Of a DNA stretch of 64,000 nucleotides, positions 1 to 64,000 are shown in pieces. The position numbers and the translations under genes were made by a program. This DNA is from Siphonobacter curvatus. GTDB lineage: Bacteria > Bacteroidota > Bacteroidia > Cytophagales > Spirosomataceae. The stretch is from positions 1 to 64,000 of the forward strand of contig NZ_PTRA01000006.1 in the NCBI RefSeq assembly GCF_002943425.1, read 5' to 3'. A model generated the notes under the pieces. That model was not told the DNA's origin. It ran no database searches and saw only the letters and a program-made list of their open reading frames with translations. Every line of letters begins with the position of its first letter. Positions within the stretch are counted from its first letter, which is position 1.

Positions 1-237
1 CTTCGCTTTGAAGTGCAGGACACGGGCATTGGCATTCCCGAGGAGTCGTTAAAGCAGATTTTTGAGGAGTACTCCCAGGCTTCACTTGACACGACCCGCA
101 AGTTCAAGGGCACGGGGCTGGGCCTGGCCATTGTGCATTTGCTGTTGAGTCTGCACCAAAGTCAGATTTTTGTGGAAAGTCAGCAGGATCAGGGCTCCCG
201 CTTTTACTTTGACATTGCCTTTCCGAAGGCCGTTTAA
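1..237 (+). CDS. Sensor histidine kinase, C-terminal fragment
   Basis: The reading frame is open from the window edge and encodes the last 78 residues of a protein whose beginning lies outside. It shows the ATP-binding (HATPase_c) signature of histidine kinases: a DTGIGIP G1 box, an F-box-like region around the lysine-rich stretch, and a GTGLGLAIV G2 box, followed by the usual closing beta strand ending in FDIAFP. The spacing between the boxes is normal, so the ATPase domain looks intact. It probably phosphorylates a response regulator, but the sensor and receiver parts cannot be seen. A strong terminator hairpin follows it, so it is the last gene of its transcript. Confidence 0.9.
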   Translation, partial: LRFEVQDTGIGIPEESLKQIFEEYSQASLDTTRKFKGTGLGLAIVHLLLSLHQSQIFVESQQDQGSRFYFDIAFPKAV

Positions 238-328
238 GTATTAAAAAATGGCTTTTAAGAAAGAAACCCAATGATTTACTGTTTAAGATAGTACAGTAGG
301 ACATCGTTCTTTTTCAGTAGCTTATCCG

Positions 329-377
329 AAAAGGGCGGCAATAAATGCAATAATGTTGCATTTATTGCCGCCCTTTT
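329..377. terminator. Perfect 22-bp hairpin terminator with operator-like apex
   Basis: Arms 329-350 and 356-377 are exact inverted complements with a 5-base loop (TAATG). The outer part is GC rich and flanked by A and T runs, as in a bidirectional intrinsic terminator after the kinase gene. The inner 21 bases (AAATGCAA-N5-TTGCATTT) match the Zur-like boxes at 407 and 3000 except in the central spacer. Confidence 0.8.
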
Positions 378-379
378 CC

Positions 380-408
380 TTGTGATTCCAAAAGTGTAGT
401 TACTTTTG
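380..408 (+). promoter_or_regulatory. Bacteroidota-type promoter of the AztD-like gene
   Basis: A TACTTTTG box (401-408) fits the Bacteroidota -7 consensus TAnnTTTG, and a TTG at 380-382 lies exactly 18 bases upstream, the usual -33/-7 spacing. The predicted start of transcription is near 415, inside the palindrome at 407-421. Confidence 0.6.
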
Positions 409-421
409 CAACATTGTTGCA
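407..421. promoter_or_regulatory. Zur-like operator palindrome upstream of the AztD-like gene
   Basis: TGCAACATTGTTGCA is a perfect 6-3-6 dyad, identical to the one at 3000-3014. It overlaps the -7 box and the predicted transcription start, where a bound repressor would block transcription. A Fur-superfamily zinc repressor is inferred from the two genes that carry the site; the regulator gene is not in the window. Confidence 0.65.
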
Positions 422-440
422 TTTTTACTCCACTATAAAC

Positions 441-1664
441 ATGAAGCGTACATTTAGAAACCTTGGCCTGTTTATGCTGGCCTCTGCTGCCTTTCTGAGT
501 TGCCAGAAAGACAATGCAGTCGAAGATTCTTCCACCCGCGAACACCGATTTTTGCGGGTACTGGTCTCGGATCAGGAATCTAAACAGCTAACCCAGATTA
601 ACCCCTATGACGGCACCACCAGTACTTTTGACGCTAAATATCCCCTGGCGAATCTCTATACGACTGCTTCTCAGCGTTTTGCGGCCGTTTTGTACCAGGG
701 CCAGAATCTGGTGGAAGTATTTGATTCAGGCTTCGAATCGCACGTTGATCATGTCGATCAGAAAGGTACGCCCAAGTTTGGTTCCATTACGGCAACGGGT
801 CTCAAGCCTACGCACTTCAAAAGTCGCGGTCAGGAATCCCTGATTTTTAACGACGGAGACGGTACCCTAAGCCTAGGCAATGAAACCAATTTTCACACCG
901 CCGGAGCCCAGATGCAGGTCATCAACGCCGGACTCGTCCCGCACCACGGAGCCATGGCGGCTTTTGACAATGGTACCTATGCGGTAACCTCGGCCCCGGC
1001 CAGCGGAAAAAGTCCAAACCGGGTACTCGTCATTGACAAGCAGGGCAAAACAACGCACGCGTCTACGCAGGAAGTCGGAGCCATTCACGGCAACGCGACG
1101 GATGGAGCCCATGCGGTTTTCGGTGCCTACACCTCGGCCGAGGCTACCAGTGGAGGCGTATTGGTCGTTGAATCGAACGGCGAACAACGGATGATTGCGA
1201 ATCCCGCAGGCTTCGGAGCGTACCGCCTCGGCAGCATTTACTACGCGGCGGCGGCCAAGAAATTCATTGGTTTTGTTGCGACCAAGGGTGCGTATCTCAT
1301 CGATTTGTCCAGCAATCAGATTACCCCTATTTACGCGGGTACGGATGCTTTTCAGTGCAAGGTAGATTATGCCGGGAATCGTTTGCTCGTCCTTTCGCTT
1401 GATGGTAAACTGCGGGTGTATGATTTAGCCAGTAATCGTTTGATCAAAGAAGGCAACGTAATCGGCACGACCGATGCTGGAGCTACGTATAAACCCATAC
1501 TGGAAGCTACCAACCGGTTTGCGTACATTGCTCTGCCGACCACGGGAGAGGTACATCAGATTAACCTCGAAACGCTGGCTACGACCACCAAACACAAAGT
1601 GTCTGCCAAACCCGTACGTCTGACTTTGCTGGGTTTTGAAAGCAGCGAAGGTCATAATGACTAA
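441..1664 (+). CDS. AztD-like zinc-binding beta-propeller lipoprotein
   Basis: The ATG at 441 gives a lipoprotein signal ending at Cys21 (AAFLSC); an upstream in-frame start at 414 would bury this signal and overlap the operator. The mature protein of about 387 residues is a repetitive beta-propeller. Its pattern fits the periplasmic zinc chaperone AztD: HVDH at 101-104, KPTHF with His125, the acidic NDGDG loop at 137-141, PHHG at 167-170 and IHG at 215-217. In AztD such His and acidic residues bind Zn(II) and hand it to the AztC solute-binding protein of an ABC importer. No aztABC genes are visible here. The Zur-like box and the convergent COG0523 gene support a role in zinc scarcity. An anchored, stand-alone form would be unusual. 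The family call rests on motif order, not on a search. Confidence 0.72.
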   Translation: MKRTFRNLGLFMLASAAFLSCQKDNAVEDSSTREHRFLRVLVSDQESKQLTQINPYDGTTSTFDAKYPLANLYTTASQRFAAVLYQGQNLVEVFDSGFESHVDHVDQKGTPKFGSITATGLKPTHFKSRGQESLIFNDGDGTLSLGNETNFHTAGAQMQVINAGLVPHHGAMAAFDNGTYAVTSAPASGKSPNRVLVIDKQGKTTHASTQEVGAIHGNATDGAHAVFGAYTSAEATSGGVLVVESNGEQRMIANPAGFGAYRLGSIYYAAAAKKFIGFVATKGAYLIDLSSNQITPIYAGTDAFQCKVDYAGNRLLVLSLDGKLRVYDLASNRLIKEGNVIGTTDAGATYKPILEATNRFAYIALPTTGEVHQINLETLATTTKHKVSAKPVRLTLLGFESSEGHND

Positions 1665-1687
1665 GATTTCTTCCCATTAATTCTAAA

Positions 1688-1730
1688 AAAAAAGAACCCG
1701 AAAGCTCGACACTTTCGGGTTCTTTTTTTT
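1688..1730. terminator. Bidirectional terminator between convergent genes
   Basis: AAAGAACCCGAAAG pairs with CTTTCGGGTTCTTT around a short loop, flanked by an A run on the left and a T run on the right, so it can stop both the lipoprotein gene and the facing GTPase gene. Confidence 0.9.
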
Positions 1731-1735
1731 AGGCC

Positions 1736-2941
1736 TTATTCCCATTTCGGAAACGGATCGCGGAAGCGTACGCCGGTCTGCATCCGCCGGATTTCGGCTG
1801 GGGTACACAGGCAGCTTTCCAGTTCCCGAATGATTTGTTCTTGTGCCAGGTCCTGACCAATAATCACCAACTCATTCATGCGATCGCCAAAGTCAGGATG
1901 CCAGCGTTTCCGAATCAATAATTCATTTTCCTGATAAGCGGGATAGTACAGGCGTTCTTTCTCCGGAATTGCTGCCCACCAGGTACCCGCCGGCTCGGCC
2001 CGTAAAGAGCCTCCCGCCTGCCCCCAGCTCAGGGCTTTATCGGGTCGCGACGCCAGCCAAAATAACCCCTTCGAGCGTATGATCCCCGCGGGCCATTCTT
2101 CCTGAAGATACGCCCAGAAACGCTCGGGATGCAGCGGCCGGGAATTCCGGAAAACGAAGGAATGAATGCCGTACTCCTCACTTTCGGGAGTATGATGGCC
2201 TTTCTGTAATTCCTCTACCCAGCTTTCTGCCTGCGACGCTTCCTCCAGATTAAACAGCCCCGTATTCAGAATCTGTTCGGGTTCTACCCGACCGAAACTT
2301 GATTCGACCAAGCGGGCTTTGGGATTCAGATGCTGGAGAATGGCCTTTAATTCCCCCAGTTGATGCGGGGTAATTAAATCCGTTTTGTTGAGAATCAATA
2401 CATTGGCAAACTCAATCTGATCGGTCAGTAAATTAACGATACTCCGCGTATCGGCCTGATCGTCTGGGTTGAGCTTCCGACTGCGGACGGTATCAATCGA
2501 ACCAAAGTCTTTGGCAAAGTTGTAGGCATCAACTACGGTTACGAGCGTGTCCAGCCGACTGAACGCCGATAAGTCAATTCCCATCGCTTCGTCGGTATAA
2601 CTGAAGGTCTGAGCTACGGGCAAAGGCTCTGAAATGCCCGACGATTCGATCAACAGGTAATCAAAACGGTTTTCTCGAGCTAGCTTTTCCACTTCAACCA
2701 TCAGGTCTTCCCGCAGAGTACAGCAAATGCAGCCATTAGACATTTCGACGAGTCGTTCCTCGGTACGAGACAGTACATTCTGCGATTGAATCGTCTGAGC
2801 ATCCACATTGACTTCACTCATATCATTGACGATAACGGCCACTTTCAGGCCGTGACGGTGATGCAGGAGATAATTGAGCAGGGTGGTTTTACCCGCTCCC
2901 AAAAATCCGCTCAGTACGGTTACGGGGAGTTTTTTTACCAT
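1736..2941 (-). CDS. COG0523 metallochaperone GTPase (CobW/ZigA/YciC type)
   Basis: This 401-residue protein has a Walker A loop GFLGAGKT at 12-19, the metal-binding CxCC motif (CICC) at 71-74, an ESSG-I-SEP switch/Walker B region, an NKTD guanine-specificity motif and a CobW C-terminal domain from about residue 255. Members of this G3E GTPase family deliver metals to target enzymes; the subgroup under Zur control supplies zinc when it is scarce. Two Zur-like palindromes lie directly upstream (2961-2991 and 3000-3014), which favours zinc over cobalt or nickel. It converges on the AztD-like lipoprotein gene. The client protein cannot be told from the sequence. Confidence 0.88.
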   Translation of the reverse strand: MVKKLPVTVLSGFLGAGKTTLLNYLLHHRHGLKVAVIVNDMSEVNVDAQTIQSQNVLSRTEERLVEMSNGCICCTLREDLMVEVEKLARENRFDYLLIESSGISEPLPVAQTFSYTDEAMGIDLSAFSRLDTLVTVVDAYNFAKDFGSIDTVRSRKLNPDDQADTRSIVNLLTDQIEFANVLILNKTDLITPHQLGELKAILQHLNPKARLVESSFGRVEPEQILNTGLFNLEEASQAESWVEELQKGHHTPESEEYGIHSFVFRNSRPLHPERFWAYLQEEWPAGIIRSKGLFWLASRPDKALSWGQAGGSLRAEPAGTWWAAIPEKERLYYPAYQENELLIRKRWHPDFGDRMNELVIIGQDLAQEQIIRELESCLCTPAEIRRMQTGVRFRDPFPKWE

Positions 2942-2960
2942 GAGGAGAATACGTTAGGGG

Positions 2961-2991
2961 TTCATATTTGCAACGTTGTTGCAAATATGAA
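2961..2991. promoter_or_regulatory. Extended Zur-like palindrome at the COG0523 gene
   Basis: Arms 2961-2974 and 2978-2991 are perfect 14-bp inverted complements around GTT, with the core TGCAACGTTGTTGCA at 2969-2983. It ends about 20 bp before the start codon, probably over the transcription start. An imperfect -7 box (CATATTTG on the minus strand) overlaps it. Confidence 0.7.
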
Positions 2992-2999
2992 CATTTAAA

Positions 3000-3014
3000 T
3001 GCAACATTGTTGCA
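3000..3014. promoter_or_regulatory. Second Zur-like operator upstream of the COG0523 gene
   Basis: The core TGCAACATTGTTGCA is identical to the box at 407-421, and the dyad extends to 21 bases (2997-3017). It lies 31 bp upstream of the previous palindrome, centre to centre, i.e. three helical turns, so two repressor dimers could bind on the same face. Confidence 0.68.
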
Positions 3015-3080
3015 TTTATCAACCTACTATTTTCTCTTCAAGTAATACGAAGCCTCATCGCTGAGATTGTAGTAGCAAGG

Positions 3081-4046
3081 TTACTCGGCTTCGTTCGTAT
3101 TGGTTTGCAACCAGGCTACTTTTTGCTCGGATTCATGGGGCTGACTAATTAATTCCCCGTACAGTTCAGGACGGCGGGCCTGTAAATAGCGATGCCCTCC
3201 GGCCTGCGTGAGATTGTCGGAGGTCAGGATTGCGGTTACGACTTCATTATCCAGGGATCGGCATTCGGCCAGTATATCACCGAAGGGGTCCAGAATCATG
3301 GAGCACCCGTTTTTGAGCTGATCGTCATCCATGCCGATGGGGTTGGCAAAGACGGCATACACGGCATTATCGTAGGCTCGGGCGGGTAGCCATTTCATCA
3401 ACCACTGCCGCCCTTTGAGTCCATCAAATTCAGCTCGCAGGGAAGTGGGGTCATACTTCCGGTTCTCCCAGAGTTTGGGATCTACAAATCCGGCTCCGGG
3501 ACGAGTAGAGGGCGTACACATGGTTACGTGCGGCATCAGAATAATCTCGGCTCCGAGTAGCTTGGTGGCCCGCACATTCTCGATGATATTGTTATCGTAA
3601 CAAATCAGGATACCGCATTTCCAGCCGTACAGATCAAACACGCAGTACGCGTCGCCGGGCGTCAGGTGTGGATTGATGAAAGGATGTAACTTACGGTACT
3701 TTGCCAATAGGCCGGATTGATCCACGCAGACGTAGGCTTTGTACAGACGATCCTGTTCATCCTTTTCGAATAAACCCGCTGCAATTGCAATCCGATGCTT
3801 TCGGGCCAGACGGATCAATTCATCGGTGCTGGGTCCCGAGGGGATGGGCTCGGCGATAGCCAGCAGTTCTTCCCGACTCAGGTGTCGGGCAAAAGTATAT
3901 CCGGTAATAGAACACTCGTGAAACGCAATCACCTGAGCACCGGTCTGAGCGGCCTTGCCCGCCAGTTGATCGATGATGGAAAGATTATACGCTTTGTCAC
4001 CACTCTTGTTTTCAAACTGAGCAGTAGCCATAACCAGGGTTCGCAT
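3081..4046 (-). CDS. Nitrilase/carbon-nitrogen hydrolase family protein
   Basis: With the ATG at 4046 the protein has 321 residues and begins directly with the first beta strand (MRTLVMATAQ); the longer frame would need a TTG and adds an unstructured leader. The Glu-Lys-Cys triad of the nitrilase superfamily is visible: Glu44 in AFHECS, Lys119 in KYRKLH, and Cys149 in ILICYDN. These enzymes hydrolyse non-peptide C-N bonds, mostly amides, in the cytoplasm; the substrate cannot be told. A sizeable insertion after the cysteine (about 175-215, with ENRKYDPTSLRAEFDGLKG) is seen in a subset of aliphatic amidase-like members. The upstream AraC gene on the same strand ends 72 bp before the start and could be its regulator. 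Confidence 0.85.
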   Translation of the reverse strand: MRTLVMATAQFENKSGDKAYNLSIIDQLAGKAAQTGAQVIAFHECSITGYTFARHLSREELLAIAEPIPSGPSTDELIRLARKHRIAIAAGLFEKDEQDRLYKAYVCVDQSGLLAKYRKLHPFINPHLTPGDAYCVFDLYGWKCGILICYDNNIIENVRATKLLGAEIILMPHVTMCTPSTRPGAGFVDPKLWENRKYDPTSLRAEFDGLKGRQWLMKWLPARAYDNAVYAVFANPIGMDDDQLKNGCSMILDPFGDILAECRSLDNEVVTAILTSDNLTQAGGHRYLQARRPELYGELISQPHESEQKVAWLQTNTNEAE

Positions 4047-4118
4047 AAGAGGCTTGTTTGAGTAGGCCCCAAAACTACGGAACCCGCTGGCAGCAGAATT
4101 GTACAAATTCGACAAGCC

Positions 4119-4919
4119 TTAGTCAGGTGAAGGAAGGAAATTGACCGCCAGACGATTTTGCTGTTTCAGATAAAGTGAAGGCGTAAGGCCGGTTAGCTTG
4201 CGGAATTCCCGGATCAGATGGGCCTGATCATAGTAGCCCGCTTCGTACACCGCTGGTGTCATCCCATGTTTGTACTGGGGCTGTTGTACCTCTTTGAGAA
4301 AATAATGCAGCCGAACAATACTGCCCATTTTTTGCGGACTTACGCCAATGATTTCCTTGAATTTACGCTCCAGTTGCCGTTGTTCGTAGCCTGTAAACTG
4401 CATCAGTTCACGAGCCGTAAAGCATCCGTTTCGCTGAATGATCCACTGCGTAGCGGCTGTGATGAGGGGTTGCGGCCGATCCGTTGCCTGCTTAAGCAAG
4501 ACTTTGAAAAAATGATCGAGCTGCTGCTTACTCGACTGGACGTCAGTTGAGTCGCTGAGTTGCTGATACAGGTCACGGCTCGCCGTCCCCAGTATGAGAT
4601 CCAGTTCTACGATTTGGTTGCTTAGCTCCGAAGCGGGTATTCCCAATAAAGAGCTCATCCCATACGGCTGAAAAACCACGATGATCAGATTGGTAATTCC
4701 GCTCGCATATACCGTTTTGTACTCCCTGATCTGCCCATAAACGAAGGAGGCCGGGAGTCGATCGCCCCGATCATCTTGCAAAAGCGAATTAAAGGAGAAA
4801 ACCAGGCCTGTACTACCGTCCGAGAATAACCGTAATTTTTGTACGCTTTCAAACGAATGCCGGATGAAGAGATAGTGCCGGATGAACGGCAGCAAAGCGG
4901 GAGCGGGTAACAGTTGCAT
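4119..4919 (-). CDS. AraC-family transcriptional regulator
   Basis: The protein has 266 residues. The first 150 form a small beta-rich sensing domain of the type found in Bacteroidota AraC proteins (opening with PALLPFIRHYLFIRHSF). The last 100 hold the two helix-turn-helix units, including FTARELMQFTGYEQRQLERKF and the closing GYYDQAHLIREFRKLTGLTP signature. It probably activates nearby genes in response to a small ligand. The nitrilase-family gene immediately downstream on the same strand is the natural target candidate, but no operator was identified. Confidence 0.85.
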   Translation of the reverse strand: MQLLPAPALLPFIRHYLFIRHSFESVQKLRLFSDGSTGLVFSFNSLLQDDRGDRLPASFVYGQIREYKTVYASGITNLIIVVFQPYGMSSLLGIPASELSNQIVELDLILGTASRDLYQQLSDSTDVQSSKQQLDHFFKVLLKQATDRPQPLITAATQWIIQRNGCFTARELMQFTGYEQRQLERKFKEIIGVSPQKMGSIVRLHYFLKEVQQPQYKHGMTPAVYEAGYYDQAHLIREFRKLTGLTPSLYLKQQNRLAVNFLPSPD

Positions 4920-5097
4920 CGCTGAAGAGGAGTTGGGTAACCTTCAACCAAAGGCAAAGCCTACGCAACATACGATTTTTTCGTTGACTGTAGTACCCAG
5001 ACACCCGATAGGCTACCTGAAGACTTTCTAAATACCCCTCCGACCCACGCTTCATGTAAATTTCAGCCGGGATGCTGTTCCCCGGCTGAACGTACAC

Positions 5098-5985
5098 TTA
5101 AGGTAAAAATTCCCGGCTTATTGCTACGCCCGCCATGGTACCTGCGGCGACGGCGACACTCACGGTTCGCTTCATGGTCGTGGCATCACCCGCGGCATAC
5201 ACCCCAGCGATACTCGTTTTTTGCAGGGCATCTACCTGAATATAACCGTCTTCTGTGTGCACGCACCCCAGGTCCCTGGGTAATGGACAGTGCTGTTCAA
5301 AAGGCGGGCGGGCGTACAGGGCATTCAACGGAAACTTCCGGCCGTCAGCAAGTACCAAATGCTGTAAATACCCATTTTCGTGAACGATCTCCTGTAAAGG
5401 CGTTTCTTCAATGGTAATACCAAGCGAACTAAGAATGGAGGTGTCCGGAATGGTGGAAGGTGCGTTGGTGAATACGGTCAGTTGCGGAGTCCAGTTACGG
5501 ATGAGGCGGCCCATTTCCAAAGCGGTTTCTCCGTTCATGAGAATACCGGTTGGCTGATCGCGATACTCGTAACCATGGCAATACGGACAGTGAATGACTG
5601 AGATGCCCCAGCTTTTGGAAAAACCGGGCAGGGCGGGCATCAGGTCCCGAATGCCGGTAGCGAACAACAGTTTTTTGGCCTGTATAACGGAACCCGCATC
5701 CGTAGTCACGGTAAAATTCATATCCTGCCCCGTTACGCTGACAGCCGTTTCGCTTTGGAAACGAACCGTGGGATAGTTCAAGACCTGAGCTTTGGCACGT
5801 TCGGCAATCTCGGCAGGTGTACTGCCATCCTGCGTAAGGAAATTATGGGAATGAGGAGTTTGACGGTTACAGGGCCGACCGCTATCTAGGATAACGACTT
5901 GTCGAATGGCTCGCCCCAGGCTCAAAGCTCCGGCTAAACCGGCGTAACTACCGCCAATAATCACGACATCTACAGATTGTTTCAT
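5098..5985 (-). CDS. NAD(P)/FAD-dependent oxidoreductase, thioredoxin reductase-like
   Basis: A 295-residue flavoprotein of the low-molecular-weight thioredoxin reductase fold. The FAD-binding GGSYAGLAGA loop lies at 11-20, the redox pair CPYC at 133-136 in the conserved context IHCPYCHGYE, and the closing FAD motif GVYAAGDAT near 262-270. The active-site pair is CPYC rather than the CATC of true TrxB, as in the GliT/HlmI-like and uncharacterised bacterial subgroups that reduce disulfides or oxidise dithiols. It lies downstream of a TetR gene, with a palindromic operator about 40 bp before its start, so it is probably an inducible detoxification or redox enzyme. Confidence 0.85.
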   Translation of the reverse strand: MKQSVDVVIIGGSYAGLAGALSLGRAIRQVVILDSGRPCNRQTPHSHNFLTQDGSTPAEIAERAKAQVLNYPTVRFQSETAVSVTGQDMNFTVTTDAGSVIQAKKLLFATGIRDLMPALPGFSKSWGISVIHCPYCHGYEYRDQPTGILMNGETALEMGRLIRNWTPQLTVFTNAPSTIPDTSILSSLGITIEETPLQEIVHENGYLQHLVLADGRKFPLNALYARPPFEQHCPLPRDLGCVHTEDGYIQVDALQKTSIAGVYAAGDATTMKRTVSVAVAAGTMAGVAISREFLP

Positions 5986-6009
5986 GGTCTTTTCAGGAAA
6001 GTAACGTCA

Positions 6010-6017
6010 CAAACGTA
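6010..6017 (-). promoter_or_regulatory. -7 box for the flavin oxidoreductase gene
   Basis: On the minus strand these bases read TACGTTTG, an exact match to TAnnTTTG, 25 bp before the start codon. The TetR-type palindrome lies just upstream, where it would cover the -33 region. Confidence 0.5.
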
Positions 6018-6024
6018 AGACTTT

Positions 6025-6042
6025 TGTCACATATATGTGACA
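6025..6042. promoter_or_regulatory. Palindromic TetR-type operator
   Basis: TGTCACATATATGTGACA is a perfect 18-bp dyad in the 74-bp gap between the TetR gene and the oxidoreductase gene, adjacent to a -7 box. A further GTCAC half site lies at 6006-6010. Its position and symmetry suit a TetR dimer. Confidence 0.65.
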
Positions 6043-6059
6043 TTTCAATGCAAAATTTT

Positions 6060-6614
6060 TTAAAGCCCTATGCCTTTACTAAACGAAAGCCAGGCAAAAT
6101 GTTTAAGACTATTTTTAGCTACGGAGCCCATCGCTTCGGCATTGACCGTCGCAGCAATTACTCCACTAAAAAACATGGCAATCCATTCCGCTGTAAATTC
6201 GGAAGCGATCAAACCCTGAGTCTGCAATTGGGTGATCACACCCCGATACCGCGAGTAAAATGCATCATACTGAGCACAATCAGGGTTTTGTGACGAGTGC
6301 AGATGTTCCGGTCGGGTATGTAGTTTGCTGAATAGCGAAAACTTGGCTCCGCATTCTACACCCGCGTACACCATATTCTCCAGTTGCTTCAGCGGATCAT
6401 CCGAAGCTTCCAAGGCCTGCATCATGGCGGTCCGGCAACTCCGCTGCATTTCCTTCTGGCAGCTCATCAGTAACGCTTCGCGGGTTTTGAAGTAGCGGTG
6501 AAGCGTCCGCCGGGTAATGGCGGCTTTCTCCGCTACCTTTTCCAGCGGAGCGGAATAATCCTCGTTAAAGACGAGAATGGCGGCGTCGATGATCTTTTGT
6601 TGGGTGTTTTGCAT
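6060..6614 (-). CDS. TetR/AcrR-family transcriptional regulator
   Basis: The protein has 184 residues, typical for the family. The N-terminal DNA-binding domain runs from IIDAAILVFNEDYSAPLEKVAEKAAITRRTLHRYF (about 8-42), with the recognition helix around ITRRTLHRYF. The rest is an all-helical ligand and dimer domain of unknown specificity. It lies on the same strand as and just upstream of the thioredoxin reductase-like gene; the palindrome between the two suggests it represses that gene and releases it on binding an inducer. Confidence 0.85.
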   Translation of the reverse strand: MQNTQQKIIDAAILVFNEDYSAPLEKVAEKAAITRRTLHRYFKTREALLMSCQKEMQRSCRTAMMQALEASDDPLKQLENMVYAGVECGAKFSLFSKLHTRPEHLHSSQNPDCAQYDAFYSRYRGVITQLQTQGLIASEFTAEWIAMFFSGVIAATVNAEAMGSVAKNSLKHFAWLSFSKGIGL

Positions 6615-6724
6615 ACCGTAAAAGACAAAACTACGAAAAATTTATTGGGAAGAATGGCTTCTGAACCTATCCATTGAATGGATCAGCCGAGTGTTGATGA
6701 GTTACCACTCGGCTGATTCGGTTT

Positions 6725-7810
6725 CTAGGTCCAGTAGGTAATGGGGGCTTTCGGGAAACGCTCCTGCCAGGCCCGGGTCAAAAACGTTCGCAAGGATTGC
6801 ATCATTTCAGGACGGTACACAAACTTCACGCCCCCAAACTTATTGTACTTGCTGGCCCGACTGCCCTCGTCCATTTCAACGCCAATATTGGGATACCAGC
6901 CGGATAATGCCGCCTTGCTGCCGGGGGTGAAACGGTGGGTAATGAACTCAACCGTCAGATCGCAGGGAAAATCCAGGCGATCGGCTAACTGATCCAATAG
7001 GTCGGTATAATGCTGCTGCCAATCGGGAATGGGCATGATGGGAGCCAGTACCACCCCCACCGCGTAACCTCCGCCGCCAAGGGCACGGGGCAACGCTAGT
7101 TTTCGCAGGGCTTCGATACGAGCCGCCACCGGTGCCGTTCCGCCTTCGAGGCGGCGGGCAATGGGTTCGGCGTTTAGACTTACCCGTGCCCGCGTCCGGC
7201 CTTCGTGGGGCAGGTTCAGCAAGGGGTTTACCTGATCATACTTGGTCACAAACCGCAACTGAGCCTGCGGGCGGGTAGCGAAATAACGGACGCATTCTTC
7301 TAAACTGCCCGTGAGGTGTTCTATACCAATGACGTCGGTGTAGCAGCTTACTTCAAAACTCGTCACCCGGTCTTCCCTTTCATAGGTAGCCGTATGGGCC
7401 AGCAGTTGCGGCAGATTAGCAAAAACCCTGGTAACGGGCGGTCCCGACAAACTTCCGGCCAGGTAACAGTACTGACAGTGAGCCGGACAACCTTCGGCCA
7501 GGTTGAGCTGCCAGTCGGCCGAAGGCGGTGTTGGTTGCAGCCGCAGGGCACTTGGCGGAGCTTTCACCACGGCCAGGGTATTCTTGGCGTTTCGGTAGGT
7601 TTCGCGTTCGTCCGCACCACGCAAACCCGTAATGCGGTTATTTTTCAAGACTTCAATGGGTAAATCCAGAGCCTGCATCCGCTGGTACATTTGCTGACCG
7701 AAAGGTTCTTCCAACGCGTCTGGCGTAAAGAGCACCCGCTTGGGTAACCACAATCGGCTGGAGACAGTAGGACTCAAACTAGACGTAATTTTCTCGGGAA
7801 TGGTTACCAT
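6725..7810 (-). CDS. Spore photoproduct lyase family radical SAM protein
   Basis: The 361-residue protein carries a CxxxCxxC cluster (Cys108, Cys112, Cys115 in CPAHCQYCYL), the arrangement of the radical SAM [4Fe-4S] site, preceded by the conserved NLAEGCP context of the SPL family. SplB repairs the UV lesion 5-thyminyl-5,6-dihydrothymine in spore DNA by radical reversal. This organism shows no sign of sporulation, and homologues like this occur in many non-spore formers with unproven function. The residues needed for lesion repair near the C-terminus (the SplB catalytic cysteine region) are not obvious here. No photolyase partner is adjacent. Confidence 0.8.
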   Translation of the reverse strand: MVTIPEKITSSLSPTVSSRLWLPKRVLFTPDALEEPFGQQMYQRMQALDLPIEVLKNNRITGLRGADERETYRNAKNTLAVVKAPPSALRLQPTPPSADWQLNLAEGCPAHCQYCYLAGSLSGPPVTRVFANLPQLLAHTATYEREDRVTSFEVSCYTDVIGIEHLTGSLEECVRYFATRPQAQLRFVTKYDQVNPLLNLPHEGRTRARVSLNAEPIARRLEGGTAPVAARIEALRKLALPRALGGGGYAVGVVLAPIMPIPDWQQHYTDLLDQLADRLDFPCDLTVEFITHRFTPGSKAALSGWYPNIGVEMDEGSRASKYNKFGGVKFVYRPEMMQSLRTFLTRAWQERFPKAPITYWT

Positions 7811-8124
7811 CAGATAAGGAATTAGGGTTGGTTTCTTCGCTATTATATAAACCCCGAAACACCCTTTTTAATTCAGTATAGCCCCAATACTTACAAATAC
7901 ATACTATTGATTTACAGATACTTGTAAATTATTTTCACTATATTTTCCAGGAAGCTTTTAGTAAAATGGACGTACCTGGTTTTATCGAGCCATCTCGGGA
8001 GTCTTTCGAACCGAGTACCTCTGTTTTCCGCCAACAAAAAAATACAATATCGGATTTTCCTACTGACATACGGCTGTCATCCAGCCATTAGAGCTTTGCT
8101 ATCGTAACCTTAAACGCACGCAAG
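7811..8124. other. Divergent intergenic region
   Basis: This gap separates the radical SAM gene (minus) from the VOC gene (plus) and must hold both promoters. It is AT rich from 7860 to 7945 with imperfect TACAAATAC / GATACTTGTA repeats, but no convincing operator or small gene. Confidence 0.4.
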
Positions 8125-8514
8125 ATGTCTGGATCTTTCAAGGTGAACGCAGGAATCATCACACCGAAGCTCGCGGAGAGCAAAGCATTTTACCAAAACG
8201 TACTGGATTTTACGGTCCTATTTGAAAACGACTTTTTCGTATTGTTGCAACAGCCTAGGGGTACGGCAGAAATTAGCTTCCTCTTGCCCGATCATCCTTC
8301 GCAACAGCCGCTATTTCATCCGTCTTTTGCCGGAACGGGCGTTTACCTAACCATCGAAATTCCTGATGTTGAGCAGCAGTATGCACGCATCAAAAGCTTG
8401 GGCATACCTATCCACATTGATTTACGAAAAGAACCTTGGGGAGATAATCATTTTGCGATTGTTGATCCCAATGGAATCAGTATTGATCTGGTTACTTATC
8501 AGAGCCCAGCGTAA
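8125..8514 (+). CDS. VOC-family (glyoxalase/bleomycin resistance-like) protein
   Basis: A 129-residue single vicinal-oxygen-chelate module pair with the typical opening AGIITPKLAESKAFYQNVLDF and closing GDNHFAIVDPNGISIDLV. Such proteins form metal-binding dimers and act as dioxygenases, isomerases, glutathione-dependent lyases or antibiotic-binding proteins. The two halves here lack an obvious complete His/Glu metal set, so it may only bind ligands. It stands alone between a divergent and a convergent gene. Confidence 0.75.
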   Translation: MSGSFKVNAGIITPKLAESKAFYQNVLDFTVLFENDFFVLLQQPRGTAEISFLLPDHPSQQPLFHPSFAGTGVYLTIEIPDVEQQYARIKSLGIPIHIDLRKEPWGDNHFAIVDPNGISIDLVTYQSPA

Positions 8515-8559
8515 CCAGAACCATAAGACTCGGTTTGTTTTTGTTCACCGCAAATAAAA

Positions 8560-8589
8560 AAGGTCTACCTGTCGTCACAAGTAGACCTT
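8560..8589 (-). terminator. Intrinsic terminator, minus-strand direction
   Basis: AAGGTCTAC (8560-8568) pairs with GTAGACCTT (8581-8589). Read on the minus strand the stem is followed by a T run (TTTTTTATTTG), so it mainly ends transcripts from the lipoprotein gene at 8810-9379. Confidence 0.7.
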
Positions 8590-8809
8590 CATACGTTTAA
8601 TCTTCTCAGTCATCAAAGCCGCCACTTCTTTGACCGATGAAGTGATACAAAAGTGGCTTCAAACTGCTAAAATGTTGTTGATCTTCGACAAATGGTAGGT
8701 TTAGCTCGATAAATGGTAATTTTTGCAGGTTTTTTAGAAAAGTAGTTAACATTAGTTTACCTATACTTATTAACTATTTAGATTACCAAAACTTTCGGTA
8801 GTGTTCCAC

Positions 8810-9379
8810 TCAAGGATTTAAGTACATTGGTTCAGTATTTACGGTAAGGGACTGGGATTGTCCCAAATCAACTAGAATAGTAAACTGATGCAAGCCCGCC
8901 TCTTCAGGACCATGGATGAATCGCAACCTCAACTCAGCTGGGCGTGCAGGCACCTTCCTTAAGAATTCGGATAGTGGTTGAAAACGTCGTTCTTCATCTG
9001 CTACCTGTACCCAATCACTCAAATCGCTCCCGGCAGGTAAACCAGTAGTATAGGATTGGTTACTGATTGTTTTGATGGATTTTATCTGATCCAGGGGTAC
9101 TTCTAAGGGGCTACAAGCCCAAGCACTCCAGCTTCCACTCCCCTGAAATGTATTTGAAAATTGGAGTCGGCCGTGAAGAATTATCTCAAGCTCAGAAAAA
9201 TGAACGGTGTCACGGGGAGTTACTGGAACAACGCCTTCAGCAGTACGTTTCCCCAACTGTGATTCGTAGGATTGAATGGCGTAATGCAACACGGAATCCT
9301 TGCATTTTCGACAACTCCAGAATGTGCCCACGAACGTAGGACCTAAGAATAAAAGCAAGAGAAAGCTTAGACTTTTCAT
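8810..9379 (-). CDS. Small secreted/lipoprotein of unknown function
   Basis: The 189-residue protein starts with a hydrophobic signal (SFLLLLFLGPTFVGTFWSC) ending at a cysteine, then CRKCKD, a pattern common in short Bacteroidota cell-envelope lipoproteins. The body is beta-rich with polar loops and includes a SWSAWACSPLEVPLDQIKS stretch. No enzyme motif is visible. It stands alone and is followed by its own terminator. The lipobox is loose, so simple secretion is possible. Confidence 0.65.
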   Translation of the reverse strand: MKSLSFLLLLFLGPTFVGTFWSCRKCKDSVLHYAIQSYESQLGKRTAEGVVPVTPRDTVHFSELEIILHGRLQFSNTFQGSGSWSAWACSPLEVPLDQIKSIKTISNQSYTTGLPAGSDLSDWVQVADEERRFQPLSEFLRKVPARPAELRLRFIHGPEEAGLHQFTILVDLGQSQSLTVNTEPMYLNP

Positions 9380-9539
9380 GAAGGTACGATTTCTCCATAG
9401 ACACGCTTTTTAGGATTTGCGTTGGTGTACCGACTAAATCAAACCTTATTCTTAGTCTTTGCTAAGCAGGAGTGGCCTGGTATTTTTACCAAGAACCCTA
9501 AGTTATTACTACCAATCAACCTATTAACTCATATAATCC

Positions 9540-9824
9540 ATGCAAACTGTCGCTTTACAATTCAATGCCAATGGCTACCTCATGAAGGATAATGTTCAGT
9601 TGGCGGTGTCGGAGGAAGGAAATCCTGCCATTCTTAAAGTGGAGGAAATGCCCATTATCGAAGAACCCATTTCTAAACTGGGCCTGGACATAACCTTGCT
9701 CATTGCAGTTCCTAATCAAAATTCCCGCCAACTCGAAGAATTTGAAGCTTCCTGCGTACTTAACTATGAGCAGGCCTTATTCTTACGGAATTTCATTGAT
9801 ACCTTCCTTCAGGTAAATAAGTAA
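9540..9824 (+). CDS. Hypothetical 94-residue protein
   Basis: A short acidic protein beginning QTVALQFNANGYLMKDNVQLAVSEEG, with no signal peptide, membrane segment or known motif. It is predicted to be cytoplasmic and mostly beta stranded at the N-terminus, with a C-terminal helix (YEQALFLRNFIDTFLQ). The codon pattern and the clean boundaries between neighbouring genes support a real gene. No function can be offered. Confidence 0.55.
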   Translation: MQTVALQFNANGYLMKDNVQLAVSEEGNPAILKVEEMPIIEEPISKLGLDITLLIAVPNQNSRQLEEFEASCVLNYEQALFLRNFIDTFLQVNK

Positions 9825-9951
9825 CGCTACTTTCTTACTGGAGTACTACCGTTTTTTGCTGAGTTATTGCTCAGAAAAGCACACCTTCTATGCATCTATG
9901 GAACAAATCCCTGCGTACTTTCGTAGTAGGATGAGCTTTCATTTAGTCAAC

Positions 9952-10719
9952 ATGCATAAACACACCTGGCCCCTTCTCCTGGGAATGTTTGTCGTATCTG
10001 CGTGCTCCAGTACGCATTACTACGCGGCACGTTCCACGGGATCGGCATTACTGGAAGTAACGGATCAGGCCAACCCTTCGCTGGTTTCCGGGCCGAGTTC
10101 CAATCTAGCCAACTACCTGCAAACGTACCATGATAGTCTGGATCGTTCCATGAATCAGGTGCTGGTACAATCCGCTAAATACCTTAAAAAAGGAGGTGTA
10201 GAATCCGAATTGGGTGATCTACTGACGGATTTATTTCGCGAGCAGGCCCAGAAACGATACGGAGCTACGATTGATTTGGCTCACATGAATAACGGAGGAA
10301 TTCGAGCCGAACTTCCCGCGGGCAATATTACGCTACGGAATGTGTACGAAATCATGCCTTTCGACAATGATTTGGTGGTACTGACGGTATCGGGCGAAAC
10401 GATGCGTCAGTTTATCGAATACCTTGCCGCCCGTCTGGACCCGCAGTCTGGTCTGAAGCTGGTAGTGGATAAGGAGACTAAAAAACCACTGGAAATCTAC
10501 GTACAGGGTCAGCCCTTCGACTCGCAAAAAACCTACCGTATTCTGGTAAGCGACTACGTAGCTACGGGTGGCGATAGTGCCTTTTTCCTGAAAAATAGCC
10601 TGAAATCAGAGCCGTTGAATTACCTCATGCGGGACGCCATACGCGATTATTTCGTTAGTAAAGGTCAGCAAAATCAAATTCTTAATCCCCAGCTGGACGG
10701 TCGTACTACCCTCCGCTAA
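9952..10719 (+). CDS. 5'-nucleotidase C-terminal domain lipoprotein
   Basis: The ATG at 9952 gives a lipoprotein signal with lipobox VSAC (Cys18); upstream in-frame starts at 9856 to 9931 would hide it. The 255-residue product is the substrate-binding C-terminal domain of UshA-type 5'-nucleotidases, recognised by HMNNGGIRAELPAG, the loop IMPFDNDLVVLTVSGE, and VSDYVATGGDSAFF. The metallophosphatase half is encoded as a separate Tat-exported protein starting 12 bp downstream. In single-chain enzymes the catalytic half comes first, so gene order is reversed here. The two products probably meet in the periplasm. Confidence 0.85.
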   Translation: MHKHTWPLLLGMFVVSACSSTHYYAARSTGSALLEVTDQANPSLVSGPSSNLANYLQTYHDSLDRSMNQVLVQSAKYLKKGGVESELGDLLTDLFREQAQKRYGATIDLAHMNNGGIRAELPAGNITLRNVYEIMPFDNDLVVLTVSGETMRQFIEYLAARLDPQSGLKLVVDKETKKPLEIYVQGQPFDSQKTYRILVSDYVATGGDSAFFLKNSLKSEPLNYLMRDAIRDYFVSKGQQNQILNPQLDGRTTLR

Positions 10720-10731
10720 GTCCCTAATTGT

Positions 10732-11652
10732 ATGCGTTCTGATCGTCGCCATTTTTTTCGACAACTCACGGGTTTAAGCGGAGCCTTAGTGCTGGGTAGC
10801 TTTGAGGGCTGGTCCCAAACACAGGCCGATTCGCTCAAACTAACTATTCTACATACCAACGATACGCATAGTCACCTCGACCCCTTTCCGCCCGGTGACC
10901 GTAATGCCGGTAAAGGTGGTGTCGTCAACCGGGCTCGTTTACTCAGTAAAATCCGGCAGGAAGAGTCTCACGTACTGCTGTTCGATGCCGGGGATATTTT
11001 CCAGGGTACGCCCTATTTTAATCTTTTCCATGGAGAGCCGGAAGTACAGAGCCTGAGTATGCTAGGATACGACGCCATTACGATGGGCAACCATGATTTT
11101 GACGGCGGTATGGAGGTATACGCCAAACAAATTCGGGAGCACGCAACTTTCCCCGTCCTGGTAGCTAATTATGATTTCAAAAACACCCCGCTACAGGATT
11201 TAGTAAAGCCGTACAAAATCTTCAAAGTCAACGGCCTACGCATCGGCGTTTTTGGTCTGGGCATTCAACCCAAGGGATTAATTCCGGCGAAATTATTCGG
11301 CGATACGCAGTACCTTGACCCCTTGACTAAGGCGAATGAAGTAGCGGCGTTTCTGCGGAACGAGGAAAAGTGCAGTTTAGTCATTTGCCTTTCTCATTTG
11401 GGCTTCAAAGGTAGTGCCGGAGAGATAATCGATCCGATTTTGGCTGCTCAGTCCCGGCATATCGATCTCATTATCGGTGGGCATACCCATACCTTTTTAC
11501 CCGAACCCAAAGTCTTTACCAACCTGGATGGCAAGCCTGTACTCGTGAATCAGGTAGGCTTTGGCGGTATCAATCTGGGGCGTCTGGACTTTACATTTGA
11601 TCGTGTGACCAAACAGGTATTTTCTTCAGGGAATAATTTGACGGTTGCTTAA
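10732..11652 (+). CDS. 5'-nucleotidase-type metallophosphatase, Tat-exported
   Basis: A 306-residue calcineurin-like phosphoesterase of the UshA/CpdB group. The metal-binding motifs are in order: LHTNDTHSHL, DAGDIFQG, MGNHDFD, and IGGHTHT. The N-terminus has a twin-arginine signal (DRRHFFRQ followed by a short hydrophobic run ending at GWSQ), so the folded enzyme is exported. It lacks the C-terminal substrate-binding domain, which is supplied by the lipoprotein encoded 12 bp upstream. The likely substrates are nucleotides or nucleotide sugars in the periplasm, for phosphate and nucleoside recovery. Confidence 0.88.
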   Translation: MRSDRRHFFRQLTGLSGALVLGSFEGWSQTQADSLKLTILHTNDTHSHLDPFPPGDRNAGKGGVVNRARLLSKIRQEESHVLLFDAGDIFQGTPYFNLFHGEPEVQSLSMLGYDAITMGNHDFDGGMEVYAKQIREHATFPVLVANYDFKNTPLQDLVKPYKIFKVNGLRIGVFGLGIQPKGLIPAKLFGDTQYLDPLTKANEVAAFLRNEEKCSLVICLSHLGFKGSAGEIIDPILAAQSRHIDLIIGGHTHTFLPEPKVFTNLDGKPVLVNQVGFGGINLGRLDFTFDRVTKQVFSSGNNLTVA

Positions 11653-12338
11653 CTACTAATAGTCCAGCAAAATTTGACTTTTCTGACTCCTAACCTTAAA
11701 AGCCTGCCTTGCTTACAAAGCAGGCAGGCTTTTAAGGTAATATGAGATATATAGGTGGGTGGATGATGCACAACAAGGAACGCCAAATTTGATAACATCG
11801 GCATTCTGGGAATAGGTGGCTCCGTTAGTTTGCATGAAAATCCCCTTATCCAATTCAACTAACGGAGGTTCACCGAACATGTGTTTACGAATCGGCTAAC
11901 ACGTTTGCTAACGCTATCCGTAAACGTCACAAACATACAAGCCTAAAAAAAAAGGTTAGTAGACCTAATCTAACTACTATTAGGCCCCCATATTTAGGGG
12001 CTTATTATTCAAAATAGACGGTAGACTTATGAGCAGTAATAATTTAACAATTCTGCTTTTTTGAGTAGCTAAACTATTTACGATTCCTATATTATACCTA
12101 AATTTTCTGATTAATAAAAATCAAAAATTAGTTTAACAAAAGTTAAACAATTATGTTATCAAGTAACTAACTGCATGTATATATTGTAAGTCGTTCCGCC
12201 CGTATACCTATCTTTTCGTAACTTAAACCCTACGCTATGATGCACCGTTGGCTTTATCCAGCCTCATTCCAAACCATTCAGTATAGTAAGTTTTTTGATT
12301 TTTAACCCCACACCTTTTAGTTTGTGACCCATCCGCCA
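11653..12338. other. Long intergenic region with terminator hairpin
   Basis: Holds the terminator at 11693-11738 and, further on, AT-rich DNA with a weak GCCCC/GGGGC hairpin at 11984-12001. No gene-sized frame with coding character was seen. The 11.85-11.95 kb part has several imperfect GCTAAC/GTTTGC repeats of unclear meaning. Confidence 0.4.
11693..11738. terminator. Strong hairpin after the 5'-nucleotidase pair
   Basis: ACCTTAAAAGCCTGCC (11693-11708) pairs perfectly with 11723-11738, and an inner TGCTT/AAGCA stem extends it. It closes the 9952-11652 transcript. Confidence 0.75.
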
Positions 12339-12578
12339 ATGAATATGACTCGCCTTGAATTTTTAGTCGCCCAACACGTTACTATTAAAGAAATATTACT
12401 TTCTTCTTTTTCCGCTGACGACGATACGGTCATTCGTCTAGCGGATAGCCTGCTCATGAATCAAAGCAAAATTGCTACTGAACTACAGGAACAGGCTTAC
12501 ATGCTCATTAGAGCGGGAGACCTTCAGTTTGAGGTATTCAATAACCGGGGACACGTCAACATTCAGCAAAAAGAGTAA
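12339..12578 (+). CDS. Hypothetical 79-residue protein
   Basis: The ATG at 12339 (or 12345) is preferred to the GTG at 12324. The product is a small mainly helical cytoplasmic protein with a balanced charge pattern (TRLEFLVAQHVTIKEILLSSF, then LQEQAYMLIRAGDLQFEVF). No known family motif is visible. A good intrinsic terminator 23 bp after the stop shows that it is a separate transcription unit, which supports expression. Confidence 0.55.
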   Translation: MNMTRLEFLVAQHVTIKEILLSSFSADDDTVIRLADSLLMNQSKIATELQEQAYMLIRAGDLQFEVFNNRGHVNIQQKE

Positions 12579-12600
12579 AACCCGGATCAGTGAATTTTTG

Positions 12601-12647
12601 AAAAGCTGGAACCTTCAGGCCTTGCCGCGAATGTTCCAGCTTTTTTT
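12601..12647 (+). terminator. Intrinsic terminator
   Basis: AAAAGCTGGAAC (12601-12612) pairs with GTTCCAGCTTTT and is followed by a run of seven T. Confidence 0.9.
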
Positions 12648-12747
12648 GGCCTTTGAAAAGCGATAAGTTGCCTTGACCGAGATTGTGCAGGATGTACCAA
12701 TGAACGGATCGCTTTATCTTCGGACCGTCAAATGAATCTCTAACCGC

Positions 12748-13575
12748 ATGAAAAAATTACTTTATCTGGTCAGCATATTTCTAGTTTGTGGGGGTTCGGC
12801 CCCCCGTAGCATCAGCTGGCTGGCGTTGGGTGACTCCATTACATACCTTAATGACCACACGGATGAAACGCAACATCGCATATCCAAGGGTTACCTAACG
12901 CTCATTACGGAACGACACCCGCGAATCCAGTATATCAACCAGGGACATAATGGATGGTCATCCGTACAGATTGCCCAGAAGATCGAATCACTGGGGCTGG
13001 TGAAAGCGGATGTATTCACCGTTTTTCTGGGCACGAACGACTGGTGGCAGGGAAAGCCCCTGGGCACGCTGGCGGATTATGAACAGCATACCGGAGCCGA
13101 AACCATTTACGGTTCCTTTCGTATCATTCTGGATAAGTTCAAACAGCTCAATGAATCCGCAAGGGTCATTCTGATTACGCCGATGCAGCGGGTAGATTTT
13201 GTGTACATCAATAATTTCAAGAATCAGGCGTATGGTTCGTATCAGGAAAAAAATGGACAGCGACTGGAACAGGTCGTTGAGGCTATTAACCAAATTGGAA
13301 AGCTGGAGAAGTACCCCGTCGTTGACCTCTACCACGATTCGGATTTGGCTCTGAAAAAACTCGTCCGCTTCAAACGCCTGAAAGATCCCCAAACGGGTCA
13401 GTACCGCGACTATCCTTATCCTGACTTCATCGGCGTACCCTTCAATCCCGATACTGATGACTATCCCTACCCCAAAGAAGCCGCTGCCCTGACCTACGAT
13501 GGTTTGCATCCTTCCGACGCCGGCTACCAGATCATCGCCGACCGTTTACTGGGTAAATGGCGGGGACGGAAGTAA
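12748..13575 (+). CDS. Secreted SGNH/GDSL hydrolase
   Basis: A 275-residue protein with an N-terminal signal (LLYLVSIFLVCGG) and the four SGNH blocks: GDSIT with the nucleophile Ser30, the GHNG loop, GTNDWW, and DGLHPSDAGYQ with the catalytic Asp/His pair. This family removes acyl groups from lipids or from acetylated carbohydrates; the secreted location and length resemble carbohydrate esterases. An insert rich in aromatic residues and proline (DYPYPDFIGVPFNPDTDDYPYP) precedes block V and may shape the substrate site. Confidence 0.85.
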   Translation: MKKLLYLVSIFLVCGGSAPRSISWLALGDSITYLNDHTDETQHRISKGYLTLITERHPRIQYINQGHNGWSSVQIAQKIESLGLVKADVFTVFLGTNDWWQGKPLGTLADYEQHTGAETIYGSFRIILDKFKQLNESARVILITPMQRVDFVYINNFKNQAYGSYQEKNGQRLEQVVEAINQIGKLEKYPVVDLYHDSDLALKKLVRFKRLKDPQTGQYRDYPYPDFIGVPFNPDTDDYPYPKEAAALTYDGLHPSDAGYQIIADRLLGKWRGRK

Positions 13576-13640
13576 TGGTTTTCGTTGTTAGTTGCTGGTT
13601 CGAGCGATTCAATTTACGAGTATGGGTGTAGCGTATGACT

Positions 13641-13687
13641 CAATAAAAAAGCACCGCGACCTCCAAGATCGCGGTGCTTTTTTATTG
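13641..13687. terminator. Bidirectional terminator, 19-bp perfect stem
   Basis: 13641-13659 and 13669-13687 are exact complements with A and T runs at the ends. It separates the SGNH gene from the facing TonB receptor gene. Confidence 0.93.
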
Positions 13688-13710
13688 AATTTTATCCGAT
13701 ACTCGTTTGT

Positions 13711-16700
13711 CTAGAAGCTGTACCGGGCTCCCAGCTGAATCTGGTAAGGGTTACCAGAGGGGTTCACGACACCCGCGGTGTTCACGCGGTAGTTGAAACG
13801 AGCAGCCGTTTTATCGAAGCCAGCGGCTTGCAAACCATACAGCGTCTGCGTACCCAACGTCTTCGTTACACCCCAGTTTTTGTTCAACAGGTTCGAGAAG
13901 TTGAATACGTCCGCTGAGATTTCCAGTGCGTGGTTTTTATAAAGCTTGAACTTCTTGTTGGCCCGTACGTCGAACGTACCGTAGAAACCATTGATTCCAC
14001 CATTACGCTCCGCAATTTTTCCTTCGTATTTCAGGATGTAATTTTTGATGCTCTGACTAGCGTCAGGGTTATCCAAAATCGCCTGTAGGCCCGTACGTAC
14101 GTTCTCAGGAACGCTACCGTTGGTACGGCTGAAAATATAGGCCAGATCGTTCGTACCCACAAAGTCACCGTTGTTATTCGCTCCTGACAATATCGAGTAA
14201 CGCGTACCGCCGATGCCGGAGTAACGAACCCCAATCGTGATACCGTAGAAGGAAGGCAGCGTAGCGGCCAAGACCACTTTACTGCGGAAATGACCGTCTG
14301 AATACGTCACCCGGCTCAGGTTACGTGGGTCATCTACTACGGGCAGGGACAGGGTTGCTGAGTTGGCTACGTTTCCGTTAAAGGACGTATTATCGCGGAT
14401 GTCGTTCCAGGTATAGCTGGCCGTGATTTCCCCATCCCGGAAGTAACGGTACGTGGCATCAGCTACGAAAGCAAACTGGTTTACTTTTCCTTCGCTAACC
14501 AACTCCAGGACGCGACCATATTTCTTGCTGATTCGACCTTCCAGCCAATCGGGTACACCACTCGTCGGCATGCTGTTCAAAGGTACGTACACGCCCCGAT
14601 TGCCTTCTTGTGACAGGCGGAAGAAAGGCTCTACCGCCATGTTGCGATCTACGTAGGTGTAGTTGTTACGACCCAGTGACATATATCCGGCGATTCCTAC
14701 GCGAAGACGATCCGTCAGGAAGCGGCTGTACGACAGGTTTGCTTTGTACACCACGGGAATACGAACATCCGGACCATAGGTGTTGATGGTAGGCAATTGA
14801 AACTGAGCCAGACTTGGAATACTACCGTAATTATTCCGGTACGCATTGAAGTCCGGTCTCGGCACGTTTGCTCCCCGAACATCCACGGTAGCCAGGTGCT
14901 TACCGTCAAAGGTTAGGTTATTGATAACCATGTAGTTGTTGATGTCGGAAGCAAATACCCCCCCGCCAAAACGTACATAATCGGTGTGACGCTCGTTCAC
15001 ATCCCAAGTAAATTGCAGACGAGGCTGTACGACAAAAGCCTTCAGTTTGTTATCGGTACGAATACCCAGTTCGTTAAGCAAATCCTGATTAAGCGGAGAA
15101 GAAGGGTAATGCGTATAATCCAGACGCAGACCGGCCGTCATGTCCAGACCGCGGGCAATCTTGGTTTGCATTTGTCCGTAAATACCCGCGTTAAGCGTTT
15201 TACCCGTTACACCCCAGTCATCCATCAAAGGCACTTCGCGGTAGTAGCGGTAAGGCTTCAGGTTGTTGAAGTTTTCCAGAGCCGTAATCGTACCGCCCGT
15301 GGTTGGATCTACCTCCGTATTATAGTGGAAGCGACCATTTACTTCACTACCGTACACCGAATAAGCATTGGTGTACATCACGTCAAAGCCAAAGGTATAC
15401 TGTACTTTGTCGGTGTTGTAATACAGGTTGTCTACCAACTGAATGACGTTGTTGCGGAAACGTTCCTGAGCAAAACGGTGACCACCCATCTGGATGTTCG
15501 TCGTAGCATTCCGGCCTCCAGTTAGGGTAGATGCGACGTTTTCGACGATCGCCCGGGGGATGTTGGCTCCGGGCAATTGATCACCGGGGCTACTTTTCTG
15601 GTAGGTATACAGGTGCTGAAGTTTCAGCTCATTGGTCATCCGCGGATTCAGCGTACTGCGTAAGGTAGCCAGCAAGCTGTTGTCTACGTTGTAATCGTTA
15701 CCGTACGATTCATACAGGTTGATGGCCGTGTTATCGGCTAAACCTAATTTATTAACGTCGCTGGTAAAGTTATTCCGCAGGGTCAGCAGGTGCTTGTTGT
15801 TGATCTGCCAGTCGATCCGGGCAAAGGCTGCGTCCGAACCACGTTTTTTATCAAAATTACCGTACTGTCGACCTTCGGGCGACATACCGTACTTGTTACG
15901 GGCAATGGTAATGTACTGATCGAGGGTAGCGGTTGTTACGTTAAAACGGCTTTCATCGGTAGCCGTCCGAATGTCCGCAATGATCAGCGGGCGGGAATCC
16001 TGCTGGTGATCCCATACCATGAAAAAGTGTAGTTTGTCCTTAATGATCGGACCGCCCAGCGAGAAACCGTACTGATTCGTTGAGAAAGGAGCATCGCGTT
16101 TGTTCCCCCGAATATCATAGGGGCTTGACAGCCAGTTCGCCCGCGTATAGTTGAAAATGCTTCCTGTAAATTTGTTGGTACCGGCTTTCGTTACCACACT
16201 CACCGTACCACCCCCGGCCCGGCCGAAGGTTACGTCATACTGGTTGGTCACGACTTTAAACTCCCGAATGGCTTCCATGGAAATCGAGTATGGAGCCCCG
16301 CTTCGGCTGGTGGTGGCTCCGGCCGAGGTCGGGTTTTTAGCCGTCATCCCATCAATGGTAAAGTTGGTGGAAGAAGCTAACTGACCCGAAAGGTTATCCC
16401 CACGACTCAGCGGAGAAAGGTCCATCAGAGAGCGGTAGTTCCGACCGTTTACAGGTAGTGTCAACATGGCTTTTGCTGAAATGGCCGTCGCCGTACCGAT
16501 ATCTTCGATCTTGTTTTTCAGACCGGAAGCGACAACTTCAACTACCTGTAAGCTTTGTTCACCTTCCTGCATGGTCAGGTTCACGCGGATGGCGTCACCC
16601 TGGTTGAGCATATAGCCCGTTCGCTTTTGTTCACCGTAACCAACGAAGGTGGCACGCACCAGATAGGGACCACCCAGGGGAAGCTCTTTAAAAGAGTATT

Positions 16701-16902
16701 CACCTTTGGCATTCGTAACGGTTCCGGTCGTAAAGCCCGTCGATTCGTTTTTGATCTGAACGGTTGCTCCCGGTAAGGGTGCGTTATCTTTTTCATAAAT
16801 AACCCCGAAAATCGAGGCTTGCGTCGTTTGGGCAAACGAGGGCTGAGCAAGCCAGCACGTACCCAAAACAACCAGGATGGCGAGTAATAAAGATTTTTTC
16901 AT
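13711..16902 (-). CDS. Oar-like TonB-dependent outer-membrane receptor
   Basis: A 1063-residue outer-membrane protein. It has a Sec signal (ends ...PSFAQ), a carboxypeptidase-regulatory-like Ig domain at about 27-115 (GVIYEKDNAPLPGATVQIKN), a plug domain at about 125-240 (LPVNGRNYRSLMDLSP, IREFKVVTNQYDVTFGRAGGG), and a large beta-barrel ending in the aromatic GARYSF. The GRAGGGTVSVVTKAGTN segment is typical of the Oar/OmpA-related group known from Myxococcus and Bacteroidota, linked to surface adhesion and protease secretion rather than to a defined nutrient. It stands alone, without a SusD partner, which argues against glycan import. Confidence 0.88.
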   Translation of the reverse strand: MKKSLLLAILVVLGTCWLAQPSFAQTTQASIFGVIYEKDNAPLPGATVQIKNESTGFTTGTVTNAKGEYSFKELPLGGPYLVRATFVGYGEQKRTGYMLNQGDAIRVNLTMQEGEQSLQVVEVVASGLKNKIEDIGTATAISAKAMLTLPVNGRNYRSLMDLSPLSRGDNLSGQLASSTNFTIDGMTAKNPTSAGATTSRSGAPYSISMEAIREFKVVTNQYDVTFGRAGGGTVSVVTKAGTNKFTGSIFNYTRANWLSSPYDIRGNKRDAPFSTNQYGFSLGGPIIKDKLHFFMVWDHQQDSRPLIIADIRTATDESRFNVTTATLDQYITIARNKYGMSPEGRQYGNFDKKRGSDAAFARIDWQINNKHLLTLRNNFTSDVNKLGLADNTAINLYESYGNDYNVDNSLLATLRSTLNPRMTNELKLQHLYTYQKSSPGDQLPGANIPRAIVENVASTLTGGRNATTNIQMGGHRFAQERFRNNVIQLVDNLYYNTDKVQYTFGFDVMYTNAYSVYGSEVNGRFHYNTEVDPTTGGTITALENFNNLKPYRYYREVPLMDDWGVTGKTLNAGIYGQMQTKIARGLDMTAGLRLDYTHYPSSPLNQDLLNELGIRTDNKLKAFVVQPRLQFTWDVNERHTDYVRFGGGVFASDINNYMVINNLTFDGKHLATVDVRGANVPRPDFNAYRNNYGSIPSLAQFQLPTINTYGPDVRIPVVYKANLSYSRFLTDRLRVGIAGYMSLGRNNYTYVDRNMAVEPFFRLSQEGNRGVYVPLNSMPTSGVPDWLEGRISKKYGRVLELVSEGKVNQFAFVADATYRYFRDGEITASYTWNDIRDNTSFNGNVANSATLSLPVVDDPRNLSRVTYSDGHFRSKVVLAATLPSFYGITIGVRYSGIGGTRYSILSGANNNGDFVGTNDLAYIFSRTNGSVPENVRTGLQAILDNPDASQSIKNYILKYEGKIAERNGGINGFYGTFDVRANKKFKLYKNHALEISADVFNFSNLLNKNWGVTKTLGTQTLYGLQAAGFDKTAARFNYRVNTAGVVNPSGNPYQIQLGARYSF

Positions 16903-17101
16903 CTAATGGGAATAAAGCGTAAAATTCCCGCAAATAGACAGTTCCAACGTTAACTGGATATTAACCGCCCGTTACGAAATCAATACGAATGAATTCCGCA
17001 ATAAATGCCTCTCTGTGGTTCTAGGCCCGTAAACCGGTTTTATCTTCCAGCGTCACACGGGCTATTTCATCCTTTTGTTTGAAGCTAACTCGCTAGTGCT
17101 G

Positions 17102-17353
17102 TTAGATGTACCGCAGCAGTTCCATTGTGGCTCGCACCATCGCAGGCGTACCCCCAATCCGGTCGTGAAAGCTGACGGATCATTGACGCCGCCGGGTTTC
17201 CGATTCAGCATATAACTGATCAAACTCCCATTTAACCTGATTCAAAAACGGATCGACCGAGAAACGTCGACCCTCCACGAGTAAACTATCATTGCACCGC
17301 AGAGTAGACGGTACCACCACAAAATCTCGGTTGTGAGGTGTTGAATAAGTAAA
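17102..17353 (-). pseudogene. Decayed polysaccharide deacetylase (PuuE-like) C-terminus
   Basis: On the minus strand a frame runs from 17353 to the stop at 17102 with one internal TGA (17182-17180) and a TAG at its upstream edge. Across the stop the translation keeps a family pattern: VVVPSTLRCND, then FDQLYAESE, then SVSFHDRIGGTPAMVRATM and a final ELLRYI. This matches in order the C-terminus of NodB-type deacetylases of the PuuE/allantoinase group (PYTLDVND ... FDVLYAEGE ... SxGLHxRLxGRPxR ... LDYI). No catalytic domain remains upstream, because the next gene starts within 125 bp. It is therefore a truncated remnant. The assignment rests on recalled family patterns. Confidence 0.6.
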
Positions 17354-17477
17354 CTATCCATTTTGAAATGAGCCTGTGCTCCTACCTAGCAAAGGGTCCC
17401 AGTACGAAAAAAGGCAATAAGAAGCTGTTTCATCGAAGGGATGAATGAAAAAAGGGAAGAAAATAAAGAAGTGCGTA

Positions 17478-18473
17478 TTAGTCGATGCGGACCAAAGCCC
17501 GGCCCTGCATGTGCCCTTTCAGTATGGTTTCAAGGACGGCGGGAACTTCGGCCAAGGTGATTTCTCGCGTTAAGCTCGGTAAATCCGCAGGTTTCCAATC
17601 GCCACTCAGGTGCTTCCAGATTTCCGATCGGGATTCAATGGGGTATTCAACCGAATCGATTCCAAGGAGCTGTACGCCGCGTAGGATGAACGGGAAGACC
17701 GTCAAGGGCAATTCGCCCCCATTCACCATGCCACAACAGGTAACCACCCCGCCGTACTGCACACTTTTAACAAGAGTAGCTAATACCGAACCACCCACGG
17801 TATCTATGGCACCGGCAAAACGCGGTTTCAATAGGGCTTTCCCTGAGGTATCTTCCAGCTCCGTACGGGGAATAATTTCGCTGGCCCCCAGACGGGTAAG
17901 GAACGCATGGGCTTCGGCTTTGCTACTAACGGCGGTAACAGGATACCCCAAACGTTCCAAAATGGCTACGGCAATAGAACCTACGCCGCCCGTCGCTCCG
18001 GTAACGACTACAGGCCCCTGCTCGGGACGAATTCCGGACCGGAGTAAGGCCGCTACGCTCAACCCGGCCGTAAAACCCGCCGTACCGTAACTCATACTTT
18101 CTTTGAGGCTTAAGGACTCGGGCCGACGAACCAGCCATTGAGCGGGCACCCGAATGTATTGGGAAAGGCCACCGCTGGTATTCATGCCCAGATCAAAACC
18201 GGTAACGATTACCTCATCGCCTACCTGCCAGTCGCCGTGACTGGAAGCTTCAATAACCCCTGCTGCGTCGATGCCCGGCGTATGGGGGTATTGGCGAGTC
18301 ACGCCCCGATTACCCGAGGCAGAAAGAGCGTCTTTATAATTCAGCGAGGAGTAACGAACCCGAATCAGGACTTCTCCCGCCGGGAGTTCGTCAATCCTTT
18401 TTCGAGCTAAAGTAGTTTGAAAAGAACCGTCGGTTTCTTGCGTTACAAGCAGACATTCAAAGGTGGTTTCCAT
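17478..18473 (-). CDS. yhdH: YhdH/AcuI-type quinone oxidoreductase (acrylyl-CoA reductase-like)
   Basis: The ATG at 18473 gives 331 residues, the usual YhdH length; a longer frame to 18575 overlaps the upstream gene and lacks conserved residues. Family landmarks are NYKDALSASGNRGVTRQYPHTPGIDAAG, VIVTGFDLGMNTSGGLSQYIRVPA, and the NADPH loop TGATGGVGS. This zinc-free MDR subgroup reduces acryloyl-CoA or related enones with NADPH. It is the last gene of a three-gene MDR operon, 25 bp after the preceding gene. Confidence 0.87.
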   Translation of the reverse strand: METTFECLLVTQETDGSFQTTLARKRIDELPAGEVLIRVRYSSLNYKDALSASGNRGVTRQYPHTPGIDAAGVIEASSHGDWQVGDEVIVTGFDLGMNTSGGLSQYIRVPAQWLVRRPESLSLKESMSYGTAGFTAGLSVAALLRSGIRPEQGPVVVTGATGGVGSIAVAILERLGYPVTAVSSKAEAHAFLTRLGASEIIPRTELEDTSGKALLKPRFAGAIDTVGGSVLATLVKSVQYGGVVTCCGMVNGGELPLTVFPFILRGVQLLGIDSVEYPIESRSEIWKHLSGDWKPADLPSLTREITLAEVPAVLETILKGHMQGRALVRID

Positions 18474-18498
18474 GCGTTTTGAGTGTAGATGATGAACC

Positions 18499-19437
18499 TT
18501 ATGACTCCAACCGTACGACAATCTTGCCACTGAGCGTACCGGCTTCCATTTGTTCATGTACCTGGATGATTTCATCGAAGGTAAACATATGAGCGATCCG
18601 GGGCTGAATCAGGCCTTTGGCTAGATAATCGGCGAGTACCTGCATGTCTTCGCCGCTGGAATGGACAAACAGGAAATCCGCCTGTAAGCCCCGTACTTCG
18701 GCCTCCGCTTTCCACGCCTCCCCCTTTCCACTCGGAATGGTGATAAGCCGACCCGTTGGTTTCAGAATATGCAGGGCTTTCACGGCAGCTTCGGCCCCGA
18801 GTGTGTCCAGAGCAAAGTCAATATCCTGCGTGACCTGTTCGAAATCGGTGGTCTGGTAATTGATCCATTCATCGAGTCCCCGGGCCTTCAGTAGAGCTTC
18901 GTCTTCTGCCTTCGCCGTTCCGACGACGTAAGCCCCCAAAGCCTTGGCCATTTGTACGGCGAAAAAACCAACCTCTCCGGCGGCCCCCTGCACAAACACC
19001 CGCTCGCCCGCCCGTACAGCCGCTTTCCGAATCGCCTGATACGCCGTTAGAGCGGAAAGAGCCGTACCCGCAGCGATTTCGAAGGAAACGGAGGTGGGTT
19101 TCAGGGCTAAATGTTGGGCAGGAGCGGCTACGTACGCGGCATAAGCTTTGCCATGACCAGGGAAGTTGATCATTCCGAATACCTCGTCCCCCGCTTTAAA
19201 GGCGGTCGCGGCACTTTCAACGACTACGCCAGCGATGTCCCAACCTAAAACCAGAGGCGGGTCGTTTTTAATGTTTTCGTACTGTCCTTTCCCCTGTAAG
19301 GTTTTGTGATCTACCGGATTGATGGATAGAGCCTTGACTTGTACCAGTACCTCGCCGGACCGGATAGCGGGGCGGGGTAAGTCCCGGAGCTGTAATTGAT
19401 TACGCCCGGCAAGGGGTTCCATGACGATGGCTTTCAT
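18499..19437 (-). CDS. NADP-dependent medium-chain reductase (quinone oxidoreductase-like)
   Basis: A 312-residue zinc-free MDR enzyme with the GroES-like N-terminal half (VDHKTLQGKGQYENIKNDPP, LGWDIAGVV, AGDEVFGMINFPGHGKAYAAYV) and a Rossmann half with the VQGAAGEVG NADP loop. It is closely similar along its whole length to the next gene upstream, so the two are tandem duplicates. The gap to each neighbour is only 25 bp, so the three reductases form an operon. Likely substrates are quinones or alpha,beta-unsaturated carbonyls. Confidence 0.85.
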   Translation of the reverse strand: MKAIVMEPLAGRNQLQLRDLPRPAIRSGEVLVQVKALSINPVDHKTLQGKGQYENIKNDPPLVLGWDIAGVVVESAATAFKAGDEVFGMINFPGHGKAYAAYVAAPAQHLALKPTSVSFEIAAGTALSALTAYQAIRKAAVRAGERVFVQGAAGEVGFFAVQMAKALGAYVVGTAKAEDEALLKARGLDEWINYQTTDFEQVTQDIDFALDTLGAEAAVKALHILKPTGRLITIPSGKGEAWKAEAEVRGLQADFLFVHSSGEDMQVLADYLAKGLIQPRIAHMFTFDEIIQVHEQMEAGTLSGKIVVRLES

Positions 19438-19462
19438 ACCAGAAAAGATTTAGAAACTGCAA

Positions 19463-20410
19463 CTACGCAACAGTAACGACGATCTTGCCTACGGTTCTAC
19501 CCGTTTCCTGTTGGAGATGAGCCTCACCCATCTGCTCAAAGGTATAGATTTTAAAGAGATGGGTTCGTACCATTTCCTCCGCTACTAAAGCGGCAATTTG
19601 CTGCATATCGGCTCCATCAGATTGTACCAGAAAGAAAAAGGCATTGATTCCCAGAGCCGCGGCCTGCTGTGTAATGGCTTCGGGCAATCCCGTAGGAATA
19701 CTGATGAGCGTAGCTCCCGGTTTAAGTACCTTGAGTGAACGTTCCAGTACGGGCAGGGCTCCCACGAAATCCAGTACCAGATCCACCTCCGCCACGACTT
19801 CATCGAAGGGCTGAGCCGTATAATCAATGAATTCATCAGCTCCCAGACTTTGTACAAACGCCTGATTCGATGCTGAAGCCGTACCGATGACGTACGCTCC
19901 GAAATGTTTCGCCATTTGTACGGCAAAATGACCCACCCCGCCCGCAGCAGCGTGAATTAAAACGCGTTGACCCGGCTGAACCGGAGCTTTATGCACCATG
20001 GCCTGATAGGCCGTCAGAGCAGCCAGGGTAGCGGCAGCGGCTTCTTCGTGACTAACATTAGCCGGCTTCAAAGCTAACTGGTCAGCGGGAGCGGCGACGT
20101 ATTCCGCATAGGCCTGACCATGACCGGGAAAATTGACCATGCCAAATACTTCATCGCCAACCTTGAACGCCGTTACGTTGGAACCAATTTCAGTGATAAT
20201 CCCGGAAACATCCCAGCCTAGAATCAGTGGATGCACGGATTTTAATCGCCCGGCCATGCCTTTTCCCGCCCGCGTCTTTGCATCAACGGGGTTGATACTG
20301 ATGGCTTTTACCTGAATCAATACTTCATTTTCCTGTACGGTGGGTACGGGCACATCGGTGTAAACAAATTGATCGACGCCTCCAAATTCATTAATTACAA
20401 TGGCTTTCAT
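19463..20410 (-). CDS. NADP-dependent medium-chain reductase, first gene of the MDR operon
   Basis: 315 residues, with the same MDR architecture as its neighbour: NPVDAKTRAGKGMAGRL, LGWDVSGIITEIG, VGDEVFGMVNFPGHGQAYAEYV, and the NADP-binding loop IHAAAGGVGHFAVQMAK. The shared motif GWD(I/V)xG and the same VFGM-NFPGHG block show a recent duplication. A divergent AraC gene begins 178 bp away, and is the most likely regulator of the three-gene set. The operon as a whole probably detoxifies electrophiles or quinones. Confidence 0.86.
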   Translation of the reverse strand: MKAIVINEFGGVDQFVYTDVPVPTVQENEVLIQVKAISINPVDAKTRAGKGMAGRLKSVHPLILGWDVSGIITEIGSNVTAFKVGDEVFGMVNFPGHGQAYAEYVAAPADQLALKPANVSHEEAAAATLAALTAYQAMVHKAPVQPGQRVLIHAAAGGVGHFAVQMAKHFGAYVIGTASASNQAFVQSLGADEFIDYTAQPFDEVVAEVDLVLDFVGALPVLERSLKVLKPGATLISIPTGLPEAITQQAAALGINAFFFLVQSDGADMQQIAALVAEEMVRTHLFKIYTFEQMGEAHLQQETGRTVGKIVVTVA

Positions 20411-20534
20411 GCTGGTTGTGGTTCTAAGTGCGGTGCAAAGTTGTACCAGTTTTTCCAGTACTTCCCGGTAGATATTTTCTCATTTCCGGTACATTTGTGC
20501 CAATGGTAGTAAAATCATGCCTTGGTGGATTTTG

Positions 20535-20575
20535 CGTTACGGTCCATACCGAAAGTTTTTACGTTACCGGTCCAT
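20535..20575. promoter_or_regulatory. Direct repeats in the MDR/AraC divergent region
   Basis: CGTTACGGTCCAT (20535-20547) and CGTTACCGGTCCAT (20562-20575) are direct repeats 27 bp apart, a layout seen at AraC-family binding sites. A -7-like TACATTTG lies at 20490-20497. They lie just before the preferred ATG of the AraC gene. Confidence 0.4.
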
Positions 20576-20587
20576 TCATTTCATACA

Positions 20588-21439
20588 ATGATGCAGAAAG
20601 AACGTTTGCACGAGCCTTTTACGATTGTTCACAAAACCCTCGATGAATGTCCTAAAGGCGGGCATCAGCACTTGTTTTTTGAGCTGGTTTATATTTTGTC
20701 GGGTACTGGCGTTCAGTGTATTAATCAGAATAAGTTTTCGTACCGCCCGGGGCATATGTTTCTGATTACGCCAGAAGACTGCCATTCGTTTGCAATCGAA
20801 ACGACGACGGAATTCTTTTTCCTGCGGTTCACCGACATTTACCTGCACACCAATACCTTTCAGACCGACGACATTCAGCGACTGGAATTTATTCTGCAAA
20901 ATGCCAACCATCAGCCGGGCTGTATTCTTCGTAACCAGCCCGACAAATTGCTGGTACAACCGCTTGTGGAGGCCATTATCCGCGAGTATGCCCAGTGGGA
21001 CCGGTACAACAAGGAACTTATTCGTCAATTGGTGAATACGCTGCTTGTCATTGTTACCCGAAATATTGCCCGCTACTTACCTCAACAGGTGCAGGCCCAT
21101 ACTGACGAGCGGGCTCTGAACATTCTGCATTACATCCAAAACCATATTCACGAACCCGAAAAAATCCGGGCGGAAGCCGTCAGCCAGTACTTTGGCCTGT
21201 CGGAAACGTACCTTGGCCGCTATTTCAAAAAGCATACCCAGGAAACCATGCAGCAATACATTACGAACTACCGGACGAAGCTAATCGAAGCCCGGTTGCA
21301 ACATAGTGACCTGCGAATCAATGAAATTGCCTACGAGTTGGGTTTTACGGATGAAAGTCACCTCAACAAATTCTTTAAAAAACAGCGAGGAATCAGTCCC
21401 ACCGTATTCCGCCGCCAGCAGAAATCCGCACTAGCGTAA
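20588..21439 (+). CDS. AraC-family transcriptional regulator
   Basis: The ATG at 20588 (or 20591) gives about 283 residues; the frame also extends upstream to a TTG at 20522, which would place the direct repeats inside the gene. The N-terminal cupin domain contains HQHLFFELVYILSGTG and YRPGHMFLITPEDCHSF, typical of AraC proteins that sense small molecules. The C-terminal HTH pair closes with NEIAYELGFTDESHLNKFFKKQRGISPT. It is divergent from the MDR operon and overlaps the end of the SGNH gene by 9 bp in the convergent direction. Confidence 0.85.
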   Translation: MMQKERLHEPFTIVHKTLDECPKGGHQHLFFELVYILSGTGVQCINQNKFSYRPGHMFLITPEDCHSFAIETTTEFFFLRFTDIYLHTNTFQTDDIQRLEFILQNANHQPGCILRNQPDKLLVQPLVEAIIREYAQWDRYNKELIRQLVNTLLVIVTRNIARYLPQQVQAHTDERALNILHYIQNHIHEPEKIRAEAVSQYFGLSETYLGRYFKKHTQETMQQYITNYRTKLIEARLQHSDLRINEIAYELGFTDESHLNKFFKKQRGISPTVFRRQQKSALA

Positions 21440-22381
21440 TAAAGCTTTTTGCTGCTTTGTCAAAGCGGCGGCTTTCTGTAGAGCCTCCGCCAGCGGTAGT
21501 CCTTTTTTCATGCCCGGACGCTGATGACCCGTAGACGTCAACCAGGCGTCTTTCAGTACGGCCTGCTTTTCCGCTTCTAGTTCCAGCAGTTGGGCACCTT
21601 TGGGGTGAAAAGCTACGCTCGCTCGGGCATCCGTCGCGGTAGCTGCCTGATCTTCCCCCAGCCCTACCAAGAGTTGCTGAGCCATGAGCCAGTGGCCCTG
21701 TGCCTGCGGGTGAATACCATCTTCGGCCAGGTAAAAAGTGGCGTTCTGTTGCCGCTGGGTTTCCAGATAGTTTTTCATGGGAAAGTGAATGTCCAGTACC
21801 CGCCACTGCTGAGCATCTCGTTGCGAAAGTAGCCATTCAGCGTAGCGATCCAGCACAGCGGCGTAGCCCTGAGCCTGTCCCCGACTCTCATCGTATACGG
21901 GCGGGGTGACGTGGATGATGGTGGCACCCGCCTTCACGACCTGATCATGCAACCACTGCATTCCTGTACGGAAGGCGGCAAACCGGCTTTCATCCCAAGG
22001 AAGGTAGATCCCATCGTTCATGCCGTAACAGGCAATTACCAAATCAGGTTTGGTTTGCTGCAAAACCCGAGTCAGCCGTTCGTGTAGATCGGGCCGGGGA
22101 AATTTACCATCGGCGTGGTTGGGCTCGGATAGACCGGATACCGTTTCACTGGGTAAACCCACATTGATGATTTCGTAGTTCTGACGGGGGTACTTCACGC
22201 GTAAATATGCCGCTACATCGGTCACATAACGGCCATCGTAAGTAATACTGTTACCCAGGAAGACAATTCGATGTACCTTTTTAGGAAAGGGTTGAGCTTT
22301 TAGATCTATGTGACATAACAAGCTGATCAGCATCAACACCAGGAAACGCTTACTGAATAAACGAGCGTGAATAGAACGCAT
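21431..22381 (-). CDS. Secreted SGNH/GDSL hydrolase
   Basis: A 316-residue esterase with a long signal (FLVLMLISLLCHIDLKAQ). The catalytic blocks are FLGNSITYDG with the nucleophile Ser45, GLPSETVSGL (Gly block), YGMNDGIY (Asn block), and EDGIHPQAQGHWLMA (Asp/His). The C-terminal 80 residues form a separate helical extension rich in Ala/Gln/Lys (EAEKQAVLKDAWLTSTG). This form occurs in Bacteroidota as rhamnogalacturonan or xylan acetyl esterase-like proteins. It is not closely related to the hydrolase at 12748. Confidence 0.83.
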   Translation of the reverse strand: MRSIHARLFSKRFLVLMLISLLCHIDLKAQPFPKKVHRIVFLGNSITYDGRYVTDVAAYLRVKYPRQNYEIINVGLPSETVSGLSEPNHADGKFPRPDLHERLTRVLQQTKPDLVIACYGMNDGIYLPWDESRFAAFRTGMQWLHDQVVKAGATIIHVTPPVYDESRGQAQGYAAVLDRYAEWLLSQRDAQQWRVLDIHFPMKNYLETQRQQNATFYLAEDGIHPQAQGHWLMAQQLLVGLGEDQAATATDARASVAFHPKGAQLLELEAEKQAVLKDAWLTSTGHQRPGMKKGLPLAEALQKAAALTKQQKALLR

Positions 22382-23242
22382 TCTTTATTTTGGTTTAGAG
22401 CAAATGATAGAGATTAGCCCCCTGCCGCCGTAAGATAAGCGGAGGATCTCTTTTTAGAAAATTACGGAGCAAGTACCTCAACCCTACGAAGAAATCAATT
22501 TTTAGCTCTATAAAAAAAAGAATGGGGTACAAGCCGCCTGCGAGTACCCCATTTGAGTCTACAACTGGACAGGGTCCAGGTGAGAGCTGCATAACCGTCA
22601 ATTTAATTTGTAATTCCAGTGTCTTGAGGCCGTTCCAGATTCACATGTCAGGCATTGCATCGAGGCAATACTTTTCCTTATACGCCGAATAAACCGTAGA
22701 TATGCTGTTTACAAACTCAAACCTATAAGGTAATTTTCACAATGGACATAGAATAACTTGACCAATTCTTGTAGTATTAATACTACAAACACGACTCTTA
22801 CCATTAGTTAATTTTTATTAGATTTTGTATTGATTGCCAATTTTGGAGGGAAGTTACACTGGGTAAAGTTTCAGCAATTGAAAGAAATAGAACGTTTTAT
22901 TCGTGCTTCTATTTCATTGGTATATTCTATTATTGACTTATCTTATTTTCTGACTTTAGTTAGACAGCTCACGTTTTATATTCCCTATCTTAAAATATCT
23001 TATCAATCGTTTAGTTACTCTTAACTCTCTTCTACTTTTCAAATAATCTTTAGCGGGAAAAAATAAGAAGGCAGAAGAACAAGTACTGCTTGATTATTCC
23101 AGTAGAGGAAAGTTATTGACCACTGATTAACCTGCGTTACTGTAGTAAGTATTTTATTCAATTTTTACAGATTATTCAATAAAATAGTTAAGTACCTAGT
23201 ACAATTCTAAACAAGCAAAAAGTAGGGCTATAAACTGTAAAC
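22382..23242. other. AT-rich orphan region
   Basis: About 860 bp without a credible gene. It contains a hairpin AATGGGGTAC/GTACCCCATT (22521-22553, T run on the minus side) and the 20-bp palindrome at 22769-22788. Short open frames inside (for example 22830-23024) are low-complexity, AT-biased and unlike the neighbouring genes. Confidence 0.45.
22769..22788. repeat. Perfect palindrome shared with 43810-43827
   Basis: TTGTAGTATTAATACTACAA is a perfect 20-bp dyad. Its inner 18 bases recur exactly at 43810-43827. Both copies lie in AT-rich gaps that lack genes. No known operator was recognised. Confidence 0.6.
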
Positions 23243-23276
23243 AAACAAGGGTACGCAGTTTTGCGTACCCTTGTTT
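23243..23276 (-). terminator. Terminator of the PVC-type cytochrome gene
   Basis: AAACAAGGGTACGCA (23243-23257) pairs exactly with 23262-23276 around a 4-base loop, 20 bp after the stop codon of the minus-strand gene. Confidence 0.8.
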
Positions 23277-23296
23277 AAAATCATACCTCCAATCGT

Positions 23297-25936
23297 TTAC
23301 TTTTTCTGTTCGGATAAGAAGGTTACTAGAGAAGCAAATTCTTCGTAGGAAAGGGCATTGGCCAGCCCCGCAGGCATCATCGAGTTTTCCATTTCTTTCC
23401 GGCTGATAATATCCGAAGCTTTGATGGTGTATACCTGCCCGGCAATGTCGCGGAGCACCACCCGGCTGGCGGATTCTTCCGTTACAAAGCCCATGTAGCT
23501 TTTCTTACCTTTTGCGGTAATCATAACCGTTGCAAAACCCTGAGAAATAGAGGCGTTGGGTTTCAAAATGGATTCTGCAATCTGATCCCGGCTCATGATC
23601 GAACCAATTTGTCCCATAAAGGGCCCTTTCATGGGTTCATTGCGGCTCAGGCTGTGGCAGGCAATGCAGCCCTGCTGCGTAAACAGGGTTTTACCCAGCG
23701 TAGCATTTCCTTTTAATTTTTCCAAAGCCAGCATGACATCCTCGATGGACGACTCGCCTACCTGACCTTTTTTATTCTTGATTTTCTCCAGGTCCACTTT
23801 GACCTCTTCTTTCGCCACCGTAGTCTCCTGTCCACCCCATTCGGCGATGTTCATGCGATGACGGCTGTTGAGATCCGCGTAGAAGGCTTTATCGCCGGAC
23901 TGCTGCCACTGTTTCATCAGAAAATCCTTCACCTTCGGCGATGATTCCCAGGCAACCGCTTTGTAGTATGGACCGTGCGTGTCGGGTCGCGTACTCCACC
24001 ACCAGCTTCCATCGTAATCGGCTTCTTTCTGATACAAGCGGGCCAGCGTTACCAGCATCTGCTTTTTCAAGGCAGCATCATTGGTTTTGTCATAGGCAGC
24101 CATGATACCGTCTACTGCCTTAGGATCGTGCATGGAACGTAAGGCCCATAAAGCGAGGGTAGATTGATCAGTACCCAGTGCTTTTACGCAGGCGTCAACG
24201 GCATTCAGGCTCACGAGTGCCCGAGCGGCCAGGTGGGCGGGTACGATCGCCGAGTTAGGCGTCGCGTGAGGTCCTTCGGCATTGCCTACAGGAGCTACGA
24301 AGGATGCCGGTACTTTCACCCGCAAGAGAGCCGTAGCAGCCTCCGGTTTTCCCAGACGGCCCAGACCAATGATGGCCGCTGTTTGTACGCGGGCTGAAGG
24401 ATCGTTCAGAGCTTTCAAGAAAGGTTCAAGTGGCACTTGTTGAGCCCAGGCTTTGCGATCGGCCAGAGCTTTGAGAGCGAACTCCCGCAGGGTGGTATCC
24501 TCGGTCAGCTTAACCAGATTGCTGATGCCCTGACTCCCCGCCGACTGAGCGTAAGTGAACAAAGCGGCTACCCGACTGTGCAGAGGCTGAGATGCATCCG
24601 TCACCAAAGCCCACGAGGCCGGAGCTACGCTGGCAGCCGGACGCGTAAGCAATTCCTGCTGAGCAGCCAGACGAGCTACGCTACTACCCAGCTTCAATGC
24701 TCCGACTAGCTGTTCAACACTGGCTTTCTTGACATCCATAAACGGCTTGTAAGTCCAGCTTTTCGGAACCGCCCGCACCACAAATCCCTTACCGGGGTTA
24801 CCCGAATAACCGGCACCATCCCAGGCAGACAGATAGGCCTGTCCGGACGCGTCTACGTCAATATCCGTAATCTGCGGAAGTCTGATAAACTCCTCCTCTT
24901 TTTGCGTAAAACTGGCCTGATCGGATGTCACGCGGTGCAGGTACAGCTGGTTACGACCCCAGTCGGCCATCATCGGCACGCGGTTGTATTTCTCCGGCCA
25001 GGTATCATCGTCCATAAACAAGGAGCCCGTACCCGAACCACCGCCCACGTCAACCAGAGCGGGAATGATTTCATCGGTGAAATGCATGAACAGCGTTGGA
25101 TAGCCGTACTCGCCCGTTTGGAGTAAATGGCTGAAGCGGACGTTCCAGCCGCCGCCGTCGTTGGTGTTTTCCCGCGTGAAAATGTTCATGTACGGGTCAA
25201 TAGCGACGTCGTACACATTTCGCGTACCGTGGGCATACACTTCCATTTCGGTACCGTCGGGCCGTACTCGTACGATTCCACCGCCGAGCATGGTCAGCTT
25301 TTTACCCGATCGGTCTATTGCGTCATGGAAACCAAAATCACCTACAGAGATATAAATCCAGCCATCAATTCCCTGACGGATGCCGTTGGTCGCGTGATCC
25401 GTTCCCCGGCTTTGCAGGAAATTCGGATTACTGATGTGTTCAATCAGCGGGCGGGAAGGTCCGTCCGCTACGCCATCGTGGTTTTTATCGTCGAACACGA
25501 CCAGGTCCATCCCCGTAGCCACGCCCTTTTCCTTCGAGAAAACCGTATGAAGTACGAATACCTGATCGCCAATGGTCAAAATACCCCGTGGGTTATCGAC
25601 TTTTGCAAAAATGGTATGCGAGTCGAGCTTGCCATCGTGATTGCTGTCAACGAGGCGGACAATACTGCCCTGCCCCGCCTTCTTACCCAGCGAACCCATC
25701 TTATCCACCCCTACAAATACTTCTCCCGAAGGTGCTAAGGCCAGACAGGCGGGGCTTGGCGTCAGCTCCGGTCCGGTAAAAGGAGTCACCCGTAATTCCC
25801 CGGGCCAACTAGTTCCATTGGGCAAAGAATCGATGAGCACCCGCTGCGAGGGAAGCGACTGCGGGCGATTCGTGCGGGAGGTATTCCAGAATAATAATAA
25901 GGAAGCTGTAATCAGCGGAAGAGTAATCTTAAGCAT
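23297..25936 (-). CDS. PVC-type propeller/HEAT/cytochrome c protein
   Basis: The ATG at 25936 is preferred to the TTG at 25966 and gives 879 residues with an N-terminal membrane or signal segment (ITLPLITASLLLFW). The first 400 residues form an NHL/sorbosone-dehydrogenase-like propeller (PRGILTIGDQVFVLH, DHATNGIRQGIDGWIYISVGD, NTNDGGGWNVRFSHL). The middle has HEAT-like helical repeats. The end carries one c-type heme site, CIACH at 757-761, with a candidate Met ligand in MMPAGL. Such proteins oxidise sugars or alcohols outside the cytoplasm and pass electrons to the respiratory chain; the substrate is unknown. It is monocistronic. Confidence 0.85.
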   Translation of the reverse strand: MLKITLPLITASLLLFWNTSRTNRPQSLPSQRVLIDSLPNGTSWPGELRVTPFTGPELTPSPACLALAPSGEVFVGVDKMGSLGKKAGQGSIVRLVDSNHDGKLDSHTIFAKVDNPRGILTIGDQVFVLHTVFSKEKGVATGMDLVVFDDKNHDGVADGPSRPLIEHISNPNFLQSRGTDHATNGIRQGIDGWIYISVGDFGFHDAIDRSGKKLTMLGGGIVRVRPDGTEMEVYAHGTRNVYDVAIDPYMNIFTRENTNDGGGWNVRFSHLLQTGEYGYPTLFMHFTDEIIPALVDVGGGSGTGSLFMDDDTWPEKYNRVPMMADWGRNQLYLHRVTSDQASFTQKEEEFIRLPQITDIDVDASGQAYLSAWDGAGYSGNPGKGFVVRAVPKSWTYKPFMDVKKASVEQLVGALKLGSSVARLAAQQELLTRPAASVAPASWALVTDASQPLHSRVAALFTYAQSAGSQGISNLVKLTEDTTLREFALKALADRKAWAQQVPLEPFLKALNDPSARVQTAAIIGLGRLGKPEAATALLRVKVPASFVAPVGNAEGPHATPNSAIVPAHLAARALVSLNAVDACVKALGTDQSTLALWALRSMHDPKAVDGIMAAYDKTNDAALKKQMLVTLARLYQKEADYDGSWWWSTRPDTHGPYYKAVAWESSPKVKDFLMKQWQQSGDKAFYADLNSRHRMNIAEWGGQETTVAKEEVKVDLEKIKNKKGQVGESSIEDVMLALEKLKGNATLGKTLFTQQGCIACHSLSRNEPMKGPFMGQIGSIMSRDQIAESILKPNASISQGFATVMITAKGKKSYMGFVTEESASRVVLRDIAGQVYTIKASDIISRKEMENSMMPAGLANALSYEEFASLVTFLSEQKK

Positions 25937-26218
25937 TAGGGAAGAGGAGGTTTCGTGAATATACAAATGTAGAGGTTACCCTTATTTTTTAGACCGTAAA
26001 AGCCAGCCTTTTCCCTAATATTTGCAAATCGTTATTAATTACCACTTTTTCAAGTCCTAGCCTGTGCTTTGCAACGTATCCTCCGTTATGAAATACAGGC
26101 TTTTGAAAGTCTATACGGAATGGTGCTTTTTAGGTATCCTTAATGAACCTGGAAGTGCTATCAAACAAGCAAGGGACTGAAACGTACTACCATTCACAGC
26201 TAACCGATCCCAAATGCC

Positions 26219-27133
26219 ATGTTAGACCTCATCATTGATGCCCGACCCGCAACCCTGGGTAATAACTTTACGATTCGCCGGATTCTGCCTTATCGGCTTC
26301 GACGCATGATCGGCCCTTTCATTTTTATGGATCACGCTGGTCCGGTACAGTTTACCGCCGAGCAGTTGCCGAGTATGGACGTTTTGCCGCACCCGCACAT
26401 TGGTTTATCGACGGTCAGCTACTTGTTCAATGGTTTGGTTACCCATCGCGACAGTTTGGGCGTCGAACAGGTGATTCGTCCCGGCGAAGTGAACTGGATG
26501 ACCGCCGGTCGCGGCATTGCCCATTCCGAGCGTTTCGAAGATCCAGCAACGCTGGCCGGGGGATCGCTGGAGATGCTACAGACTTGGGTCGCCTTGCCCG
26601 AAGCCGACGAAGAAACGGACCCGGCTTTTACCAATTACCAGCCTGATCAATTGCCGGTTTTTACCGATAAAGGCGTCTGGATGCGACTCATCGCCGGAGA
26701 GGCCTTTGGGGTTAAAAATGATGTCAAAACCCATTCGCCGCTGTTTTACGTGCACGTGGTTTTACAGGCCGGAACCCGCTTTGGCATTCCCCTGGGCTAT
26801 TCCGAACGGGGAGCCTACGTAGCCAAAGGCAGCGTGGAAGTCAATGGCCACCGCTACGGCGTGGGGCAGTTGCTGGTTTTTACACCAGGGATTGATCCAG
26901 TCTTGGTGGCGGTTGAAAACAGTACGATCATGTTACTGGGCGGTGAACACTTGGGCGATCGTTACATCTGGTGGAACTTCGTTTCTTCCAGTAAAGAACG
27001 GATTGAACAAGCCAAGGCCGACTGGCAGGCGGGCCGTATTCCGCTACCGCCGACCGACCATACGGAGTTTGTTCCCTTACCCGAAGACCGATCCAAACCG
27101 GCGGGTTCCCCTCCGCCCCAGGCTTTGTCGTAA
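26219..27133 (+). CDS. Pirin family protein
   Basis: A 304-residue bicupin. The N-terminal cupin has the metal-binding set typical of pirins: HPHIGLSTVSYLFNG (two His), then WMTAGRGIAHSER (His and Glu). The C-terminal cupin includes FYVHVVLQAGTRFGIPLGYSERGAYVAKGSVEV. Bacterial pirins such as YhhW act as quercetinases; others bind metabolic enzymes. The neighbours give no hint of which role applies. The C-terminus is extended by a proline-rich tail. Confidence 0.9.
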   Translation: MLDLIIDARPATLGNNFTIRRILPYRLRRMIGPFIFMDHAGPVQFTAEQLPSMDVLPHPHIGLSTVSYLFNGLVTHRDSLGVEQVIRPGEVNWMTAGRGIAHSERFEDPATLAGGSLEMLQTWVALPEADEETDPAFTNYQPDQLPVFTDKGVWMRLIAGEAFGVKNDVKTHSPLFYVHVVLQAGTRFGIPLGYSERGAYVAKGSVEVNGHRYGVGQLLVFTPGIDPVLVAVENSTIMLLGGEHLGDRYIWWNFVSSSKERIEQAKADWQAGRIPLPPTDHTEFVPLPEDRSKPAGSPPPQALS

Positions 27134-27146
27134 GACGGTACGATAC

Positions 27147-27187
27147 GAAAACACGATCCGGAAGCTAAATTTCCGGGTCGTGTTTTC
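27147..27187 (+). terminator. Terminator after the pirin gene
   Basis: GAAAACACGATCCGGAA (27147-27163) pairs with 27171-27187 with one G-U wobble, ending in a T-rich tract. Confidence 0.85.
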
Positions 27188-27483
27188 ATAGGTATACTAC
27201 TTCAATTCTTTTGATTAAGATTTCCTTTTGCTTTCAAAGGGATAAACTAGCATTTCTGTCACCATTCATCTTCACTATAACATTCTATCAATCAATTACT
27301 TCATCAAACAACAACGTCCCTTCCAGTAAACCTAGCCTAAGATATCCTCCTAGTATATACCGTTTTTTTAAACGTATAATTTAACGTTATTTTAAGCGTC
27401 TTTTCAATCTTTACTACCGGGGCTTTTTTCTTCCCATACAAGGCCCGAATAGGTACCGATTTTAAAAAGATTTTTGATTTCTG

Positions 27484-27508
27484 TAGGGGAAAGTCCGACT
27501 GAGTTGTC
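27484..27508 (+). promoter_or_regulatory. Predicted ECF-sigma promoter, copy 1
   Basis: TAGGGGAAAG, 9 bases, GTTGTC. The same two boxes with the same 9-base spacing (TAGGGTAAGG-N9-GTTGTC) occur at 30861-30885 before the second repeat-protein gene. GGAAA-like upstream and GTC-containing downstream elements are typical of ECF sigma factors. It ends 31 bp before the sigma gene, so autoregulation is inferred. The upstream 300 bp of the gap show nothing else. Confidence 0.6.
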
Positions 27509-27539
27509 CTAGCCACCGAAGACATCAGCCGTAAGCCCC

Positions 27540-28094
27540 ATGCAAGTAGTCTCGTTTGAGCAGGAATTTGAGCAGCTTTTTAAGACCCACGTGAAGAAAC
27601 TTCACGCCTACGCCTACACACTGGTGAAAGACGACGTGATGGCGGAAGAAATGGTACAGAGTGTCTTCTGCCGCTTGTGGGAGAAAAAGCTGCTAATTCG
27701 GGAATCTACTACGGGTTATCTCTACCGGGCGGTTTATCACGAAAGTCTAAACTACCTCAAACACGTCAAGGTCGAGCAATCGTACCTGCAATATGCCCAG
27801 CGGGAGCTGAAAGACCGACCCCAACAACCTACTCACACGCTCGAACTCGTGGAGTTGGAAGAACGCCTTAATCAGGCCTTGCGGGACTTGCCCGAGAAAT
27901 GTCGGACCGTTTTTCACCTGTGCCGAGTAGAGGAGCTGAAGTACCAGCAGATTGCCGACCTGTTGGAAATCCCCGTCAAAACGGTTGAAAACCAAATGGG
28001 CAAAGCCCTACGCTTTTTACGTCAGCAACTGGCTGACTACCTACCCCTGCTGGGACTACTTGTCTGGTTACCCCAATCCCCTTTGTTTGTATGA
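27540..28094 (+). CDS. ECF RNA polymerase sigma factor (FecI-like)
   Basis: A 184-residue sigma-70 family protein with region 2 at about 10-75 (LFKTHVKKLHAYAYTLVKDDVMAEEMVQSVFCRLW) and region 4 at about 115-165 (ALRDLPEKCRTVFHLCRVEELKYQQIADLLEIPVKTVENQM). It overlaps the anti-sigma gene by 4 bp (ATGA), so the two are co-translated. The C-terminus carries an extra hydrophobic tail. It probably directs transcription from the TAGGG-N-GTTGTC promoters at 27484 and 30861. Confidence 0.92.
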   Translation: MQVVSFEQEFEQLFKTHVKKLHAYAYTLVKDDVMAEEMVQSVFCRLWEKKLLIRESTTGYLYRAVYHESLNYLKHVKVEQSYLQYAQRELKDRPQQPTHTLELVELEERLNQALRDLPEKCRTVFHLCRVEELKYQQIADLLEIPVKTVENQMGKALRFLRQQLADYLPLLGLLVWLPQSPLFV

Positions 28095-29038
28095 AAATCG
28101 ATTCAAAAATGGACGATTTACTGGTGAAGTACATGCTGCATGAAACCAGTATACCCGAACGAACGCAGGTAGAAGCCTGGCTACGGGAAAGCGATCGTCA
28201 CCAGCAGTACTACGCCCAGTTCCGCACCATTTGGCAACAAAGCCAGCCTTCGGCTGAACCACTCGTACTAGATGAAGAGATCGCCTGGGAACACTTTCAA
28301 CAGCGAATTCAAAAACCATCTATTCGCTCCATCCCCCGTTTTCGAGGCTGGATACGGGCGGCAGTTGTCTTACTGATGCTGGGTATCGGCTGGCAAACAT
28401 ACCTGTGGCTGACGCCGACCGAACTGCTCAGCGTTCAATCCGGCAATCAACCCCAATCGATTATCCTACCCGACGGCTCCAACGTGACACTGAATCGGCA
28501 CTCGTCGCTGCGTTATGACAAAACCTTTCGTAGCCGCCGGGTACACTTGACGGGAGAAGCCTTCTTTTCGGTGCAACGTGATCCATCCCGCCCCTTTACC
28601 GTTGAGGTCAATACCATGTCGGTAGGCGTGCTAGGCACTTCCTTTAATGTAAAGCAAACCGATACACAAACGGAAATAGTGGTAAAAACCGGTCACGTGC
28701 AAGTCCGTCGTCAACCGTACCGGATCGACTTACGCCCGCAGGAAAAAGCGATTGTCCCCACTGACGAACGCAAACCGGAAAAACTTAAAATCCACGACGA
28801 TCTCGACACGTATTACCACACGAAAACCTTTGTTTGCAGGCAGACGCCCCTCCGTACGCTCGTCCAGACTCTCAATGAAGCCTACGGTGTTCAGATACGC
28901 ATCGCCCGGCCGGAATTGGAAGCTTTACCCATTACTACCACCTTGCCGCAACTGCCGCTGGAACGCGTGCTGGAGATCATTGCTCATACCCTTCAGTTAA
29001 AAATTGACCAGCAGGGAGATCAATTCCTGCTGAAATAG
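28091..29038 (+). CDS. FecR family anti-sigma factor
   Basis: 315 residues. The N-terminal cytoplasmic part binds the sigma factor (MDDLLVKYMLHETSIPERTQVEAWL, then a WLxxxD-like block). A single membrane span lies at about 90-108 (AAVVLLMLGIGWQTYLWL). The periplasmic FecR domain includes SVQSGNQPQSIILPDGSNVTLNRHSSLRYD and FFSVQRDPSRPFTVEVNTMSVGVLGTSFNV, and the C-terminus is the DUF4974 module that contacts an STN domain. The next gene encodes such an STN domain, so the three proteins form a surface-signalling chain. Confidence 0.92.
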   Translation: MKIDSKMDDLLVKYMLHETSIPERTQVEAWLRESDRHQQYYAQFRTIWQQSQPSAEPLVLDEEIAWEHFQQRIQKPSIRSIPRFRGWIRAAVVLLMLGIGWQTYLWLTPTELLSVQSGNQPQSIILPDGSNVTLNRHSSLRYDKTFRSRRVHLTGEAFFSVQRDPSRPFTVEVNTMSVGVLGTSFNVKQTDTQTEIVVKTGHVQVRRQPYRIDLRPQEKAIVPTDERKPEKLKIHDDLDTYYHTKTFVCRQTPLRTLVQTLNEAYGVQIRIARPELEALPITTTLPQLPLERVLEIIAHTLQLKIDQQGDQFLLK

Positions 29039-29053
29039 GCCTTACCTTTCGGC

Positions 29054-30754
29054 ATGCATTCCATTCCTGTCAGGGCGTGGGTAGTAACGATTCTGGGTGC
29101 CTTCGCCTGTATTTTCGACCTTCATGCCCAACAACTGCTCGTTCGAAAAATTTCACTGACGGTGAAACGAGAACCCCTTTCGCAGGTGCTTCAACACATC
29201 GGCGAGAAAGGCGATTTCTATTTTTCTTACAACAGCAACCTGATCCCCCGCGACAGTCTGGTCTCCTTACAGGTGAGCAACCAGACCGTTCAGTATACCC
29301 TACAGCTGTTGTTTGGGAACCGCTTTTCGTACAAGGAAACGGGTAATTATCTGATCATTCAGCCGGGAAAAGTCGAACGACAATCGACCATCAGTGGCTA
29401 TATTCTGGACGATGAAACGGGCGAAAAAGCCGACCTCGTGAGTATTTACGACAAGACGCGGTTTGTAGCCACGGTCAGTAACGACCAGGGCTATTTCAAA
29501 CTTCGGGTCAAAGACCGGAGTGTCCCTTTATCGTTCACGGTCAGTAAAATTGGGTACGGCGACACCACGCTGACCCTGCCAGCCAACCAGGAAGTAACCA
29601 TTCGCATCAAACCCAAAGCGATCCTGCTCGATGAGGTGACGATCAATCCGAATTCCCGGGGCGAACGAACCTGGTTGGGCCGGACCTTTCTGTCCCGTCG
29701 CTTGCGGGCCCAAAGTCAGAACTTGAGTCGCTTTTTCGTCAATCTGCCCTACCAAATCGCCCTCACTCCGGGTCTGGGTAGCCACGGTCGACTGAGTTCA
29801 CAGGTCGTCAATAAAGTGTCGGTCAATCTACTGGGTGGGTACAATGCCGGCGTACAGGGGGTCGAAATTGCGGGCGTTTTCAACATCATCAAAAACGATG
29901 TTCGGTCGGTACAGTTAGCGGGTTTGTTTAATCTGGTGGGTAGTAGTGTCTACGGGTTTCAGGCCGCCGGTCTGCTAAATAGGGCTCTGGATACGCTTCG
30001 GGGCGTGCAGATCGCGGGTGTTAGTAATCGCGTTCAAACCAGTCAGCGTTCCGTACAGATTGCGGGCGTATTCAATACGGCGGATATTACCCACGGCAGT
30101 GTTCAGCTGGCGGGGGTATTGAATCAGGCCCGGCGGGGTACTGCCAGCGTACAGATTTCCGGACTGGTCAACCACCATCGTGATACGGTAACGGGTGCTC
30201 AGGTGACCAGTCTTTACAATTACGCCCGGCATGTGAAAGGATTACAACTGGGCCTGATCAATGTAGCCGATAGCTCATCAGGCTATAGTCTGGGCCTGAT
30301 TAACCTAATTCGAAACGGCAAAATGAGTTTCACATTAGCCGCCAACGACGTGGTGCCTTTCCAGCTGACCTTTAAAAGTGGTACTCACCGCCTGTATACC
30401 ATTCTGCTAGCGGGTTATTCGCCCTTTGCTTCGCAACCCGTGTTTACGTTTGGGGCGGGGCTGGGACGAGAATTTCAGCTGGGTACCCGCTGGTCACTCG
30501 CTACGGACCTTACCTCGCAAAATCTGTATCAGGGTAATTGGGACACGCTACCCATACTGGCTCGTCTGGAAACGAGTCTGCAATTCCGGATCAATCCGCA
30601 CTGGACCCTTTCGACGGGGCCTGCCCTATCCCTCACCTATGCGGATCAGCTCAGCGAAGTCTATACCTCGGCAAAGGGCTATCCCCACTGGAATTTCTCC
30701 TCCACTGCTTACGGCTGGGTAGGTTGGCAGGGCGGTGTACAAGTTAATTTTTGA
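29054..30754 (+). CDS. STN-domain surface protein with LA_2272-type repeats, no TonB barrel
   Basis: 566 residues. A signal peptide ends at LHAQ. An STN (secretin/TonB N-terminal) domain follows at about 30-100 (VKREPLSQVLQHIGEKGDFYFSYN), then a carboxypeptidase-like domain at about 112-195 ending in LDEVTINPN. In ordinary transducers a plug and 22-strand barrel would come next. Here about eight tandem units of roughly 20 residues with the pattern VQ-(I/L)-AG-(V/L)-xN occupy about 255-410, followed by a 150-residue beta-rich end finishing in aromatic QVNF. Such repeats occur in proteins labelled LA_2272-type surface repeat proteins. The STN part should contact the FecR periplasmic domain. The ligand is unknown. 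Confidence 0.8.
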   Translation: MHSIPVRAWVVTILGAFACIFDLHAQQLLVRKISLTVKREPLSQVLQHIGEKGDFYFSYNSNLIPRDSLVSLQVSNQTVQYTLQLLFGNRFSYKETGNYLIIQPGKVERQSTISGYILDDETGEKADLVSIYDKTRFVATVSNDQGYFKLRVKDRSVPLSFTVSKIGYGDTTLTLPANQEVTIRIKPKAILLDEVTINPNSRGERTWLGRTFLSRRLRAQSQNLSRFFVNLPYQIALTPGLGSHGRLSSQVVNKVSVNLLGGYNAGVQGVEIAGVFNIIKNDVRSVQLAGLFNLVGSSVYGFQAAGLLNRALDTLRGVQIAGVSNRVQTSQRSVQIAGVFNTADITHGSVQLAGVLNQARRGTASVQISGLVNHHRDTVTGAQVTSLYNYARHVKGLQLGLINVADSSSGYSLGLINLIRNGKMSFTLAANDVVPFQLTFKSGTHRLYTILLAGYSPFASQPVFTFGAGLGREFQLGTRWSLATDLTSQNLYQGNWDTLPILARLETSLQFRINPHWTLSTGPALSLTYADQLSEVYTSAKGYPHWNFSSTAYGWVGWQGGVQVNF

Positions 30755-30860
30755 GAAATCTAGCTTATTTTTATTCTACATAATTTACTTATAGTCAGCA
30801 TTTTACACCAAATCATATCGCTTTATAAAAAGTACTTCCCTAAAAAAATGAAAATAAATT

Positions 30861-30885
30861 TAGGGTAAGGCTAGAGCATGTTGTC
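30861..30885 (+). promoter_or_regulatory. Predicted ECF-sigma promoter, copy 2
   Basis: TAGGGTAAGG, 9 bases, GTTGTC: same boxes and spacing as the copy before the sigma gene. It lies 92 bp upstream of the second repeat-protein gene, which suggests that this gene belongs to the sigma factor's regulon with its own start of transcription. Confidence 0.58.
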
Positions 30886-30976
30886 AAGGATATACAAAAC
30901 GAAAGAACGTTAGCCCGGTACCAGCTGGCGACTTTTCGTAGACGTAGATTCTCATCACTTCATGCATTCATAGCTC

Positions 30977-32065
30977 ATGAAAATTTTTTCTTACTCCGCT
31001 TCTTTCAAAAAATGGTTTACACTCCTCTTCGCTGGATTGGCATCGGGAGTTCAGGCTCAGGATTTACAAAAGAGTGTTGCTCATATTGGTCTGGTCTATC
31101 CCTTAAGTAGTAATGGCACCCACGCCGACCAATACTCCAACTCATTTTCTCTGCATCTACTGGCGGGCGTTTCCGGGGCGGAGACGGGTTTCAGTATGGC
31201 GGGCCTAGGCAGTGTCGTTCGACAGGATGCGAAAGGATTGATGCTATCGGGCCTTTTCAATACGATTGGCGGACGGGCTCAGGGTGCTCAGCTGTCGGGA
31301 CTTCTGAACCGGGCTCAGTCGGCCCGGGCAACCCAATTGGCGGGATTGCTAAATGTAGTCAGCCAAGAGACGCAGGGTCTACAACTAGCGGGTGTCACCA
31401 ATGTCGCTGGAACGGGTAAGGCCGTTCAGGTAGCGGGGGTGGGCAACGTATCTCGCCAATCGACGGTACAGGTGGCCGGGGTTTTTAATCAGTCCGAAGA
31501 AGTCCATACGCAAGTTGCTGGTCTGATCAACGTGGCCAAACGCGTCAAAGGCGTACAAATCGGAGTACTGAATATAGCCGATAGCAGTGATTATTCGATT
31601 GGGTTGATTAATCTGGTGAAAAATGGGGAGAAAAGTATTTCCTTAAGTACCGATGAAACCTTGACGGGCTTCTTGTCCTTCCGTTCCGGTGGACGAGTCC
31701 TATACGGATTGGTTGGACTCGGATACAACCTGAAACAACCCCAACAATCGCTGTACGGACTGGAAGCGGGTCTGGGGGCTCACGTACTCGTGCGTGAACC
31801 GTATCGCGTGAGTCTGGAAGCCGTTACGGTAACCCTCACTGACTTCAAAAAACGGGAGTATTTACGGAACTCTTTACGTATACTACCTTCCGTTCGGTTC
31901 GCGAAACAATGGGAATTTTTCCTTGGGCCCACGATCAACTACGTAGACTTCACGCGTGAGACTTCGGATGATTTGCGGGGCATTTATCTCTGGAGTAAGC
32001 AGCGAACCAAGAATACGCAGGGCTTGTACCTGGGTGTAACGGCGGGGTTACAGATTATCCTGTAA
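30977..32065 (+). CDS. LA_2272-type surface repeat protein, paralogue without STN domain
   Basis: 362 residues with a signal ending at VQAQ. About seven repeats of 18-21 residues (GLMLSGLFNTIGG, AQLSGLLNRAQ, TQLAGLLNVVS, LQLAGVTNVAG, VQVAGVGNVS, VQVAGVFNQ, TQVAGLINVA) run from about residue 85 to 200. A KGVQIG-LNIADSS-YSIGLINL-KNG segment then matches the upstream gene almost residue by residue (KGLQLGLINVADSS...GLINLIRNG). The C-terminal 130 residues are beta-rich and end in GLQIIL. It resembles the second half of the STN protein, so it may form a partner or decoy. It has its own ECF-like promoter. Confidence 0.78.
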   Translation: MKIFSYSASFKKWFTLLFAGLASGVQAQDLQKSVAHIGLVYPLSSNGTHADQYSNSFSLHLLAGVSGAETGFSMAGLGSVVRQDAKGLMLSGLFNTIGGRAQGAQLSGLLNRAQSARATQLAGLLNVVSQETQGLQLAGVTNVAGTGKAVQVAGVGNVSRQSTVQVAGVFNQSEEVHTQVAGLINVAKRVKGVQIGVLNIADSSDYSIGLINLVKNGEKSISLSTDETLTGFLSFRSGGRVLYGLVGLGYNLKQPQQSLYGLEAGLGAHVLVREPYRVSLEAVTVTLTDFKKREYLRNSLRILPSVRFAKQWEFFLGPTINYVDFTRETSDDLRGIYLWSKQRTKNTQGLYLGVTAGLQIIL

Positions 32066-32699
32066 TTGTTGTTTAGTAATAGTTTGGGGTTTCATTACAG
32101 GTGATGTGTTAATGTGTAACACTTAGTATTATAGGATTAGTATTTCGTCCCGTTGAGTTGGCTGGTTTTTTAGTCCGTATGTATTCCATGCCGGCACGCC
32201 CACCGCTGACTTCCTCTTGCTCTAGTCCAACGCATTGCCGAGGAAGAAGGTGGCTTGAGCCCCAGAATGCGATTCCCGGAATGGAATTCCGACATGGAAT
32301 GTGATAGGACGGGGATTGGGTTTATGTCGCACACACAGATAGTTGGTTGTACTTTAACAACTTCAAACCATTACCTAATGAAATGCTAGCGGATGAAAAC
32401 CCTCCCACTGCAGAGGTTCTCCAGCTACCACCCAACCGTGCTTGCGGTACCAAAGTCGATCTAGGTAAGGCGAATGTAAGGGCTACAGGCAGTACGTTTC
32501 ATGCAAAAATACAACCTGCTTTTTGACCAGATACATATAGTATTTGCGGGCTCTATTCTACATTGAACCAGAAGCCTGTGTTCGGTAACAACTACAGAAA
32601 TTTACCGGATTCTGAGGCATTTTGCTTCAAGTTTGGGACATTCTGTGTTATTTTGGACGTTTTCTCTCTTTACGTAGAGATTTACCAATCGTACCTACC
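32066..32699. other. Intergenic region before fabV
   Basis: 634 bp without a supported gene. One 59-codon open stretch (32210-32386) has no good start and no recognised motif. No terminator of note follows the repeat-protein gene. Confidence 0.4.
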
Positions 32700-33890
32700 A
32701 TGATTATTGAACCTAAAGTACGTGGATTCATCTGTCTGACGGCCCATCCCAAAGGATGCGAGCAAAACGTTGTGAATCAGATTCAGTATATCCAGTCCAA
32801 AGGCCCGATTGAGGGGCCTAAGAAAGTGCTGGTGATCGGAGCTTCGACCGGCTTCGGGCTAGCTTCCCGCATTACCAGTGCCTTTGGCTCGCAGGCCGCA
32901 ACTCTCGGTGTGTATTTCGAAAAGCCACCCCAGCCGGGCAAACCGGCTTCAGCGGGCTGGTATAATACGGCCGCCTTTGAAGCCCAGGCTCAGGAGGCAG
33001 GTCTGTACGCCAAGAGTGTGAACGGCGATGCTTTTTCCAACGAAATCAAAGAGAAAGTGATTGGCCTGATCCAGGCCGATTTAGGTCAGGTGGATCTGGT
33101 GATTTACAGCGTGGCCTCTCCCCGGCGGACCAATCCGAATACGGGCATTACGCACAACTCCGTATTGAAACCGATTGGCCAGTCCTTTACCAACAAAACG
33201 GTTAACTTCCACAACGGCGTCGTTTCGGAAATCAGCATTGAACCCGCTACGGAAGAAGACATCGAAAATACGGTCGCTGTCATGGGTGGTGAAGACTGGA
33301 AACTTTGGATTGAAGCCCTGAAGGCAGCAGACGTACTGGCTCCGGGTGCTTTGACGGTCGCCTATTCTTACATCGGACCAGCCCTTACCGAACCCGTGTA
33401 CCGCAAGGGTACCATTGGCCGGGCCAAAGATGATTTGGAAGCAACGGCGTCCAGCATCACGGATACGCTGAAAGACCTGGATGGCAAAGCTTATGTTTCG
33501 GTTAACAAGGCTCTGGTAACGCAGGCCAGCTCGGCGATCCCCGTTATTCCGCTGTATATTTCACTGTTGTACAAGGTGATGAAAGAGCAGGGCATCCACG
33601 AAGGTTGTATCGAACAAATGCAACGCTTGTTCCAACAACGTCTATACACCAATGGAACCGTACCTACGGACGAAAAAGGTCGTATTCGTATTGACGATTG
33701 GGAAATGCGGGAGGACGTTCAGGCTCAAGTGGCCAGTTTGTGGGCAGAAGCAACTACTGAAAGCTTACCGCAACTGGGTGACTTGGAAGGATACAAAACC
33801 GACTTCTTTAATTTATTCGGTTTTGAAGTAGGCGGCGTTGCCTACGAAACTTCCGTAGACGAAATGGTCGAAATACCCGGTCTGGCTTAA
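32700..33890 (+). CDS. fabV: Enoyl-ACP/trans-2-enoyl-CoA reductase FabV
   Basis: The ATG at 32700 gives 396 residues, the normal FabV/Ter length, and starts with the family opening IIEPKVRGFICLTAHPKGCEQNV. The NADH-binding loop is GASTGFGLASR. The catalytic Tyr and Lys fall in AYSYIGPALTEPVYRKGTIG (Tyr-x8-Lys spacing: the second Tyr of SYIG and the Lys of RKG). It reduces the double bond in the last step of fatty-acid elongation. FabV is poorly inhibited by triclosan, so its carrier is usually resistant. It is monocistronic with a good terminator. Confidence 0.95.
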   Translation: MIIEPKVRGFICLTAHPKGCEQNVVNQIQYIQSKGPIEGPKKVLVIGASTGFGLASRITSAFGSQAATLGVYFEKPPQPGKPASAGWYNTAAFEAQAQEAGLYAKSVNGDAFSNEIKEKVIGLIQADLGQVDLVIYSVASPRRTNPNTGITHNSVLKPIGQSFTNKTVNFHNGVVSEISIEPATEEDIENTVAVMGGEDWKLWIEALKAADVLAPGALTVAYSYIGPALTEPVYRKGTIGRAKDDLEATASSITDTLKDLDGKAYVSVNKALVTQASSAIPVIPLYISLLYKVMKEQGIHEGCIEQMQRLFQQRLYTNGTVPTDEKGRIRIDDWEMREDVQAQVASLWAEATTESLPQLGDLEGYKTDFFNLFGFEVGGVAYETSVDEMVEIPGLA

Positions 33891-33920
33891 GAGTCAGTAC
33901 CCTTATGATTATATTGAGAT

Positions 33921-33962
33921 ACCCTGTCCAAGGCCGGAGGCTTGGGGCAGGGTTTTCTTTTT
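33921..33962 (+). terminator. Terminator of fabV
   Basis: ACCCTGTCCAAG pairs with CTTGGGGCAGGGT (one bulge), followed by TTTTCTTTTT. Confidence 0.85.
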
Positions 33963-35099
33963 GAGCGTTCCCCGCATTCATTTCCACAACACTATTAAAA
34001 AAACCGTCAGGCAGGACCCAACGGTTTTCGTGAATTAACCCACACCTTTAACTTAATCGGTGAACAGCAAATATAGTAAGTCACGTGACTTTATATACGT
34101 TTTATAAAACTTTTATTACCAGACTTGGGCAATTTTTTTGAACACATCTACTTCAAGATCAGAATATGTGTTTTGTACCATAATTTAAAAGACAACCGTT
34201 CTCACTATTTCAAAACGGTGAGATTTAATTTAGACGTTCGTAAACGCATAGCAAAAACTACTAATAGCTCTGTTTTATTTTAAAAGTGATTATTTGTAAC
34301 GGGGATAAATATCACTTTTGAGTATAAATCAAGGAGTAACATGTCTAATTAAACAATAAACCTCATCCGGAAGCCAGATGAGGTTTGATTTCAATCCAAA
34401 TTAATTAAACAAATAAACACTGCTTGTGGGAGATTAAGGTTTACGTATAGTACATTGTATCTAATTATTACATCTTATTCATTGTTTTGTACCAGATAGG
34501 AGATCAGGTATGGAATTAAGTAAAAGCCATGCTCCGTTACCTGCCCACACCCTTATCATCAAGGCTTACTTAAGCTTCATTGAGCAGGGTATAGAATAAA
34601 TTACCGCTATGATGCTACTGAGTTTTGATAAGGAATGTGTACCATTAGGCAATCTAAGGACAAGGATGTAAGCCTTGTGGAAGGACTCGATGCTTTTTCC
34701 GTGCTGATCTTTTTAGCTCCTGAACTCCTATGCGTTTCTTACCGACCCACTCACGCTGTAGAATCTGGTGTGACCGGTATTTCAAGGTACTATAACACAT
34801 TTCCATAGTCAGCCTATTTCAAAACGAGCTTTTCAATGAATCTTTAGCCTCATGGATACAGGCATCCCGCAACCGTGAAGCCGGTTAAGCACGAAATCCC
34901 ATACACGTCTTATCTTTAAGAAAACCTTCGCGATCAAAGGCTTTCTTAGCCTTATCTTTTCGGATAATCCTCACCAGATCGGATAGGATCTGGATTCGAT
35001 TGATGGAATTTTTCGCTTATCTTTTTACCTTTGTTCAACTTTTCTTCTACCTGCTATATACGTATCCCCATCAATTTTATACCGTCTATAGGATTTACA
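33963..35099. other. Long non-coding stretch with hairpins
   Basis: About 1.1 kb with two further hairpins (AAAACCGT/ACGGTTTT at 34000-34028; AAACCTCATC/GATGAGGTTT at 34358-34386) and one possible 29-codon gene at 34510. A basic 48-codon frame on the minus strand (34654-34800) has no support. The rest is AT rich without recognisable content. Confidence 0.4.
34510..34599 (+). CDS. Possible 29-residue small protein
   Basis: An ATG preceded by AGGAGATCAGG, one of the better ribosome-binding sites in the window, opens a 29-codon frame (MELSKSHAPLPAHTL..., ending IEQGIE). It is amphipathic with no signal or membrane span. The length is too short to judge coding character, and chance is a real alternative. 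Confidence 0.25.
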   Translation: MELSKSHAPLPAHTLIIKAYLSFIEQGIE

Positions 35100-35528
35100 A
35101 TGCTTCAAAAAACCGTTACTATTTTAGTTGTTGACGATGATAAGGATGACCGAGAGTTTCTGGAACTAGCTTTTAAAGAAGGCGGTTACCCGGGAGATCT
35201 CATTTTTGCAGAGGATGGAGAATTTGCCTGGGAGTTGTTACAGAATCAGGCGTTGGAACCTTCGCTGATTTTGCTTGATATTAATATGCCTCGGCTTAAT
35301 GGCTTATCGCTGTTGACTCGGATTCGGGAAAGTACGGCGTTGAAAGCTTTACCCGTTTTGATGTTTACTACTTCCGAACAGGAAGAAACCATCAAGAAAG
35401 CGTACGAGGAGGGAGCAAACAGCTACATTGTCAAACCCCAAACGTATCAGGATTTAGCTCAAACCTGGAAGCAAATTTATGCGTACTGGGCTCAAATTAT
35501 TGAATTACCATCTAAAGGTCTATTTTAA
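35100..35528 (+). CDS. Single-domain response regulator (receiver only)
   Basis: The ATG at 35100 gives 142 residues; the longer frame adds an unrelated leader. A complete receiver fold is present: acidic pocket VDDDKDD at 11-17, phosphoacceptor Asp60 in LILLDINMPRLNG, Thr/Ser switch in MFTTSEQE, and Lys in YIVKPQTY. There is no output domain. Together with the next gene it forms a pair of Rcp1/CheY-like phosphorelay proteins with no kinase nearby, so it probably receives phosphate from an unlinked histidine kinase. Confidence 0.9.
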   Translation: MLQKTVTILVVDDDKDDREFLELAFKEGGYPGDLIFAEDGEFAWELLQNQALEPSLILLDINMPRLNGLSLLTRIRESTALKALPVLMFTTSEQEETIKKAYEEGANSYIVKPQTYQDLAQTWKQIYAYWAQIIELPSKGLF

Positions 35529-35563
35529 GTCACTGGCAGTTTTGCTTTTGAACCAAGATTATC

Positions 35564-35995
35564 ATGAATGAAAAACCGTTAGTACTGGTCGTTGAAGATA
35601 ACCCGGATCATCGGTTTATTATGAACTGGAGTTATGAAAAAAGTAATCAGCAATGCCGGTTACTTTTTGCTGAGGACGCGGAACAGGCATTGTTGTATCT
35701 GGAAGACGTTAATCCCAGCTTTATGTTATTGGATTACGAATTACCGGGTGAAAATGGATTTGAACTGCTGGATCGGCTCCGGACCTCGCGTCAGTGGAAG
35801 CACTTACCCGTGGTGATGTTTTCCCACTGGGAAAACGAAGCCTTTATTAAAGAGGCTTACACCAGTGGCGTCAATGCCTTTGTCATTAAGCCCCAGAACC
35901 GCAAAGAGTATATCAATGTCTGGAATACGGTCTTTGATTTCTGGAACAATCATAATCAATTGCCGAAGGTCCAGAAACAACCCCGGTATTCATAA
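35564..35995 (+). CDS. Single-domain response regulator (receiver only)
   Basis: 143 residues, 35 bp after the first receiver gene and clearly its paralogue (shared spacing, shared KPQ-loop and C-terminal helix with W-N-x-V-F-D-F-W). Asp57 in FMLLDYELPGENG is the phosphoacceptor; the acidic pocket is VEDNPDH, and Lys in FVIKPQNRKEY is present. The switch residue is Ser (MFSHWENE). It lacks an output domain. The tandem arrangement may allow two inputs to the same pathway. Confidence 0.88.
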   Translation: MNEKPLVLVVEDNPDHRFIMNWSYEKSNQQCRLLFAEDAEQALLYLEDVNPSFMLLDYELPGENGFELLDRLRTSRQWKHLPVVMFSHWENEAFIKEAYTSGVNAFVIKPQNRKEYINVWNTVFDFWNNHNQLPKVQKQPRYS

Positions 35996-35997
35996 AA

Positions 35998-36026
35998 AAA
36001 CTCCCTCATGAATCACGGGGGAGTTT
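35998..36026. terminator. Hairpin after the receiver pair
   Basis: AAACTCCC (35998-36005) pairs with GGGAGTTT (36019-36026), flanked by an A run. The remaining 375 bp up to the next gene show nothing else. Confidence 0.6.
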
Positions 36027-36401
36027 CCTGCTTAACCTCTAAACCTATGGTTCAAAATTACACTTCTTTAAACGGGGGTATCAAGCTTATTCTATGAACT
36101 GTACGCTTTATATGTCAAATGACAAAAATTGACGTATAAAGGGTTCCTCTCCCTTTTTTGCTTCTGCCCCTACTCCGGTTTTTTCCAGTCCTAATACCGC
36201 TCTTACCAAACGATTTACGTTCCTGCTCATAGATCTCATTTTTCAGGGTTCATCAATGCTTTTCTTCTGAGTTTGAAGACGCTTTGCTTACTATACTGAC
36301 TGAAAAAATCTACCCTTTTCAAAGCTCATAAATCGATAAAACGTCCGTAATATTCAAGTAATACTGTAGGTGGATTTTTGTGGCTTCTCACCATATCTAC
36401 C

Positions 36402-37865
36402 ATGCAACGAGCATTAACTTCTACCGTTCTTCTGGGCCTGGCTCTCTGGTCCTGTACGGATCACTCCGATCCCGACACTTCCAATGCGGTGGTCTTACAA
36501 AACCACTCGGTTACTCCGGCCCTGCTGAAAAAACAGGCGGGCTTTGAATCCTTGGAATTATTTTCCCTGATCGGCTCGGACGACAAACTACCCCAGTCGC
36601 CTGATTTCGTTTTTGGTGGATCTGCGGATGGTTCCGGCCTGCTCAAAAATGCGGATGGAACGTTCTCCATGTTGATCAACCACGAGGACAACTTCGCCGT
36701 ATCCCGGATCACGCTCGACAAAACGTTTAAACCCGTAAAAGGCGAGTACATTCTTAACTCCGATGGTGGTCAGTACCGGCTGTGTTCAGCCACGATGGCT
36801 ACTCCGAAAGAGCATGGCTTTGGTCCCGTGTATCTGACCTGTGGCGAATCAAGCGAAGAGTCTCAAATTCACGCCTTGGACCCTTACAGCCCTGCCGGAG
36901 CCGCTAGTATGTCCCGAACGAAGTCGTCACTCGGTCGTCAGAATGCCGAACAGGCTCTACCTTTACCCAAAACGGCGTTCCCCGGCAAAACGGTGATTAT
37001 GGTGGGTGATGACGATAGTGGTACCAACGGTGGTCAGGTATTCCTGTACGTAGCCGATCAGGTAGGTGATCTGGATAACGGTTCGTACTACACCCTTCGT
37101 CGCAAGGATCTGAATCAGAGAGAAATGGACATTAAGCAGAACCAGAAGTATGCCGTTGAGTTCGTTAAAATCGAGAATCAGAAAACCCTGACGGGTCGCC
37201 AAATGAACGAAAAAGTGAATACTGAGCTGAAATCCATTCAATTCGGTCGCGTAGAAGACGTAGATTACCGCAAGGATGGCATCGGTCGGGAAGTGTACTT
37301 CAATGTAACGGGTCAAAACAACACGGGTGTAAATGCTGATTATTCCCGTACGAAATACGGCCGCACCTACCGCCTGACGCTCGATGAAAACAACCCGCTG
37401 GCGGGTCAGCTGGAGGTGATTCTCGACGGTGATGATCGTACGGGCAAGGCTAAAACGTTCCAGGATGTTGATAACCTTTGCGTAACGAAAAATTACGTAT
37501 ACATCCAGGAAGATCCCAATGGCTACGGTGACGAAACGCACGATAGCTACTTGTACCAGTACAACATCGCTACGGGCGAGCTGAAAGTAGTATTCGAATT
37601 GGATCACCACCGGATGGCTGCTGATAAGGAAAAATACAATCAGAATAGTGCCGGAACGCAATTTGCCCTTTCCAAATTCGGTGATTGGGAATACGGCTCA
37701 CTGGTTGATATCTCTGAAGAAACGGGCAAAGAGGCCACCTTTATGCTGATGATTCAACCCCACAGCTGGCGTTCACCGGCGTACGCGGGCGTGGATGGTG
37801 GTAGCATCCGTAAAAACGAAAATCAGGCCAGTCAAGTGGTCATTATTCGTGGCTTACCCCGCTAG
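36402..37865 (+). CDS. PhoX-like (DUF839) lipoprotein
   Basis: The ATG at 36402 gives a lipoprotein signal with Cys18 in LALWSC; an earlier in-frame ATG at 36378 lengthens it without need. The 487-residue protein matches the DUF839/PhoX-type beta-propeller: DFVFGGSADGSG, TFSMLINHEDNFAVSRITLD, the acidic loop MVGDDDSGTNGGQVFLYV, and VQEDPNGYGDETHDSYLYQYN-like calcium/iron-loop sequences. PhoX enzymes are calcium and iron dependent alkaline phosphatases, but most lack a lipid anchor, and the key Cys of PhoX is not evident. It is followed by the imelysin/MauG gene, which suggests an iron- or redox-related role. Confidence 0.75.
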   Translation: MQRALTSTVLLGLALWSCTDHSDPDTSNAVVLQNHSVTPALLKKQAGFESLELFSLIGSDDKLPQSPDFVFGGSADGSGLLKNADGTFSMLINHEDNFAVSRITLDKTFKPVKGEYILNSDGGQYRLCSATMATPKEHGFGPVYLTCGESSEESQIHALDPYSPAGAASMSRTKSSLGRQNAEQALPLPKTAFPGKTVIMVGDDDSGTNGGQVFLYVADQVGDLDNGSYYTLRRKDLNQREMDIKQNQKYAVEFVKIENQKTLTGRQMNEKVNTELKSIQFGRVEDVDYRKDGIGREVYFNVTGQNNTGVNADYSRTKYGRTYRLTLDENNPLAGQLEVILDGDDRTGKAKTFQDVDNLCVTKNYVYIQEDPNGYGDETHDSYLYQYNIATGELKVVFELDHHRMAADKEKYNQNSAGTQFALSKFGDWEYGSLVDISEETGKEATFMLMIQPHSWRSPAYAGVDGGSIRKNENQASQVVIIRGLPR

Positions 37866-37888
37866 TCATTCTTGATTTTATAGAACTT

Positions 37889-37915
37889 ATTCCTGCCGGG
37901 TACTCCGGCAGGAAT
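37889..37915 (+). terminator. Hairpin between the PhoX-like and MauG-like genes
   Basis: ATTCCTGCCGG pairs exactly with CCGGCAGGAAT around a 5-base loop, followed by TTCTGCTTTTT. It may attenuate rather than fully separate the two genes. Confidence 0.7.
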
Positions 37916-37930
37916 TTCTGCTTTTTCCCC

Positions 37931-39742
37931 ATGAAAAACCTTGGGCTTTTCCTTGCTTTCGTTGGCCTGAGTCTCGCCCTCTGGTGGTCGTGCCAACCCA
38001 AACCCAGTCGGGCCGAACGTGTACAAACGCAGTTCCGGCAGGATATTGCCGGACTTGATTCGGCCGTCACTACCTTACTGCAGGCCGTACTCCAAAAACG
38101 TCCCGCCGATGAATTGCAGCAGCGTTTTCAACTGGCCCGACTGGCCTATAAACGCGTGGAATGGTTGACAGAATACTATTTTCCCGAAACGGCAAAAAAC
38201 CTGAATGGTCCGGCTCTCGACGAATTCGAGGAAGCCGATAACCTCGTCATTCCACCCGAAGGCTTTCAGGTGATTGAAGCATATGTATTCCCGGTGCTGG
38301 ATACTGCTCACTACGCGGAGTTGGAACAACACGTTCGCGTACTCAAGGCTAACCTGACGCGGCTTTCGTTCATGGATGGCTCCAATCAGCTTACCGACGC
38401 TCACATTTTTGACGCGGCCCGGCTGGAAATTTTCCGCATCATTGCCCTGGGGATTACGGGATTCGACTCACCAGCCGCCCTGCATTCGTTGCCCGAAGCC
38501 CAGAGTGCCCTGGCAGCCCTGCGAGAACGACTGGAACCCTATACGCAGGCTCTGGAAGTGGATCATCCCGAGCAGGCCCGGCAAATTCATACTTTGTTTA
38601 TCAGTAGCGAACAACAACTGACTGGCTCGTTCGATGCCTTTGATCGACTGGATTTTCTGACGAATTTTCTGAATCCCTTGAGTTCAGCATTGTACCAGGC
38701 TCAGTTATCTCTTGGCATAAAGCCGTTTGAAGAATCCCGCACGCTTCGTAGTACGGCCCAGACTTTTCAGGATACGGCTGGATTCAACGCGGAACATTTC
38801 GTATCGGTAGCCGCTCACCGCTCGACGCCCGAAAAGATTGCGTTGGGTCGGAAGCTGTTCTATGATCCCATCCTTTCCGGGAATCGCCAGCGAAGCTGTG
38901 CTTCCTGCCACCAGCCCGACAAGGGTTTTAGTGACGGTCAAACCCGCAGTGCTTCGCTGTCGGGGGGCCTACTGACGCGGAATACGCCCACGTTGCTGAA
39001 TGCTGCCCTGCAAGCCCGCCTGTTTCACGATTCACGGGTGGTTTATCTGGAAGACCAGGCGACTGATGTGATTGGTAATCACGAAGAAATGCACGGTTCG
39101 CTGGACAAAGCCCTACTGGAGCTGCAACAAGACCCTAATTACCGCAAGGCTTTTGCCAAAGCCTATCCCGAAGGCATGACGACGCACGCCATCCGGAATG
39201 CACTGGCCGCCTACGAACGAACGCTGATTTCGCTGAACAGCCGTTTTGATCAATATGTACGCGGCAACCAGCAGGCCCTAAACGCAAGTGAAAAACGCGG
39301 GTTCAATCTTTTCGCCGGAAAAGCGAAGTGTGCTACCTGTCATTTCTTGCCCCTGACGAATGGTACGGTTCCTCCCTTCTACGAAAAAGCAGAAAGTGAA
39401 GTGCTCGGCGTACCCGCTCAGGCCGGCTGGAAAAATCTGAGTCTGGATTCGGATGTAGGAAAGTACAATCTGACGGGTACTGACCTGCACCGCCACGCTT
39501 TCAAAACACCGACCGTACGGAATGTAGCCCTAACGGCTCCGTATATGCACAATGGTGTATACAAAACCCTCGAAGAAGTCGTGGAATTTTATGACCGGGG
39601 CGGTGGTCAGGGCCTTGGATTAACCGTACCTAATCAGACGCTGTCGGCCGACCCGCTGAACCTAAGCACGCAGGAAAAGGCAGATCTGATTCACTTCATG
39701 AAGGCTCTGACGGATGAATCGTTTCTTTCGTCCCGAAAATAA
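37931..39742 (+). CDS. Imelysin-like/di-heme peroxidase (MauG family) fusion lipoprotein
   Basis: 603 residues, signal with Cys21 in LWWSC. Residues about 30-265 form an all-helical imelysin-like domain (QLARLAYKRVEWLTEYYFP; FEEADNLVIPPEGFQVIEAYVFP), like the EfeO/IrpA group linked to periplasmic iron handling. The rest is a cytochrome-c-peroxidase/MauG module with two heme sites: CASCH at 323-327 and CATCH at 467-471, plus YMHNGVY near the end. The 144-residue gap between hemes is normal. The fusion suggests iron or cofactor oxidation coupled to peroxide use. Substrate is unknown. Confidence 0.87.
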   Translation: MKNLGLFLAFVGLSLALWWSCQPKPSRAERVQTQFRQDIAGLDSAVTTLLQAVLQKRPADELQQRFQLARLAYKRVEWLTEYYFPETAKNLNGPALDEFEEADNLVIPPEGFQVIEAYVFPVLDTAHYAELEQHVRVLKANLTRLSFMDGSNQLTDAHIFDAARLEIFRIIALGITGFDSPAALHSLPEAQSALAALRERLEPYTQALEVDHPEQARQIHTLFISSEQQLTGSFDAFDRLDFLTNFLNPLSSALYQAQLSLGIKPFEESRTLRSTAQTFQDTAGFNAEHFVSVAAHRSTPEKIALGRKLFYDPILSGNRQRSCASCHQPDKGFSDGQTRSASLSGGLLTRNTPTLLNAALQARLFHDSRVVYLEDQATDVIGNHEEMHGSLDKALLELQQDPNYRKAFAKAYPEGMTTHAIRNALAAYERTLISLNSRFDQYVRGNQQALNASEKRGFNLFAGKAKCATCHFLPLTNGTVPPFYEKAESEVLGVPAQAGWKNLSLDSDVGKYNLTGTDLHRHAFKTPTVRNVALTAPYMHNGVYKTLEEVVEFYDRGGGQGLGLTVPNQTLSADPLNLSTQEKADLIHFMKALTDESFLSSRK

Positions 39743-39760
39743 GTAGTCTTGTATTTACTG

Positions 39761-39808
39761 AATTGCCCTGCGTATCTGCGACCCATGTATCAGATACGCA
39801 GGGCAATT
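39761..39808. terminator. 18-bp perfect hairpin
   Basis: 39761-39778 pairs exactly with 39791-39808 (12-base loop), just after the MauG-like gene. It lacks a T run, so it may act as an mRNA 3'-end stabiliser as much as a terminator. Confidence 0.6.
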
Positions 39809-39964
39809 GGTTAGTATGCAAACTTGATTATCAGTACTTTATTTAGCTATTCTGTTCAGGTTCTGTCGCAGAATCTCCTTCGTTGATCGTTTCTTTTTTG
39901 AACTTTACCATTAAAAAAAGTAACTTTCCTTCCTACGAGCATTCTTACCAAATCTGACGCACCC

Positions 39965-40426
39965 ATGGCGGTCTTCAAGCTAAAAATTAATAACCGTGAC
40001 TACCAGACGGAAGCTGATCCGGATACACCCCTGCTGTGGGTCCTACGGGATCATTTAGGACTGGTGGGTACCAAGTTCGGCTGCGGTATGGCCCAGTGCG
40101 GAGCCTGTACAGTTCACGTCAACGGCGAAGCTACCCGTTCCTGCGTACTGACCGTTTCAGCGGTATCCCAGGCAAAAATCACGACGATTGAGGGGCTTTC
40201 CGAAAAAGGCGACCATCCCGTACAACAGGCCTGGAACGAAGTCGATGTACCGCAGTGCGGGTACTGTCAAGCGGGACAAATCATGACGGCGGCGGCATTT
40301 CTCAAGAAAAATGCCAAGCCTACGCTGCCCGAAATCGAAGCGGCCATGTCGGGCAATCTTTGCCGCTGTGGTACGTACCATCGCATTCGTGAAGCCGTAC
40401 AGCGAGCCGCCACGAAGAAAAAGTAG
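39965..40426 (+). CDS. (2Fe-2S) subunit of a molybdenum hydroxylase (IorA/CoxS-like)
   Basis: A 153-residue ferredoxin-type subunit. The plant-type cluster ligands are Cys40, Cys45, Cys48 and Cys60 ([16 protein letters not shown]...SC); the second cluster ligands are Cys98, Cys101, Cys133 and Cys135 (QCGYCQAGQ ... NLCRCG). All eight are present. It is followed 30 bp later by the large molybdopterin subunit, so the pair forms a two-subunit hydroxylase of the isoquinoline 1-oxidoreductase/aldehyde oxidase type. No FAD subunit is present. Confidence 0.93.
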
Positions 40427-40456
40427 CTTCCCCTGCTCTAAGCCCTAACTGCATTC

Positions 40457-42544
40457 ATGACTTCCAACAGACGTACCTTTCTAAAACTGGCGGCTTCCGC
40501 AGGCGGAGGCTTGCTTTTGGGTTTTCACTGGACGGACAGTGAAGCCGCCCCCCGCTCCGACGGCACCTTCAATAGCTATCTGGCTATTTCGCCCGATGGT
40601 ACCATCACCATTCAATCTCCCAACCCCGAGGTTGGACAGAACATTAAAACGGCCTTCCCCATGCTGGTAGCCGAGGACCTCGACGTGGACTGGAAACGCG
40701 TCGTGATTGTTCAGGCTCCTTTGAATACTACCGCATTTGAGCGGCAGGTTGCCGGTGGCAGTGGCTCCATTCGTCACTCTTACCAACGCCTGCGAAAAGC
40801 CGGAGCTACGGCTCGGCAGATGCTAATGCAGGCCGCCGCCAAACGCTGGCAGGTCCCCGTTCAGGATTGTACAACCGACAAGGGCTTTGTCCTGCACGCG
40901 GGTAAAAAGCTCAGCTACGGCGAGCTGGCTACCGAGGCTTCCGCCCTGCCCATTCCCACCGATGTGGTATTGAAAGACCGGAAAGCTTTTAAACTGATCG
41001 GACAGTCCGTGGCCAATACGGATAATCCCTCAATTGTGATGGGGAAACCTTTGTTTGGACTTGACTTTTACCGGGAAGGGATGCTGTTCGCCATGATTCA
41101 GCGACCTACGGCTTTCGGACTAAAGGTAAAGTCCGTCGATGCCGAAGCGGCGAAAGCCATGCCGGGCATTGTCGATGTGGTTACGTTTAAAAACAATGTG
41201 GCCATCGTAGGGAAATCCACCTGGCAGGTACAAAAAGCCCGCGAAGTCGTGAAGATTGCCTACGAAAAAGAGGCCGATCTGGAAAGTACGGCCGATCATA
41301 ATCGGCTCTTGCAGGAAATGCTGGACAGTTCCAAAGCGACGGTTCGACGAAAAGACGGTGATGTGGATACGGCTTTTCAGCAGGCGGCCAAGATTATAAA
41401 AGCCGAGTATCAATGCCCCTTTCTGCCCCATAATCCGATGGAGCCGATGAATTTTTTCGCTCACGTTCGGCCCGATGGCGTTGAACTGGTAGGCCCGACT
41501 CAAACCCCGGAACTCGCCCGTACGGAAACGGCCAAATTACTTAACATCAGCCCCGAACGGGTCAGCGTAACCATGACCCGCATGGGCGGTGGCTTTGGTC
41601 GCCGCTTGAAGGCTGATTACGTGCTCGAAGCCGCCGAGCTTTCGAGTTTAATTAAGGCTCCGGTGAAAGTAATCTGGACGCGTGAAGACGACATGGGTGG
41701 AGGGAGTTACCGGCCTTGTGTGCGGTACCGGTTTGAAGCGGCTCTGGATGCTCAGAACAACCTGATTGGCTATAAATTACGTGGTGTGGGCTTCAATGTC
41801 GGCAACTCCACACGGGAAGACAATTTTCCATCGGGTGCCGTCCCGAACCTGCTGATTGATTCGGTTGATCGCAAGTCTGCCATTACCACGGGACCCTGGC
41901 GGGCTCCGATTACCAATTTCCTGGCCTTCGCCGAACAGTCTTTCTTAGATGAAGTTGCCCAGGCGGCAGGGAAAGACCCCGTTGCCTTTCGGTTAGCTTT
42001 ATTGGATCAGGCCAAAGCCAAACCCGCCGGAGCCATCAAATATGACATTGACCGCATGAAGGCGGTTATTCAACTAGCGGCCCAGAAAGCGGGCTGGGGT
42101 CAGAAGAAAAATCAGGGCTTTAGCGTCTATTTTTCGCATAACTCGTACGTGGCCCAGGTAACGGAAGTCAGCGTGAAAAAAGGTATCCCGGTAGTCAGCA
42201 AAATTCACGCCGCGGTTGATTGCGGCCTGGTGGTCAATCCCAGCGGTGCTCGCCAGCAAGTGGTAGGTAGTATTGTGGATGGTCTGGGCCATGCGATGTA
42301 CGGTAACCTAAGCTTCAAAGAGGGCGTACCTGAACAGAAAAATTTCAATAGCTTTCGGCTGATTCGTCTTTCTGAAATTCCTGAAGTAGACGTTCACTTT
42401 GTCGACAACGGGATTGACCCTACGGGTCTGGGTGAACCTGCCTTACCTCCCACGGGTGGAAGTGTGGCAAATGCCCTGTTTAAAGTGACGGGTAAGCGAC
42501 TCCGAAACCAACCGTTTAGTGAAGAATACAAGGAGTTGTTGTAG
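40457..42544 (+). CDS. Molybdopterin large subunit, xanthine dehydrogenase family (IorB-like)
   Basis: 695 residues with a Tat signal (SNRRTFLKLAASAGGGLLLG), so the holoenzyme is folded and exported together with the 2Fe-2S subunit. Family features are FGLDFYREGMLFAMIQRP, GGSGSIRHSYQ, MTRMGGGFGRRLKADYV, the Mo-cofactor contacts around AVDCGLVVNPSGARQQVVGSIVDGLG, and the closing TGLGEPALPPTGGSVANALF with the catalytic Glu. It is a member of the isoquinoline oxidoreductase beta-subunit-like group that hydroxylates N-heterocycles or aldehydes. No accessory CoxI/XdhC maturation gene is adjacent. Confidence 0.92.
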   Translation: MTSNRRTFLKLAASAGGGLLLGFHWTDSEAAPRSDGTFNSYLAISPDGTITIQSPNPEVGQNIKTAFPMLVAEDLDVDWKRVVIVQAPLNTTAFERQVAGGSGSIRHSYQRLRKAGATARQMLMQAAAKRWQVPVQDCTTDKGFVLHAGKKLSYGELATEASALPIPTDVVLKDRKAFKLIGQSVANTDNPSIVMGKPLFGLDFYREGMLFAMIQRPTAFGLKVKSVDAEAAKAMPGIVDVVTFKNNVAIVGKSTWQVQKAREVVKIAYEKEADLESTADHNRLLQEMLDSSKATVRRKDGDVDTAFQQAAKIIKAEYQCPFLPHNPMEPMNFFAHVRPDGVELVGPTQTPELARTETAKLLNISPERVSVTMTRMGGGFGRRLKADYVLEAAELSSLIKAPVKVIWTREDDMGGGSYRPCVRYRFEAALDAQNNLIGYKLRGVGFNVGNSTREDNFPSGAVPNLLIDSVDRKSAITTGPWRAPITNFLAFAEQSFLDEVAQAAGKDPVAFRLALLDQAKAKPAGAIKYDIDRMKAVIQLAAQKAGWGQKKNQGFSVYFSHNSYVAQVTEVSVKKGIPVVSKIHAAVDCGLVVNPSGARQQVVGSIVDGLGHAMYGNLSFKEGVPEQKNFNSFRLIRLSEIPEVDVHFVDNGIDPTGLGEPALPPTGGSVANALFKVTGKRLRNQPFSEEYKELL

Positions 42545-42569
42545 TAAAATGAATAACTGATTGCAGATT

Positions 42570-42606
42570 GCCCCCAAGTAGTTGAATACAACTTGGGGGC
42601 TTTTTT
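42570..42606 (+). terminator. Terminator after the hydroxylase pair
   Basis: GCCCCCAAGT pairs with ACTTGGGGGC and is followed by six T. Confidence 0.93.
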
Positions 42607-42637
42607 GTAACACAAACTTGTATCAATAGCTCGTAAC

Positions 42638-43003
42638 TTATTTATCTAGTATAACATTTCGCATTCCTTCACATACCTTTTTTAATCGCTGATAAGCGGC
42701 TGGCTTATTGGACGATTTGTCCATTTCGATAGCAAGTTGCCCCGCAGAGGCTTCTACATGGAAGGTCGTTTGATCGGGTAGCGTCGTCGTTTGATTAATA
42801 TCTACCTGGGAGGTCCATGCCTCGGGTCCCAAAGCATCCGTCAGGTATTCCTGCAGGGCAGCAGTTCGGGACTTATCATAATGGGCTGAAAAAGTATACG
42901 CTTCTTCATTGTCCTTGACCGTAATGGCCGTGTCTGAGGAAGAAGTACACGCAGCACTCCAAAGCCCTACCGCTAAAATCACTCCACTTACAAACGTTTT
43001 CAT
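42638..43003 (-). CDS. Small lipoprotein of unknown function
   Basis: 121 residues with signal peptide and lipobox SAAC (Cys19). The body (TVKDNEEAYTFSAHYDKSRTAALQEYL...) looks like a small alpha/beta domain with a single extra Cys near the end. It converges on the hydroxylase operon and is not clearly linked to it. Family unknown; Bacteroidota genomes have many proteins of this size and layout. Confidence 0.6.
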   Translation of the reverse strand: MKTFVSGVILAVGLWSAACTSSSDTAITVKDNEEAYTFSAHYDKSRTAALQEYLTDALGPEAWTSQVDINQTTTLPDQTTFHVEASAGQLAIEMDKSSNKPAAYQRLKKVCEGMRNVILDK

Positions 43004-43159
43004 AGCTAGATTTTCATTAGATTGTATTGCAAGGTACTAGGTATTAATCAATTGTCCAATATCTAGCCTACTTCCTTTTGCAACTAGCTTTCCTATTACT
43101 TAATCCTTTTGATCGTAATACCATTTACTTTTCAAGTTTTAGGCTGCTTTTCCATACCC

Positions 43160-43504
43160 ATGGACCGCTGGAATGAGCCTTTTAGTACTACTCCCTATAC
43201 CTATTCTCCTTACTTAAAACCATCTGCTATTATGGAATTCATGCCTGAAAAACCCGAATTTGCTGAAAACGATACCTTACACACTATGCTGGCTAAGGTG
43301 ATGGCCCAGAATCGTTTGATTTTAGATCTCTTACGGCGACCCTTATCTACCGAAGATAAAAATGAACTTACCAGTCGAGAGCGGTATTATTTTCTTTCGT
43401 ATATGATCTATCTGATGGAAAACAATCAGGTCAGTTATTCAACCGATGATTTAGTACGTTACAAAGATGAATTTGAGCAACTAAAAGCACGGTTGAACGA
43501 TTAG
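43160..43504 (+). CDS. Hypothetical protein with helical C-terminus
   Basis: The start is uncertain: 43160 (MDRWNEPF) or 43232 (MEFMPEKPEF) are better than 43109, which adds an odd hydrophobic leader. The product (about 91-114 residues) is mostly helical and highly charged (DTLHTMLAKVMAQNRLILDLLRRPL; SRERYYFLSYMIYLMENN). No known motif. It is predicted to be cytoplasmic. Confidence 0.45.
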   Translation: MDRWNEPFSTTPYTYSPYLKPSAIMEFMPEKPEFAENDTLHTMLAKVMAQNRLILDLLRRPLSTEDKNELTSRERYYFLSYMIYLMENNQVSYSTDDLVRYKDEFEQLKARLND

Positions 43505-44358
43505 CAATGCATCTATTGGGTAGACTAGCTTTACTGGTAAAACTAGTCTACCTTACTTAATTCATCTACTTTAAAAGTATCATGTCTCACAATTATCCCC
43601 TCCCTATGATTCTAAACAAATCGAATCAAAACATTAATCTCATCCATTAGAGAAGGATTTATGGATTTAATTTTATCTGCATTAAATTATATTTATTCAC
43701 TAAATCTCTTTTATACAACAGCTAACTTTTATGAATTATATAGAACTCCTCCCTCTATACGTATAAAATTATTTTTGATAAAATATTGTAATATAACTAC
43801 TATAAAATATGTAGTATTAATACTACAATACAAGCCTTATCACATACAAATACAAAATTATGATTCTATTATAAAACTCTATATATCAGTTACTTATCAT
43901 AAGTATTACTAAAATTAATCAAATTATTATCATTCTGATAATTCGTCAATAATTTCATTAATTAAGTACCTATCCTTAATTTTTTCATTTTTGATTTTTT
44001 TATTATTCGGTTATGTATTTAGTTTGCACCGCATTAGACAAAGCAACCCGCCAAGTTGTATTGGCTCAATGTACTATTTCTCTTCCGCCTTTAGATTAAG
44101 ATCTATTGTACCTATCAACCGCCGATTAGGTAATACTATTGAATGTTCTAAACTAGAGTATTCGAAGGTATTTATCTTCCGCCATTTGTTAATTTCCACG
44201 GACAGCCGCTACTGGTCTACACGCTCTATTAATTCATAATCTATTTATTTTAATCTTGCCGCTATCGGCTAGGTGTATTCCTATTTTCTGTCGCCCGTTT
44301 ACGAAACCTTTTTAAGGTTTCGGTACAATTCTATTGTCTATTTTAACAGTATTCAACC
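43505..44358. other. AT-rich orphan region, second copy of the palindrome
   Basis: About 850 bp of very AT-rich DNA before a type IX cargo gene. The open frames at 43661-43912 and 43991-44239 are dominated by Tyr, Ile, Leu and Ser, as random AT-rich DNA gives. The only structured element is the palindrome at 43810-43827. The closing ACGAAACCTTTTTAAGGTTTCG at 44301-44322 forms a hairpin just before the gene. Confidence 0.45.
43810..43827. repeat. Perfect palindrome shared with 22769-22788
   Basis: TGTAGTATTAATACTACA, exactly the inner 18 bases of the element at 22769. Flanking sequences differ, so it is a motif rather than part of a larger duplicated segment. Confidence 0.6.
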
Positions 44359-45840
44359 ATGAAAAACCTTGTATATATTGTTACACTTTTATTCATTCAT
44401 TCGTTAGTATCTGCTCAGACAGCCCCTCCTACTTCCAGTATTCGCGGTAGCGTTTGGGAAGAAAAAGGCACCCCCAACAATACCAAAGAAAATGGTGAAC
44501 CCGCTCTAAATGGTATTTTGGTTGAACTTCGCGACCCTGATTCGTTCGAGTTGATCAGTTCAACCATTACTGACGCTTCGGGTAATTTTGTCCTGCCTAG
44601 CTATCCCGGAAACTACGTCATTTCCTATGTGTACCCGACGCAAGGCTATACAGATAGTATTGATGCCAGCCAGACCGTAACGGTTCCGGCTAATGGATCG
44701 GTAAGTGTTCCCGGCATTGGTCTGAAACCCGTTATAAATACCCTGACTTACTGTACGGGTAAGCCCACAACCGTTACGAGTTGGTCGGAAACCTTCCAGC
44801 TGCCAAAGTATAATGCTTCGTTGGGTAAACTCAATACCGTTTATATGTACGCGATGGAATCAGCGTACCATGCAAATATTAATATTGAAAATACGGGCAG
44901 TGCGGATAACTACAAGTTGTCCGTAGGTGGATCAATTCTCATGGATCTGCCAGCCGTGGTGGGTGATATTGAGCTTTTAACGAGCGTTAAGTTCTCCGGA
45001 TCACTAGCCAACTTCGACGGAAAAGTTGATTACGCAGGGCCTTCCGGAGTCTCGTATTATTACAAATTTGCCAGTACGACCAGCGAAAAGAGGTATACGT
45101 CTACGGCTCAGAAAAACATCTTTACGGGTTCGGGAAATTTAGCCATTCCTACTACCGTAGAAAGTTCTACCACCATTTCAGGAGCCGGTAACCTGGAGAC
45201 GGTCGTTTCAACGGAAGTGGGAGCCGGAGTTTGCGTCACGTATGAATACATTCCAACCAGTTTGCCCGTGTCGTTGGTTGCTTTTACCGTAAAGGCAGAA
45301 GGATCTCAGGCTGCTCGCCTGCAATGGAGTACGTCCGCTGAGCGAAACAATGCCTTCTTCGAAGTGCAGCATTCGACGAATGGAAAAACGTTTGAATCTG
45401 TGAATAGTGTTATTGGAAAAGGTACGACGCAAGTACGGCAGGAATACGTATTCACCCATGAAAACCTGAATCCCCAACTACTCCACTACTATCGATTGAA
45501 ACAGGTTGACCAGGATGGTTCATTTACGTATAGCCCTATTCGTTCACTACAGTTAGCCGACTATAAAGGGATTTCGCTACAGGTTGCTTCCAATCCCGTA
45601 GTAGATGGAAACGTAAAGGTACTTATTGATTACTCGGACGAGAATTTAAAGAAATCTACCTCGGTGCAATTGTATTCCTTACAGGGCACGGTTATCGCGA
45701 GTCAACAACTGGAGTTAGTAAATGGACATAATGAAGTTCATCTTCCCGTACATGGCGTCGCTCCGGGTTTATATCTGGTGTCTTTGAAAAATGACTCACT
45801 GGGTTCTGCTAAAACGTTTAAGGTAATGATTCAGCGGTAA
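44359..45840 (+). CDS. Secreted type IX cargo protein with SdrD-B-like and choice-of-anchor E domains
   Basis: 493 residues. Signal peptide ends at VSAQ. Residues about 25-125 form an SdrD B-like/Ig module (SIRGSVWEEKGTPNNTKENGEPALNGILVELRDP). Residues about 130-290 fit a choice-of-anchor E-like region (TLTYCTGKPTTVTSWSETFQLPKYN...). Then a domain typical of Por cargo (LQWSTSAERNNAFFEVQHSTNGKTFE) and the C-terminal sorting domain (VQLYSLQGTVIASQQLEL...GLYLVSLKND...KTFKVMIQR), which directs type IX secretion and surface attachment. It is probably an adhesin or surface-layer protein. Confidence 0.82.
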   Translation: MKNLVYIVTLLFIHSLVSAQTAPPTSSIRGSVWEEKGTPNNTKENGEPALNGILVELRDPDSFELISSTITDASGNFVLPSYPGNYVISYVYPTQGYTDSIDASQTVTVPANGSVSVPGIGLKPVINTLTYCTGKPTTVTSWSETFQLPKYNASLGKLNTVYMYAMESAYHANINIENTGSADNYKLSVGGSILMDLPAVVGDIELLTSVKFSGSLANFDGKVDYAGPSGVSYYYKFASTTSEKRYTSTAQKNIFTGSGNLAIPTTVESSTTISGAGNLETVVSTEVGAGVCVTYEYIPTSLPVSLVAFTVKAEGSQAARLQWSTSAERNNAFFEVQHSTNGKTFESVNSVIGKGTTQVRQEYVFTHENLNPQLLHYYRLKQVDQDGSFTYSPIRSLQLADYKGISLQVASNPVVDGNVKVLIDYSDENLKKSTSVQLYSLQGTVIASQQLELVNGHNEVHLPVHGVAPGLYLVSLKNDSLGSAKTFKVMIQR

Positions 45841-45860
45841 GATTTACGCTACCGCATCGA

Positions 45861-45903
45861 TAAATCCGTAACGAAAGACCTTCAATCTTTGGTTACGGAT
45901 TTA
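45861..45903 (+). terminator. Terminator after the type IX cargo gene
   Basis: TAAATCCGTAAC pairs exactly with GTTACGGATTTA (45892-45903), followed by TTG. Confidence 0.8.
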
Positions 45904-45941
45904 TTGCCATTGGTACTCGGGGTCTGGAGCAAATGGGTTGA

Positions 45942-47474
45942 TTAGTTCTGCTTTTGTAGATGGTATAGAAATTCCAGAGCCGCTGCATCAGGTAAGGGAC
46001 GAGTCTGTACCTGATCCCCCAGGTCCATGATCGACTTGCTTCGGTTTTCGTACACAGGCCAGGTCGGCAGGCCTTTTCCGTTGGGATTTCCGGTCTTGAT
46101 AAAATTCAGCCAGTAACCAGACATGATCCGAGCCAGTTCGTGATCCACCTGCTGCCAAGGACGATCAATGAATTTCAGGTTATCGTAGGCATACGCCACT
46201 TCCCCCGTATGAAAGGCTCCGTACTTGGCATATTCCCCAGTACCCGGCACTTTTCGAGTGAACCGATAGACGTACACGGGCTGACCTTGTTGACTTTGCA
46301 TCTGAGCCCAGGCGTAGTTTTGAATCCCAAACATGAGATCCCGCGAAAGATTGTATTGAGACGTTACCGCCTGTTCTTCGGTATGAGCCGGGTAAAAAGC
46401 CAACAGCGAAGTGGCCTCTGAACCATACTGTTGCTGTAAGTATTGTCGGTACATTTCAGCCGTTTTCAGCGGACTTTGCAACAAGCCTTCTTCCTGATTC
46501 CAGCCGGTCAATAAAACGACGGGGTTCTGTTTACCAGCGGCAAAGAGCTGAGCAATTGTTTCGGGCAGTATGTATCCATCAACAATAGGCCCTCGCACTG
46601 CGGTCGCCATTCGTTGAATGTCAGTAGCTGGTTTCCTGCGAAGCTCAGCCAGTGAGGCAGCTCCCAAGGTATGCATCGCGTGGACACCACTTTCCTCGGC
46701 GGTTTTCAAATTGGCAAGGGGTCGTGCAAAACTGGCTCCACTTTCGGCAATGGCTTTATGAAAAAGATGACGAGCCAGCGGACTCGCGACTAAACTATTT
46801 ACACTCATCGAACCCGCCGATTGACCGGCAATGGTTACGTTCGTAGGGTCACCTCCAAAGGCGGCAATGTTTTTCTGGACCCAACGCAATGCGGCAATCT
46901 GATCCATCAGACCATAATTCCCGGAAGCGTGATGTCCGGATTCCTGCGTAAGCTCGGGATGAGCAAAGAAACCAAAGGGCCCTACCCGGTAATTGAAACT
47001 AACGAATACAATGCCTTTTGCCGCCATAGCGGTGCCATCGTAAATGGGTACGGCACTTCCTCCGCCCGAAAAACCACCCCCGTAAATCCAGACGAGTACG
47101 GGTCGTTTTTCGTCTTTACGAGCCGCCGTCCAGACATTCAGGTACAGACAATCTTCACTAATGGGTTCTTTGGGTATGAGAAATTCCTGACTCCACATAC
47201 TAAACGGAACGGGCGAAGGCTGCATGGGGCTGGGTCCGAAAGTAGTACACGTTCGAACGCCTTTCCAGGGTAGCACTGGTTGAGGAGCTTTCCAGCGAAG
47301 ATTGCCTACGGGTGGAGCCGCAAAAGGGATGCCTTTATAACTACGAACGTTTCCCTGACGGGTGCCCGTAATACGTCCTCCTTCTACGCGTAGCGTTTGA
47401 GCGGTACTGGTGGAGACGAGTCCAACGATTCCGCTCAGTAATACGCAGACGCAACTGATCCATGTTTTCATCAT
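45942..47474 (-). CDS. Carboxylesterase type B, secreted
   Basis: 510 residues with a signal ending at STAQ. The family opening is RVEGGRITGTRQGNVRSYKGIPFAAPPVGNLRWKAP. The nucleophile elbow is IAGQSAGSMS, the oxyanion GGG loop is WIYGGGFSGG, and the SEDCLYLNVW block is present. It hydrolyses esters outside the cytoplasm. The upstream gene, 5 bp away, encodes a second esterase, so the two are co-transcribed. Confidence 0.9.
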   Translation of the reverse strand: MMKTWISCVCVLLSGIVGLVSTSTAQTLRVEGGRITGTRQGNVRSYKGIPFAAPPVGNLRWKAPQPVLPWKGVRTCTTFGPSPMQPSPVPFSMWSQEFLIPKEPISEDCLYLNVWTAARKDEKRPVLVWIYGGGFSGGGSAVPIYDGTAMAAKGIVFVSFNYRVGPFGFFAHPELTQESGHHASGNYGLMDQIAALRWVQKNIAAFGGDPTNVTIAGQSAGSMSVNSLVASPLARHLFHKAIAESGASFARPLANLKTAEESGVHAMHTLGAASLAELRRKPATDIQRMATAVRGPIVDGYILPETIAQLFAAGKQNPVVLLTGWNQEEGLLQSPLKTAEMYRQYLQQQYGSEATSLLAFYPAHTEEQAVTSQYNLSRDLMFGIQNYAWAQMQSQQGQPVYVYRFTRKVPGTGEYAKYGAFHTGEVAYAYDNLKFIDRPWQQVDHELARIMSGYWLNFIKTGNPNGKGLPTWPVYENRSKSIMDLGDQVQTRPLPDAAALEFLYHLQKQN

Positions 47475-47479
47475 TGGAA

Positions 47480-48352
47480 CTAAGGTACTGCTACCCGGTT
47501 TGCCATAAGAATTTTGCTAAAAAACAATACTTGATAGGGTAAAGCATTCTCCCAGTAAGTCCAGGTATGAGCACCGGGGCGTTCCGTATAATCATGGGGA
47601 GTCTGGTTTTCCATCAGACGGCGATGCAACTCGCGGTTGGTTTCAATGAGAAAATCATCCACCCCAATGTCCAGAATCAACGGCAACTGATTAGTCTTGA
47701 GTCGGTCAGCCAGGGTTACTAACGTGTAGCCGGGGTAAGGGATTGGGCCGGGCTGGGGCGGTCCCAGTAGTCGGGCAAAGTTGCTAGCCCGCGACCGGGC
47801 AAAGCTTGAATCCACCTTCCACTGAGCAGTATTAATATCCATCACTCCACTCATGCTGCCCGCCGCCGCGTACAATTCAGGATGGCGGCAGGATAGGTAC
47901 AGGGCTCCATGACCACCCATGGAAAGTCCCGCAATGACACGGCCTTTTCCCGAGCGAACGGTACGATAGCTGCGATCAATTTTCTCAATAAGCTCCTGAG
48001 TAATGAAGGTTTCAAACTGACTCTCCTTTCGTAAAGGGCTATCAAAATAGTAACTGGTTGGATCGCCGTCGGGTGTGACAATAATCAGATTATACTGATT
48101 GGAAAGTCGGTGCAGTAGCGTCCGGTCAGGAGTTTTGGTCAACCAGTCCCGAAAGCTACCCGACCCGCCATGCAGCAGATACAACACGGGAAAGGCCTGT
48201 TTACTTTTCTTGTACCGGTCGGGTAAAACCACTGCCGCCCGCAGGGTTCGGTTCATGCGGGTACTAACAATCTCCAGCGTATCAACGTGAGCTGCCCGGA
48301 CTGAAAATGCGGTGAGCGTAAACAGTATGAGGAAAAAAAAGTTTTTGAACAT
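47480..48352 (-). CDS. Secreted esterase, S-formylglutathione hydrolase/feruloyl esterase-like fold
   Basis: The ATG at 48352 gives 290 residues with a signal (FFFLILFTLTAFSVRA); the frame to 48385 is longer without benefit. An alpha/beta hydrolase of the putative esterase (EstD/FrmB) family: LLHGGSGSFRDWL (oxyanion), nucleophile in IAGLSMGGHGAL, and an acidic GVDDFL and His in PGAHTWTYWENALP. The tail LLFFSKILMANRV closes a standard fold. It shares an operon with the carboxylesterase, so the two may act on the same polymer, for example a feruloylated or acetylated glycan. Confidence 0.87.
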   Translation of the reverse strand: MFKNFFFLILFTLTAFSVRAAHVDTLEIVSTRMNRTLRAAVVLPDRYKKSKQAFPVLYLLHGGSGSFRDWLTKTPDRTLLHRLSNQYNLIIVTPDGDPTSYYFDSPLRKESQFETFITQELIEKIDRSYRTVRSGKGRVIAGLSMGGHGALYLSCRHPELYAAAGSMSGVMDINTAQWKVDSSFARSRASNFARLLGPPQPGPIPYPGYTLVTLADRLKTNQLPLILDIGVDDFLIETNRELHRRLMENQTPHDYTERPGAHTWTYWENALPYQVLFFSKILMANRVAVP

Positions 48353-48678
48353 AGCAGAGGTAGAGAGGGATTGAAATGGGCTCAAATACTATGGATGCGA
48401 AGGTACATACGGATAGCTAAAAGCGGTGCGAGCAAGTATACCCAAGTTATTATTCGCTAACCTAGTGTTTTTTTAACCTGAGTTAATACGTTTTAATCAT
48501 AAGTACACAGATTACCCAAAGACTCGCCATATTTACTTAGCTTAATCAGTACTCTGATTAAGTACGATGTTATTGCCGCCACATACATTGATCCGTTTGC
48601 AGAAACTAGTGCATTTTTCTGTGCCGTAACCCTTATCAGGAAGCGGTTTGAAAGTGTATTGTTTTTGCCTATTATTCC
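48353..48678. other. Divergent promoter region
   Basis: 326 bp between the esterase operon and the kinase-like gene. It carries AT-rich sequence with TAATCAGTACTCTGATTA (48543-48560), a palindrome with an imperfect centre and a candidate operator. No gene was seen. Confidence 0.4.
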
Positions 48679-49698
48679 ATGAATTATCACATACGCTTAC
48701 TTGTAGTCCAACCGAATGATCCGGATTTAGAGAAAACCCGGAATTTTCTTAGTGGAGTCTACGCAACACCAGAAATCTTACGGTGTAAAACCATCCCCGA
48801 AGCGGCTGATTTTTTACAAAATTCCGAAGCGGCTCGCTTGGAGGTAGTACTCCTAGACAGTGCAGTTGCCGGTTCTAATTTGGCGGAATCCATTACAACT
48901 TTGGTATCGCTTTGTCCCCAGCTTCCCCTCATCGTTCTGGCCGATGATCCAGCCTTTGGCCTTAGTACCCGATTCATTGAGCTAGGATTTTCAGATTATC
49001 TGCTCAAAAGCGAATGGTCGGCCTTCTCTCTGCAAAAGAGTATTCTGTACTGCATTGAACGTTGCAAACTGAAAGCCTCCTTACGCGAATCCGAAAAACG
49101 ATACAGTACGCTGTTTCAGTCGAGTCCCGAACCGATGTGGGTGTACGATATGGAAACCCTCCATTTCGTTGATGTAAATGAAGCCGCTGTAAAGCATTAC
49201 GGATACGATAAGGACGAGTTTCTTCGCATGTCCATACGAGAAATCAGGCCCAGCGAGGATATGCCCTTACTGGAAGAAGCCATAAAAAGATCGCGGATTT
49301 CGGAAGAGGGTTCTCTTCAAGGCATGTTTCGGCACAAGAAGAAAAACGGGGAAATTATTTTTGTTTACATTCAGAGCAAGGTCATTTTACTCAATGACCG
49401 TCCATCAAAGCTCATTCTGGCCCACGATATTACTCAGCACGTCCAGTACGATAGAGCCATCAAGGCCCAAAATCAGAAGTTGAAAGAAATTGCCTGGATT
49501 CAGTGTCACGTCGTCCGAACCCCCATCGCTCGCCTGATGGGTTTGGTTGATGCGTTGGAGGAAGAAGATATGAATGAAACGCTCCGAACTGAGTTACTGG
49601 TTCACATTCGTACTTCGGCTCATGAACTAGACACCATTGTTCGAGAAATCGCTCACAAAGCACAACAGGTGAACGTAACCTTGCCTTACAACTTATGA
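48679..49698 (+). CDS. Receiver-PAS-DHp protein lacking an ATPase domain
   Basis: 339 residues. A receiver-like domain covers 1-125 (Asp60 in VVLLDSAVAGSN; Lys110 in YLLKSE), but the acidic pocket is only VQPNDPD, so it may be degenerate. A PAS domain follows at about 135-255 (RYSTLFQSSPEPMWVYDMETLHFVDVNEAAVKHYGYDKDEFL). A histidine phosphotransfer-like helix pair ends the protein, with His277 in IQCHVVRTPIARL. There is no HATPase_c domain, because the protein stops 40 residues after the second helix. It overlaps the next receiver gene by 4 bp. It may be a phosphotransfer or scaffolding protein rather than an active kinase. Confidence 0.8.
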   Translation: MNYHIRLLVVQPNDPDLEKTRNFLSGVYATPEILRCKTIPEAADFLQNSEAARLEVVLLDSAVAGSNLAESITTLVSLCPQLPLIVLADDPAFGLSTRFIELGFSDYLLKSEWSAFSLQKSILYCIERCKLKASLRESEKRYSTLFQSSPEPMWVYDMETLHFVDVNEAAVKHYGYDKDEFLRMSIREIRPSEDMPLLEEAIKRSRISEEGSLQGMFRHKKKNGEIIFVYIQSKVILLNDRPSKLILAHDITQHVQYDRAIKAQNQKLKEIAWIQCHVVRTPIARLMGLVDALEEEDMNETLRTELLVHIRTSAHELDTIVREIAHKAQQVNVTLPYNL

Positions 49699-50075
49699 AA
49701 GTACTTATCGTAGATGATGATTTTATCATGCTTAAGCTCCATCAGCTTCGGGTCATCAATGCGGGCTTATCCCCAGAACCGCAACTTTTTTACAATGGTA
49801 GAGAAGCTTTGAATTTTTTACTGGAAGCTGAAAAAATGGACGAGCAATACCTCATTTTATTGGATTTGAACATGCCCATTATGAATGGTTGGCAGTTTCT
49901 GGAAGCCTTACAGCAACAGGCCCTGCGTAGTACCATCCGGGTGGTGATTGTTACCTCATCCGTGGATCCGGCGGATCGGCAACGAGCGAAGGATTACCCA
50001 CAGGTAGCGGGGTATCTGGAAAAACCCCTTAACCGTCAGGGAATGGATCTCCTGGCTTCGGTTTTTGAAAGCTAG
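49695..50075 (+). CDS. Single-domain response regulator
   Basis: 126 residues, with the full receiver set: VDDDF at 6-10, Asp57 in LILLDLNMPIMNG, Thr/Ser in IVTSSVDP, Lys in YLEKPLNRQ. No output domain. The ATG overlaps the stop of the DHp-containing gene (ATGA), which implies co-translation and a direct partnership: the upstream His277 may donate phosphate to Asp57 or accept it. Confidence 0.9.
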   Translation: MKVLIVDDDFIMLKLHQLRVINAGLSPEPQLFYNGREALNFLLEAEKMDEQYLILLDLNMPIMNGWQFLEALQQQALRSTIRVVIVTSSVDPADRQRAKDYPQVAGYLEKPLNRQGMDLLASVFES

Positions 50076-50176
50076 CCATAGTACTGCCTTGAGTAAACTC
50101 TATTACGCTTAGGTTTGCCTACCGTTTTTGACAGTAAGATATTTCGGAAACTGAGTACATGGCTTTTTATCAATAA

Positions 50177-50926
50177 TTACAGAAAGTGTACCCCTGCCTT
50201 CTGATAGGCTTCAAAGAGTGGATCCGTTGGGTCGCGTTCAGTAATAATGTGAGATACTTCCGAAAGGCGACATACCGCAAAAGGATCCTGCGTGCCAAGC
50301 TTACTGGCATCTGAAAGGGCTACTACCTGAATTGAAGCAGCGGTCATGGTTTGTTTCAGTTCGGCTTCGGGTTGGTTGGTAGCCGTAATTCCCGCCTGAA
50401 GATCAATCGAACAAACGCCCATGAAAAACAGGTCCGCCCGAAATTGTTCGGCGGTTTTTACGGCGGCTAGTCCAGTTAAAATTTCACGTTCCTTATCGTA
50501 CTTCCCGCCGAGTAGGTGGGTTTCAATGTTCGCGTACAAAGCCAATAAGGGAATCAAAGCCGTATTATTCGTGATGACGCGAAGTTCAAGGTCCGCCGGT
50601 AACAGAGAAACGAGTGTATACACGGACGTACCACTATCCATGAATACCGTCATTCCGTTGCGTAGCAGCCGTACTGCTTTCAGGGCCATCCGTTCTTTGT
50701 CCTCGTTCAAGTAACCGATTCGATCTTTAAACGTCAACGGATGAGCGGAGCGAGGCATGGCTCCCCCGCGAATTTTAGCGAGAAGTCCCAGTTTCGCCAG
50801 TTCATCAATATCCCGACGAATGGTATCTTCTGAAACGTTTAGCTCCAGACTCAGGTGGGTGAAGGCCACCGTTTTTTCTTTTTCAAGCTGAGCCAGAATA
50901 TGCGAAAAGCGTAATTCTTTTTTCAT
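50177..50926 (-). CDS. DeoR/GlpR-family transcriptional regulator
   Basis: 249 residues. N-terminal winged helix-turn-helix at about 5-60 (LELNVSEDTIRRDIDELAKLGLLAKIRGGAM) and a DeoRC sugar-phosphate sensing domain with the DSGTSVY and GCSID-like blocks. DeoR repressors respond to phosphorylated sugars. It is the last gene of an operon with a VOC enzyme and an MFS transporter (gaps of 5 and 9 bp), so it probably controls their expression by a sugar-derived signal. Confidence 0.9.
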   Translation of the reverse strand: MKKELRFSHILAQLEKEKTVAFTHLSLELNVSEDTIRRDIDELAKLGLLAKIRGGAMPRSAHPLTFKDRIGYLNEDKERMALKAVRLLRNGMTVFMDSGTSVYTLVSLLPADLELRVITNNTALIPLLALYANIETHLLGGKYDKEREILTGLAAVKTAEQFRADLFFMGVCSIDLQAGITATNQPEAELKQTMTAASIQVVALSDASKLGTQDPFAVCRLSEVSHIITERDPTDPLFEAYQKAGVHFL

Positions 50927-50931
50927 AACGT

Positions 50932-51333
50932 TTAAGGCAGACGATAACTTACTTCCAGACGATTCTGTTCGGGATCGTGACTTTCGAATTCGTAATAGCC
51001 GTCCCCGGTTACTCGCGGTCCGCGTAAGATCGGAAAACCCGCCTGAGCCAATTCCCGAGCTTTGCTTTCGACCGCCTCGCGACTTTCTACTTCAAATGCC
51101 AAATGGATCAACCCTAAGTGTTGCTGCTGAAGGGTGTCATTCCGGTTTTCCGGAATATCCGATTTATGAAGCAATTCCAGCCGGGCTCCAGACTCGAAAC
51201 GCAGAAAATAACTTTCCAGCCCCGTGGTAGTGTTGTAGTACTTGGCGTTAGACTCTCCCCGAAAAAAGGTCTCGTAAAAAGCCCGCATGGCTTCCAGATT
51301 ACGGGTCCAAATGGCGACGTGTTCTAATTTCAT
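50932..51333 (-). CDS. VOC-family glyoxalase-like protein
   Basis: 133 residues with the glyoxalase I-like set: LEHVAIWTRNLEAMRAFYETFF, LGLIHLAFEVESREAV, and GYYEFESHDPEQNRLEVSY. Candidate metal ligands are His4-His in the first strand, a His in IHLAFEV, and Glu in RLEV. It is the middle gene of the MFS-VOC-DeoR operon. It is closer to lactoylglutathione lyase-like proteins than to the VOC protein at 8125. The substrate is probably a sugar-derived or imported metabolite. Confidence 0.85.
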   Translation of the reverse strand: MKLEHVAIWTRNLEAMRAFYETFFRGESNAKYYNTTTGLESYFLRFESGARLELLHKSDIPENRNDTLQQQHLGLIHLAFEVESREAVESKARELAQAGFPILRGPRVTGDGYYEFESHDPEQNRLEVSYRLP

Positions 51334-51342
51334 CCTTGAAGA

Positions 51343-52470
51343 TTAATGAAAGGTTCGATACGAAAGACTCACGAGTAGTAATAACGCGGCGATGCCCGCA
51401 AAGGCGATGGGCAAGGAAGTCAGCTCAGCCACCAGACCAATCAACGCCGGACCGGCCAACTGCCCCGCGTACCCAATAGTAGTTACGATAGGAAGAGCCT
51501 GAGCGGCCGAAGTATTGGGCAATTGTCCCGAAGCACTGAAAAAGATCGGAACAATGTTGGCGGCTCCCAGTCCCACAAGTGTAAAGCCTACCAAGGAAAG
51601 TTCATACCAAGGGCTCAGGATTACCAATCCAAAACCCGCACTTGCCAGTAAAGCTCCGCCCTTGACCAGCGTTTGAGCCTTCAGCTTCTGCGTGAGACCA
51701 TCGCCCACTAGTCGCATGATGGTCATGGCTACGGAGAAAGCCGCGTATCCGAGTCCCAGCAGGGGTGAATCGACGTGATGAACGTCGCGTAAAAACACAC
51801 CACTCCAGTCCAGAATAGAACCCTCTGCCAGAAACGCAATGAAACACATCAGTCCTAAAAACAAGACCGGACCACTCGGCCAGCTTAGGCCAGCGGAAGA
51901 TTCATTGCGTACTTCTTCCATCGCAGGTAACAAAGCCTTGTACTGCGTGAAGAGAAGGATAACCAAACTCAGCGACACCAAACTAGCGGCCAGCAACGGA
52001 CTTAAGGGTACTTTCAATAAACCCGCCATCACTAAGGGTCCTAAAATGCCTCCCAAGCTGTAGAGGCCGTGGAAGGAAGACATGATGGGTTTTTGTAACT
52101 GTTTTTCTACACTGAGTGCCTGTACATTCATCGCCACATCCACCGTAGCCATACTGGCTCCGAAAAAGAACAGGGCGGCTCCCATAGCCATCGGATGAGC
52201 CAGTACCACCAGAGTCGGTAACAATAGAGCCATTAGTAAGCCCGCAACTAGAATTACATTCCTGCTTCCGTAGCGATGTAAAAAAATGCTACTCAAGGGC
52301 AGCATGATCAGAGCTCCCGCCCCCAGCGAAAGTAGCAATAAACCCAACTGAGCTTCATTTAGAGCTAATCGTTCTTTAGCAAAGGGCACCAACGGAGCCC
52401 AAGTGGCGATGCCAAGACCGCACACTAGAAAAATAAACAGGGTAGCTCTGCGGGCTTTCAGTACATGCAT
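51343..52470 (-). CDS. MFS transporter
   Basis: 375 residues, with 12 predicted membrane spans and little else (for example ATLFIFLVCGLGIATWAPLVPFA, LGLLLLSLGAGALIMLPLSSIF, VILVAGLLMALLLPTLVVLA). The HRYGSRNVILVAG loop between TM2 and TM3 is the MFS signature. It resembles YbjJ/sugar-efflux members. Being the first gene of an operon with a DeoR regulator and a glyoxalase-like enzyme, it may carry a sugar or its toxic derivative. Direction of transport is unknown. Confidence 0.88.
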   Translation of the reverse strand: MHVLKARRATLFIFLVCGLGIATWAPLVPFAKERLALNEAQLGLLLLSLGAGALIMLPLSSIFLHRYGSRNVILVAGLLMALLLPTLVVLAHPMAMGAALFFFGASMATVDVAMNVQALSVEKQLQKPIMSSFHGLYSLGGILGPLVMAGLLKVPLSPLLAASLVSLSLVILLFTQYKALLPAMEEVRNESSAGLSWPSGPVLFLGLMCFIAFLAEGSILDWSGVFLRDVHHVDSPLLGLGYAAFSVAMTIMRLVGDGLTQKLKAQTLVKGGALLASAGFGLVILSPWYELSLVGFTLVGLGAANIVPIFFSASGQLPNTSAAQALPIVTTIGYAGQLAGPALIGLVAELTSLPIAFAGIAALLLLVSLSYRTFH

Positions 52471-52581
52471 AGCATAATATTTTTTGCAATATTATACAAA
52501 AACGCAAATTTCCGCAAATGTTTATTTTTAAAATGAATAGGTGCATTCTGTTGTTCTTTCTAATACAAGTTGTCTATAAAC

Positions 52582-52613
52582 AAAAAGAGACGGAACAAGC
52601 TCCGTCTCTTTTG
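52582..52613 (-). terminator. Terminator after the choice-of-anchor A gene
   Basis: AAAAAGAGACGGA pairs with TCCGTCTCTTTT; read on the minus strand it ends in a T run. Confidence 0.85.
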
Positions 52614-52643
52614 CATAGAATCAAGGTACTGAAAAGGAATAGC

Positions 52644-54218
52644 CTAAAGAATTACGATTTTACGAGCATATACACCCGAGCGGTCCTGAATGCGTAATAC
52701 GTAGGTACCCGGCACAAGCGACTGCGTAGGATTAACGCGTAACTCCTGCGAAGTGGGTGAAATTTGTACGGGTACCCGAACGCCCTGTAACGTTTGCAAC
52801 TGCAGTTGCGTAGTTTCGTCTTGAACGCGTACGCTAAAGGCCTCTCCCCGATTTGGATTAGGGTATACGGAAAATAAACGATTTTCGGGGGAATCAATAA
52901 TCACGGATACACTGCGGAAGACCTGACTACGGCCATCCGTATCCATTTGTCTAAGGCGGTAGTAGTTCACACCATAAGTTGCCTGTTGATCGACAAATGT
53001 GTAGGCCTGTGCTTGTTTGGATTGACCCTTGGCCGCTACGGTACGGATACCCTCGAAGCTTTTACCATCGCGACTTTTTTCAACAATGAAATAAGCACTG
53101 TTTACTTCCTGAGCCGTACCCCAACTCAGTACAGCCTGTTGCTGGTTATTAGCTTCCGCCTTGAAGTAGCTCAATTCCACGGGAAGTGAGTTTTCCTTAC
53201 ATCCTGGCACATTGGCATTAAATAACTGGTAGTGATTTTCTCCACCCGACTGGTCGTAACTACGAGCAATCACCTGACCATCAATATTGCTAGAAATACT
53301 CTTCACAACATCGGCAGACGGAGCCAGTAGACTTCCTTTAATGGTGTTGTTTTGATCCGTCAGTAGAATTTTACTGGTCTGGTGAAAGTTGAAGAGAATG
53401 AACTGTCCTTCCTGATCACCAATACCCGTGAAATTAAAAGGCTTCCAGTTGAAAGTTCCGTTTACATTCACATTGATAACAAAGGGCGTATTGGCATCGG
53501 GACGGCTTACGCTACCAGCAAATCCAATGGAATTAATCCGGTTTAAATTATCACCAGAAATATTCAAGACGTTTACGGTGTTGGCTTTTAGAACTACGCG
53601 TACCTGCCCATGACTAGGAATATTCGTAGCACTCATGGGGTCACCGTTAGGCGTCAGCAAAGTAGTGTTTGAAGAACACAACGAAATGTTCTGAGAGGAT
53701 ACTTCAAAATTTTTATAGATCGTCTCGAAATCAATCTTCTCGCCCGCCCCAATGGGCACCTTATCGATGGGTTGCGTCAGAGCTAGTTCAATGCGTGGAT
53801 TGCTATCGCGTGAAGATCCCTTTTTAAGAATTCGCGTGCTTTCCGTTTGATTATTTCCATTGGAAACGTCCGTATTACTCAGATTTCCAATCTTCACGTA
53901 GCGGCCGTTTCCAATCTTCACGGTATTACCGCTTTCAAAAATCACCTGATTGCCTACGTACAGGCCAATGATGTTCGATCCAGTTCCTTTGTACGTACCA
54001 ACTTCATGAATATTGACCTGATAGCCACCTTTGATGATAAAATTACCACCGACTGCCATAGGTCCGTCGGTTTCGTTACTCGATACCGTCAGGTTCTCCC
54101 GAACCATTACGTTAAAGCCCATCGCGGGGCTTAGGGGGTTTTGTGCATGAGCCGTTACCGCAACAGAGGTAAGCACGGCTATCGCTATGATATTCCGCAG
54201 AGTAGATGTAAACTGCAT
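52644..54218 (-). CDS. Choice-of-anchor A protein with type IX sorting domain
   Basis: 524 residues; signal ends at AHAQ. Residues about 27-340 fit the choice-of-anchor A domain found in surface and ice-binding-like adhesins: LSPAMGFNVMVRENLTVSSNETDGPMAVGGNFII, then VNIHEVGTYKG and a late ANVPGC. Residues about 350-440 repeat the LSWGTAQEVNSAYFIVEKSRDGKSFEGI module seen in the cargo protein at 44359. The C-terminal 75 residues are a Por sorting domain (VYPNPNRGEAFSVRV...GTYVLRIQDRSGVYARKIVIL). It is exported by the type IX system and anchored on the surface. Confidence 0.85.
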   Translation of the reverse strand: MQFTSTLRNIIAIAVLTSVAVTAHAQNPLSPAMGFNVMVRENLTVSSNETDGPMAVGGNFIIKGGYQVNIHEVGTYKGTGSNIIGLYVGNQVIFESGNTVKIGNGRYVKIGNLSNTDVSNGNNQTESTRILKKGSSRDSNPRIELALTQPIDKVPIGAGEKIDFETIYKNFEVSSQNISLCSSNTTLLTPNGDPMSATNIPSHGQVRVVLKANTVNVLNISGDNLNRINSIGFAGSVSRPDANTPFVINVNVNGTFNWKPFNFTGIGDQEGQFILFNFHQTSKILLTDQNNTIKGSLLAPSADVVKSISSNIDGQVIARSYDQSGGENHYQLFNANVPGCKENSLPVELSYFKAEANNQQQAVLSWGTAQEVNSAYFIVEKSRDGKSFEGIRTVAAKGQSKQAQAYTFVDQQATYGVNYYRLRQMDTDGRSQVFRSVSVIIDSPENRLFSVYPNPNRGEAFSVRVQDETTQLQLQTLQGVRVPVQISPTSQELRVNPTQSLVPGTYVLRIQDRSGVYARKIVIL

Positions 54219-54791
54219 ACATTTAATCCATTATAAATGAGACAACAGGGTTATGGCCCTTGCTGGCAGGCAGGGGTTAATTCAATGCGTATAAGTATAC
54301 CTTAGGCCGCGGCATGAGCCTCGGTCTTTCAAAAGATGGCGGAACGAATATCCATATACGTAATCCTTAGTAAGGCATACGATACTGCAGGCGGCAAACA
54401 GTAATCAATAGGTAAAAGGGACTATTGGGCTTCGCAAAAGAAGTCCTGGATGAGAACTGGGCGGCAAGTCAGGAGTGAGCAGAAAACAAGAGGGCAAAAG
54501 GACTGCTACAAACACTAAAAATACTGGCAGGTACTATTTGGCGTTTAGACCTAACTATTTCTTGGCGGAAGACTATTTCTCATGTACGCAAGAACACCCG
54601 AAGTGGCGGCAGGGCCTTGATTACGAGGCAAATGTAGCAGGCTTTTTTTATTAAGCAAAAAGTGATAATTAAATTTTTTTACTAATAACGAACCGTCATA
54701 TCCGTTCGGTTTCTGAGTAAAAATAGGGCTAACTCTACTTACGAGGGAGATTTGTTCATCCCAAACTGCCTCTAGTAATAGCCTCCATCAC
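54219..54791. other. Intergenic region upstream of the surface protein gene
   Basis: 573 bp. It probably holds a long leader or promoter for the minus-strand choice-of-anchor A gene. It contains GGC-rich patches but no hairpin with a T run, no RNA gene that could be recognised, and no coding frame of note. Confidence 0.35.
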
Positions 54792-55958
54792 TCATAATTT
54801 CAAACGTATATTGATTTTACTCAATAGTTGAGCGGTTATCAGTACTAGACCCGCGAATGCCAGACTTTTTAATAAACCTACGCCTCCCGTCAACACAGCG
54901 TCGGGTAAGGACCTGCCCGTAAGCTCCGCCAGACTATAAAAATAATACGGTAATAGATAACAGGTCAGCGTATAGATGCCGGCGGGTTTGAGCCAAGTAA
55001 ACCAGTGTACCTTTTGGCCAATTTCGACTAAGCCATAAACGACTGCATACGTGAGCAAAGCAATACCAGTACAAAAAAATACCCAAGTAGGAGTTGCCTG
55101 TATCTTGGAAATGATAAAGTAAGCATGAGCGATAAAACCGGCTCCCAGCATTAGACAGCCCGCTCCCAACAGAAAGCTTAGCCCTCGAATCGAATCTTGT
55201 TTTCGTAGCAACAGAGTGGTTAGCAAACCAGCCATGGTAAAGGCGTGAAAAGCTCCATTACCTAAGATGATGTCCTTCACATCGAACCCTCCCACCTGCC
55301 AATCCGCGTGAGCGGCGATTGTCGTTAATGTGAAAAACAAGAAGGCTGCTGCCAGTGCTCCAACCTTCCCCTTCATTCCTAGATAAAGCAGTGCTGAAAC
55401 GCCGTAGCTCCAGCCGATCAGTCCCAGGATTCCCCACCACTGAGGCCGGAAGATTTGCGGATTTTCCGGTGTCCCTCCGCGGAATCGTACGGCCAGCACC
55501 AGCAAAATCACTATACCAATACCTTGTAGCACGCGGACCGTAGAGGAAGGAAAAGTTTTCGGATACACATTCCAGATCAGGAAAAAAGCCGTAACCATCA
55601 AAATCTGAAACCAGGCCGAAGAAAGACCAGTGAGGTTCGCATTGAGTTCCGGAACATTGACGGTAAAAATTCCCATCACCAGCAAAGCTAAGGTACGTAA
55701 TACAATATGCCCGGAAATCCGTACCGGGGATTCCCCTTTGGTCAATCGGGCATCTACCCCAAGCGGAATGGACATACCCAGAATGAAAAGAAAACAGGGA
55801 AACACCGTATCCGCCAGCCCCAGAAAATCTACGTCAGCCTCGGCGTGTTCCAACCAGGAAGGAATCGCCCGCAGTGTCCAGAGATCGTTGACAAAGATCA
55901 TGAGTAACATCGTCAATCCCCGAAATACGTCGATGGAAGGAATACGCGAATTTTTCAT
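54792..55958 (-). CDS. HGSNAT-like (DUF5009) membrane acyltransferase
   Basis: 388 residues with about ten membrane spans. The opening SIDVFRGLTMLLMIFVNDLWT, then FLGLADTVFPCFLFILGMSIPLG, is the signature of the heparan-alpha-glucosaminide N-acetyltransferase/YeiB-like family. The human enzyme transfers acetyl from cytosolic acetyl-CoA to a terminal glucosamine on the other side of the membrane. The gene lies 9 bp downstream of a GH20-like hydrolase gene, which fits a pathway that acetylates a terminal amino sugar and then removes it. The functional transfer is not proved. Confidence 0.85.
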   Translation of the reverse strand: MKNSRIPSIDVFRGLTMLLMIFVNDLWTLRAIPSWLEHAEADVDFLGLADTVFPCFLFILGMSIPLGVDARLTKGESPVRISGHIVLRTLALLVMGIFTVNVPELNANLTGLSSAWFQILMVTAFFLIWNVYPKTFPSSTVRVLQGIGIVILLVLAVRFRGGTPENPQIFRPQWWGILGLIGWSYGVSALLYLGMKGKVGALAAAFLFFTLTTIAAHADWQVGGFDVKDIILGNGAFHAFTMAGLLTTLLLRKQDSIRGLSFLLGAGCLMLGAGFIAHAYFIISKIQATPTWVFFCTGIALLTYAVVYGLVEIGQKVHWFTWLKPAGIYTLTCYLLPYYFYSLAELTGRSLPDAVLTGGVGLLKSLAFAGLVLITAQLLSKINIRLKL

Positions 55959-55967
55959 AGCAACAAA

Positions 55968-57065
55968 CTAGGGAGTTAGGCGGGTAATTTCACTGTACAG
56001 GTCCTGAAAACAATGCGTGGGCGTTTCTTCGGAAGTGCTTTTTTTGCGACCGTAGAATTCATCCAGAAAACTACCGGCGTCTGACCATACGGTTTGCATC
56101 ATCCCCTGATACAATTCTTTCATGGGCCGGGTAGCCGAGCGGCGAAACCGGAGCATGTCCTGTACCTGAGCAACGGCATTTTTAGGTTTCCGCCAGGGAC
56201 AGGTTACTACGCTGAGGCCTTTCATGGCAAAGTACACGGGCGTTTGGTCGGGGCGTTCGTAATGCCAGTCACAAATCATCACGTCTTTCGGAATCAGATC
56301 GATGGCCCGGTGGGTCTGGTTAAAGCTGGCTTCCCACATCCCCATACCCGTGACTTTACCCTCCAGTAAGCGATCTCCCCACATCCAGAGTTTGCGGTTT
56401 TTCTGGGCCAGATGGTCCCGAAGCGTGCGTACCTCTCCGGCGTATAGTTCAGCCGGGTCACGACCACCGCAGCGGGGGCAGCGGGCTTCCCCGATGTAAA
56501 AGACTTCATCTAGCCCGGCGTGGAAGGCAGAGGCTTCGAAGGCATCGCAAATTTCGTCCATCAGGTCGAATACGATCGAGTGTACCTCCGGATGCAGGGG
56601 ACAATAGCTTTTACAGTACAAGCCGTCGGAATTGGGCCATTCGTACTTGGCGGGCATTTTCACCCAGGGGGTTTCATCCAGTTGCGGGTATTTCTCCAGC
56701 AGATTTCCGGTTTTGTTAGCCCAGGACTGATGACCCAGCAAATTAACCTGTGGGATCAGCGTAATCTGGTGTTTGCGGCAGGTCTGCACGAGTCGGCGTA
56801 CCTCGGCTTTTGACAGGGCAACACTGTCGCGTAATTCAGGATGCGTTTTGAATTGATAGTTGTAGTCCACCCGCAGGACCAGCGTATTGACTTTTCGGGG
56901 AGCCAGTTCCGTATCAATGAATCGGATAAACTCATCGAGTCGATTTGGTAAGGGAGCGGCGATACAGAAGCCCCGAACGGGAAGCAATGTATCCAGCGGC
57001 ATTTGCTGAGCCTGGGTCTTCGCAACCGCCAGCACTAAAATCATCCACAGAAAAAGTCGTTTCAT
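55968..57065 (-). CDS. GH20-like beta-N-acetylhexosaminidase, secreted
   Basis: 365 residues with a signal ending at TQAQ. The catalytic barrel of family 20 is indicated by RVDYNYQF, LIPQVNLLGHQSW, and the acid/base pair in HAGLDEVFYIGE (Asp-Glu), followed by WMWGDRLLEG. A zinc-finger-like pair of Cys (CPRCGG) follows the catalytic pair. It is short for a GH20 enzyme (domain without the GH20b cap). It is co-transcribed with the HGSNAT-like acyltransferase, so the likely substrate is a terminal N-acetylhexosamine. Confidence 0.8.
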   Translation of the reverse strand: MKRLFLWMILVLAVAKTQAQQMPLDTLLPVRGFCIAAPLPNRLDEFIRFIDTELAPRKVNTLVLRVDYNYQFKTHPELRDSVALSKAEVRRLVQTCRKHQITLIPQVNLLGHQSWANKTGNLLEKYPQLDETPWVKMPAKYEWPNSDGLYCKSYCPLHPEVHSIVFDLMDEICDAFEASAFHAGLDEVFYIGEARCPRCGGRDPAELYAGEVRTLRDHLAQKNRKLWMWGDRLLEGKVTGMGMWEASFNQTHRAIDLIPKDVMICDWHYERPDQTPVYFAMKGLSVVTCPWRKPKNAVAQVQDMLRFRRSATRPMKELYQGMMQTVWSDAGSFLDEFYGRKKSTSEETPTHCFQDLYSEITRLTP

Positions 57066-57276
57066 AACGATAGTTAGAGGTCTAGCGTAAAGATACGTCA
57101 GCCAGCGAAGACCTGGCTTTAATTCTACGCTATCTTCCTTGATCTAGAAAATAATTTAACGGATTAATCGTCAAAATAGCTTTTTCCGGTACGCAGTGGG
57201 CATTCCTACGGTATTTTCTGGTTCGGAGCCGCTATTGTTTGGCCTCGCGAAGGCTTTTTAGGCTTTTCCGTTGGCA

Positions 57277-58704
57277 ATGCCCCATTTCTGTTTTAATTTT
57301 AATTATTTAAGCCGTACTCCGTACGCAGCTCCCCTGTTTTACTGGAAACTTATGTCTGTCGCGTCCTTCCTCATTGTCTTCTTTTTCATCAATTACGTCC
57401 GCAAAACGTTAAATACAGCGAATAAAAATGTCTGGCTGGATCAACAGCTGGTATACCTCCGGCATTTTTCTATCGCTCTGCTCGTAGGTCAGATGATCCT
57501 TCGGGATTCGGTACTGATTCGGATGGCCTGGCCACTCGTGCTCTTTGGGATGGTTCTTGCCGTTTTCAAGCTGGATTTTTTTCGTCCCGTACGTTCGGTT
57601 TCCATTTCGCTAATTCCTTTCACGGCAGTCTCGTTTTTATCTACGTTCATTCAATTGATAAACCAAGATTTCTATGAACAATTTGACGATTACCTCAATG
57701 CCGCCCGCTTTTTCGCTTTCGTTTGGGTATTCGCGTTGTGGCTAAATAACCGAAAGCAGGAAAAAGCGTTGGAAAATGAACGCCTCCGACGGGAACAACA
57801 GGAGCAACTCAGTAAGGTAACCGAAGCCCAGAAAAACGAATTAGAAGTACTCGTTGCCGAACGTACCGCCGAACTTCGTCTACAAAAAGAAGAACTGGAA
57901 AAAGCCCTTGATCACCTAAAAGCTACGCAGAACCAACTCATTCACGCGGAGAAGATGGCTTCGCTTGGCGAACTGACGGCGGGTATTGCCCACGAAATCC
58001 AGAATCCCCTCAATTTCGTCAATAACTTCTCGGAAGTCAGCGTCGAACTCGTGGAAGAACTTCGGGAAGAGTCACAGAAGGAAACCCTGGATACGGAATT
58101 AGTCAGTGAATTACTCAGCGATATTGAGCAGAACCTTCAGAAAATTCAGCACCACGGCAAGCGGGCGGATAGCATCGTAAAAGGGATGCTTCAACACTCG
58201 CGTACGTCTTCGGGGCAGAAAGAAGCGATTGATCTGAACGCTCTGGCTGACGAGTACCTGCGACTGGCCTACCATGGCTTGCGGGCTAAGGATAAAACCT
58301 TCAACGCCAAACTGGTAACGGACTTTGATGCCAGTTTAGGCAAAATCAACGTATTACCGCAGGATTTGGGCCGGGTACTGCTGAATATGTTCACCAATGC
58401 CTTTTACGCCGTCTCCGAACGCAAGCGTCAACAACCACAAGGATATGAACCTACGGTAAGCATTCAGACGCAACGTACCCGCAAACAAATCGAAATACGG
58501 ATTCGTGATAATGGTACGGGAATGCCCGAGCACGTCAAACAGAAAATTTTTCAGCCCTTTTTCACCACCAAACCCAGCGGACAGGGTACGGGTCTGGGCC
58601 TTTCCCTAAGCTATGACATCATTACCAAAGCCCACGGCGGTACGCTGGAAGTGATTTCCGAGCCGGATGCTTTTACTGAGTTTATTATTCGCCTGCCCGC
58701 CTAA
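57277..58704 (+). CDS. Membrane sensor histidine kinase
   Basis: About 475 residues from the ATG at 57277 (57352 is also possible; the TTG at 57271 is not needed). The N-terminal 170 residues hold about five membrane spans (ASFLIVFFFINYV; WPLVLFGMVLAVFKLDFF; ISLIPFTAVSFLSTFIQLI; ARFFAFVWVFALWL) without a periplasmic domain, so it may sense within the membrane. A long coiled coil (about 165-240) precedes the DHp helix with LGELTAGIAHEIQNPLNFVNNF. The ATPase domain has NMFTNAFYAVSE, RDNGTGMP and GTGLGLSLS. It is the first gene of the cyclase operon, and the following receivers are its likely partners. Confidence 0.92.
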   Translation: MPHFCFNFNYLSRTPYAAPLFYWKLMSVASFLIVFFFINYVRKTLNTANKNVWLDQQLVYLRHFSIALLVGQMILRDSVLIRMAWPLVLFGMVLAVFKLDFFRPVRSVSISLIPFTAVSFLSTFIQLINQDFYEQFDDYLNAARFFAFVWVFALWLNNRKQEKALENERLRREQQEQLSKVTEAQKNELEVLVAERTAELRLQKEELEKALDHLKATQNQLIHAEKMASLGELTAGIAHEIQNPLNFVNNFSEVSVELVEELREESQKETLDTELVSELLSDIEQNLQKIQHHGKRADSIVKGMLQHSRTSSGQKEAIDLNALADEYLRLAYHGLRAKDKTFNAKLVTDFDASLGKINVLPQDLGRVLLNMFTNAFYAVSERKRQQPQGYEPTVSIQTQRTRKQIEIRIRDNGTGMPEHVKQKIFQPFFTTKPSGQGTGLGLSLSYDIITKAHGGTLEVISEPDAFTEFIIRLPA

Positions 58705-58728
58705 TCCAACGATTTTAACGATTTCTTC

Positions 58729-59103
58729 ATGCATATATTAGTTGTAGACGACGAACCCGATGTTCAGTCGCTTTTTGAACAACGTTTTCGTCGCGAAATC
58801 CGAAGTGGAGAACTTCGCTTTATCTTTACTTTCTCCGGAGAAGAAGCCCTTACCCGCCTCGAGGATCAGCATTCGGAAATTGTACTCATTCTATCGGACA
58901 TCAATATGCCCGGGATGAGTGGTCTGGAATTACTGGAATCCATTCGACAGTCGCACCCCATGGCCCCGCCGCTGGTCATGATGATTACCGCTTACGGAGA
59001 CGAAGAAACGCACGCCAAAGCTCTCAGCCTAGGAGCGAATGATTTTTTAACCAAACCGCTTGATTTCAGCGAGTTAAAGCAGAAACTCAAAGACACATTA
59101 TGA
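58729..59103 (+). CDS. Single-domain response regulator of the cyclase operon
   Basis: 124 residues; acidic pocket VDDEPD, phosphoacceptor Asp57 in [13 protein letters not shown], Thr in [10 protein letters not shown], and Lys in [14 protein letters not shown]. No output domain. The stop overlaps the start of the receiver-cyclase gene (ATGA), and the domain is clearly similar to that protein's receiver (same SDINMPxM-G and KPxDF blocks). It may compete for phosphate with the cyclase receiver, or act as a sink. Confidence 0.92.
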
Positions 59104-60143
59104 AGGCAAAGATTTTGGTTGTGGATGATGAAACGGATTTGGAAATACTCATCAAGCAGAAATTTCGTCGTCAGATTAGGGAAGGAAAGTACGAATTCAT
59201 CTTCGCCCAGAATGGCGTGGAAGCCCTTCAGCAATTGCAGCAGCACCCGGATACGGATGTGGTGTTGAGTGACATCAACATGCCCGAAATGGATGGTTTA
59301 ACCCTGCTGGTGAAACTTCACGAAACCAATCCTATCGTTAAGGCGGTCATCGTTTCGGCCTACGGTGATATGGAAAACATCCGCGTGGCGATGAACCGGG
59401 GGGCGTACGATTTTCTGTGTAAACCTGTGGATTTTGAGGACTTGGAAGTGACCATGCAGAAGACGTTGAAGCACGTCGATCAGCTCCGGCAAACGCTGAA
59501 AGCCATCAAAGAAAACGATATTCTGCGGATGTACGTCGATGAAAACGTACTCCAGTTTATGACCCGTTCGGAGTTCGAATCTTCGCTGACGGCTAACGAA
59601 ACGGTACAGGGCACCGTCGTGTTCGTGGACATTTGCGGATTCACAGCGATCACCGAACGCGAGCCCGCTGATGTAGTAGTGAAGCTCATCAACTCGTACT
59701 TCGAAGTGATCGTAAAGGCCATCATTGCCCAGGGTGGCTATATCGATAAGTTCATTGGTGATGCCGTTATGGCCGTATTCCGGGGTGAATTTCACCTGGA
59801 TCGGGCCATTGAAGCCTCGCTGGCCGTGCGTACGCAATTGTCGGAGATGGAAGAAGTTTTACCCGATCAGACCTTCCTCCCGCAGGTAGCCATTGGTATC
59901 AACTCGGGAGAAATGGTTTCGGGAAACATTGGTTCGGCTTCGCTCAAACGACTGGATTATACAGTGATTGGTGATACCGTCAATCTGGCCCAGCGATTGC
60001 AATCCGTGGCAAAACCCGGGCAGATCCTGATCAGTGATGCCGTGTATCAGCAAGTCAAAGAATCCTTCCAAGGTCAGCCTTTGGGCGAAATTACGCTCAA
60101 AAATAAAGCCCAACCCGTGGCAGTAGTCGAAGTACAGGCTTAA
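59100..60143 (+). CDS. Receiver-linked class III adenylate cyclase
   Basis: 347 residues. A receiver domain at 1-120 has Asp58 ([13 protein letters not shown]) and Lys108 ([11 protein letters not shown]). A class III cyclase domain at about 165-345 carries both metal Asp residues (Asp177 in FVDICGFT; Asp221 in GDAVMAVF), Lys217 and Thr288, which specify adenine, and the transition-state pair Asn295/Arg299 (NLAQRL). All catalytic positions are intact, so it should make cAMP, controlled by phosphorylation at Asp58 from the operon's kinase. A transporter with a cyclic-nucleotide-binding domain is encoded just beyond, and an HD phosphohydrolase follows directly. Confidence 0.93.
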
Positions 60144-60179
60144 TCGCACCACATGCATCCCTTCCAAACCTCTCCTAGT

Positions 60180-60773
60180 ATGAACCTTATACAAGCCGAA
60201 GCATTCATTCTTGATTTACTACGGCAACAATTACCCGAAACGCTCTACTACCACGGTCTACACCATACGGAAGATGTGGTTCGGGCCGCCGAATGGCTGG
60301 CTCGGAGCGAAAAGATCGAAGATCAGGAATCGCTTATGCTATTACGTACAGCAGCCTTGTACCACGATTGTGGCTTCATGTATACCTATGAAAACCACGA
60401 AGAAGCGGGTTGTGAAGTGGTGGAGCAATGCTTGCCTACATTTGGCTATTCAACCGGGCAGATTGAGTTGATTTGCGGGATGATTCGGGCAACGAAGGTT
60501 CCGCAAAACCCGCAAACGCATCTGGAACAAATCCTCTGCGATGCGGATTTGGATTACCTAGGTCGGCTGGGTTTCGAGTCCATTTCCCATACTCTCTACC
60601 AGGAATTACAGGCCCGACACCTGATCGGTACGGAAGCAGAATGGCTACAGAAACAGATCACTTTTTTAAGCTCCCATCAGTATTGGACGGCCACGGCTCT
60701 CGCTTATCGGCAACCCGCCAAAGCCGTCCAACTGGAGCATCTGCAAAAGCAGGCTACTTTGCTTGAGCCGTAA
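60180..60773 (+). CDS. HD-domain phosphohydrolase
   Basis: The ATG at 60180 gives 197 residues (60153 is possible). The HD set is present: His28/29 in HGLHHTEDVV, His62-Asp63 in LYHDCGF, His73 in YENHEEAG, and Asp121-Asp125 in CDADLDYLG. HD proteins of this size hydrolyse cyclic or other nucleotides, and some are HDc-type phosphodiesterases. Placed 36 bp after the adenylate cyclase gene, it is a candidate for degrading the messenger, but this is inferred from position. The stop lies inside the end of the facing transporter gene (20-bp overlap). Confidence 0.85.
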   Translation: MNLIQAEAFILDLLRQQLPETLYYHGLHHTEDVVRAAEWLARSEKIEDQESLMLLRTAALYHDCGFMYTYENHEEAGCEVVEQCLPTFGYSTGQIELICGMIRATKVPQNPQTHLEQILCDADLDYLGRLGFESISHTLYQELQARHLIGTEAEWLQKQITFLSSHQYWTATALAYRQPAKAVQLEHLQKQATLLEP

Positions 60774-63700
60774 CCACTTCATTCTGATGGCGAATCCGCT
60801 GGCAAAGTACCCGCATCACGTTCCGCAGGACTTCGTCGCGTTCTTCCATCAGGTCATAAAAATCTTCCTGATCGATCCGGAATAACGTAGCGGCCGTTTG
60901 GGCAATCACCGTAGCCGAACGGGGTTCGGAATCCAGCAGGGCCAGTTCGCCGAAGAGATCACCCCGGCCCATTTCGGCCAGTAGCGTATCCTGATCATAA
61001 ATTTCTATCTCCCCCGACAGAATTACGAACATACTATCGCCCAGATCGCCCTTTCGGATAATCACCTCTCCCGCCGGGAAATGCACCTGTTTCATAATCG
61101 GAATGATACTGGCGAGTACGTTTTCGGCGGTACTGGCAAACAAAGGCGTATTCTTCAGAATCTGTACCAGTTCGTGAGCCGAATGGCTGGACGTTGCGTG
61201 AGCGTGCATAGGCGTATTTTTTTCAAAAGCAGCGAGCGTGTTTTCCGCACTTTCGCTGAGTAAATGAATCGGATGTGATAGATAAGCCGTCACCAGTTTC
61301 GGATCCCCCACCCAGGAATTCCAGCGACGCAGGGCTACGCTGACGGTCCACTCCGTAAACAGGGTCGTTCCTTCCTCCAGAATAGAGGCTACCGACTCAG
61401 CCATCGATTCGGGTACAATGGAAGCCGACGCTTCCAGTTGCGTACGGAACAAGCGATACACGGGCCGGGGCACCAGGTTTTCGAGCATTTCGAGGGCGTT
61501 GGCACTCCGCTCCTGTGAAGGGTGTTGCAGACTCTGCTGAATCTGATTCAAAGCTTCGGCATCGTATAGTTTACTGAGTATCCGTAAAATTCGTTTCAGT
61601 ACTCGCTCCATTTCGTAACCCAGAGCCGATTGCCATTCGGCATCCATCGCGGCGTACTGTCCCGCCTGAATCTGCTCGGCCAAAGCGAGTTCTTCGGAAA
61701 GCAACGTCTCAAAAAACAGTCGATTTTCGGATGATGAGGGAAAATGCCGCAACGAATGCAGAGCCGTTTCCCGTACCGTGCGGTCCGATTCTCCGGCCAG
61801 TCGCATCAACCATTGCTCGCTTTCGGGCGTTTGCAGGGTACTCAGCAACTGAGCCAGCATGCGTCGCTGTTCGGTGGGAGCGTCCAGCAGAGGCGTAAAG
61901 GCTGATAAGTTTTCACTCGCGGCCTGACGTAAGTTCCGCAGCGTAGCTCGTCCGTACGAACGGTCGTGTAGTAAAGTTAATAATTGAGGGACCAGTGACG
62001 AATGTCTACCCGCCGTTTCAATGGCCTGTTTTACCACCGCAGGCTGGGTACTTTGTAAGCCTTTCTGAACAAAAGCCGTATACTCCGTTAAGTGCAAATG
62101 ACGGATTACTTCGAGAGCCGCAACCTGCTCTTCTTCGGTGGATGCGTTCACCCAGCGATCCAACTGTTCGCGGGCAATGCTATCGGTACGATCTTTCTGC
62201 AGGCGTCCGAGGAGAGCTCCTTTCTGAATACCCCGGTCGGGCGATTCGAGCAACTCCCGAATGGGCCCCGCCTGCTGAGCCAGGAGCTGGGCCGTCCGCT
62301 GGCGTACCTGCGGATGCGTATCCGTCAGTAAGGGTTGCAAGGGCATTTGTTTGGCCTCCGGACCCAGGCGTTCCAGAACCCCCAACCGCACCAACGCATC
62401 GGGATGTCGCAACAGCGGCAATGTTTTCTGAGCTAGTAAAGTCGGTTGATTTTCTTCAAACCACGCTACTGCTGCCAGTACCCGCTCGGGTGAAGGACTC
62501 GTTAAATCCTGTTCGGCAGCCAGAGCTATTTCGCCAGGCAGGGCTACCTGTTCGCCGGGCAGGAATCGCCGGGATAAGGCATCGCCCAGGGTATGCAGAT
62601 AAAACCGATAGGCCCGTCGAATGAGCAGACCCGTGGCTACTGGAAAAATCAGCCAGAACCAGATGACTTTGCTTTCGCTCAGCGATAACCACTGCGAAAG
62701 TCCCAGCAACAAACCTGCCAGACCCAGGCCCAGCGGTTCGTACATGCCTTTGGCCAGGGTATGGCCCAGCAGCCGTTGTTGCGGCGTCAGGGGTTGGAAA
62801 AGGACCAGAAAAACCGCATCAAATAAAGAACGACGAATGACCTCTACCGAAACGTAGAGCAAGCAGGCCCACACTAACAGAACCGTTTCGTCGCCTACTA
62901 CACTCCGGGTAATGGCCAATCCCAATAATCCAATCAATGCTACCAGCGGTAATACTAATAAGGAAGTCTGCACCCCCAAACGATCCAGTGCCCGCCGGGA
63001 CAGCAGGAGCTTCACCAGCATCGCCAGTACATAGGTACCCGCCAGCCAGTAGCTGACGTAAGCAATTACTTCGGACTGATCATGAAAGCGGTGTTTGACG
63101 TCCAGAAAGAAGTTAAACTCAATTTTGGTTGCGAAACACGCCACGGTCAGGATACTCAGACACATGAAAAAGACCAGTTCGCTCCCACCAAACAACTGCT
63201 GAATCAAACGCGATTGTGGACGACGACGGGCCGTCGAACGATCGCGGGTACGAATGGCGTGCGAACGCAGCGTTAGTTTCAAGGTGAATAAAGCTCCCAG
63301 AAAGGCCAGTAACGAAACGCCCAGTAAGGTCAGCAAATCGGCGTGAGCGTGTACCAGAGCGGCCAGTACGGCCCCCAGAGCTTTGGCGGGCATGTCGCCT
63401 GAACTGATGATACTAAAGAGGCGTTTGCCCTGCCGCGTGTCGAACACCACCGCCGATACTCCCCAGAATTCCAGACTGGTCAGCAGATAGATCATCCGGT
63501 ACCCGACCATGATGCCAATGGCCGCTATGATCGAATGTCCGACCCAAACCACCAGCATCACCAACAGGGTCATAACACTTACGGTCCAGAGTACGCGTAA
63601 CGCGACGGAACTCAGCCCCAGATGATGTTCGTAATGAGCGTAGGCTTTACCGATCAGAATCATTCCAATAGCCGAGGCTATGTACGCCAGGGGTAAACTC

Positions 63701-63858
63701 GTAGCCGGGTCATTTTCCAGTAGAATGGCATTCGCGGCTACATATAATTGAATCGTTCCAATTCCTAAGAGAAAGTGATGGAGGAAAAAAAGCCAGACGG
63801 TACGGGTTTCTTCAGGATGTATTCCTAAATAACGACGGAAGCCATCGGTAGTAAGCAT
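60754..63858 (-). CDS. Npt/NTT-type transporter with HEAT repeats and cyclic-nucleotide-binding domain
   Basis: The ATG at 63858 gives 1034 residues; the frame's TTG at 63864 adds only two. Residues about 1-430 form a 10-12 span MFS-like domain of the Npt1/Npt2 (ADP/ATP carrier-like) type: IASAIGMILIGKAYAHYEHH, IMVGYRMIYLLTSLEFWGVSAVVFDTRQGKRLFS. Residues about 440-880 are HEAT-like helical repeats (HPDALVRLGVLERLG; HPQVRQRTAQLLAQQ; DRTVRETALHSLRH). Residues about 900-1020 form a cyclic-nucleotide-binding domain: FPAGEVIIRKGDLGDSMFVILSGEIEIYD and GDLFGELALLDSEPRSATV. The design suggests transport controlled by cNMP binding. It faces the cyclase operon with overlapping 3' ends. The transported substrate is unknown. 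Confidence 0.87.
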   Translation of the reverse strand: MLTTDGFRRYLGIHPEETRTVWLFFLHHFLLGIGTIQLYVAANAILLENDPATSLPLAYIASAIGMILIGKAYAHYEHHLGLSSVALRVLWTVSVMTLLVMLVVWVGHSIIAAIGIMVGYRMIYLLTSLEFWGVSAVVFDTRQGKRLFSIISSGDMPAKALGAVLAALVHAHADLLTLLGVSLLAFLGALFTLKLTLRSHAIRTRDRSTARRRPQSRLIQQLFGGSELVFFMCLSILTVACFATKIEFNFFLDVKHRFHDQSEVIAYVSYWLAGTYVLAMLVKLLLSRRALDRLGVQTSLLVLPLVALIGLLGLAITRSVVGDETVLLVWACLLYVSVEVIRRSLFDAVFLVLFQPLTPQQRLLGHTLAKGMYEPLGLGLAGLLLGLSQWLSLSESKVIWFWLIFPVATGLLIRRAYRFYLHTLGDALSRRFLPGEQVALPGEIALAAEQDLTSPSPERVLAAVAWFEENQPTLLAQKTLPLLRHPDALVRLGVLERLGPEAKQMPLQPLLTDTHPQVRQRTAQLLAQQAGPIRELLESPDRGIQKGALLGRLQKDRTDSIAREQLDRWVNASTEEEQVAALEVIRHLHLTEYTAFVQKGLQSTQPAVVKQAIETAGRHSSLVPQLLTLLHDRSYGRATLRNLRQAASENLSAFTPLLDAPTEQRRMLAQLLSTLQTPESEQWLMRLAGESDRTVRETALHSLRHFPSSSENRLFFETLLSEELALAEQIQAGQYAAMDAEWQSALGYEMERVLKRILRILSKLYDAEALNQIQQSLQHPSQERSANALEMLENLVPRPVYRLFRTQLEASASIVPESMAESVASILEEGTTLFTEWTVSVALRRWNSWVGDPKLVTAYLSHPIHLLSESAENTLAAFEKNTPMHAHATSSHSAHELVQILKNTPLFASTAENVLASIIPIMKQVHFPAGEVIIRKGDLGDSMFVILSGEIEIYDQDTLLAEMGRGDLFGELALLDSEPRSATVIAQTAATLFRIDQEDFYDLMEERDEVLRNVMRVLCQRIRHQNEVVTAQAK

Positions 63859-64000
63859 TGCCAAGCAGTTAATTGAGCGTTTTAAAGGTTAAGTATAGCT
63901 ATTTTTCGCGAGCTACGGACGCAGAAACATAAATCTTCTGTTTATTTGAAGGCTTTTCTGCTCCATTTCGGCCGTTATTTGTGCTTCTCAACTCCTACCT
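63859..64000. other. Upstream region of the transporter gene
   Basis: 142 bp to the window edge, AT rich, with a minus-strand promoter presumably inside. No other feature can be supported. Confidence 0.35.

Follow-up and report, generated by a model that had tools for sequence, protein, structure and literature searches.

A conserved kinase, receiver, cyclase and HD gene set facing an NTT-fold carrier in Siphonobacter curvatus: a probable cAMP-controlled switch for transport

The window, i.e. the whole stretch of 64,000 nucleotides of Siphonobacter curvatus DNA analysed here, contains genes for a membrane histidine kinase, a free receiver, a receiver-linked cyclase (REC-cyclase) and an HD protein, faced by the gene of a membrane carrier (Table 1). 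The presence of all five, as claimed in an earlier note on this DNA, was confirmed by open reading frames and domain profiles. The gene ends given in that note were revised in part. The kinase start at 57277 is replaced by a probable ATG at 57352; the listed frame begins with TTG at 57271, and homologues align from about its residue 28 in the sequence alignment. The carrier end at 63858 corresponds to an in-frame ATG, with a TTG at 63864. Three hydropathy peaks lie within the N-terminal third of the kinase. The carrier consists of a membrane domain, HEAT repeats and a cyclic-nucleotide-binding domain (cNBD) in this order (PF13646 and PF02985 for the repeats, PF00027 for the cNBD). Its gene and the HD gene, located on opposite strands, overlap by 20 bp at their 3' ends, and about 600 bp separate the cyclase and carrier genes. 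Promoter-like sites were not above shuffles and terminator-like sites numbered 15 versus 8.5; neither was used as evidence. A GH20-like glycosidase and a DUF5009/HGSNAT-like membrane protein are encoded in tandem beside the module (54792-57065) and are not conserved with it. The locus of Siphonobacter sp. BAB-5405 encodes a carrier 98% identical to that of the window; there it is read as two overlapping frames (L032 5026-8132, L133 10001-13107), owing to sequencing error or decay.

Table 1. Genes and domains of the module, with positions in the window
Feature	Position	Strand	Remarks
Membrane histidine kinase	57352..58704	+	Probable ATG start; HisKA and HATPase_c
Single-domain receiver protein, 124 aa	58729..59103	+	Response_reg E 4e-25
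Receiver-adenylyl cyclase, class III, 347 aa	59100..60143	+	PF00072 and PF00211
Class III cyclase catalytic domain, aa 170-338	59607..60113	+	D177/K217/D221/T288/N295/R299
HD hydrolase, candidate cAMP phosphodiesterase	60153..60773	+	PF01966; likely start ATG 60180
NTT-fold carrier with HEAT repeats and cNBD	60754..63864	-	1036 aa from TTG
NTT-fold membrane domain of carrier, aa 1-430	62575..63864	-	
HEAT-repeat region of carrier, about aa 440-880	61225..62547	-	PF13646/PF02985; helical repeats in model
Cyclic-nucleotide-binding domain of carrier, about aa 900-1034	60763..61167	-	PF00027 E 3e-25
Phosphate-binding cassette of carrier cNBD, FGELALLDSEPRSA, aa 971-984	60913..60954	-	

The window cyclase matches PF00211 above the cut-off (E 3e-24). 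Its key residues are kept, as had been claimed: the metal-binding Asp pair (D177, D221) and the transition-state Asn and Arg (N295, R299) are invariant in 20 of 20 aligned cyclases. K217 and T288 are likewise invariant in all 20. This is the pair expected of a class IIIb adenylyl, not guanylyl, cyclase; it fits adenylyl specificity, and cAMP is the presumed product. The nearest solved structures to the catalytic domain are CyaB and photoactivated adenylyl cyclases. The CyaC-type cyanobacterial adenylyl cyclase, reportedly described by Kasahara and Ohmori in 1999, combines kinase, receiver and cyclase within one polypeptide, and phosphotransfer occurs to the receiver linked to a class III cyclase. 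By analogy, the window system would work like the CyaC-type, with a putative phosphotransfer to the receiver-linked cyclase. It is not classed as CyaC-type because kinase, receiver and cyclase are encoded by separate genes; moreover, its cyclase is linked to a carrier. Four kinases in a run, with similar kinase cores, were observed beside the carrier in L123 (422-8392), L180 (15081-23282) and L158 (14898-23082), and in the latter two they also adjoin the cyclase. Their sensor parts differ (TPR in L180, a weak 7TMR-DISM in L123, and a short membrane type); such runs could provide several inputs to one cyclase.

Conservation was surveyed in 121 genomes of the host family, a carrier being counted if it was near full-length or in large pieces. 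Carriers were counted in 64 genomes, which a tally by eye assigned to 17 genera. The co-occurrence implied by the earlier note held: a PF00211 cyclase is present in 64 of 64 carrier genomes vs 28 of the 57 others (Fisher p = 2e-12, uncorrected for kinship). G025 and G033, in which the carrier is in fragments, were left out of the 64; both have a cyclase and so are among the 28. Linkage was also upheld: 43 of the 64 genomes have a cyclase no more than 12 kb from the carrier, with about 0.4 expected; the distance was taken from match start to match start, and the expectation was calculated from the cyclase numbers and a 6.5-Mb genome. The remaining 21 carriers have no cyclase within 12 kb, which counts against the five genes acting as one switch. 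Match positions point to second clusters at G001:C6, G037:C33, G053:C152, G078:C29, G088:C213, G044:C9 and G105:C1, in which an HD gene and a different cyclase are accompanied by a cNBD protein read in a frame of 620-660 aa.

Furthermore, to avoid selection by cyclase, 80 named loci were retrieved with the carrier as the sole criterion. Of these, 61 have a cyclase at up to 10 kb and 25 a kinase at up to 0.4 kb. The HD gene is found at up to 0.4 kb in 36, in a tail-to-tail arrangement throughout, and in none of the other 44. At least one partner test is passed by 76 loci (HD being counted to 10 kb here). Four fail all tests: the contig ends near the carrier in L177 and L196, a kinase in two pieces adjoins the carrier in L154, and no partner gene occurs within 23 kb in L208. 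The full order of kinase, receiver, cyclase and HD gene facing the carrier was found in the four Siphonobacter loci and in 21 of 22 Dyadobacter loci. Other genera keep parts of it. The HD gene faces the carrier in all six Larkinella loci, and three of these have a different cyclase at about 3 kb from HD; a kinase adjoins the carrier in six of seven Runella loci, and in Hymenobacter the cyclase faces the carrier at up to 1.5 kb in 13 of 14. Earlier counts gave 137 receivers and 147 kinases, but the former could contain the receiver domain of the cyclase itself and the latter other kinases; a recount was therefore made on 80 cyclase loci, one per genome. In 74 of these the cyclase has a separate receiver no more than 1 kb away; a kinase accompanies it at up to 3 kb in 64 and an HD gene at up to 3 kb in 24, and 40 of the stretches include the carrier.

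Outside the family, 28 genomes, mostly those with the strongest matches, were taken from the 53 Cytophagales genomes with a match; in 16 of the 28, judged by eye, the carrier lies within about 7 kb of a close relative of the cyclase. The cyclase type also varies. L226 has a class IIIa-type receiver-cyclase within a gene run that also includes HD, carrier and kinase, L219 a propeller-sensor-cyclase 1.1 kb from a distant carrier, and L249 a zinc-ribbon-cyclase-AAA protein adjoining HD near a distant carrier. The survey covered carriers of Bacteroidota. One contig labelled Flavobacterium sp. SUN052 (L149) contains a Spirosomataceae-like locus (cyclase 72%, carrier 44%), reflecting mislabelling, contamination or transfer.

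Such linkage could arise from a shared ancestral neighbourhood, the genes hitchhiking on a conserved chromosomal stretch. Gene order is indeed common to related genomes and the statistics lack a kinship correction, but the immediate neighbours of the module are hardly conserved: the genes flanking it in the window occur in 0, 0, 1, 0, 2, 2 and 17 of 177 loci (some genomes counted twice). Split loci keep partners in varied pairings (HD with carrier in Larkinella, kinase with carrier in Runella), and inherited gene order hardly accounts for cyclases of different kinds occurring near the same carrier and HD pair. Hitchhiking is thus highly improbable. The carrier-cyclase tree-distance correlation of 0.56 was obtained without a control gene and was not used as evidence.

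The earlier description of the carrier as "Npt/NTT-like" might have been a resemblance in name only, as PF03219 matched neither the window carrier, nor the 21 members of carrier set A6, nor anything in the window genome. This view was rejected, the fold being clear in the predicted model despite the absent match. Because nucleotide transport is presumptive here, the membrane domain is designated NTT-fold, not NTT. The solved structures of AtNTT1 (9j3m, 9j3l, 9j3j) and Chlamydia NTT1 (9j3n, 9j3o) show 12-14% identity to the window carrier; their chains have 479-496 residues and so are without HEAT repeats or cNBD, whereas the window carrier has both. It is possible to suppose that the membrane domain transports no longer and serves as an anchor or sensor, while HEAT repeats and cNBD scaffold a cAMP-dependent complex. 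The hosts are free-living, and such bacteria have no evident need for ATP import, a point also counted against the switch. This supposition would also agree with the lack of a PF03219 match, with the 12% identity between AtNTT1 and the membrane domain, and with the known role of HEAT repeats in protein contacts, mentioned in the accessible part of PMC5381601. However, the carrier model best matches the fold of the ATP/ADP translocator AtNTT1, with the first match from another family about 11 Z units lower, and the membrane domain has many invariant charged residues (E132, R144, K147, R148, K161, E249, K257, K285, E341, R344, K372, E376), as expected of a working carrier. A non-transporting anchor is accordingly considered unlikely, and a transporting carrier is preferred below.

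The carrier cNBD matches PF00027 and has the pocket Glu and Arg. G972, E973, R982, S983 and A984 are invariant in 52 of 52 aligned carriers, and E..RS/T was read in 138 of 140 carrier entries from the family and the named loci (some genomes twice). With the pocket residues kept, this domain is predicted to bind cAMP. Its position among the other possible receptors was assessed in the window genome (6.39 Mb, 19 contigs, 99.93% complete). The survey covered cyclase classes III and I and PF00027 receptors. PF00211 matched once, in the window cyclase, and PF01295 found no class I cyclase, the E. coli control being positive. There are 22 PF00027 domains, and the GE..RSA or GE..R(S/T) motif is present in that of the carrier alone. 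In the other 21, the aligned pocket columns contain neither Glu nor Arg, so these domains are doubtful as classical cAMP receptors; with one column of slack, five have Glu and two have Arg. One of them, L282, carries Glu and Arg at the pocket spacing, one column off and without the Gly before Glu, which lowers the probability of the wider reading given below. Thus, in the window genome, the gene of the single class III cyclase neighbours that of the one protein with a canonical cNBD pocket, and the carrier looks like the main, perhaps the only, target of this cyclase.

The contrast set consisted of 40 outside or sister loci, for which the stretch around the carrier was fetched. A recognisable cNBD with the motif is present in 20 of them (two with Asp for Glu), and a cyclase or HD gene occurs in the fetched stretch of 14 of these 20, being absent in six. 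Neither was found in any of 19 loci with an absent or degenerate cNBD, i.e. the other 20 minus L267, where the contig end cuts the stretch. Pocket loss hence accompanies absence of the cyclase or HD partners, which further argues against hitchhiking. The 900-aa Hymenobacter carriers were tried as cNBD-less forms and rejected, since those that were fetched (L211-L213, L217, L218 and L230) keep the domain. Where a cNBD-less carrier is found with a receiver protein (L222-L225, L253), the output domain of the latter is a SpoIIE phosphatase in five cases of five; hence the receiver output and the carrier receptor domain appear to be exchanged together. The genes of these sister NTT-HEAT carriers form a run with that of the receiver-SpoIIE protein and one or two histidine kinase genes; the kinases of L222 are a large Reg_prop/Y_Y_Y kinase and a 300-aa kinase. 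In many more genomes, a relative of the carrier lies 6-8 kb from a receiver protein about 400 aa long.

The HD protein has 206 residues and matches PF01966 (E 5e-9). Among its aligned relatives H34, H38, H71, D72, D132, Q168 and F171 are invariant. Five of the eight metal-pocket positions of a Giardia phosphodiesterase, as given in the accessible portion of PMC5617230, can be placed in it by sequence spacing (H34, H38, H71, D72, D132); the His three after D72 and the later Glu/His pair of that set are absent. Cyclic-nucleotide phosphodiesterases align best with its model, a generic HD hydrolase being close behind. Unlike the class I phosphodiesterases (PDE10A, PDE7A, PDE4), to which it is about 16% identical, this small protein does not match PF00233; four of 23 HD members do, with a best E of 0.063. 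Sequence search of the family against solved structures returned HD proteins of other or unknown function, chance matches and faint phosphodiesterase matches, so that fold and residue spacing are the grounds for the phosphodiesterase likeness. HD relatives are found near several cyclase types. Of 77 strong relatives, 23 have neither cyclase nor carrier within 6 kb, which counts against the switch. A second relative in the window genome, in a 403-aa frame, is more distant.

Based on the several cyclase contexts, a cyclase-HD fusion and the phosphodiesterase-like model, the HD protein, to which the earlier note assigned messenger removal from gene position only, is a candidate cAMP phosphodiesterase. 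The accessible text of PMC4222275 describes SpdA, a phosphodiesterase whose gene stands at a rhizobial cyclase locus and which does not cut 3',5'-cAMP. By this precedent, cyclase and carrier could be linked and the cNBD could sense cAMP, while the HD protein cuts 2',3'-cAMP, AMP or another phosphate ester. We regard this as rather unlikely, given that 36 of the 77 strong relatives lie within 2 kb of a cyclase (about 0.1 expected) and that one of them is read as fused to a cyclase (L268). The model also aligns over 192 residues with PDE10A, the best match, vs 161 with 2pq7, and the invariant Q168-x-x-F171 shares its spacing with Gln369/Phe372 of PDE4D, according to the accessible part of PMC11311937. 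Hydrolysis of 3',5'-cAMP is therefore retained as the preferred activity.

It is reasonably probable that, in line with the earlier note, the five genes form one cAMP-controlled transport switch. The membrane histidine kinase would sense a signal and phosphorylate the receiver domain of the cyclase, the free receiver acting as a relay or phosphate sink. The class IIIb cyclase would then produce cAMP, which may bind the C-terminal cNBD of the carrier and, via the HEAT repeats, alter the state of the NTT-fold membrane domain. The cargo is probably a nucleotide or a related anion. Hydrolysis of cAMP by the HD protein would reset the switch. A wider reading is more tentative, its chances being put a little short of even. 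In it, a bacterial cAMP system would dispense with a transcription factor: two-component input would act on one cyclase, the sole receptor would be an ATP/ADP-type carrier gated by cAMP, and compact bacterial phosphodiesterases with the class I fold, constituting a new family, would reset the system. A sister carrier lacking the cNBD would be tied to receiver-SpoIIE instead, output and receptor domain being exchanged together.

Fusion proteins of NTT, HEAT and cNBD parts were surveyed by Major et al. (2017), and cAMP was proposed to tune uptake (PMC5381601, as far as the article was available). The window carrier has an NTT-type membrane domain, HEAT repeats and cNBD in the same order as those proteins, and a cNBD gene just behind the fusion gene, which the available part of that article also describes, was found here in L214, L219-L221 and L248; the window carrier differs in lacking a PF03219 match. 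The text of the article contains "adenylate cyclase" once, as a possible cAMP source, and "phosphodiesterase" zero times, and its available part describes no linked cyclase, kinase, receiver or HD gene. Of the closed circuit suggested as possibly new in the earlier note, the idea of a cAMP-controlled NTT belongs to the 2017 article, in its available part; what appears new is the closed module in its conserved form, together with the HD partner and the match between receptor and output. Among the matches listed in a search of the open-access literature, no description of the module was found.

As far as can be seen from the available part of PMC5381601, the 2017 survey of NTT-HEAT-cNBD proteins could only guess at their control. 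The present locus offers a compact conserved set in which every step can be assayed. It also provides a candidate for a cAMP phosphodiesterase in Cytophagales. CRP-type transcription factors are the best-known route of cAMP action in bacteria. The window genome pairs one class III cyclase with one cNBD of canonical pocket, and since the carrier is the apparent main target of this cyclase, the output would be transport rather than transcription. If gated by cAMP, the carrier would be a directly ligand-gated transporter of nucleotide type. The SpoIIE sister system suggests a wider theme, in which receiver outputs control NTT-fold carriers. As the gene set recurs in many related genera, it probably acts as a self-contained switch whose output is transport and not gene expression.

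What the first reader, a model, noticed from the sequence alone, without database searches (positions are those of the whole stretch)
57277..63858. Phosphorelay to cAMP to transporter module in one locus
A membrane histidine kinase, a free receiver, a receiver-linked class III adenylate cyclase with intact catalytic residues (Asp177, Asp221, Lys217, Asn295, Arg299) and an HD phosphohydrolase form one operon with 4-bp and short spacings. The facing gene encodes an Npt/NTT-like carrier with HEAT repeats and a cyclic-nucleotide-binding domain. Every step of a signalling chain is present: input, output messenger, candidate messenger removal, and a membrane target. Each domain is known; the combination as a closed circuit controlling a nucleotide-type carrier is what may be new. 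That the HD protein removes the messenger is an inference from position alone.
Basis: partly seen in the sequence, partly recalled or inferred. Interest (0 to 1): 0.9.

Follow-up and report, generated by a model that had tools for sequence, protein, structure and literature searches.

The report
Cyclic-nucleotide circuit beside a membrane carrier
Five neighbouring genes in a Siphonobacter-like bacterium look like a complete small circuit (sensor, messenger-making enzyme, likely messenger-destroying enzyme and a membrane carrier with a messenger-binding part), and these genes tend to stay together in related bacteria while nearly everything around them changes.

The parts
57271..58704 (+). Membrane sensor histidine kinase (477 aa from TTG 57271; 475 from ATG 57277): hydrophobic N-terminal part, HisKA, HATPase_c
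   Evidence: hydropathy; no other HK of its genome matches it at E<=1e-30; near the carrier in 67 of 77 relatives' loci
58729..59103 (+). Stand-alone receiver (124 aa), possible shared phosphate acceptor, intermediate or sink (role inferred)
   Evidence: Pfam Response_reg; in 54 of 77 loci
59100..60143 (+). Receiver-linked class III nucleotide cyclase (347 aa); D58 phospho-site; D177, D221 metals; K217, T288 base selection; N295, R299 catalysis
   Evidence: Pfam; residues invariant in 22 and in 57 of 57 proteins; only PF00211 match in the genome
60153..60773 (+). HD-domain protein, candidate cyclic-nucleotide phosphodiesterase (206 aa; start more likely ATG 60180)
   Evidence: Pfam HD; invariant H34, H38, H71, D72, H82, D130, D132 in 27 proteins; AF2 pLDDT 96.7; fold comparison; linkage to cyclases
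60754..63864 (-). NTT-type carrier with HEAT solenoid and C-terminal cyclic-nucleotide-binding domain (1036 aa; ATG start probably 63858)
62542..63864 (-). Membrane carrier domain, about residues 1-441 (MFS/NTT fold)
60763..61182 (-). CNBD, residues 895-1034, with cassette FGELALLDSEPRSA (residues 971-984) and C-helix R1023, N1028
   Evidence: cassette residues and N1028 in 80 of 80 loci, R1023 in 79

Best explanation
This is a dedicated second-messenger circuit of Cytophagales. The membrane HK phosphorylates the receiver(s); the phosphorylated receiver domain turns on the class III cyclase; the cyclic nucleotide (most likely cAMP) binds the C-terminal CNBD of the NTT-HEAT-CNBD carrier, and the HEAT solenoid passes the change to the carrier and changes its transport rate; the HD protein hydrolyses the messenger and resets the system. 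Shown here: the parts, intact residues, the fold class of the carrier and of the HD protein, and conserved linkage in several arrangements. Inferred: all catalytic and binding events, messenger identity, cargo, and whether the messenger opens or closes the carrier.
For: Only the module's genes are conserved around the carrier. 81 of 82 carrier genomes have the cyclase; of 81 pairs, 59 share a contig, 50 lie within 15 kb and 22 within 2 kb. Arrangements differ while linkage stays: convergent cyclase-HD/carrier; carrier-HK-receiver-cyclase collinear; divergent; cyclase/carrier directly convergent with 40-199 bp between matches in 13 of 16 Hymenobacter loci; HD/carrier only in Larkinella. One PF00211 match and one CNBD with a canonical cassette in this genome. 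Residues invariant. NTT fold. HD next to or fused with other class III cyclases, metal residues kept in 5 of 5 fused versions examined, PDE-like coverage.
Against: 17 of 98 cyclase genomes lack the carrier; in 10 of these the HD gene lies within about 205 bp of the cyclase, and in the six of them whose loci I fetched a YitT-type membrane protein follows or is fused to HD, so the cyclase is not tied to this carrier alone. Of 81 pairs, 31 are not within 15 kb: 22 on different contigs, 9 on one contig but farther apart. In the class sample 13 of 17 genomes with a strong cyclase match have no carrier match, and 6 of 10 carrier matches (26-33% identity) lack the cyclase. Having one cyclase is not general: relatives, including three of the five other genomes of the same genus, have two or more, and some have further CNBDs of this kind. 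The Lys-Glu motif of Chlamydia NTT1 is not kept in this carrier, so ATP/ADP need not be the cargo. N1028 sits where a cUMP-binding Pycsar effector has its uracil-selecting Asn (my alignment), so cAMP is not certain.
Confidence: 0.6

Rival explanations
1. Same circuit, but the messenger is not cAMP: a pyrimidine cyclic nucleotide (cUMP or cCMP) or cGMP is made and sensed.
For: The CNBD's best defence-library match is PycTIR (E 1.1e-22) and the cyclase matches PycC models (best E 4.9e-25). N1028, invariant in 80 of 80, falls at the position of PsPycTIR N143, which selects uracil (PMC11224242, passages; the mapping is mine, from profile ranges). By my mapping F181 and K217 of the cyclase match two of the three pocket residues of the pyrimidine cyclase AnPycC (F60, K104). 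cGMP-dependent protein kinase CNBDs head the PDB list.
Against: PycC models match class III cyclases broadly. The cyclase has K217 with T288, the adenine-selecting type as I recall; F181 and K217 are also usual in adenylate cyclases as I recall; the third AnPycC residue F109 maps to A222 (57 of 57). Mycobacterial CRP, a cAMP receptor, aligns with residue 135 at N1028 (chain ranges) and I recall Asn there; two papers did not confirm it.
Confidence: 0.15
2. The HD protein does not destroy the messenger but acts as a cyclic-nucleotide-responsive regulator of membrane proteins, or hydrolyses another nucleotide (for instance one moved by the carrier).
For: HD is fused to membrane modules without a CNBD: PycTM in the own genome (L075) and YitT in L057 and L058. 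The best Foldseek hits are 2pq7, YpgQ and 2pjq, with PDEs below. 14 of 16 Hymenobacter carrier loci have no HD gene in the flank.
Against: Metal residues and the His pair are kept in all 27 aligned proteins and in 5 of 5 fused versions, as expected of an enzyme; direct cyclase-HD fusions exist (L051, L062); structural alignment covers 191 of 206 residues on PDE10A.
Confidence: 0.2
3. The genes are neighbours that merely travel together; the cyclase serves Crp-type regulators elsewhere.
For: 21 other PF00027 domains exist in the genome; the cyclase occurs widely without the carrier.
Against: None of the other 21 shows the Gly-Glu...Arg cassette (motif search and reading). Linkage survives rearrangement and loss of nearly every other neighbour.
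Confidence: 0.05

Closest known systems
NTT-HEAT-cNBD fusion proteins (Major, Embley and Williams 2017, PMC5381601)
   Same: Same domain order; the authors list 43 Bacteroidetes NTT sequences and suggest that cAMP from adenylate cyclase could tune NTT uptake (passages).
   Different: In the passages I saw they name no specific partner cyclase, kinase or HD gene; the conserved partner set is the addition here.
SLC9C1, cAMP-regulated Na+/H+ exchanger of sperm (PMC6052114, PMC10620092; search listing and abstract starts only)
   Same: A secondary carrier with a CNBD; Foldseek's top matches by E-value over the full length, though TM-scores are only about 0.12.
   Different: Different exchanger, has a voltage sensor, eukaryotic; no HEAT solenoid as far as I recall.
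ATP/ADP translocators AtNTT1 and Chlamydia pneumoniae NTT1
   Different: 12-14% identity, canonical Lys-Glu motif not kept, extra HEAT and CNBD.
Class I cyclic-nucleotide phosphodiesterases (PDE10A, PDE7A)
   Different: About 16% identity; only 3 of 27 relatives touch PF00233, best E 0.097; smaller.
Pycsar anti-phage systems
   Same: Class III cyclase plus a CNBD or membrane effector in one locus; the CNBD matches PycTIR models.
   Different: The effector is a carrier, not TIR or PycTM; two-component input; linkage conserved across genera.

Membership tests
Class III nucleotide cyclase | Two metal Asp, transition-state Asn and Arg, base-selecting residues | tested here: met
   D177, D221, N295, R299, K217, T288 invariant
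Class III nucleotide cyclase | Makes cAMP | not testable with these tools
   Needs an assay; the K/T pair favours adenine by recalled knowledge only
NTT nucleotide transporters | NTT version of the 12-helix carrier fold | tested here: met
NTT nucleotide transporters | Conserved charged motif of ATP/ADP exchangers | tested here: not met
   The Lys-Glu motif of CpNTT1 aligns with a hydrophobic stretch here; I therefore say NTT-fold carrier, not ATP/ADP translocase
Canonical cyclic-nucleotide-binding domain | Phosphate-binding cassette Gly-Glu...Arg-x-Ala | tested here: met
   80 of 80; the only one among 22 in the genome
Class I cyclic-nucleotide phosphodiesterase | Fold | tested here: inconclusive
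Class I cyclic-nucleotide phosphodiesterase | Family profile PF00233 | tested here: not met
   3 of 27 members touch it, best E 0.097
Pycsar system | Pyrimidine cyclase with TIR or TM effector | tested here: not met
   The effector is a carrier; PADLOC hits are to the cyclase and CNBD portions; base choice of the cyclase not tested
Two-component system | HisKA/HATPase_c and receiver with phospho-Asp | tested here: met
   D58 of the cyclase receiver 57 of 57

The most novel reading that the evidence does not exclude
The HD protein founds a bacterial family of class-I-type cyclic-mononucleotide phosphodiesterases. With class III cyclases it forms a modular Bacteroidota toolkit whose membrane output is exchangeable: NTT-HEAT-CNBD carrier, YitT-DUF2179, CNBD-NTE-patatin lipase or PycTM. 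In the carrier version the messenger gates transport directly, possibly through a non-cAMP messenger read by the invariant Asn1028.
Probability: 0.3. Interest if true: 0.85.

Novelty: new variant of a known kind. Interest (0 to 1): 0.72.

Why it matters
A review seen in passages describes bacterial cAMP signalling as acting mainly on gene expression (PMC10745434). Here a genome with one class III cyclase match and one canonical cyclic-nucleotide receptor points to a circuit that would act on a membrane carrier directly. It gives a concrete partner set for the uncharacterised NTT-HEAT-CNBD proteins and names a candidate phosphodiesterase family. Each step can be tested with purified proteins and gene deletions.

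Tried and rejected
Pfam for the membrane part: no model matched residues 1-440 up to E 1; the fold comparison was more telling. Pfam PDEase_I for the HD relatives: essentially negative. Asn at the CRP Ser128 position in mycobacterial CRP: search, then find in two papers, no occurrence, so that residue stays recalled. Searches for a structure paper on AtNTT1 and for class IIIb cyclases gave nothing that I used. Print searches for this circuit; only PMC5381601 was relevant; preprints are not held and most subscription journals are missing. Plasmid search for the HD protein: 2 records, not informative. Considered and rejected: a Pycsar defence system (no TIR or TM effector); chance neighbours (control). 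No correction for shared ancestry was made to the Fisher test (p 5e-24); I rely on the differing arrangements and the flank control instead.

Full report
WHAT IS THERE. Four genes run on the + strand: HK (57271/57277-58704), receiver (58729-59103), receiver-cyclase (59100-60143) and HD protein (60153-60773, start more likely 60180). They face a carrier gene on the - strand (60754-63864); the last two genes overlap tail to tail by 20 bp. The nearest relatives are Siphonobacter sequences.

IS IT A UNIT? I took 80 named carrier loci with up to 10 kb on each side (the best 80 of 181 candidates). 57 of 80 hold the cyclase, 39 the HD gene, 65 either; some flanks are cut by contig ends. As a control I dropped the three closest Siphonobacter loci and asked, for every ORF of at least 100 aa from 44,359 to 76,896, in how many of 77 loci a homologue (>=35% identity over half the length) lies near the carrier. 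HK 67, receiver 54, cyclase 54, HD 36; of 19 other ORFs, 18 score 0 and one (1036 aa, 66,612-69,722) scores 8. The HK count is fairly specific: in the own genome no other HK reaches E 1e-30, although many relatives' loci hold a second, longer kinase of the same kind. The order varies: cyclase-HD facing the carrier (Siphonobacter, Dyadobacter); carrier-HK-receiver-cyclase in one direction (several Spirosoma, Emticicia); divergent (Arsenicibacter, Rudanella); cyclase facing the carrier directly (13 of 16 Hymenobacter loci); HD facing the carrier with the RR-cyclase elsewhere (Larkinella). Linkage that survives rearrangement argues for function.

CO-OCCURRENCE. In 150 genomes of the family, 103 match the cyclase domain at E<=1e-20 and 83 the carrier at E<=1e-20. 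I kept 98 and 82 strong matches, dropping five genomes with weaker or fused cyclases (G014, G106, G114, G131, G143) and one with a weak carrier match (G125). 81 genomes have both, 1 the carrier only (G013, 82% complete), 17 the cyclase only, 51 neither; Fisher p 5e-24, not corrected for ancestry. Of 81 pairs, 59 share a contig, 50 lie within 15 kb, 34 within 5 kb, 22 within 2 kb; 22 are on different contigs and 9 on one contig but farther apart. In 295 class genomes the picture is looser: 17 strong cyclases (three more are weak), 10 carriers, 4 genomes with both. So the cyclase is wider than its link to this carrier.

THE CYCLASE AND ITS RECEPTOR. The genome has one PF00211 match and 22 PF00027 domains. 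Only the carrier's shows the Gly-Glu...Arg cassette (FGELALLDSEPRSA); the other 21 do not. This one-to-one state is the window genome's: many family genomes have 2-5 cyclases, and some have other CNBDs similar to this one, among them the NTE-patatin proteins. In 80 carrier loci the cassette residues and N1028 are invariant and R1023 is kept in 79; in 57 cyclases D58, D177, F181, K217, D221, A222, T288, N295, R299 are invariant. K plus T is, as I recall, the adenine-selecting pair of class IIIb cyclases. Caution: PsPycTIR N143 selects uracil at the position of E. coli CRP S128 (PMC11224242, passages), and N1028 falls there by my alignment; two of three AnPycC pocket residues also match by my mapping (F181, K217), the third does not (A222). 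cUMP is not excluded.

ALTERNATIVE OUTPUTS. In carrier-less genomes a YitT membrane protein follows or is fused to the HD protein beside the RR-cyclase: L040, L046, L047, L048 and, beside a more distant cyclase, L050 (separate genes); L057, L058 (fused). Pfam was run on L046, L057, L058; the others are matches to the L046 protein. YitT also follows the cyclase-HD fusion in L051.

KNOWN OR NEW. Major et al. 2017 described NTT-HEAT-cNBD and suggested cAMP control (passages). I found no report of the partner circuit. It would work like SLC9C1 with its cyclase; it is not a member of that family.

Noticed in passing
L040, L046, L047, L048, L050, L051, L057, L058: YitT membrane protein (Pfam YitT_membrane+DUF2179 in L046, L057, L058) next to or fused with the HD protein, beside a class III cyclase, in genomes without a carrier match: a second, unexplored membrane output.
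   Followed up: partly
L063, L064, L066, L068: Class III cyclase + HD + CNBD-NTE P-loop-patatin triple: looks like a cyclic-nucleotide-controlled phospholipase.
   Followed up: partly
L075:6397-7566 (G000:C1, own genome): HD paralogue fused to PycTM, the Pycsar effector membrane domain; HD metal residues kept.
   Followed up: partly
L079 (G060): In a near-identical Siphonobacter genome the carrier reads as two overlapping ORFs (293 and 755 aa), a frameshift or sequencing error.
   Followed up: no
L043, L052, L086, L091, L092, L094: A second, longer kinase (651-767 aa) matching the window HK lies in these loci.
   Followed up: no
L139: Record titled Flavobacterium sp. SUN052 carries the module (carrier 44%, cyclase 71% identity) otherwise seen in Cytophagales; mislabelled or transferred.
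   Followed up: no
window 54792-57065 (-): GH20-type glycosidase next to a DUF5009/HGSNAT-like membrane protein, probably unrelated to the circuit (0 of 77 loci).
   Followed up: no
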